Shown here: positions 1 through 28,983 of the stretch, in pieces
Layout: every line of letters starts with the position of its first letter
Numbering within the stretch: position 1 is the first letter of the stretch
Source: a virus
Length of the DNA stretch: 28,983 nucleotides
Virus record (IMG/VR): IMGVR_UViG_3300020197_000112
Span: 1 to 28,983 of that record
Direction: 5' to 3' (one strand)
Notes under the pieces: generated by a model
What the model was told of the DNA's origin: nothing
The model's database searches: none
What the model saw: the letters and a program-made list of their open reading frames with translations, nothing else
Made by a program: the position numbers and the translations under genes

Positions 1-136
1 GTCCATATGAGTCAATAATTGCGTTAGCAGACCACTGCTCAACCCATTTGTTATATCTTGGCTTGTGTCCTAGTTTAAACGTGTAGTGTTTGTCAAACCG
101 ACTTAACAGAGCCAATCGCTTCTGCTTGTCGGTCAT
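1..136 (-). CDS. 5' part of a small non-structural phage protein, cut by the left edge
   Basis: An ATG at 136-134 opens a frame that runs off the left edge, giving 45 visible residues that begin MTDKQKRLAL. It starts one base after the stop codon of the 68-residue gene, so the two are probably translated together. The visible part is basic and aromatic (GHKPRYNKWVEQW, then a helix ending DSYG). It resembles short proteins found among phage replication-region genes, but I cannot name a function. There is no strong Shine-Dalgarno of its own, which fits translational coupling. The 3' end is outside the window. Confidence 0.7.
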   Translation of the reverse strand, partial: MTDKQKRLALLSRFDKHYTFKLGHKPRYNKWVEQWSANAIIDSYG

Positions 137-137
137 A

Positions 138-344
138 TTAGTTACCTGATTCTAATTGACCTTCTGCTTCTAAAACTTTTGCTGCTAGTTTATCCTCAAC
201 AAACTTATATACACGCTCAAAAGCCTGATCTGTATTTTCTGCATCACGCTTTGAATCTGTAATCCCCAGATCAATTCTTAATGATTGAAAATTTCCAAGG
301 TTAACCGTATAGCCTAGCGTTACTGATATCTTTGTGTCTTCCAT
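138..344 (-). CDS. conserved small phage protein, function unknown
   Basis: This 68-residue protein begins MEDTKISVTLGYTVNLG, which predicts a beta-strand-rich N-terminal half. A charged helix (ERVYKFVEDKLAAKV) follows. The pattern of a strand-turn-strand with a 'slRIDLG' segment and a terminal amphipathic helix recalls small proteins common in phage non-structural modules; none has a function I can state. The start ATG lies 14 bases downstream of the HTH gene stop and is preceded by AAAGG. It has no cysteines, signal peptide or membrane segment. Confidence 0.75.
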   Translation of the reverse strand: MEDTKISVTLGYTVNLGNFQSLRIDLGITDSKRDAENTDQAFERVYKFVEDKLAAKVLEAEGQLESGN

Positions 345-358
345 TTAATGCCTTTCTG

Positions 359-901
359 TTATATTGATTCTGACCAAATTGGTATAAATCTACCGTCCTC
401 AGTCTTCGTATATGTCAGTATACCATCTCCCATTCGGCGTGTCAACTCAGCCTTTGTTGGAGTGATATCGTTTGTTATTAAGTTGTCTTTTCTTGGCCTA
501 CCAATATGGTATGTAGCCAGTATATCACGAATTTCTTTTACTTGCGATTCAGAATAATAAGATCTTACTTGCCATCCACGTTGACCGCCCTTTTGCGATC
601 CAGTTGGAGATGGAATAATTTGACGCTTCATTAATGATGGCATATACTTTTTATGTCTATTAACAAGGTCAGCAGTTTCTCCCACTGTGTATGCCCTCTC
701 TCTTTTAGTTTTAAAATCACTTATTAGACAACTCTCCATCCTATCTTTATTAATATTATAAATTGACATAATGCCATTAGATCTGTTATAATGCACAACC
801 CTAATCAAATCTTTATTTAAAAACCAAACTTTTTTATTACCAGGTATTACAGGAGCGACATTGTATTCTTCGCTCGTTCTGTTTCCTTTTTTAGTAGCCA
901 T
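359..901 (-). CDS. MerR-like helix-turn-helix DNA-binding protein
   Basis: This 180-residue protein has a central segment (about residues 70-140) with the MerR/excisionase winged-helix pattern: YTVGETADLV (helix-turn-helix), KRQIIPSPTG (wing entry), GGQRGW, and RSYYSESQVKEI. It ends in a GRPRKD basic tail that could act as a minor-groove hook. The N-terminal 70 residues form a separate beta-rich region and the C-terminus is a short extension. A strong GGAGGA sits about 7 bases before the ATG, so I keep this start although it overlaps the upstream zinc-ribbon gene by 55 bases. A transcriptional regulator is likely; the target is unknown. It lies in the same transcript as the promoter at 1497-1505, so autoregulation is possible but not shown. 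Confidence 0.82.
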   Translation of the reverse strand: MATKKGNRTSEEYNVAPVIPGNKKVWFLNKDLIRVVHYNRSNGIMSIYNINKDRMESCLISDFKTKRERAYTVGETADLVNRHKKYMPSLMKRQIIPSPTGSQKGGQRGWQVRSYYSESQVKEIRDILATYHIGRPRKDNLITNDITPTKAELTRRMGDGILTYTKTEDGRFIPIWSESI

Positions 902-1038
902 CGACCTTCCTCCGAATCAGACGGTGGGTGAAAAAATTTTCTTGATCCACATACTAAACAGTATACCTCTAAATGTGATATTGAATTGTAAACCCTGTCT
1001 ACTAGCATTTTGTGAAAACATTTTACACATTTTATCAT
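847..1038 (-). CDS. small zinc-ribbon protein
   Basis: This 63-residue protein has four cysteines in two CxxC knuckles: Cys4/Cys7 (CVKC) and Cys27/Cys30 (CLVCG). That spacing is typical of a single zinc ribbon. The rest is a charged helix (SEEGRWLLKKETERAKN). Its ATG overlaps the stop of the preceding gene (TAATG), and its 3' end overlaps the HTH gene by 55 bases. Small zinc ribbons of this kind occur in phage genomes beside regulatory genes. A nucleic-acid or protein-binding role is reasonable, but no function can be named. Confidence 0.78.
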   Translation of the reverse strand: MIKCVKCFHKMLVDRVYNSISHLEVYCLVCGSRKFFHPPSDSEEGRWLLKKETERAKNTMSLL

Positions 1039-1481
1039 TAAAGAGGAATGCCGACAACCAATATATTTACCGATACTGACAAGTTTCCAGTTTCATTAAA
1101 TCTAACTATGCCCTCTACACGTGAAGTTCCAACACTTTTTAAAACTACGGTAACATTTTCTCCAGCATTAGTCTGTCCTATATTTACTGGTGTGGCGGTT
1201 GCAACTGGCTTAAATTTAAATTCGGCTGGAAACACATACTCAAAAGACTCTTCATCACCAATATTTTTTGAAGCGTTGGTTACAACTACTTTTTCTGTTC
1301 CAATAATTCTTGCCTCAGAAGCCTTGACTGATCTTGGCCCGTCACCTGGAATATCAACTGTTACATATTTTGACGACGAAGGTGATATTTGTTTCGACAA
1401 TTCATTTATCGCATTTACTATGCTATAAATATAGTTTACGTCTAGAGGCTGTCCTCGTTCTGGTGGTGATATTTGTGCCAT
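1038..1481 (-). CDS. small tail-tip or fibre-type structural protein
   Basis: This 147-residue protein has an N-terminal segment (PPERGQPLDVNYIYSIVNAINELSKQI) that predicts a trimerisation-type helix. It is followed by an all-beta domain of about 110 residues rich in Thr, Val and Asn. A short helix followed by a beta-sandwich is usual for phage attachment or baseplate accessory proteins. It is the last gene of the tail-tip cluster. It has its own AGGAGG ribosome binding site and an extended -10 promoter just upstream, so it can also be expressed separately. Receptor binding is inference. Confidence 0.65.
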   Translation of the reverse strand: MAQISPPERGQPLDVNYIYSIVNAINELSKQISPSSSKYVTVDIPGDGPRSVKASEARIIGTEKVVVTNASKNIGDEESFEYVFPAEFKFKPVATATPVNIGQTNAGENVTVVLKSVGTSRVEGIVRFNETGNLSVSVNILVVGIPL

Positions 1482-1496
1482 AGTTCCTCCTGTATA

Positions 1497-1505
1497 ATTA
1501 TACCA
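1497..1505 (-). promoter_or_regulatory. extended -10 promoter before the last tail-tip gene
   Basis: The minus strand reads TGGTATAAT, overlapping the stop codon of the preceding gene. The expected start is near 1490, so the leader would begin at the AGGAGG ribosome binding site. It would drive the tail-tip gene and the zinc-ribbon and HTH genes beyond it. A perfect 12-base palindrome, GTATAATTATAC (1492-1503), covers it. Confidence 0.58.
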
Positions 1506-1920
1506 AACTTAAAGTTCCCAAAAATATAGTATTGACGGTTCTTCTTTCTTTAATTATTCCGCCTATTTGTACGGCTATTTCTACACTGCTACCGCCCTGA
1601 CTAACAATAGAGTAGTTATTTGAAACAGAGGCTCCATGATATGTGTAATTGGTTTGATTGTTATATTTTATAAATATATCATAAGACGCTATGCCTGGAA
1701 CAGACTCCCAAGTGACCATGATAATAGAGTTAATTTGTGCAATGCTGCCGTTAACCAAAGACAGTGGTTTTCCAGTAACCTTGTGTATGTAAGACCAGTG
1801 CGAATATCTATTCTTATCTTGTGAAGCAATTCTATATCTAACTAAATATTCACCATCTTTACCCGCTGGGGGCAAGGACGATCTCGGAATAATTACTTTC
1901 TTGGTACCCTGATCAGCCAT
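1498..1920 (-). CDS. fibronectin-III-like tail-tip protein
   Basis: I take the start as the ATG at 1920 (MADQGTKKV), giving 140 residues. A start at 1950 would overlap the upstream gene by 38 bases and lacks support. The ATG overlaps the end of the preceding gene, whose TGA is at 1915-1913. The N-terminal half carries YLVRYRIASQDKNRYSHWS, a pattern common in beta-sandwich tail proteins. The second half (ITVTWESVPGIASYDIFIKY-like) reads as a fibronectin type III fold, with the Trp and Tyr core residues in place. It probably decorates the tail tip or a fibre and helps weak contacts with the cell surface. Confidence 0.65.
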   Translation of the reverse strand: MADQGTKKVIIPRSSLPPAGKDGEYLVRYRIASQDKNRYSHWSYIHKVTGKPLSLVNGSIAQINSIIMVTWESVPGIASYDIFIKYNNQTNYTYHGASVSNNYSIVSQGGSSVEIAVQIGGIIKERRTVNTIFLGTLSLV

Positions 1921-3076
1921 TATCAATGTCCATTCCAAATCTAAATTCAATATAACTAGTAGTATTGGCTTCTTTGATTATAGTTTCTGCATCTGTATTT
2001 TTAATTACTGAATACCCAACTAGTCCGTATAAAGGATTTACAGATGTTACATTTTCTAAACGAATAGCATCAAAACAAACATAAAAATTATTTGACGGAA
2101 CAGTAGCATTTTCTTCAATTACGGTTGTATATATTTTTACGGTATTGACTACATCCCAATTAAATCCACTTGAACTTGTCCGTAACTGTTGCAATTGTTT
2201 AGGTACAACAATATATCTATTATTTGCAAAATTATAATCATCAATAATTACCTCAAACCTGGCCCACTGTCCACCCTCTAGTACATCGCTATCTGAAAAT
2301 TCTATTAAGATATAAACTTTTTTTGGATTAATTGGAGCAGTGTCTTTATTGTTTTTATTTACAACAGAAAATGCAAGTTTTATTTGATCTGTTGGAGCAT
2401 TCTTACTTAAATTTAATGTTGTTGCATTTAATCCAACATAATTGCTGCCTGGGTTTACCTTAAGCCTGGTAACTCCACCCACTGTTTCTTTTGATAGTTG
2501 TGACATTGCCCCATTTGTAATAACAATATTATTTAAAAATCTACATCTTTCGTATCGCTCAACTCTTTCTGAATTGGTAAAAATTCTATTATTGGCATTT
2601 GTTGTAAATGCCACTACATCTGCTCCATTGTTATCTTTAACATAAATTTCTCCAACATGATCTACGGAATCTAACGGCGTATATTTTGGTGATAATTCAA
2701 TTTGATTATTGTATTTCCACCCTTCAGATTCTGAAAACGAAAATAATGTTTTGCTGTCATATGCTCCTGCAGTGGGGTTGGCTCCTGCAGAATAAACTCC
2801 AATTTCAGAAACCTCATATCTTTCTTCGGTTGGAAGTTCTGCTGTAAGCACAATTTTAGCCGTTCCATCTTCGTCCTTTACATACCCTCTAGACGTAATT
2901 GGCACACGAAACATTTCAAAATCTAAACAAGTTTTATTAGAATAGTCACCAAATGAAATCTCAGGATCGTTGTCCAACGGTGTTGCCCCACAGCCAACTG
3001 CAATGTAGGAAGCATATGCTGGGGACTGTCCCACAAGATATTTAGCAATTATATTTTTACCAGTTTTAGTTATCAT
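1913..3076 (-). CDS. tail fibre / receptor-binding-type protein
   Basis: This 387-residue protein begins MITKTGKNIIAKYLVGQ and then ASYIAVGCGATPL, the N-terminal pattern of many tail-tip and fibre proteins that attach to the baseplate. A first beta-rich domain runs to about residue 150, with a segment YEVSEIGVYSAG. A second domain (about 190-350) has the look of a carbohydrate-binding beta-sandwich, with strands such as WARFEVIIDD and NFYVCFDAIRLENV. It ends NPLYGLVGYSVI plus a tail. GAGGTGGA is placed well before the ATG. Receptor or glycan binding is inferred from fold-like patterns and position. Confidence 0.68.
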   Translation of the reverse strand: MITKTGKNIIAKYLVGQSPAYASYIAVGCGATPLDNDPEISFGDYSNKTCLDFEMFRVPITSRGYVKDEDGTAKIVLTAELPTEERYEVSEIGVYSAGANPTAGAYDSKTLFSFSESEGWKYNNQIELSPKYTPLDSVDHVGEIYVKDNNGADVVAFTTNANNRIFTNSERVERYERCRFLNNIVITNGAMSQLSKETVGGVTRLKVNPGSNYVGLNATTLNLSKNAPTDQIKLAFSVVNKNNKDTAPINPKKVYILIEFSDSDVLEGGQWARFEVIIDDYNFANNRYIVVPKQLQQLRTSSSGFNWDVVNTVKIYTTVIEENATVPSNNFYVCFDAIRLENVTSVNPLYGLVGYSVIKNTDAETIIKEANTTSYIEFRFGMDIDNG

Positions 3077-3078
3077 AG

Positions 3079-3609
3079 TTATTCCACCTCGTATATTGTA
3101 TCACTAAGAACAATTCCTTGCTGAAGTATCTGAACTTCTACCTGCTCTTCTATATTCATATTAATAACATTAATTACCAAATCCCCTGTTATTGGGTCTG
3201 TATATACTATTTTACAATTTTCTATTTGTTTTGTAGGGTCATTTGGATCAAGCGTATACCCCGTACCACATTCTGGAATTCTGTCGCCAAGATTAATCGG
3301 AAAGTTTTTAAAATATGAATCTGCAGTTTTTTGTAATGCAAGAATATTTTGTGGATTATATTGAAAAAATACGGAACTTAAATTTTTGATAGGGCTATAA
3401 ATTACATTTTCTCCATTAATTAAATCGCTTCTAGACATAGTGATTATTTCATGACCGCCAATATCTTCAAATATTAAATCAGTCATTATTTCAATTGGAA
3501 CGGTGTCTGGAGGGGTAATGATTAAGTCTGGAGTAGCAGGTTTAATCGCATTTGGTTTGTTAACATTTTGAGATGATTGTGGAATTTGTGGAGTTGAATT
3601 AATTGCCAT
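3079..3609 (-). CDS. small tail-tip protein, function unknown
   Basis: This 176-residue protein has a Pro/Asn-rich, probably disordered first 40 residues. A compact beta-rich domain follows (DLIFEDIGGHEIITMSR, then NGENVIYSPIKNL). It ends in an acidic strand-rich segment (EEQVEVQILQQG). Its ATG overlaps the stop of the hub gene (TAATG), and GAGGTAAGG precedes it. Position between the hub and the fibre-like gene suggests a connector at the tail tip. I know of similar small proteins in this position in other phages, but not of a defined role. Confidence 0.65.
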   Translation of the reverse strand: MAINSTPQIPQSSQNVNKPNAIKPATPDLIITPPDTVPIEIMTDLIFEDIGGHEIITMSRSDLINGENVIYSPIKNLSSVFFQYNPQNILALQKTADSYFKNFPINLGDRIPECGTGYTLDPNDPTKQIENCKIVYTDPITGDLVINVINMNIEEQVEVQILQQGIVLSDTIYEVE

Positions 3610-6600
3610 TACCTTACCTCACTTAAATATATAGTCATGTTAGGACCTTCAGCAGTTTTGCTGTATTCAATATGATATACAACATATCTGTCATTTGTAA
3701 TTTTTTGAATATTATCTTTTGTATATTTAACAGAAACAATGTCTCCTAATTGAATTGTTGAGTTAGCAAAAATTTTTAAACCTATAGACTTTCTTGGTTT
3801 AATAATTTTAGATAACAGCCACTTCATTAAATTGTTTGCCTGATCTTGTGTTTGAATGTATGGCGTTTGAATAGAAAAATCTTTTTTACCATATGTCATT
3901 CTACTTAATTTAATGTCTTCGTAATCTTTGTTTATTTTAAAAGGAGATGACACAACACTTGATCCCTCTAGTACGGGGTCAGATAAAGAACTATTTTTAG
4001 AGTAGAATTGATCTACGGTTAACTCTCCTCTAGATTCTTGAGTAAACGTTACTCCTTGAATTCTTAAATAATTTCCTGTTGTTTCGTCTAAACTTAATGC
4101 TGTGTCTGTGGCATTAAATATTATAAACTCAGCCCCGTAAGATCCTGCTCTAAATCCAGACACTGTGTAACCTTTTATTTTATTAAATGTTGGAGACATT
4201 TTTGCATAAAGTGCTGGATAGGCTTTGTCGTATCTTATATTAAAGGTGGCAGCCTCACGCATAATAGTGCCAAATTCTTCAAAATACATATTGTATTTAT
4301 TTGGTTCTGAACTACTGATTCCAGACAGGTATGTTTCTTGAACAATACCACTCATAGCATACTTTCTAAATGATTCGGTAGCATTAATCTCATTGTCATA
4401 AATGCTATTAACTGGTGTGTTTAAAGCAAAAACAGCATTTCGACTATAATTATTTGACAAGGCATATATGTTTTCAAACATGATTCGTGACGAACCTCGA
4501 ACAAATAAAGCCATATTGTTATATACTGGAAGTGGTTCTTGGTCTACTACTGTAGTTAAAAGCGATCCATTCATATATAAATGAAATATTCTAGCGTTAC
4601 CCAAGGCTTCATACTCAATCCCAATGTCATAAACAGTTGATTGTTGCTCAGATGCCATTCTATACTGACCTGTAAATTTTCCATCATCTACAATAATATT
4701 TCCCAAGCCTTCCCAAATTTTTACTGGAATAGCATTATTAGAATTACTATCTTTTTTTATTTTGTAAAATATAACATTGTGAACATTTTGTTTTTCAAGA
4801 GTAGATATATTAGAACTTCCAAGTGCGATTAATTCTAAATAATAGCCGTTATTTGTTTGTGGGTTTAACATTACAGCAAGACCTCCACTACCTCCAGAAA
4901 TAGTTATATCTTTATCTGGAGTTAAACCTGGGACAGTATAATATGTCGTACTGCCATTTGCGGTTTGTCCACGACTTGTATTGTTCTCTATTTTACCTAT
5001 AATTCTCATTCTAGTACCGAAATGTTTAAAATTATTATTAAGTGGTTTATACACATATGATATAAAGTCTCTTGGTTTTTCTGTTACTGGAATTGGTGGT
5101 CCCTGCATAACAAAAGCAGAAGACTGTATAGTTCCAGGTTTTGTTGCTGTAAAATTATTTACATCTGATTCAGCATTAAAGGTAGCAGACATAAAGTTTC
5201 TTATAATTCCATTTCTTGTTGTTTTTTTAGCAAGTTCATTATTAATTCCAGCAGCGCCTTCTTGGGTAGTTAACGCTTGAGCGTTGTTTTCAAACAAATG
5301 CTTAGACTGCATTGAACACCCTCTAATGTTTGAATCATTTTTCCAATACGAACTTAATCCTGCAAAATGCTCTACAATAGTGGTGCCAAACTGGCCTCTA
5401 CCGTGTTTAGCAACTAATCCATTTTTTAATTTTAACACTTGATTAACTTCTTCATAATTAGGCTCTGAATATATTCTAACAAGTCCAGTTGGATAAATTT
5501 TACCGTTAAATGGTAATTGTGAAAAATAATATTCGTATTCTTGTGGACTGTTAATCCAAACATTTCCTACTCCAGCAACATTAAATTGAACCGCATCATA
5601 TTTAATTATTTCGCCATTAGAATAAAAGTATCCGTTATATCTTGCAATCCAATAAACCCCTTCGCCAAGATCTATAACGTTATCTGTTATTTCTCTATTA
5701 ACGACTCGTGGTAATTGATTAGATAAATTAGAGTTAAGTGGTATAGCACTTAAAAGATAAGAAGACTGCATTCCCGTTTCATTATTAACAGATTTAGTAT
5801 TTTCTGTTCCAGAAACCTCCCACAAAAGCACTGGTTTATAAATCCAATTTCTATCCATGTCAATTAAACTTGCTTGCTTAATGGTTCCTACAGATCTTTG
5901 TATATATTTTTCAGCATAGTTAATTTTGCCATCATTAAAAACTTGATTTTCTTCTGAAGCAATTTCAAGAATATTTGGCATAATGTTTAAAGTTGAATCA
6001 GGATTATTTCCAGACAAATAAGCAGTTATAGGTCTTTGACTTTCTGTTGGCATTATATAGTCTTTGCTCATTATAACAAAATTATTGTATTCGTCAAAAA
6101 ACATTGCCGATTGAGATGCAATGGCCAACTTCTCTAAAACTTCTGCAACGCTAATATCTGGCTCTACATAAAAGTATGGAATAATTAATTCTACTTCATC
6201 GGCTACTCTTTTAAAACTATAATTTGCAAAGCCAACAGAATCTAAAAGATATGCTATTGCAGAACTAAGGGATACGTTTGTCATTAAAGTTTGTGTGGCT
6301 GTTAAATTTTCAAAGTAAAAAAACAAGTCTCGCAATTCCAATTCTATTGTTTGCTCCCCTTGATCAATCTTTGGAAAACCATCTGAGTATAAAGTTTTTA
6401 CTGGAACATAATAATCCCAACCTTCTACATTAAATATAATATCATAAAATTTAATTTGAATATGTCTATTAATATATTTTTTAATTATACTTGTATTATT
6501 GTTTTCATTAAATGCATCATCATAATCAAATATAGAAAGTGATCCAGTAGACGCTAAAAGTTGACCCACTGGCATTCCGCTAATACCTAAATCCGAAGCA

Positions 6601-7862
6601 TTCTTCCTTACATTAAAATTTGTGACCTTATCAGAAATGTTTGCTGTTAATCTTGGGGACATCTCAATAAGATCAAACGTACAATTTGATTTATTCATTG
6701 TATCAACAACAATTCTAATACCTTTAATATTATCAAACTCTCTGTAGACTTCAACTGCACCAACATTTAAATATTTTGTAGGATTTGTCATATCTGTTAC
6801 AAAGTTAGTTAGCCTATCTACCTCAGACTCTTCTAAATACCAGCCGTACTGTGGTGTAAAAACTCTGTAATCGTTTATCTCGTCAAGCCAAATATGAAAT
6901 TGGCCTATGTCATTTTCATTAGCACAAACCAAATATGCATACCCATTAACTGATTTTTCTGGTAATAATGTTGTTGAACTATATTTTTCTGCATAAACAA
7001 ATATATCTCTGTATTGCTGTGGTACTTTTAGTCCATAAGCCAATTCAACATACCCGTCACTTTTAATAATAGGCGTTCCATCTTTTCTAAAAGAAGATTG
7101 ATTAAAAGACAATAAGTCAACCCAAGAGTTATTTTTTAAAGCCTGTACCTTCCATTTAACTGGTGTTGATCTTTTAGAATCACCATAAAACGGATCTGAT
7201 ATTGATGAAGACGCTGATGCAAAAGTACCGAGATCTACGCTGCCTACATGCGTTTGCATTTTAATAACAATTCTATTTGCAGCAACAGCCTCTTTGTACA
7301 CAATAAATGGTGCAGTGTCTTCAATGGCAAACTCTCCATTCTTTAAAAGAGATATGCCATACTCTATTCCATTTTCTGTTCTAAATGACGTCCAATATTT
7401 AAAAGAATCTGCTACGTCTGGCATATAATATCTAGGACGACTTGCCATATTAATGTTGGGGTGATGCAAATAATTACCTGGTAAAAATTTTGCCTTATTA
7501 ATTCCAGACCTTGGTCTAAATTGTTTAAAACAATCTTCTAATGAATAAATTAATTCTAATTGTTCTTTTTTAGTTTTTAAAGTTATTGGTGATCCGTTAT
7601 CTGCAAAGCCTCCATCAACAACTACGTCTGCATCAGTAGCACCATAATAAAATGGTATTTGTGTGTCGCTGGTTTCTGATGGATCAAAATTGCCTGGAAT
7701 AATTTTATATGGAGAAGTAGACTGATTTGGCCTATATCTATAGTTACCAATTTTAAAAATATTGTTTGGAGAATTTAAATTCCATTCTGCAATTACAGCA
7801 CTTTTAGTTTTAATTACAGAAGATGTTTCTAAATGTTTTTTTAAGTCTTCATTGTAAAACAT
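3609..7862 (-). CDS. large tail hub / minor tail protein with a LamG-like segment
   Basis: I place the start at the ATG at 7862 (MFYNEDLKKH), giving 1417 residues. It overlaps the upstream stop as TAATG and has GAGG nearby; an in-frame ATG at 7895 would overlap by 34 bases. The first half is strand-rich. Around residues 560-640 a segment (VAEVLEKLAIASQSAMFFDE) matches the hub-protein pattern where a second domain reads user-defined coordinates. Residues about 935-1130 look like a LamG/concanavalin-type sandwich (YYLELIAL, FHLYMNGSLL, NMALFVRG). The C-terminus (IQLGDIVSVKY, then RYVVYHIEYSKTAEGPNMTIYL) matches the ending common to siphovirus tail hub proteins. It probably forms the tail tip and binds cell-surface glycans. 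Confidence 0.8.
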   Translation of the reverse strand: MFYNEDLKKHLETSSVIKTKSAVIAEWNLNSPNNIFKIGNYRYRPNQSTSPYKIIPGNFDPSETSDTQIPFYYGATDADVVVDGGFADNGSPITLKTKKEQLELIYSLEDCFKQFRPRSGINKAKFLPGNYLHHPNINMASRPRYYMPDVADSFKYWTSFRTENGIEYGISLLKNGEFAIEDTAPFIVYKEAVAANRIVIKMQTHVGSVDLGTFASASSSISDPFYGDSKRSTPVKWKVQALKNNSWVDLLSFNQSSFRKDGTPIIKSDGYVELAYGLKVPQQYRDIFVYAEKYSSTTLLPEKSVNGYAYLVCANENDIGQFHIWLDEINDYRVFTPQYGWYLEESEVDRLTNFVTDMTNPTKYLNVGAVEVYREFDNIKGIRIVVDTMNKSNCTFDLIEMSPRLTANISDKVTNFNVRKNASDLGISGMPVGQLLASTGSLSIFDYDDAFNENNNTSIIKKYINRHIQIKFYDIIFNVEGWDYYVPVKTLYSDGFPKIDQGEQTIELELRDLFFYFENLTATQTLMTNVSLSSAIAYLLDSVGFANYSFKRVADEVELIIPYFYVEPDISVAEVLEKLAIASQSAMFFDEYNNFVIMSKDYIMPTESQRPITAYLSGNNPDSTLNIMPNILEIASEENQVFNDGKINYAEKYIQRSVGTIKQASLIDMDRNWIYKPVLLWEVSGTENTKSVNNETGMQSSYLLSAIPLNSNLSNQLPRVVNREITDNVIDLGEGVYWIARYNGYFYSNGEIIKYDAVQFNVAGVGNVWINSPQEYEYYFSQLPFNGKIYPTGLVRIYSEPNYEEVNQVLKLKNGLVAKHGRGQFGTTIVEHFAGLSSYWKNDSNIRGCSMQSKHLFENNAQALTTQEGAAGINNELAKKTTRNGIIRNFMSATFNAESDVNNFTATKPGTIQSSAFVMQGPPIPVTEKPRDFISYVYKPLNNNFKHFGTRMRIIGKIENNTSRGQTANGSTTYYTVPGLTPDKDITISGGSGGLAVMLNPQTNNGYYLELIALGSSNISTLEKQNVHNVIFYKIKKDSNSNNAIPVKIWEGLGNIIVDDGKFTGQYRMASEQQSTVYDIGIEYEALGNARIFHLYMNGSLLTTVVDQEPLPVYNNMALFVRGSSRIMFENIYALSNNYSRNAVFALNTPVNSIYDNEINATESFRKYAMSGIVQETYLSGISSSEPNKYNMYFEEFGTIMREAATFNIRYDKAYPALYAKMSPTFNKIKGYTVSGFRAGSYGAEFIIFNATDTALSLDETTGNYLRIQGVTFTQESRGELTVDQFYSKNSSLSDPVLEGSSVVSSPFKINKDYEDIKLSRMTYGKKDFSIQTPYIQTQDQANNLMKWLLSKIIKPRKSIGLKIFANSTIQLGDIVSVKYTKDNIQKITNDRYVVYHIEYSKTAEGPNMTIYLSEVR

Positions 7863-8482
7863 TATGCCTCTTCCAAGCCAATAGAAATATCCCAAAGATC
7901 TAAGTTAGGGCCACGCCTAATAACCGTGTGAGAAAAATCTGAAAAGAAAACTTCAAGTAACTGATTGTATTGTGGTAAATGTGCATAAGCAGAATCATCT
8001 TTGCCAAATAGTGAATATTTGTCGTATGACAAATAACACCAAAAAGATCCTTTGTGCTTTTCATACCAGTCAAGCAATTCTACTCCTCCTGCACCGCCAT
8101 CGGTTGTGTAATTGTGTTTATTGCTTTTTCCTTCTGAATCAAAATCTGGATTTAAAGAAAAACCTCTTGAGGGTAAATTTGTATAACTAAAAGATATCGA
8201 CAACTTATCTGCAATATGATAAGAACGCATTCTGCCATTTATCATGCGCTCTCTTTTTTCAATTCGTATATTTCCAAAATCAATTGACGATCTGTTATCG
8301 TCTGACAATATTAAAAACTGATTAATGTTATCTGGATTTACTTCAGAACCTGGATTAGAATTAATTTCAAGACCGTTAGGAATATACAAACCATTTTCCA
8401 GTTTGCCAGAATTTTCAGACCAAAGCATGGCTTGAGGTCTACCATATTTTTTACGACCAGAGATATATGTGCTGGTTGCCAT
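7862..8482 (-). CDS. distal tail-type protein
   Basis: This 206-residue protein directly follows the tape measure and precedes the hub, the usual position of the distal tail protein that joins the tail tube to the tip. The sequence is beta-rich with few helices. A conserved-looking core is FWCYLSYDKYSLFG, and a C-terminal strand reads LWDISIGLEEA. Its ATG overlaps the tape measure stop (TAATG), and AAGGAGTG lies upstream. Assignment rests mainly on position and general composition, so it should be read as distal-tail-like. Confidence 0.68.
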   Translation of the reverse strand: MATSTYISGRKKYGRPQAMLWSENSGKLENGLYIPNGLEINSNPGSEVNPDNINQFLILSDDNRSSIDFGNIRIEKRERMINGRMRSYHIADKLSISFSYTNLPSRGFSLNPDFDSEGKSNKHNYTTDGGAGGVELLDWYEKHKGSFWCYLSYDKYSLFGKDDSAYAHLPQYNQLLEVFFSDFSHTVIRRGPNLDLWDISIGLEEA

Positions 8483-11400
8483 TATAGTCTAACACTCCTT
8501 AACTTTTGAGAGTTTACTCTCTGTATATTTGTCATAACTGCCTGAGCAATTTCATCTGGGTTTGCATCAGACTTAACATTAACACTAATACTATAATTAT
8601 ACACTGAGTCTCCAACTGACTCCCCGCCATTTATTGCCTTCATCGTATCAATGCCGTGAGTATTAACAGCATACTTGCTCATTACAAATTCTCCTGGAGT
8701 AAGCATTGCTGGAACTGTATCAGTACCTAGTGGCATTCCTCCTGCAGCAAAATATTTTGTTATTAATCCACCAGCACTCTTAAATTTAATGGATCCTGCA
8801 TGGATAGGGGTTGTAGAAACTGCTGTCTTGCTGAATTTTGCTGCATCTGCAATTTCTTTGGCTTTAAATGAAGCATAAGTTGAATAAAATTTTTGTTGTT
8901 GTTCTGCTTTTTTCAATTGTGATGCTATAGAGGCTGCTCCAATTGCCCCACTTTCTGCTGCTGCTAAAACACTAGGATTTACTTTTGCTGCAGCAAGTGC
9001 TGCTGCATTAAGATCTCCTGCTGCTTTTGCTGCTGCATATGACGCTGCTGCTTGTGCAGATGTAAAGCCAGTAGCACCTGTTGCACCAGTTGCACCCGTA
9101 GATCCTGTTGCACCATTACCGCCTGAAGATCCTCCTGTTTCATAGTTAACAGTTATAGTTACTGTTTTACTTTTAATTTCATCATACAAACTTTTAATCT
9201 TTGCCCAGGTTTGTGCAGCAGTCGAACTATCTGCATTAAATCCATCAAGAGCCTCTTTAATTTGTTTTCTTAATTTTTCATCTATTAATGTTTGTTGAGC
9301 AAGAATTTCTTCCCATTGCTCTCTTGTCTGTCCTGCAACCTCTCTGTTACGATCATTAGCAGCAATAATATTCCCAAGAACTGTGAGTTGATAATCTAAC
9401 GCAAGATTTTTTGTTGTTTCAAGATTGATAGCAGTTTGCAATGGCAAAATTTTATTTTGTTCAATCTCATATATTTTTTCTTCATGTGCTCTTATTGCAA
9501 GAAGCAAGCCTTCTCTTTTTTCTTCTATAGCATAAATAGCATCCTTGGCTTCTAGAATACTTTTTTCTAATGCCAATTTTTGAGGATCATTTTCAAGAGC
9601 ATATATCTGCTGAGATATTTGCCATCTTCTTTCTTCAATCTGATCTTTTGTTAGTCCATTTGCATTGGTCAATCCCTTAATTGCATTGTCTCTTGCTTGT
9701 GTCAACGCATCGCCTTGTCCTGTTGCAAAATCTTGAGCATTTGATGCTCTCATGGCCTGTGCAGCACGGGCAGCAGCAGAGATATCACCCTGAGTTAAAG
9801 CATCCGCTAAATCTAATTGTTGCTCTTGTTGACGAATAATAGATTCATTAACCTTTTGAACTTCTTCTAATGCTTCGGCTTGTTCATCATATCTGTCGCT
9901 AATCTTGCCTGCCTGATAATTCATTACTTCTAAGTCATGAGAAAGAACATTGGATTCCTCTTGAAGCGTTTTAATTGGACGGTCATATTTCATCTCTATT
10001 TCTCGTTCCCAATCGCTAATCTGTTCTTTGAGATCTTCGAGAACGTACTTTAATTTACCAGTTACTTTTTTACCATCTACTGTTAGATTTAACTCTTTGA
10101 CGTCCATATTTTCAACACTACGCTCAATCTTTTCAATTTCATCACTAATCATAGATATCTGATGTTCGTAAATAGCAAGTTCAGCATTCATTGCTGCAAG
10201 TGCTTCATCACTTTCAGTCTTACTTCTACTTAATTGCTTAAATGTTTTACCATTAAATTGATTAACTCCAGTGCTGTCGGCCATACCAGTAACATTAGAT
10301 TTAAGGGTGTATTCATCCATTGTCTTGTATGCATCAAAAACCTTCATTGCTGCATCATATGCTTTTTGGAATTTTTCAAGTGGGGTCAAAAGATTTTTCT
10401 CAAGATCTTTAGCAGATTCGGAAGTAGAAATAAGATTAAACAAATCTTTCATTAATTTCTGAGTATCCCCAGTACCACTCTTAATCTGATCCATTATTGC
10501 AATCATTGAAATTAAATCTTCGGGATCTTGAATTGCATCATAGATAGAAGCCATGGAAAGGCTTACTTCTTTACCCGTTGCATCTATTGTTTTAAGTCCT
10601 GATAAGAAATTTATTAAATCTGGTGTTTTCTTTAAAGCATCAATTCTTGTTTCGTTGGTTTTGGTTTTGTCAACTAGGCCTTTTATTTGCTCTCTTAAGA
10701 TACGTTGCTGAGTTAAAACATTATTAGTCTTTAATTCTTGCGCTGTTATTTTTCCTGTTGCTATGGCAGTAACATATGTCTGATTCTCCATAGCCTTTTC
10801 TATTTCAAGATTAGACAAACCAGCAGCCCTTAATGTTGCGTATGCCTTATTTTGTTGATTGATATTCTTAATAACCTTCTGTTGTTCTACTTGAAATTCT
10901 CCAACTACCGCCTTATCCATACCCTGGCGCATAGCATTACCTTTATCAGTTAATACGAAATCTCCCTTCTTGTATTTCTGAGTTCTTGTGACCATCTTAC
11001 CTTTTTCATAGTCAAACTCTTTATACTTCTTCTTACCCTTTTTAGTTGCAGTAAATCCAAATTCTTTCTGTGCTTCTGGATCTAGATTAGTAATGTAATT
11101 AATGAAATCATCACTATATCCCTTCTTCATTAGTTGTTGTTCTATTCCAACAAATTTATTTGCTACTGATTTACTTCCTGCAGCAGCGATTGCTTTTTGT
11201 AATTCTTTAAAACCACCCGCAGCATTAATTGCAGCATTTCTAACATTCTTGAGACGTTTCATAATATCTTCAAATGGATCTGCTTTTTTGCCACCCTTAT
11301 CTTGTCCTTCATATTTGTTTGCGTTATTACTAGCAATATCTTGTTTGACCTTTTGCATAGTATCTTCGCCAGCCATGTCCCTTCTAACTGATTCTCGACC

Positions 11401-14400
11401 AGCCTCAGTTGCGTAATAATCTGCTACTGTTTTCGCTCCGCCTGCTGCCTTAACTCTTCTTGCAATTTCAGCATCTACACTCTTATCATCAATTTGCTTA
11501 ACAAGAGTTATATATTCTTGAACAACTGTTTTCCTTACCTCTTCTGGTAAATTTTCAAACTCTGCCCAACGAGATAGAATTCCATCTAAGTTTACTCCAC
11601 CTAACTCTTTAACCTCAGTTAAGGCCTTAAGTGTAAACGGCCCCTTATGGTCTTCTACTTCTTGTAAAGAGTCTGCCAGGTCTGTTAATCTTTGTTGTGC
11701 GTCATCTCCTTCAAAAAATGCCTCTATATCAATTTCTTTATTGTCCATTTTCTGCATAAGCATTAATGTTGCCATTATTTTTTCTGCTTGTTCTGGATCC
11801 TTTTGGGCCATCCTTGTAAGTATTTTAACATTTTTCTTACCAATGTCTTTATTTTTAAATCCTCCGAAGAAGTTAATAACTTCCATAAACTTTCCTGGAT
11901 CACTAAACTTAGTTGATACAGTAAGAACCTTGTCTAAGCCTTTTTCATCATCTCCAAACATTTGCATTAGTGAAACTGCTGCCATTGGACTCATTTGACC
12001 AGAGGCAACTATTGTGTCTATCTTTACTTCTAACTCTTTACTATCTAAGTCTGCTGAAGACTTTAAGAATGCATCTGCCATCGGATCATTAGCCCATTTT
12101 GTTTTAACTTGAGACTTTAATGAATCAAAGAATGCATCCTCTACGGCCCCTCTCTTGGAAGCAACCTTAAATGCTTCTACCTGATCCTTTAAAATATCGC
12201 CATTTACTTTTCTTAAGTCAGCAGTTTGTGTTACTTGATCATCTTTCATTGTTCGAATTTGGGCTTCTAGTTTTAATTGTTTTTCTTTATTTGTAGTAGA
12301 TGCTTTTTCTTTTTCTAACTTAGCAATTTCTTTTTCATATTGAATAGTTAAAGAGTCAATTTGTGATTGATTTAATTCAAGATTTTGCGTACCAATCGCT
12401 GCTGAGCCAGAAGCCATTGATTCTCCTGATGTTTGCTTAAACATTTCTCCAAAAGAGTAGTTTAAAAATCCTGGAGCCTTCTGGAAAGCACCCATAACCG
12501 CAGTGGGAATTCCTATTCCTGGTATAACGACTTTTGAAAGTTGTGAAGCAACATTGTCAAAAGAATTGTTGTAACCAGCAAGATTTGTGGCTAAGTTTTT
12601 AGATACCTGCTTTCCAGTGTCTCTTTGCTGGTTTACTAAATTAACTCTAGTATTAAGTGGGTCTTTTAATAAATCTTGTCCTTCTGGTCCAATTAACTCT
12701 AACAATTGTCCACTTATTTGTGCACCTAGTGTTGTATTCTTAAGATTTAATCCTATAGCCTCTGCAACGCTATGAGCCTGTTCTGCAGAAAGAATTCCGT
12801 CAGAAACATATGCTCCAAGTTGAGTAGCCATTTGACTTGCAGATATTTCAGTTCCGAACCTAACCAGACTTTCTTTAAATCCTCCAAGAACGTCTTTGCC
12901 TACTTCACTTTCTAAGAATGTAGTTCCAAATCTTTGTTTTCCTCTTTCAAAACCAGTTGTAAATCTGTCAGAGGCTTGCTGATTTCTTCTTCTAGACATT
13001 ATCTCAGAAGCACCAACCTTGTCTGTTAGTTCTCCAATCTTTTTCATCTTTTCTGTAGTTGCTGATGTAGCATCTACTAACTTAGACATTGCTTCAGCAT
13101 GCTTCTTGCCAGCCTTATCCGCTAAATAGAACGATCCTGCTAATGCAGTTGCAGCAACACCTGCTGCTATATATGGATTTGCAAGCATAGGAGCCATACC
13201 AGCAACTGCTGAAGCACCCATAAGCGCCATACCAGCCCCAGTGTTTCCAGTCATCATCATACCCATACCAGCAGTACCCAAGGCCATTGACATACCACCA
13301 GAGTATCTGCCAACTTTTTCTTGACGCATTTGTATTTTTTCTCGTCTTGCATCTTTTCTAGCCTGCTTTGCGGCTGCTTCTTTTTCTGCTTTGTTCCTTG
13401 CTTCATTAATTTTTAATGCTTCGTCATGAGCAGCAGCGATTCTGAGTGATTGTTTAGCACGATATGCTTCATCTTTTGCTCTTCTTTCTGCTCTTTGTGT
13501 TTCATTATCGGCCATTCTTGCTTGTTTTAGTTTATTGGCTGCAATTTTTTCATCATTCTTTTTTTGTCTTTTTAATGCATCTTTAATTTGCTCTTCAGTA
13601 AGATTGCGTCCACTTTGTCGTAATCTTTTGGCTCTTTGTTCGTTTAAACGTTGACCTGCTTCTGGTGCAGATTCATGACCAGGAATTAAAACACCTCTTG
13701 AAGTGCGTAGTGGTGCAATCTTAGACAATGCAGTAATCTGATTTGGTTTTGCAACAATCTCAGGCTTTTTTACTTTTACAGATCTGGTATCTTTAGTTGG
13801 TTTTCTTTTTTTATCAATAGGAATAACATTCGCAGGCAAAGGCTGTGTATTTTGTTTTGTTAGTTTTTTATATGTTTGATCTAAAACATTATAAAGTACT
13901 TCACCAGGTTTAACTCCAACTAGTGACGCTCTTGCATTACGTGAAATTTTTACGTTTTCAGATTGTGTTGAATCAGAACTTAAATCAAATATGGGCCTTG
14001 CTGCTCGCTGTTGCTTTTTATATAAACCAGCCTTAAATTGTTGATCAATTAAATAATCGACAGCCTTTGCCTGTGAAACTGACCCTAGATTTGGAAAACC
14101 TTTTGGCCGTCCGCCCTGTTGCTCTAAAAATGCTTCTGCCCTTATTCTAGCCTGTGCTGCCAACTGAACCATCTTGGCCTGATCTGCCGATATCGGATGT
14201 TGACCAGACTTTAAGAAAGCACTTGCCTGTTGCAATACTTTTGCTGTCTCACGATCATATAACCTATACTGATTATTTGCATTCCACGACAACAATTGTC
14301 CTAGCGTTGTGTTTTTTGGATTTGCAACGGCGCCTGGATTAACAAAACTGTTAATTAAATTTCTATCAAATGTAGCAAAACCACTTAACCATTTTTCCTT

Positions 14401-17400
14401 ACCTATGCCAGGCGCTCCAGCAGTTTTAGCAATATGAGATAGTTCGGTTCTTAAAAATTTGTTAATTGCCGTTTCAGTGTAACCTAACTCTTTCAATTTT
14501 GTTCTAAGGTTTGCTGTAATTTCAGAGGCTTTGTTTGCATTTGTAAATTTTGCTTCTTCGGCCAACAATGCCTTTTTCAATGGCCCATCCTTTATATATT
14601 GTTTCCAATTTCCACTTTGAGATTTAACCGAAAAGTCTTCACGAAGTTTTGAAATACCCTTAGACTGAGAAGTATAGTTACCGTGAATTGGACTTGGCAT
14701 TAAGCCCAGCCTATATAGTGTTTGTGACCTTAAGTAATCGAGCGACTTTCCTGTTTTACCTTTTTCAAAAGCGTCTTTAAGAAAAGCACCTTTGTCTGGA
14801 TCAATTAATAATTTTTCTTTAAATAATTTTCTTAAAGTTTCACTTTGAGAAATATCAATTTTGCCATCTTGTAAAATTCCACTTCTTTGCAATTTCTCGA
14901 TTGCTTTTTGATATTGACTTGGATTTACTGTTTTTAAAGTAGTAAGTGCAGCGCCTGCATCATTGTTTATTTGTTTTATTAATGAAGAAATTTGAGTTTG
15001 GTTTTCTCGTTTTGCTACTGCTATTTCCCATGGACTTAGGTTTCCCTTACTATATTGAGGAACTTGTTGACCTGCCCTTATATGTGCAGCATGAACTTTT
15101 GTCCAGTCTGTTTTCAAGCCATTTTCTAATCTTGTAATTACATTTGCATATGCTTGCTTTTCTAATGCATCAAGATTTTGAAAATTTTTACCACTAGATA
15201 TTTCTTTTTTATACAAAGGAAGTACTCTTCTAATTTCATCTTTTATTGCTTGATCATATTGTTGTGGAGACATTTTGGATGCAAGCGCTGATGTTTGTTG
15301 TGCAAAAAACTTTTTAGATCCGCCCTTAAACGCTAAGGTATTGGCAAGAGCAGTTTGTTCCATTGATGGCATAGTTAGTGAGATTTCTCTAAAGCCAGAA
15401 CCTTTAGGAAATACATATGCATTGCTTGGGTCTGGAGCACTCCTTCCAGAAACATTGCTCATTTGTAAATCTCTGTCAGCACGAATTGAAGAAGCAACTA
15501 ATTGCTTAACCATATCTTTTTGAGTAAATTTACCAGTCATACCTTCTGGACCAAACTTTTTATCATATTTTGAAACAAGTGCTAAATACGATCTTTTACC
15601 TTCTGGATCAGTAGGATCTAAAATTTTTACAAGTTTAGGCTTTGGTGCACTAATTCCATGAAGTCTAGTTAAGTCATTTGACCTAATGTCTCCCATAGCG
15701 GTTGACGGACTCATGGTTGGTTTTACAACTACTAATTTTCCATCTTTTTGTTTATATACCCCGCCTACGCCCTTTACTGGGAAACTATAGCCAGTAAATG
15801 GTTTGACTAATTCTCCCATGTCTTGTACTTTCATCTTAGCATATTGACCAACGTTTGCATCTCTAGATATCTTTTCTGCTACCTGTCTTGCTTGAGTTGT
15901 CTCACTAAATTTTTTAGGCATTCCGATATCTACTGCGCCTGACTGTTTTACTGGGTGCGAACTACCCCAAGGCAGCAATCCTTTACTATATCCAGGAACT
16001 TTATCTGCAAACATTGCATGTATGAGTCCACGATACTTTTCAGAAGTCTCTGCAGGTATAATTGCTTCGCCTGGAGAAACCATTGCTGGTACAACATCTC
16101 CAGCACCCTTTGGACCTGGAACGCTAACAACTCCCTCTTCATATTTTTTAACTGGTGGAACTTGAGGAAGTTTGGATACAGCACCTCTTGCTCCACTTAA
16201 TCCTCCAGTAAACAATGTTGGATTTTGTAAAGCCATAGCCCTCATCTGAGTAGCCATTTGTTGATATGCTGATGCTAATTGTAAAGCAGCAACTTTTTCA
16301 ATATTAAAAACTTCTGTCAATCTTGTATGTGTATTATGAAGTGCTTGTCCTGCTGCTTGTTGTTCTATTTGTTCTTGAGTCACGTAATTAAAACCAGCAC
16401 CCAGAATTGTTGTTTGTCCATTAAGTTTAGCAATTCCGCCACGTATTACTGAAAATAATTTAATTAAATTGGCCAAACCATTCATTAATAAACCAAATGT
16501 CATCAGAACAATTGGTCCCAAACCTGCAACAATACCAATAATTATGGCTATAACTTTTTTTGTATGATCTCCAAGTGAATTAAATTTTTCAAATAGTCCA
16601 CCAAAAAACTTTACAATAGGAGTGATTGCTTCAAGAAATGCTTTTCCTAATGGCATAATATCTTGCTTAAAGTTTTCTACAGCAGCCTGGAATTTAACAC
16701 CGACAGACTCTTCTATCTTCTTCATTTCTCGCTCAGACAGAACTGCTAATTCTTCTACAGATGCGCCAGCAAGATCAAATGCCCTGGCAGCCTGCGTTCC
16801 ATCTTTTGAAACATTTTGAAATAATGTTGATAAACGAGCAAACTGGAACTTACCAAATAGTTGCTCAATTGCCCTTGCACGATTTAAAGGATCTAATGTG
16901 TCTAGCGCTCTAGAAAATCCTACAACAGTTCCTTTAAGATCTCCTTGATTTGCCTCAACAATTCCTTTAATGTTAATGCCCATTTTACCAAGCATCTCGC
17001 TTGCTTTTTCTGTTGGGTTAATAAGAGATGCAAGACCAGACTTTAATGCGTTAGCGCCCTCTGATGCATTAATGCCACCTTCTTTCATGGCAGTAAGGAA
17101 GAATGCTAAATCTTCTACACTACCTCCAAGTTGTTTAACGATTGGTGCTGCTTTAGGAATAGCAATTGTTAAATCTTCAATGGATAAAACAGTTTGGTTT
17201 TCTACTGCGTTTAAAAAATTAATCTTTTCTGCTAACTGTTCACTAGACAAGCCAAATGCATTTTGTAAAGAAATAGTTGTTTCAAGTGCTTGTTGTTGTT
17301 CTACTTGACCAAGAACTGCAAGTTTTGTTGCTGTTTCTACTTGTCTTGTTAGATCTTCCCCTTGGAAACCTGCTGCTGCTGCAGTTGCAGCCATGTCCAT

Positions 17401-18207
17401 TGTATCTACTACGGCTACACCAAATTTTGTATATTCTTCTGCAAGTTTTCTAACATTTTGCACTGCCTCGTCTATTTGTGCATCATTAGTAAAAGCATCT
17501 CCATAAACACGTCTAAATTTAACTGTAGCCTTTTCTAAATCTCTAAAGGCTTTAGCAGCATATCCCCCAAGCAATGCCAAAGGCATAGTTAAACCAACCA
17601 TCAACTGACGACCAGCCCATTGAGTGTTTTTACCAAAATTTAATAATTGTGTAGATCCTTGCCTTAGTAATTGATTTAAAAATTGTTGTCTTTGTGCTGC
17701 ATATTGTATTCTAGTACCAAGTTCTGTAAATCTGCCATTAGCCATCATCAATGTTCTTGGCATAATACGCATTGCTTCCATAAATCCGCCCTGCGCTTTA
17801 GCCATTTGGATATACTGTGCTTGTAATGCCTTTACTCTATCTCTACGAGCACGATTAATAATTTCTCGTTCTCGTGCAAATGCTCTACCTAAAACCTTTG
17901 TGTTGGCTGTAGCAGCAGCCATACTGTATCTGTAGTATTCTCTAAGTGATAATTTATTTTTTTCTAGTGCGCTTGTAAACGCCATAGTGCTTGATGCAAC
18001 TTTTGCTTGGCTTACAGCAAATTTTCCTGTTGCACCTATAGACTGGAATAATTGAGCATTTAAACCTTTTTGTGCATTTGCAGCAGCCAGGTTGCCCTCA
18101 GCAAGAGTCTGATGAAATTTACTGAGGCCCGCCTGTAATCTGCGTAATTGTGCTAAAGCGTCGGCAGTATTAAAGTTGACATTAATATTAGAATTTACAT
18201 CTGCCAA
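8482..18207 (-). CDS. tail tape measure protein, very long (3241 residues)
   Basis: It sets tail length and is usually ejected with the DNA. At the usual 0.15 nm per residue, the tail would be near 490 nm if the whole chain counts. The N-terminus is helical; residues about 160-580 hold the tape-measure core and a hydrophobic segment (KKVIAIIIGIVAGLGPIVLM). Other parts in order: a VPAMVSPGEAII motif (about 700), a kinase-like region (810-920), an all-helical region, a charged coil (about 1540-1640), a Gly/Met/Ala-rich hydrophobic stretch (1635-1700), long coiled coils (2660-3020), six Gly-X-Thr triplets (about 3030-3050) and a second VPAMLTPGEFVM near the C-terminus. The start is a TTG preceded by GAGGTG; no in-frame ATG occurs in the first 70 codons. 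I see no lytic or peptidase motif. Confidence 0.95.
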   Translation of the reverse strand: MADVNSNINVNFNTADALAQLRRLQAGLSKFHQTLAEGNLAAANAQKGLNAQLFQSIGATGKFAVSQAKVASSTMAFTSALEKNKLSLREYYRYSMAAATANTKVLGRAFAREREIINRARRDRVKALQAQYIQMAKAQGGFMEAMRIMPRTLMMANGRFTELGTRIQYAAQRQQFLNQLLRQGSTQLLNFGKNTQWAGRQLMVGLTMPLALLGGYAAKAFRDLEKATVKFRRVYGDAFTNDAQIDEAVQNVRKLAEEYTKFGVAVVDTMDMAATAAAAGFQGEDLTRQVETATKLAVLGQVEQQQALETTISLQNAFGLSSEQLAEKINFLNAVENQTVLSIEDLTIAIPKAAPIVKQLGGSVEDLAFFLTAMKEGGINASEGANALKSGLASLINPTEKASEMLGKMGINIKGIVEANQGDLKGTVVGFSRALDTLDPLNRARAIEQLFGKFQFARLSTLFQNVSKDGTQAARAFDLAGASVEELAVLSEREMKKIEESVGVKFQAAVENFKQDIMPLGKAFLEAITPIVKFFGGLFEKFNSLGDHTKKVIAIIIGIVAGLGPIVLMTFGLLMNGLANLIKLFSVIRGGIAKLNGQTTILGAGFNYVTQEQIEQQAAGQALHNTHTRLTEVFNIEKVAALQLASAYQQMATQMRAMALQNPTLFTGGLSGARGAVSKLPQVPPVKKYEEGVVSVPGPKGAGDVVPAMVSPGEAIIPAETSEKYRGLIHAMFADKVPGYSKGLLPWGSSHPVKQSGAVDIGMPKKFSETTQARQVAEKISRDANVGQYAKMKVQDMGELVKPFTGYSFPVKGVGGVYKQKDGKLVVVKPTMSPSTAMGDIRSNDLTRLHGISAPKPKLVKILDPTDPEGKRSYLALVSKYDKKFGPEGMTGKFTQKDMVKQLVASSIRADRDLQMSNVSGRSAPDPSNAYVFPKGSGFREISLTMPSMEQTALANTLAFKGGSKKFFAQQTSALASKMSPQQYDQAIKDEIRRVLPLYKKEISSGKNFQNLDALEKQAYANVITRLENGLKTDWTKVHAAHIRAGQQVPQYSKGNLSPWEIAVAKRENQTQISSLIKQINNDAGAALTTLKTVNPSQYQKAIEKLQRSGILQDGKIDISQSETLRKLFKEKLLIDPDKGAFLKDAFEKGKTGKSLDYLRSQTLYRLGLMPSPIHGNYTSQSKGISKLREDFSVKSQSGNWKQYIKDGPLKKALLAEEAKFTNANKASEITANLRTKLKELGYTETAINKFLRTELSHIAKTAGAPGIGKEKWLSGFATFDRNLINSFVNPGAVANPKNTTLGQLLSWNANNQYRLYDRETAKVLQQASAFLKSGQHPISADQAKMVQLAAQARIRAEAFLEQQGGRPKGFPNLGSVSQAKAVDYLIDQQFKAGLYKKQQRAARPIFDLSSDSTQSENVKISRNARASLVGVKPGEVLYNVLDQTYKKLTKQNTQPLPANVIPIDKKRKPTKDTRSVKVKKPEIVAKPNQITALSKIAPLRTSRGVLIPGHESAPEAGQRLNEQRAKRLRQSGRNLTEEQIKDALKRQKKNDEKIAANKLKQARMADNETQRAERRAKDEAYRAKQSLRIAAAHDEALKINEARNKAEKEAAAKQARKDARREKIQMRQEKVGRYSGGMSMALGTAGMGMMMTGNTGAGMALMGASAVAGMAPMLANPYIAAGVAATALAGSFYLADKAGKKHAEAMSKLVDATSATTEKMKKIGELTDKVGASEIMSRRRNQQASDRFTTGFERGKQRFGTTFLESEVGKDVLGGFKESLVRFGTEISASQMATQLGAYVSDGILSAEQAHSVAEAIGLNLKNTTLGAQISGQLLELIGPEGQDLLKDPLNTRVNLVNQQRDTGKQVSKNLATNLAGYNNSFDNVASQLSKVVIPGIGIPTAVMGAFQKAPGFLNYSFGEMFKQTSGESMASGSAAIGTQNLELNQSQIDSLTIQYEKEIAKLEKEKASTTNKEKQLKLEAQIRTMKDDQVTQTADLRKVNGDILKDQVEAFKVASKRGAVEDAFFDSLKSQVKTKWANDPMADAFLKSSADLDSKELEVKIDTIVASGQMSPMAAVSLMQMFGDDEKGLDKVLTVSTKFSDPGKFMEVINFFGGFKNKDIGKKNVKILTRMAQKDPEQAEKIMATLMLMQKMDNKEIDIEAFFEGDDAQQRLTDLADSLQEVEDHKGPFTLKALTEVKELGGVNLDGILSRWAEFENLPEEVRKTVVQEYITLVKQIDDKSVDAEIARRVKAAGGAKTVADYYATEAGRESVRRDMAGEDTMQKVKQDIASNNANKYEGQDKGGKKADPFEDIMKRLKNVRNAAINAAGGFKELQKAIAAAGSKSVANKFVGIEQQLMKKGYSDDFINYITNLDPEAQKEFGFTATKKGKKKYKEFDYEKGKMVTRTQKYKKGDFVLTDKGNAMRQGMDKAVVGEFQVEQQKVIKNINQQNKAYATLRAAGLSNLEIEKAMENQTYVTAIATGKITAQELKTNNVLTQQRILREQIKGLVDKTKTNETRIDALKKTPDLINFLSGLKTIDATGKEVSLSMASIYDAIQDPEDLISMIAIMDQIKSGTGDTQKLMKDLFNLISTSESAKDLEKNLLTPLEKFQKAYDAAMKVFDAYKTMDEYTLKSNVTGMADSTGVNQFNGKTFKQLSRSKTESDEALAAMNAELAIYEHQISMISDEIEKIERSVENMDVKELNLTVDGKKVTGKLKYVLEDLKEQISDWEREIEMKYDRPIKTLQEESNVLSHDLEVMNYQAGKISDRYDEQAEALEEVQKVNESIIRQQEQQLDLADALTQGDISAAARAAQAMRASNAQDFATGQGDALTQARDNAIKGLTNANGLTKDQIEERRWQISQQIYALENDPQKLALEKSILEAKDAIYAIEEKREGLLLAIRAHEEKIYEIEQNKILPLQTAINLETTKNLALDYQLTVLGNIIAANDRNREVAGQTREQWEEILAQQTLIDEKLRKQIKEALDGFNADSSTAAQTWAKIKSLYDEIKSKTVTITVNYETGGSSGGNGATGSTGATGATGATGFTSAQAAASYAAAKAAGDLNAAALAAAKVNPSVLAAAESGAIGAASIASQLKKAEQQQKFYSTYASFKAKEIADAAKFSKTAVSTTPIHAGSIKFKSAGGLITKYFAAGGMPLGTDTVPAMLTPGEFVMSKYAVNTHGIDTMKAINGGESVGDSVYNYSISVNVKSDANPDEIAQAVMTNIQRVNSQKLRSVRL

Positions 18208-18231
18208 TTCCTTTGCACCTCTTTATTTAAT

Positions 18232-18558
18232 TTATTTTGTCAAACCAGCAACAACTGATGCTTCGGCATTCTGGAATCCAGATGCTGCATCAATTATTTG
18301 ATAAACTGTAGGAAGATCTAATAGTTCTTCCAGTTGATCTCTTTCGTCTGCCAATTCTGGCTTATATTGTTTCATTGCAATCTGGACACAATCCATCAAA
18401 ATATCCATGGACTTATCGTTGTCGTCTGAAACCGCAGCCAATTCTGCGAACTTTACCATAAAAGGTCTTAGAAGAGACAACTTAAGCGCTCTAACTGGGA
18501 CCTCTGTGTTGTCGACTAACGTAATTGTTTTCTTATTATCTTTAGGCTTTTCGGCCAT
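18232..18558 (-). CDS. tail assembly chaperone, short paralogue (G-like)
   Basis: This 108-residue protein aligns along its whole length with the first 95 residues of the upstream 228-residue gene. Shared landmarks are the motif QIAMKQY (upstream VIAMRQY) and LPTVYQIIDAASG (upstream MPTVYQILDYAAG). Being directly before the tape measure and lacking the second domain, it corresponds to the short chaperone that other phages make by normal termination. It has AAGGAGGAA before its ATG and its own extended -10 promoter. The two chaperones therefore appear to be made from separate genes. Its function is to bind the tape measure and recruit major tail protein during assembly. Confidence 0.85.
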   Translation of the reverse strand: MAEKPKDNKKTITLVDNTEVPVRALKLSLLRPFMVKFAELAAVSDDNDKSMDILMDCVQIAMKQYKPELADERDQLEELLDLPTVYQIIDAASGFQNAEASVVAGLTK

Positions 18559-18582
18559 TGTTCCTCCTTAAGGTATGAATAA

Positions 18583-18591
18583 ATTATACCA
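18583..18591 (-). promoter_or_regulatory. extended -10 promoter of the short chaperone
   Basis: The minus strand reads TGGTATAAT. The expected start near 18576 gives an 18-base leader that carries AAGGAGGAA. It lies in the 43-base gap after the long chaperone and would allow the short chaperone and tape measure to be transcribed separately. Confidence 0.62.
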
Positions 18592-18601
18592 TAGAGGCAT
18601 T

Positions 18602-19288
18602 TTATTTTTCAGTTAGATCCTCATAATCTAAGCCCAAACCAATACCAAACCCTGCTTGCTGTGCATTTACTCCCTGTAGGGCTAATATGTCATTTGAATT
18701 AGTTGCCTTACCCTTGCTAAATACCCTGGCTTTCATTTCGTCCCAGGCGTTGCCCTTCTTGGTTTGTTTATCTAAATCTACACCTTGCATAGCAGCAAGA
18801 AATTTTTTATGAGAATAATCTAGGTCTCTTTTTATCTTAAGGGTAGCAACTATTTCGGGCATTGACATAGATGACTCTAATTCTTCGTAATCTTTCCAAA
18901 TACCGAGCAAAAACACCTCTGACTCTAGTTCTGCCAAATCTAATTCATCCCAGGTTGATCCGCTTTCGGTTGCCTGTTTTTTTACTGTATCCTCGGACTT
19001 TTCATTAATTTTAATTCCTGCAGCATAATCTAATATTTGATAAACGGTTGGCATGTCTATATTATCCTCTAATTCTTTTTGTGTTTTGATTTGCGGATAA
19101 TACTGTCTCATTGCGATTACTGCACATTTTGCTAAAGCGTCTATAGCCTGATCATCATTTTTGGCAGATTTAACATTTTCAAATTCTACTAAAAATAATT
19201 TTAAAAATTTTATCTTTAACGGAGTTATATATAATTCTGTTCCGTCTATTAATTCTACAACACTGCTTTTATATATTTCTGTAGGCAT
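18602..19288 (-). CDS. tail assembly chaperone, long form (G-T-like in one frame)
   Basis: This 228-residue protein has an N-terminal chaperone domain (residues 1-92) and a C-terminal domain with FLLGIWKDYEELE, MPEIVATLKIKRD and KKFLAAMQGVDLD. That second domain is typical of the T part that other phages attach by programmed frameshift. Here both lie in one open frame. At codons 102-104, exactly between the domains, is the heptamer A AAA AAA; a -1 shift there would add ten residues and stop, giving about 114 residues. No Shine-Dalgarno precedes the ATG. Instead an extended -10 is placed so that transcription would start on the A of the start codon. It is preceded by the major tail protein's hairpin. 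Confidence 0.88.
   Translation of the reverse strand: MPTEIYKSSVVELIDGTELYITPLKIKFLKLFLVEFENVKSAKNDDQAIDALAKCAVIAMRQYYPQIKTQKELEDNIDMPTVYQILDYAAGIKINEKSEDTVKKQATESGSTWDELDLAELESEVFLLGIWKDYEELESSMSMPEIVATLKIKRDLDYSHKKFLAAMQGVDLDKQTKKGNAWDEMKARVFSKGKATNSNDILALQGVNAQQAGFGIGLGLDYEDLTEK
18977..18983 (-). promoter_or_regulatory. candidate -1 frameshift heptamer
   Basis: The minus strand reads A AAA AAA in register with the frame (GTA AAA AAA CAG), the form needed for -1 slippage. It sits at codons 102-104, between the two chaperone domains. After slippage the new frame reads ACA GGC AAC and stops at a TGA after ten codons. This is the dnaX-like arrangement, in which the shift shortens the product. 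Confidence 0.45.
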
Positions 19289-19294
19289 ATAACT

Positions 19295-19303
19295 ATTATA
19301 TCA
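19295..19303 (-). promoter_or_regulatory. extended -10 promoter, leaderless start of the long chaperone
   Basis: The minus strand reads TGATATAAT, a TGN plus perfect -10 hexamer. The last T is at 19295, so the expected start of transcription (7 bases on) falls on 19288, the A of the ATG. There is no Shine-Dalgarno. The site lies directly downstream of the hairpin at 19310-19340. No convincing -35 was found. Confidence 0.6.
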
Positions 19304-19309
19304 AACAGA

Positions 19310-19340
19310 AAGGCCCAGACTTTCAAGGGTCTTGGGCCTT
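19310..19340 (-). terminator. hairpin terminator after the major tail protein
   Basis: On the minus strand the arms AAGGCCC and GGGCCTT pair, extended by AGAC with GTCT across a bulged A, with an 8-base loop. TTTCTGTTT follows. It lies 22 bases beyond the major tail protein stop. The U-run is broken, so efficiency is uncertain. Confidence 0.7.
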
Positions 19341-19361
19341 CTGTATTATTAAGTTGTAGTT

Positions 19362-19970
19362 TTATGCTACCGTACGATCAACGATCTTACCATAAGAGCC
19401 GTTATCGTTTGGAAGCAGACGGAATGAAACTTCAAACATTGTAGCCTCATCTCGTTTTGCAGATACGGTTACGCTCTCAATTGAAAGTGCACGATATGCA
19501 ACATAGACTCGCTCTTTGTTTGAACTTTGGTCACAATCACCAGTTCCTGGACCTACTGCGACAATTCCTCTCTCAATCGGACATTCACCAAGAGTTCCTG
19601 CCTTGAGATTGAGTGTTGGGTTTCCTGCTACTGTTGAAAGATCTGAATCAGATCCTGCTGTAGCAACAAGAAGATTTTCCAATGTTGATTCAGCAAATGC
19701 GGTATTTAGGTTAACCTGCATACCTTGCTTGAATAACTTTGCAACGTCAAGAACTTGATCTACTGCGACCTCACCAAAATCTGGCTGGAATTGAATTTCC
19801 AAACCATTCATGGTAAAGCCGATGTTACGAAAATCGTCGTCGCCATCCAGCGTTGTTCCGTACTTAGTACCACTTACGTATGCTGGTAGAGCGGCATCGG
19901 TTAACGTATCGTCGTATACCCATACCTGCGCTGCACCTACGATAATATTACTGCTATTACCTAGAGCCAT
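19362..19970 (-). CDS. major tail protein (tail tube)
   Basis: This 202-residue protein is beta-rich, begins MALGNSSNIIVGAAQVWVYD, and has the repeat-free strand pattern of siphovirus tube proteins. Landmarks are FTMNGLEIQFQPDFGEVAVDQV, the segment ERVYVAYRALSIESV and the closing strand FEVSFRLLPND. It lies between the tail terminator and the chaperones, which is its usual place. AGAGGTGA precedes the ATG at good spacing, and hairpins stand on both sides of the gene. This suggests it forms its own strongly expressed unit, as expected for a protein needed in hundreds of copies. Confidence 0.88.
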   Translation of the reverse strand: MALGNSSNIIVGAAQVWVYDDTLTDAALPAYVSGTKYGTTLDGDDDFRNIGFTMNGLEIQFQPDFGEVAVDQVLDVAKLFKQGMQVNLNTAFAESTLENLLVATAGSDSDLSTVAGNPTLNLKAGTLGECPIERGIVAVGPGTGDCDQSSNKERVYVAYRALSIESVTVSAKRDEATMFEVSFRLLPNDNGSYGKIVDRTVA

Positions 19971-20000
19971 TTATTTCACCTCTTTATTTTTCTAGAAATT

Positions 20001-20039
20001 AAAAGGCGTGTTTCCTCATTGCTAAGTATACAGCCTTTT
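20001..20039 (-). terminator. hairpin terminator before the major tail protein
   Basis: The arms AAAAGGC and GCCTTTT pair over 7 bases, extended by TGT with ACA past one bulge. TTTTAATTT follows on the minus strand. It overlaps the stop codon of the tail-terminator gene. The loop contains TATACT (20030-20025), which could be a -10 box for the major tail protein. Confidence 0.6.
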
Positions 20040-20635
20040 TATGACAATATTCCTGGTTCAGTTATAATATTTTTATTGTATCTTGGTCTATCTGGAGTAG
20101 ACTCTTCAGTTTCTGCATATTTAGTCGATGACTGATGATAGTCATAATCAATAATTATCTTATTACCCGCATAGGTTCGGGCTGTTCCAAAGTCAACTAT
20201 ATCCCGTGCCTCTTCTAACTGGTATATCTTAAAGTCGTGAAAGTAGAACTGACACTCCATGCCACCTATGGAGCCTTTAGCCTTAGCCCAAGCATTTAGT
20301 TCTTGAGCGCTCTCATCTCCACGATCCATAAGTCTAAATACGGCTTCTTGAACACGTATCATGTTTTCTTGAGTATTCGATGCTGTATGATAAAAATAAT
20401 ATAAAACCTGTTCACATTTAATATGTGGGAAAGGTCCACGACGCATTCTAAACATTCTATCGTATACCGCCATAGTTCCACCTTCTGGAAACATTGTAGT
20501 GAGTTGCTCTAATGTGCTTGGTCCAGTTGGGAAAAATGGAATATCTTCTAATCCTGCCAACTCAGTAATTTTTTCTCTTAAGTAATGATTAATCCACAGA
20601 ACTGGTGTATTTAATACTGATGTTGATTCTGTCAT
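20039..20635 (-). CDS. tail terminator-type protein
   Basis: This 198-residue protein stands right before the major tail protein, where the tail terminator is normally found. The start ATG overlaps the upstream stop by four bases (ATGA), with GGGGGTTAAGAG before it. The N-terminal half is helical (INHYLREKITELAGL). The middle reads FPHIKCEQVLYYFYHT and ECQFYFHDFKIYQ. Tail terminator is inferred mainly from position and length; it would form the hexameric cap ring that stops tube growth. Confidence 0.68.
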   Translation of the reverse strand: MTESTSVLNTPVLWINHYLREKITELAGLEDIPFFPTGPSTLEQLTTMFPEGGTMAVYDRMFRMRRGPFPHIKCEQVLYYFYHTASNTQENMIRVQEAVFRLMDRGDESAQELNAWAKAKGSIGGMECQFYFHDFKIYQLEEARDIVDFGTARTYAGNKIIIDYDYHQSSTKYAETEESTPDRPRYNKNIITEPGILS

Positions 20636-21306
20636 CTCTTAACCCCCGCAGTTGCGACCCACTGATATCCAGTTTTAATTCCAACCGACCTACCGCCACG
20701 TTTTCCTGCATTTAAATTTTTTGCGTAAACTTTTGGATATTTAAAGTATTGAGCAAGACCACTTGCCTGTAAAAATGATTGTCTAAAATAAACACCAAAA
20801 AAATTAGATATTGCATTTTTAAATTGTCCACGTGTTTCTCCACCTGGGTTTTGTACTATTACTTCTCTAGATGTAAAAATTTCTTGTCCATCTATTTCAA
20901 ATCTTAAAGCCCTTGCTTTTTTAGGTCTTATAATAACGCCAATACCTTCTTCCATAATTTTTGCTTTATTGTAAAATGGAACGTTAGATCCTTCTTTAAT
21001 GCTAGTTGATTGCTTTAATGATGTTTTAAAAGTTAATCCTAATTTACTAATTGTAAAATCAATATCAAACAAACGTGCTTGTGGACTACCAGTTCTTTGC
21101 CATTCGTAAACATGGTGCAACAAATCTGGTGACACTCTTGCATTTGCATCAATAAATTGAGATGCTAGTTCTGTTATCTGTGGACCTAGCGCTGCATACA
21201 TTGCTGTCTTGCCTCGACCCATTCCCTCTAAAAATCCTAAAGAATAATCAATAATATTGTCCATATCTTTTTTAAATTGCTTGCTACGAAATATTACCTT
21301 TACCAT
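20632..21306 (-). CDS. gp10-like tail completion / minor capsid protein
   Basis: This 224-residue protein begins MVKVIFRSKQFKKDMDNIID. Its helix-then-strands layout with a basic C-terminal region (GKRGGRSVGIK) fits the HK97 gp10 family, which acts at the head-tail junction. The start ATG overlaps the upstream stop (TAATG). A segment IGVIIRPKKARALRFEI predicts paired strands. Its neighbours are a head-closure-like gene and the tail terminator candidate, consistent with a neck or tail-completion role. Confidence 0.68.
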   Translation of the reverse strand: MVKVIFRSKQFKKDMDNIIDYSLGFLEGMGRGKTAMYAALGPQITELASQFIDANARVSPDLLHHVYEWQRTGSPQARLFDIDFTISKLGLTFKTSLKQSTSIKEGSNVPFYNKAKIMEEGIGVIIRPKKARALRFEIDGQEIFTSREVIVQNPGGETRGQFKNAISNFFGVYFRQSFLQASGLAQYFKYPKVYAKNLNAGKRGGRSVGIKTGYQWVATAGVKR

Positions 21307-21752
21307 TAAACATCTACCGCCTGATTTTCAGATCTACGTATAACTAATTTATAATACTCAATATTTCCAAATGGACCTGCAAACGGATCGTGTGTGGCAA
21401 TCTCAAATATAGTAGACTTTCCAGATCTAGGCCCAGACGTTTCTTTGTAAATTTCATTACAATTTTTATCTCTTATGTTTGTAACAATAACATTTGTAAT
21501 TGCATTTTTGGCTTCAAGACTTGATATTCTAATGTCTGATTTACAACGACCAAGCAATATTTTATCTTGTGTAATATTAATGTTGGGGGCTACTTCTTCC
21601 TTAAAAGCAGTTCCTGCCGTTGTAAAAGAACATGCTATTGTCCTATCTAATATCCAAGTTTTTTTAACTTCTCCGTAAATCCCCTGCTCAACTATTGGAT
21701 GATACACATCTGCTTGCATCGGAAATGCGAAGTCGGTTTCTTCGCACAACAT
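21306..21752 (-). CDS. head closure / head-tail adaptor-type protein
   Basis: This 148-residue protein follows the connector and precedes the gp10-like gene, where the stopper or head-closure protein usually lies. It starts MLCEETDFAFPMQADVYHP, then has strands such as CSFTTAG and YYKLVIRRSE, giving a small beta-barrel appearance. The ATG overlaps the upstream stop (TAATG). Naming it head closure rests on gene order. Confidence 0.65.
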   Translation of the reverse strand: MLCEETDFAFPMQADVYHPIVEQGIYGEVKKTWILDRTIACSFTTAGTAFKEEVAPNINITQDKILLGRCKSDIRISSLEAKNAITNVIVTNIRDKNCNEIYKETSGPRSGKSTIFEIATHDPFAGPFGNIEYYKLVIRRSENQAVDV

Positions 21753-22642
21753 TATAGAACCCCTGGCTTAGTTATTAATTTAATATACTTTTCTAAAATT
21801 TTATCTACAAGAAGGTTTCCAGTTCCATACACGATTCCTTTGTCAAACTGAATTCTAAACTGATCTGTATTGTAACTTGTTATGTACCTCTTATAATAAT
21901 CTAATTTTCCGCACTTAATATCTTCAATTAACATATCAGTTGCTGCTTCAACATCTGACGGAACTTTAAGATGCCCAACATCTAATACAAAGTCATAGTC
22001 TACGCCTTTAGGAAAATCCGTAGGAACATAAGCCACGTGCCCCAAATCTCCATGTGCGGTTGCAATTTTTGTTATATCGTGCTCCATCCTGTTTCTTCGT
22101 TCACTTGCAGTCGCTACATCAATTTTATAAATAGCAGACTTATCTGCTAACAATCTATATTCTGCGTCATAATCTTCTTCATTGTCGCAATCATATACTA
22201 ACAAACTATTTTCATAAACTTTTAAAACTTTATTGGCATCGTGCCAAACAGGAAGATAATCTGAACCATTTCCAGAAGTGTTTATGATAACTTTTTTATT
22301 ATAAAAGCCGTTTTTAATGTATGTATCAATAAGGGATCTTGCAATTAACTCATAATTTTTATATTCATTAATCTCAGTTGCAGTAGAGGCTTTAGTATTT
22401 GGATTGACATAAGGACGAACCACATCTACATATGTGTCATTTTCTCCTACTGTTATCTTATATTGTGTATCATATTTTGATGACAAAGGAATTAATATTT
22501 CCTTATTAGCGTTTGAGGTTGCTGTACTTACAGTTTCTGAGGAGTCCGCCAAATCAACAATAGTATAACTATACGCTGTGTTAGCAGATGCAACATCAAG
22601 CGTAACAGTTAAGTTGTATGGCGGAACTCTCAAAACTTGCAT
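21752..22642 (-). CDS. head-tail connector protein with an added N-terminal beta domain
   Basis: This 296-residue protein has an N-terminal region of about 85 residues rich in Thr/Ser/Val strands (VTLDVASANTAYSYTIVDL), resembling an immunoglobulin-like add-on. A helical part follows (LIARSLIDTYIKNGF). The C-terminal half includes MEHDITKIATAHGDLGHV, MLIEDIKCGKLDYYKRYI and GTGNLLVDKILEKY, a pattern I associate with head-tail connectors. It starts three bases after the EF-hand gene stop. Connector is a fair guess; the extra domain may be exposed on the capsid surface. Confidence 0.65.
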   Translation of the reverse strand: MQVLRVPPYNLTVTLDVASANTAYSYTIVDLADSSETVSTATSNANKEILIPLSSKYDTQYKITVGENDTYVDVVRPYVNPNTKASTATEINEYKNYELIARSLIDTYIKNGFYNKKVIINTSGNGSDYLPVWHDANKVLKVYENSLLVYDCDNEEDYDAEYRLLADKSAIYKIDVATASERRNRMEHDITKIATAHGDLGHVAYVPTDFPKGVDYDFVLDVGHLKVPSDVEAATDMLIEDIKCGKLDYYKRYITSYNTDQFRIQFDKGIVYGTGNLLVDKILEKYIKLITKPGVL

Positions 22643-22644
22643 TA

Positions 22645-23118
22645 TTATCTACCAAACTCTTTAGCAACTTCTTCTGGAGTGGCAATTCTAATATAAGGTT
22701 TAGTTGCCCATTGATCTGCAGCCTCTTTTTTAACAATATTGTATCCACGATAGACTTTGCCTAATCCTGGAACTGAAATATTTTTTGTTGAAAATACTGC
22801 TATTTTTTCAACAACAGGCTTTGCAGTTTCTGGCTTGTTGTCAGACTTAGGAGCCGACGTTACGCCAATTGCTCCGTCTGCAACAGGACCCAATCTTTGA
22901 CCTTCGTCAGAAGATTTTGCTAAATCAGTTGAAGAGATAGCGGTCACTTCTGGTTCTGGAGCAGAAACTGTTGCCTGAATATTATTATTTGAAGCAACTT
23001 CTTCTACTTTTGTCTGTGGTTGGCCTGCTTTATATTTTTCCCATTCACTAACTATTCCATCTTTGTTGGTGTCAACAATTTTGTTTTCTAGCGATTGTTC
23101 TAAATTATTTTCTTCCAT
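22645..23118 (-). CDS. EF-hand-bearing small head protein
   Basis: This 157-residue protein has a textbook EF-hand loop at residues 16-27: D16, N18, D20, G21, V23 and E27 occupy the expected calcium positions. Residues about 35-110 are low-complexity and rich in Ser, Pro, Glu and Ala, likely disordered. A small C-terminal domain (VPGLGKVYRGYNIV, then YIRIATPEEVAKEF) is compact. It follows the major capsid protein and its terminator, with its own promoter and AAGGAGGT. Calcium-stabilised head decoration or a head-tail link is plausible. A single EF-hand loop can also occur in dockerin-like modules. Confidence 0.72.
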   Translation of the reverse strand: MEENNLEQSLENKIVDTNKDGIVSEWEKYKAGQPQTKVEEVASNNNIQATVSAPEPEVTAISSTDLAKSSDEGQRLGPVADGAIGVTSAPKSDNKPETAKPVVEKIAVFSTKNISVPGLGKVYRGYNIVKKEAADQWATKPYIRIATPEEVAKEFGR

Positions 23119-23137
23119 TATTAACCTCCTTATGACT

Positions 23138-23146
23138 ATTATAACA
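23138..23146 (-). promoter_or_regulatory. extended -10 promoter of the EF-hand head gene
   Basis: The minus strand reads TGTTATAAT, a TGN element plus perfect -10. It gives a leader of about 13 bases that includes the AAGGAGGT ribosome binding site. It lies just downstream of the major capsid protein hairpin, so it restarts transcription for the connector genes. Confidence 0.65.
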
Positions 23147-23160
23147 GAATACTAAAAATT

Positions 23161-23195
23161 AAGAGGGGGAGGAGATCTCGCCCCTACCCCCTCTC
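23161..23195 (-). terminator. hairpin terminator after the major capsid protein
   Basis: On the minus strand AGAGGGGG pairs with CCCCCTCT (8 bp, GC-rich) around a loop of about 17 bases. TAATTTTTAG follows. It lies 20 bases beyond the capsid gene stop, and the next gene has its own promoter directly after it. Confidence 0.75.
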
Positions 23196-23214
23196 AAAGG
23201 TTACTGTTTACAGA

Positions 23215-24357
23215 TTATGCATCTGCAGCAGCGTCTGCCCACGCAATTGCGTCTTCTTCTTCCCATTGAATACCAAAACGAACAAAGACAGTATACTCAA
23301 TTGTATCTTTCTTTGCCTTGTATTCACGGTTTACGACGATATCACGTTGGAAGCCCCAGATACGATTACCAGGGAATGTCAAATCGACATAATCATCTGG
23401 ATAGTAAGGAACTTCTTGGACATCAATTCCGAGAACACGAGTTGTACGTGCTCCACCGAACGTCTGGCCGTTTCCATCAAGATATGCTTGACGGTTTGCA
23501 GCAGTACCAGCAACACGATTACCCATTGCTTCAGCAATTGCATCAGCAAGAGTACCGTTGTGCTTAACGATACCACTGAATGTGTCTGTACCTACATAGA
23601 ACTTAAGGTTATTCTTAAGAGCACGATACTTACGTGGCATGCCTAAAATAATCTCTTGCATTCTTTCTGGTGTCCAGGCATTAGCGGTAATGGTCATCGC
23701 AACTTCGTGCGAATCTGCATTATCTTTGTGCCTCTTAATAAATCCTTTCATGATTGAAAGGAAGTTACCAGTTGACGCATCACCATTAATGGCGAGGTCT
23801 TCAATATCGTTAGCGAATGCGTTTGTCATCAAGCGAACTAGATGATCTTCAAGCGCAGCCCCTTCAATATTATCTTCAAGTGCTTCAGCAGTAACTTCCC
23901 AATCTAGACGAATCTTCTTGGTTGTAAGTTCAACTTTGCTGAATGTAGCACCGCTATTAGTGTAGTCACCGACACCTTGAGTAGCAGAACGAATTACTCG
24001 TTCACCCACGTTAATCTTTTCGAGTTCCATGGTATTTGCTCTCATTGTGACACGACGACCATCCTGGGCGAGAACTGTGGCGTCCCAAACGTAATCAATG
24101 AAACGCTGTGCCTGTTCAGGGCGTAGGATACCGCTTCCAGCCTCACCTGAAGGATTTACTGCATTTGGTCCTGTTGTAAGACCTAGGTTAGCGTTTGGAA
24201 TGTTTCCAAGGACGCCACCATCAGTATAATTGCCAGGGATATTTGAGCCTGCATCAGAACCAGATGCATACGCACCTTGTGACTGATAAAGACCTGGTGT
24301 AGTTCCACCAAGTTGGCCTGATTCTCCTGGCTGGTTTTTCTTTATTTCTTCCGACAT
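23215..24357 (-). CDS. major capsid protein, HK97 fold
   Basis: This 380-residue protein has GGAGGTGAC, a near-perfect Shine-Dalgarno, ahead of its ATG. The first 70 residues are Gly/Asn/Ser-rich and probably flexible. From about residue 80 the HK97-fold pattern appears: a long helix (RPEQAQRFIDYVWDATVL), LDWEVTAEALEDNIEG, then LAINGDASTGNFLSIMKGF and a C-terminal strand region ending with VFVRFGIQWEEEDAIAW. It comes after the protease-scaffold gene and before a terminator. No obvious promoter lies in the 22-base gap, so it is probably transcribed with the protease. Confidence 0.93.
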   Translation of the reverse strand: MSEEIKKNQPGESGQLGGTTPGLYQSQGAYASGSDAGSNIPGNYTDGGVLGNIPNANLGLTTGPNAVNPSGEAGSGILRPEQAQRFIDYVWDATVLAQDGRRVTMRANTMELEKINVGERVIRSATQGVGDYTNSGATFSKVELTTKKIRLDWEVTAEALEDNIEGAALEDHLVRLMTNAFANDIEDLAINGDASTGNFLSIMKGFIKRHKDNADSHEVAMTITANAWTPERMQEIILGMPRKYRALKNNLKFYVGTDTFSGIVKHNGTLADAIAEAMGNRVAGTAANRQAYLDGNGQTFGGARTTRVLGIDVQEVPYYPDDYVDLTFPGNRIWGFQRDIVVNREYKAKKDTIEYTVFVRFGIQWEEEDAIAWADAAADA

Positions 24358-24379
24358 ATTGTCACCTCCGAGTTTTTAC

Positions 24380-24970
24380 TTAATTAAATAAGTCGGCTGT
24401 TTTGAGGAAACGTCCGCCCCATAGGGATTTTTCAATCATTTCTGGTTGTTCCTGAACGATCTCGCCTAGATCGCCAGACTTTCGGAATGCGGTATCTGCT
24501 TCTACTGCGTCTACACGCTTTCCAAACTCACTGAATCGTTCATTAGTTGCAGCGATATCTCTGGCGACTGCATCAAACGAACTTTTTACTGTCTCTTTGT
24601 CAATTGCGGTAGACTTTAGTACTTCTACTTCAGCCTGCAAAGACTTAAGAGTATTTGAAAGATCGCTAAAGGCCGATGTAATAGTTTCTTTAATTTCAGC
24701 AATTGCATCAATAACAACTACTTCATCTGACTTCTTCTTTGCCTTATCTTCCTCTTCATCTTCTTCTGCATCTTTTGCGGAAGGTGATGCTGCAGCCTTT
24801 TCTGCTTCAGCGACTTCTGTTGTTTCTACAACATCTGTCTGTACCGTTGTTTGTTCAACAACATTGGCTTTTTCAGTTTCTACTGCCTGAGTTTCTTCAG
24901 CAACAGGAGCGATCTCTTCTGCCTTAGTAACTTCTACTGTTTCTTCAACAGTTTTTGTTTTCTTTGACAT
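24380..24970 (-). CDS. predicted separate scaffold protein by internal start
   Basis: The ATG at 24970 is in the same frame as the protease (codon 252) and begins MSKKTKTVEE. It is preceded by GGAGGAGGT at 24978-24986 with a 7-base spacer, stronger than most start sites in this window. The product, 196 residues, would carry only the scaffold part. This is like the nested scaffold gene Nu3 inside lambda's protease gene C. It would supply excess scaffold relative to protease. Confidence 0.75.
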   Translation of the reverse strand: MSKKTKTVEETVEVTKAEEIAPVAEETQAVETEKANVVEQTTVQTDVVETTEVAEAEKAAASPSAKDAEEDEEEDKAKKKSDEVVVIDAIAEIKETITSAFSDLSNTLKSLQAEVEVLKSTAIDKETVKSSFDAVARDIAATNERFSEFGKRVDAVEADTAFRKSGDLGEIVQEQPEMIEKSLWGGRFLKTADLFN

Positions 24971-25723
24971 AGGATTTACCTCCTCCGTTATCTTAGAAGT
25001 ATTCATGCCTTTAGCACTATCTACTAAGAATTTTACTATATCCATTTTTTCGTTGTCTTGTTTTTCAACGAAACCTATATTTTTCATCTGCTCACCATTA
25101 ATTGGACTTACAGCAGATTCTTGATCTGAAACCATGACAATTCCAGACTGCTCATCATAAAAAACATTTTCTAATTCAACATCTTGACCCTTAACAACAG
25201 CAACACCATCAACTTTTTCAACATGCATAATGTTTGCAAATTGATTTGCTGGAGAATCAACAAGTGATAACTCTACAAGATCATAATCTTTAATAATTCT
25301 AATTGTGGCATCCGACTTCTCATCATAACCGTCATCCCACTGATTCATCTTGCCACCGATTGAGAATCCTGTTAGTGTGCCGTCTAAAACCTTTTCCCAT
25401 GTATCTTGTGCACCTTTTGAAACATATGCAGAAACAAAAACTCCGTTATAAAATTTTTTAGAGTCTGCATCAAAATAACGATCTTCTTTAAAATTTACCA
25501 TCTTGCCTACTGCAAGTGGTTGATGCATCTCACGAATGTTGCCACGAAAACCTGCAAATGCTTTCATTGATGCTTCTGATGTTACAATATCGCCTTGCTT
25601 ATCTAAATTGTCAAGGGATGCAAAACCTGAGACGATACGTCTCTCTTTATCAACCTTCGCAAATGGAAGGGAAAGCCTTACTGAGTCGCCCTTGGTGTCC
25701 CAATGGGCTTTGGATATAGTCAT
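24380..25723 (-). CDS. prohead protease fused to scaffold (XkdF-like)
   Basis: I use the ATG at 25723 (MTISKAHWD, 447 residues). The 11 extra codons up to 25756 would run across the -10 box. Residues 1-165 match the XkdF-like prohead protease: EMHQPLAVGK (His67), TLTGFSIGGK (Ser121) and LSLVDSPAN (Asp156) are the likely catalytic set. After about residue 250 the protein is Glu/Lys/Val-rich, with coiled-coil segments (LKSLQAEVEVLK) and a terminal WGGRFLKTADLF, typical of a scaffold. An internal ribosome binding site precedes Met252. The protease trims scaffold and capsid protein during maturation. The -10 lies close to the ATG, so the mRNA leader would be about 4 bases. Confidence 0.9.
   Translation of the reverse strand: MTISKAHWDTKGDSVRLSLPFAKVDKERRIVSGFASLDNLDKQGDIVTSEASMKAFAGFRGNIREMHQPLAVGKMVNFKEDRYFDADSKKFYNGVFVSAYVSKGAQDTWEKVLDGTLTGFSIGGKMNQWDDGYDEKSDATIRIIKDYDLVELSLVDSPANQFANIMHVEKVDGVAVVKGQDVELENVFYDEQSGIVMVSDQESAVSPINGEQMKNIGFVEKQDNEKMDIVKFLVDSAKGMNTSKITEEVNPMSKKTKTVEETVEVTKAEEIAPVAEETQAVETEKANVVEQTTVQTDVVETTEVAEAEKAAASPSAKDAEEDEEEDKAKKKSDEVVVIDAIAEIKETITSAFSDLSNTLKSLQAEVEVLKSTAIDKETVKSSFDAVARDIAATNERFSEFGKRVDAVEADTAFRKSGDLGEIVQEQPEMIEKSLWGGRFLKTADLFN
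24978..24986 (-). promoter_or_regulatory. strong internal ribosome binding site
   Basis: The minus strand has GGAGGAGGT, seven bases before an in-frame ATG. It lies inside the protease-scaffold gene where the two domains meet. Confidence 0.75.
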
Positions 25724-25733
25724 ACTAGAATAT

Positions 25734-25763
25734 ATTATATGGCCTTTTTTGCACAAGTGTTAA
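25734..25763 (-). promoter_or_regulatory. promoter of the protease-capsid transcript
   Basis: A -35-like TTAACA (25763-25758) and a perfect -10 TATAAT (25739-25734) are 18 bases apart. The expected start is near 25727, only about four bases before the protease ATG. The -35 box lies inside the leftmost of three DnaA-box-like sequences. Confidence 0.6.
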
Positions 25764-25789
25764 TAAACTGTGAATAAACCTGTGGATAA
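25758..25789 (-). promoter_or_regulatory. three phased DnaA-box-like sequences
   Basis: On the minus strand TTATCCACA (25789-25781) is the consensus DnaA box. TTATTCACA (25777-25769) differs at the variable position, and TTATTAACA (25766-25758) is weaker. Starts are 12 and 11 bases apart, about one helical turn. They fill most of the 67-base gap between portal and protease, and the last overlaps the -35 of the protease promoter. Confidence 0.6.
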
Positions 25790-25790
25790 C

Positions 25791-27377
25791 CTATTTGGTT
25801 GCTCTGCCCTCACCCTTTGGATTTCTGCCAGCAACTGTTGCGGTTCCATCAGATTGATTATTTAATCGTTCTGCGTCACGTGCCCTTGTTGCTGTATCTT
25901 GTGGTTTTGGCTGGAAAGGCTCATCCCCTCCTTCCCGTTGTGGAAGTCCAAGAATATTTCTTGCCTCATTGGGCATCATAACCTGATTTTTTACATATCT
26001 TTCAAGTATTTGAGATTGTACATTTTCATCAGTCAATGTTAATTCATTAAATTTAAGAACTAAAACATCGGTCTTTTCTCTAATAATCCTATTTAATGTT
26101 TTTTCAAGTTCTCTTTGTGCAGGTCTTGCCACCTGTTCTTTAAAGGTCCGATCCTGTGCAAGTGCTGCTGCAATTCCACCAGAGTCGCCACCGCCAATCT
26201 TTGATAAAGGAACCTGGTGAGCAATTAAAATATCATCACGATTTTGTTTACGATACCTTTCAAAAGAGCCTTCTTGAACACCATTTTCAATTGGCTGCAT
26301 GTTAAACTCAACCTTATTGGTATCTGTGTCTCCAGGAAGTGGGATATACAGAGTTCTATGCGACTGCCCCTTTAGATTTGTTTGTAAAAATCTAAACATC
26401 TTATCTTCTGCATCACCAGAAAGTTTTGCACCTTTGAGAGTAACAACATAACGTGGAACTGCCTTATTGCTAAAATAATCAATATTATATTGTGACGCTA
26501 ACTGGTCTCCGTGAAGTGAATTTATTGCAGACAAAACATCTGGAACACCATAGAACGTGTTTAATGGCGAATATTGTTTAAAGTGAATAATTTCGTTTGG
26601 TCTTGAATCGGTAGTAATAGGGTTTGGGTTCTTTGCTGCAAAGTTACGGAAGTAAACAACCTTTTGACCTATAATCTGAACATATCCATCTCGTAAACGA
26701 CGAGCACGCATTGTGGTTGCTGGAATATGTCCTACATATCCAATTTCTCCACGAATGGTTCTGCCAATTTCAAGATATCCATTTCCTGTTGACTGCATAT
26801 CTGTATAAACCTTAACCATAGTTGTGGTAAATGAATCATTGTCGTTTAACGATTCAATCCAATCATGCAATTCAATTTTTGCTCTTTCAATTCTGTTTCT
26901 TGCTCTTCCTACTTGTTCTTTATCTTGATTAGACTCAAGGCGAAGCATTGTAGAAGATGAAATCTCAAAGTCATAACCGAGTCCAACAATGTTTTCTACT
27001 TTTGCATCAATTGCAGCATGGTTTGCAAAAGAAGTATCATAATAATTTGCTAACTCATATAGATTCCAGGGTGGTGTAATTACATCAAACAAACCATAAG
27101 CATTTCTGTATACAGAACCAGGATTAATTTCTTTTGACTGTGCTCCATCTATACCTGTTGGTTGTGCTTTAGCATTATTCAAATACCCCGTCATATTTTC
27201 TGGAGCAATTGCCTTTTCTGCAAGTCTGCCCGCTCTACGTTTAAAGTTATTGTCTAGGCCGACCAAATTTTTAAGTTCAGTCCAAGATTTATTAAATGGG
27301 TCATCTTCTTTAAACTGCTTAAGTACGTCTGTTGGATTGTCAATGCTTGCATTAATAAAAAAATCTTGATCGCTCAT
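25791..27377 (-). CDS. portal protein (PBSX family type)
   Basis: This 528-residue protein shows the portal pattern of the PBSX/SPP1-like class. Landmarks are FANHAAIDAKVENIVGLGYDF, TGNGYLEIGR, EIIHFKQYSPLNTFYGVPD, NKAVPRYVV, and PLSKIGGGDSG with FKEQVARPAQRELEKTLN. It forms the dodecameric DNA gate at one capsid vertex. The start overlaps the stop of the upstream small gene (TAATG). The C-terminal 40 residues are Asn/Gly/Arg-rich and likely disordered. The portal is usually preceded by the terminase; here a structural gene and a small gene precede it instead. Confidence 0.93.
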   Translation of the reverse strand: MSDQDFFINASIDNPTDVLKQFKEDDPFNKSWTELKNLVGLDNNFKRRAGRLAEKAIAPENMTGYLNNAKAQPTGIDGAQSKEINPGSVYRNAYGLFDVITPPWNLYELANYYDTSFANHAAIDAKVENIVGLGYDFEISSSTMLRLESNQDKEQVGRARNRIERAKIELHDWIESLNDNDSFTTTMVKVYTDMQSTGNGYLEIGRTIRGEIGYVGHIPATTMRARRLRDGYVQIIGQKVVYFRNFAAKNPNPITTDSRPNEIIHFKQYSPLNTFYGVPDVLSAINSLHGDQLASQYNIDYFSNKAVPRYVVTLKGAKLSGDAEDKMFRFLQTNLKGQSHRTLYIPLPGDTDTNKVEFNMQPIENGVQEGSFERYRKQNRDDILIAHQVPLSKIGGGDSGGIAAALAQDRTFKEQVARPAQRELEKTLNRIIREKTDVLVLKFNELTLTDENVQSQILERYVKNQVMMPNEARNILGLPQREGGDEPFQPKPQDTATRARDAERLNNQSDGTATVAGRNPKGEGRATK

Positions 27378-27745
27378 TAGTCTTGTGCTCCATATTTCTT
27401 AATAGTTTGTTGTGCATCATAGACAGACCCCATATCATTAAGATTAGGTATCAATCCTTCACGCATCCTTTGTTTTTGTTCTTCATACTCTGAATCAGTA
27501 ACACGGTTTAATCCTGCAAAAAATACAGCCTCGCCTTCTGGTTCGCCATAATGGGCTGCAGCATCTTTTAACTCTGCTATCTTAGAAATATCACCTTTCA
27601 TAGAAGGTATATTTAAAATATTACCTTGTCCATCAGTAAACCATTTTCCATTTTGTTTTTTCCAAACATATATACCCCAATCGTACATTTTGTCGATTGC
27701 TTTAATTTTAGTTTTGCCAATTTGGCCAGGGATTTGTCTTTTCAT
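27377..27745 (-). CDS. small conserved phage protein before the portal, function unknown
   Basis: I take the ATG at 27745 (MKRQIPGQIGK, 122 residues); a GTG at 27751 would add two codons. The protein is basic at its N-terminus and contains WKKQNGKWFTDGQGNIL, GDISKIAELKDAAAHYG and EEQKQRMREGLIPNLND. Nothing in it points to an enzyme, and I know of no defined role for such proteins. Its stop overlaps the portal start (TAATG), so they are probably co-translated. Its leader would be only about one base if the -10 at 27753-27761 is used. Confidence 0.72.
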   Translation of the reverse strand: MKRQIPGQIGKTKIKAIDKMYDWGIYVWKKQNGKWFTDGQGNILNIPSMKGDISKIAELKDAAAHYGEPEGEAVFFAGLNRVTDSEYEEQKQRMREGLIPNLNDMGSVYDAQQTIKKYGAQD

Positions 27746-27752
27746 TACCACC

Positions 27753-27761
27753 AGTATACCA
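27753..27761 (-). promoter_or_regulatory. extended -10 promoter before the small pre-portal gene
   Basis: The minus strand reads TGGTATACT, a TGN plus near-consensus -10. The expected transcription start is 27746, one base before the ATG at 27745. A second TATAAT (27768-27763) overlaps the upstream stop. The site sits in a 7-base inverted repeat (27752-27771). Confidence 0.5.
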
Positions 27762-27763
27762 TA

Positions 27764-28983
27764 TTATACTGCTGACGAGGTTGTTTGTTGCCAGAGAATG
27801 TTCTGATAGATATTATATTCACACTGACCAATACCAAGAATCTTGTCTGTCCCAGTTGTTATTTTATTAGTCCCAACATAACTCCTATAAACATCTTCTG
27901 GGTCAACCCCATAGTAACTGGTTGAAGACTGAACCAATACACCGTTCCACAAGAAATATTCTGGTATCCAATATTCCCAGTCTATTGTTAGAGGACCAGA
28001 ACGCTTTACCCTAAACCATGGCCTTGTTGATATTTTCTGAACTGCCTGTAGATTGGTAGACTGATAATAAGAAATATTATTAAATAACATAGGACCATTT
28101 AATTTGATCGATCCGTATGAGCCAGAAACATCTAGTAGGTTAGAAAATGATATTCCTAAAAATGCCCATTGTTTAATTGTTAAGACTGGCTCTCTTACAA
28201 TTTTGCCATTTAAATAAAATGCTATGTCATTTTCAATTCTTCCTGTAAGCACATTAATTCCATAAATTCTTCCTCTTTTGCCAGTCTGATCATTTGCAAC
28301 AATATAAAATCTTATATAAGAATTTTTTGCTTCTATTTCAAAAATTTGAGTTGGTGCATAGGGGAAATAATCTTCGTCAAAACGCAGTGCTGTTTGCATA
28401 GCAATAATCTTATCAAAATTATTTGTTTGATTTTCGTTAATTGGAATTAACAATCCTCTATTAATAAATGGATCGTATTTTCCTCTTATTTGTACCCCGC
28501 TAGTTCTTGTTAAATACAAATAGGGAGAACTTTTTTTATAAATGCTATAAGGATTTTTACCTTTATAATTGTAATAAATTCCAGATTTTTTATACGGATA
28601 CATTTTTACAAAAGGACTTGTTCCTATGGGATTGTTTGAACTATTAAAAGATTGAGAACAATATTCTAGTTTTTTAAGTTTAATTTTATTTCTTAAAATA
28701 TTTTTTACTTTAACTTCTAAATGAGTAACTAAAGACAATTTATTAAAATCTACATTAGATGGAGGATAAATAATCATATTATCGATTACTTCGTATTTAG
28801 TGGTTAACCAATTGCTACCTGGCTCCACCGTTCCTTCTTTTGCTGCTGGCTCAACATTTTGAAAAAACGAATTGTTTTGGGTTGCTCCCGCTTTAATATA
28901 TTGAAAACTTACAAAAGATCTTACCAAAGCATCTGTCGTATCATATTTGTATGTTCTGGTTTGATTGTATTGCAGATTTTCAT
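27764..28983 (-). CDS. structural protein with a LamG-like segment, 5' end outside the window
   Basis: The frame is open to the right edge, so the first visible residues (ENLQYNQTRTYK) belong to a longer protein; a TTG at 28927 is not a likely start. About 406 codons are visible. The protein is rich in Tyr, Asn, Ile and Lys and predicted to be mostly strands. A segment at about visible residues 205-312 (IRFYIVAND, DIAFYLNGKIV, WAFLGISFSN) looks like a LamG/concanavalin sandwich. The C-terminal part (WFRVKRSGPLTIDWEYWI) is another strand-rich unit. It probably binds a surface sugar as a tail or head appendage, but location upstream of the portal is unusual. Confidence 0.6.
   Translation of the reverse strand, partial: ENLQYNQTRTYKYDTTDALVRSFVSFQYIKAGATQNNSFFQNVEPAAKEGTVEPGSNWLTTKYEVIDNMIIYPPSNVDFNKLSLVTHLEVKVKNILRNKIKLKKLEYCSQSFNSSNNPIGTSPFVKMYPYKKSGIYYNYKGKNPYSIYKKSSPYLYLTRTSGVQIRGKYDPFINRGLLIPINENQTNNFDKIIAMQTALRFDEDYFPYAPTQIFEIEAKNSYIRFYIVANDQTGKRGRIYGINVLTGRIENDIAFYLNGKIVREPVLTIKQWAFLGISFSNLLDVSGSYGSIKLNGPMLFNNISYYQSTNLQAVQKISTRPWFRVKRSGPLTIDWEYWIPEYFLWNGVLVQSSTSYYGVDPEDVYRSYVGTNKITTGTDKILGIGQCEYNIYQNILWQQTTSSAV

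Follow-up and report, generated by a model that had tools for sequence, protein, structure and literature searches.

In most related viruses the short and the long tail assembly chaperone, G and G-T, are made from one gene by ribosome slippage. In phage lambda a -1 frameshift yields gpG and gpGT at a ratio of about 30:1; both attach to the tape measure protein, and it is through the T domain that the tail tube protein is recruited (PMC5009743). Conservation of the G/GT frameshift is wide among tailed phages, and permanent fusion of G and GT in the lactococcal phage TP901-1 resulted in non-infectious particles (PMC4493119), so that the short form and its ratio to the long one are thought to be essential. 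The idea of chaperones made from separate genes is already known, both from T4-like and from Microbacterium EA phages. T4-like phages have one short and one fused long chaperone gene and need no frameshift, to the extent that this work is represented in the citing article (Vladimirov, Gautam & Davidson 2022, via PMC10885494). In some EA subclusters of Microbacterium phages the chaperone ORFs are separately expressed; these are two separate ORFs, and a fused long gene accompanied by an N-only paralogue is not described there (PMC7302621).

The window analysed here, i.e., the whole stretch of 28,983 bases that makes up an IMG/VR virus record, carries on its minus strand a virion block in which the portal gene, a protease-like gene, the gene for the major capsid protein, head-tail genes and the genes for the major tail protein, a long chaperone, a short chaperone and the tape measure protein follow each other in this order (Table 1). 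The two chaperone genes lie between those for the major tail and tape measure proteins, the same site, between tail tube and tape measure genes, as in lambda, in the Stanwilliamsviridae (Samisti12, TunaTartare, BillNye) and in the Rhodococcus phages Trina and Francesca. In those phages the two domains are encoded in overlapping -1 frames with one copy of the N domain, whereas here N and C domains share one frame and the N domain is duplicated. It is quite likely that the two genes are the tail assembly chaperones of a long-tailed actinophage, equivalent to gpG and gpGT, that their ratio is set through separate start signals, and that they descend from a duplicated frameshift gene. This reading builds on the gene architecture and its conservation, the homology to annotated chaperones, the polarity of the change, the loss of the slippery site and the conserved start signals.

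Table 1. Features of the chaperone region and its flanks in the window.
Feature	Position	Strand	Remarks
Long tail assembly chaperone (TAC-NC / gpGT-like), 228 aa	18602..19288	-	N and C domains in one frame
Short paralogue (TAC-N / gpG-like), 108 aa	18232..18558	-	N domain only
Major tail protein (upstream context)	19362..19970	-	PHROG 2175, 7.8e-33
Tape measure protein, 3241 aa (downstream context)	8482..18207	-	Syntenic with Streptomyces phage tape measure gene
Predicted extended -10 promoter element of the long gene, TGATATAAT	19295..19303	-	Ends 6 nt before the ATG of the long gene
Predicted intrinsic terminator hairpin, AAGGCCCAAGACCC TTGAAA GTCTGGGCCTT and T-rich tail	19310..19340	-	Fold -16.4 kcal/mol
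Predicted extended -10 promoter element of the short gene, TGGTATAAT	18583..18591	-	TATAAT here in 166/170 relatives
Strong Shine-Dalgarno of the short gene, AAGGAGG	18563..18569	-	
GTA AAA AAA CAG (A7, slippery-like) at the N/C junction of the fused frame	18974..18985	-	Non-conserved, judged non-functional

The original prediction, made from this DNA, described the long form as one uninterrupted frame followed downstream by a separate paralogue of its first domain, and both parts of that description hold. The long protein is read from a single ORF. The short protein is 38% identical to its N-terminal ~100 residues (E 2.6e-19), and a profile-profile comparison of the two families (hhalign) gave a probability of 99.8 (E 6e-29). 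PHROG 10504 is matched by the long protein (residues 1-106, 1e-19) as well as by the short protein (5.8e-13), while PHROG 10474, the C domain, is matched by the long protein only (residues 130-220, 7e-15); the extents of these two PHROGs are those of two ORFs that are kept apart in Streptomyces phages. In tblastn the long protein matches split N and C ORFs annotated "tail assembly chaperone" in Streptomyces phages, and in total 132 phage records are matched with E values down to 1e-32, all of them from Streptomyces or Rhodococcus phages and none from T4-like phages. The gene for the major tail protein is likewise syntenic with one annotated "protein with Ig domain / major tail protein" in Streptomyces phages. 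Structure prediction and alignment of both proteins had been suggested as a check, and here the alignment agreed with a chaperone pair while the structural part gave nothing significant: the folds were predicted at modest confidence (pLDDT 73 and 67), and a fold search with these models returned no significant structural match, the HK97 chaperone 2ob9 appearing at rank 6 with E 2.7 and a TM score of about 0.4. The chaperone pair had no significant match in Pfam, a sequence search against solved structures found nothing, and a scan of genome contigs for a host or prophage revealed no relative.

A survey of related phages, which had also been proposed, found the same pair: among the fused loci (those with N and C domains in one frame) fetched from IMG/VR, an N-only paralogue lies downstream of the long gene in 279 of 284, all of which form one clade so that these counts are not independent events. 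The five loci without an intact paralogue either reach the contig edge just past the long gene or are chimeric. The chimeric locus, L148, was therefore rejected as a case of a fused gene without paralogue; at positions 4675-5100 this assembly has the normal start of a short chaperone gene, which then breaks into unrelated sequence. Removal of identical pairs left 171 distinct pairs, and each of ten large fused records contains exactly two matches to the short family. A short gene next to a fused long gene, without a frameshift, is thus a conserved architecture in this group of phages. With the long form in a single frame the short form has to come from elsewhere, and the paralogue supplies it.

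The N and C domains of the pair are homologous to those of Streptomyces and Rhodococcus phages that retain split genes. These split relatives comprise the Streptomyces Stanwilliamsviridae, the Rhodococcus phages Trina and Francesca and several freshwater contigs, and they lack the paralogue. Their N and C domains are two overlapping ORFs that follow the gene for the major tail protein and precede the one for the tape measure protein. These ORFs often carry the annotation tail assembly chaperone, and some records (TunaTartare, Francesca) give them as a joined CDS. In each of the 23 split loci listed C is encoded in the -1 frame, and a slippery heptamer (GGGAAAC, CCCAAAC, CCCAAAT, CCCAAAA, or GGGAAAA) is present in the overlap of nearly all of them. 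The N/C overlap of Samisti12 has no canonical heptamer, GAC CCG GAA being found where its relatives have CCCAAAY, and its shift site may be non-canonical. Across the whole record the short family has one match in each of 14 split records, a count that is valid for complete genomes in the case of the Streptomyces phages and for the sequence present in the case of most IMG/VR records, which are fragments; a fifteenth split record, Francesca, is too diverged to match the short family. Homologues with the usual frameshift had been named in advance as evidence against the prediction. Such homologues do exist, but as outgroups without the paralogue they polarise the change rather than refute the reading.

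The two genes of the pair differ in their start signals. The promoters were called by conservation. An extended -10 element (TGNTATAAT, TATACT, TAGAAT, and similar) ends 5-9 nt, mostly 6 nt, ahead of the long gene's start in 169 of 170 relatives, while of 664 control ORFs from the same loci (120 aa or longer) only one had an element of this kind in front of one of the first three codons at which it could start. No Shine-Dalgarno precedes the long gene in any of the 171 loci. An extended -10 located about 6 nt before the ATG together with the lack of a Shine-Dalgarno predicts that the mRNA of the long gene is leaderless. In Actinobacteria a gene whose start is preceded by a TA signal at about 10 bp is most probably leaderless, and genes of the leaderless kind make up over a fifth of the total (PMC3160421). 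Such TA-led genes lack a Shine-Dalgarno and have a TA-rich -10 located some 6-10 nt ahead of the start (PMC3160421, PMC3898074), as is the case here, where a TANNNT ends about 6 nt before the start; in contrast to these genes in general, the signal marks one gene of a virion block, is kept across about 170 phages and stands beside a paralogue led by a Shine-Dalgarno. Within the part of the literature that was covered we found no report of leaderless tail chaperones. Upstream of the long gene, a predicted terminator separates the transcript of the major tail protein from the promoter of the long chaperone in the window, and a terminator-like hairpin is present at this position in at least 96 of 170 relatives by a strict test. 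Within the tail block the leaderless signal marks the long chaperone. Outside it, the pattern TGNTATAMT-N6-ATG occurs 5-12 times per related genome (contigs of ~100-123 kb), as compared to 0-1 times for the reversed pattern, which suggests that many leaderless genes may exist elsewhere in the genomes of these phages.

The short gene, on the other hand, combines a near-consensus TGNTATAAT with AAGGAGG in the window. Among the relatives, TATAAT or TATACT is found in 168 of 170 loci, mostly 24-28 nt from the ATG, and a Shine-Dalgarno in 167 of 171, the remaining four being of the AGGAAGGG or AGGAAAGGG type; conservation of both elements is far beyond chance. The -10 of the short gene is closer to consensus than that of the long gene in 115 loci, equally close in 52 and less close in none. 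No terminator was found between the long and the short gene, or after the short gene, in 170 loci. The original prediction had given the short gene its own promoter and ribosome binding site, and these signals are well supported by their conservation; its account of the start signals missed the terminator, the extended -10 and the lack of a Shine-Dalgarno at the long gene. Further extended -10 elements, TGTTATAAT at 23138-23146 and TGGTATAAT at 1497-1505 (minus strand), are situated just upstream of the Shine-Dalgarno-led genes at 22645-23118 and 1038-1481, respectively, and suggest that there may be several internal promoters in the virion block. In split relatives with placeable starts, a -10 and usually a purine-rich Shine-Dalgarno are found upstream of N. 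This resembles the short gene more than the long gene, so that the leaderless start and the fusion appear to go together.

The direction of the change can be read from the trees. The fused sequences make up a single clade of the C-domain tree (87/85), which lies nested within the split ones; this clade groups with the split loci of four freshwater contigs (L271, L287, L293, and L328; 95/85), and the whole group is placed among other split loci with the Rhodococcus phages outside. The tree of the N domains has the short proteins in one clade (99/90), which groups with six split N proteins of freshwater origin (99/93), while the N domains of the long proteins form another (100/99) on a long stem outside the short and split proteins. 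The split N proteins of the same four freshwater contigs are 50-59% identical to the short protein and 38-40% identical to the long N domain. That the short gene is itself a chaperone, on which the prediction depended, is supported by the resemblance of its protein to the gpG-type product that the nearest frameshifting relatives make, which is greater than that of the long N domain. The nesting and the identities indicate that the frameshift is ancestral and the gene pair derived, that fusion occurred a single time among the phages sampled, and that the short gene has preserved the ancestral N product better than the long gene has. As a single clade of short and long N domains is compatible with the data (AU p 0.165), the duplication may have occurred just before or just after separation from the nearest frameshifting relatives.

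The A7 run at the N/C junction of the window, which the original prediction had also missed, makes it conceivable that the fused gene still produces the short form, by a dnaX-like -1 slip at A AAA AAA into a frame that would meet a stop within about a dozen codons, and that the paralogue is an extra copy with another role. Some relatives have A AAA AAG at this place. However, any X XXY YYZ heptamer is found at the junction of only 28 of 170 fused genes, and then in six kinds, most fused genes having e.g., AAA GAT or AAG CAG in this region, whereas nearly all split relatives retain their heptamer. A conserved slippery site with a -1 stop soon after it, as expected of the dnaX type, is therefore lacking from the fused genes, as is the heptamer at which the split relatives would shift to make their long form. 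The dnaX-like frameshift was rejected for this lack of conservation and is in our opinion very improbable. The original prediction left open whether the duplicated chaperone acts in place of, or in addition to, programmed frameshifting, and with no conserved slippery site in the fused clade the first of these is the better fit.

Two other explanations accept the loss of the frameshift. The pair may no longer be of the gpG/gpGT kind, the short protein being a full working chaperone and the long protein, whose N domain has diverged, having become a separate tail assembly or connector factor. Short and long N domains are on average only 38% identical within one genome, and the long N domain evolves faster, as seen from its mean pairwise identity between genomes (47% versus 61% for the short protein) and the length of its stem in the N tree (0.56 versus 0.15). 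Yet conservation of the C domain is strong, this domain is homologous to the one that split relatives encode behind their frameshift, the WxxLDL region is retained at the N-C join, and both genes always co-occur, which makes a separate factor unlikely. It could also be argued that the promoter-like signals are incidental and that one tail operon is transcribed from an upstream promoter, with the ratio determined by translation only, i.e., by the lack of a Shine-Dalgarno at the long gene and the strong one at the short gene. The short gaps, 43 nt between the long and the short gene and 24 nt between the short gene and the tape measure gene, would agree with this. On the other hand, the extended -10 of the long gene is locked in position at a frequency far above that in the control ORFs, a terminator intervenes between the tail tube gene and the long gene in many relatives, and a gene with neither a Shine-Dalgarno nor a leaderless start would be hard to translate; we therefore give a single operon of this kind little credence.

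Under the preferred reading, duplication of a chaperone gene followed by separate start signals, the ancestor would have had a single gene with N and C domains joined by a -1 frameshift, of which the whole or the N part was duplicated. One copy would have been fused in frame and placed under an extended -10 promoter insulated by a terminator, to give the long form from a leaderless mRNA, while the other copy would have kept the N domain only, with a stronger -10 and a strong Shine-Dalgarno, to give the short form. As there is no terminator between the genes and the short gene has two promoters, it would be read from both and the long gene from its own, weaker one only, so that the short form would exceed the long form. 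The long gene need not be weak, though, since leaderless genes can be well translated in Actinobacteria. We infer from the sequences that the long mRNA is leaderless in vivo and that the signals set the ratio; the conserved and differing start signals support the proposal in the original prediction that control of the ratio may have moved to transcription and ribosome binding. By analogy with lambda, the pair would bind the tape measure and tail tube proteins. In a frameshift system the two N domains must be identical, and in separate genes they are free to diverge. It is tempting to speculate, although the idea is a tentative one, that escape from frameshifting allowed the N domains to diverge and specialise, e.g., for different stretches of the tape measure protein, and brought timing and amount of the long form under separate, leaderless control.

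A single WhiB gene (PF02467) was present in each of ten large related contigs (10/10), and the cultured relatives infect Streptomyces and Rhodococcus, so the phages probably infect Actinomycetota. In lambda, tail length amounts to about 1.5 Å per tape measure residue. By this rule the tape measure protein of the window, which is very long, would correspond to a tail of nearly 490 nm. Tape measure proteins have a median length of 2993 aa among 11 fused phages and of 2210 aa among 14 split ones; this is no proof of tape measure length as the driver of the change, since the fused phages are one clade and thus one event.

The T4-like pair, likewise made up of separate short and fused long genes, belongs to phages with contractile tails and other hosts. 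The likeness to the present group is one of gene architecture, and no sequence relation came up among the phage records matched by the long protein. In contrast to the T4-like case as it is given in the citing article, frameshifting relatives are at hand here, the fused form is a single nested clade, and contrasting start signals are conserved. What is new is the occurrence of the gene pair in a large family of actinophages with frameshifting relatives that polarise the change, together with the way in which leaderless and Shine-Dalgarno starts are conserved in contrast to each other and the two N domains have diverged. The group shows a route out of frameshifting, namely to duplicate the gene, fuse one copy and provide each with start signals of its own, and one kind of control over a protein ratio seems to have been replaced by another. 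With close relatives that still frameshift, these phages offer a natural experiment on how important the ratio is and whether the N domains need to be identical, and also on how leaderless and Shine-Dalgarno initiation, side by side, set the amounts of two proteins.
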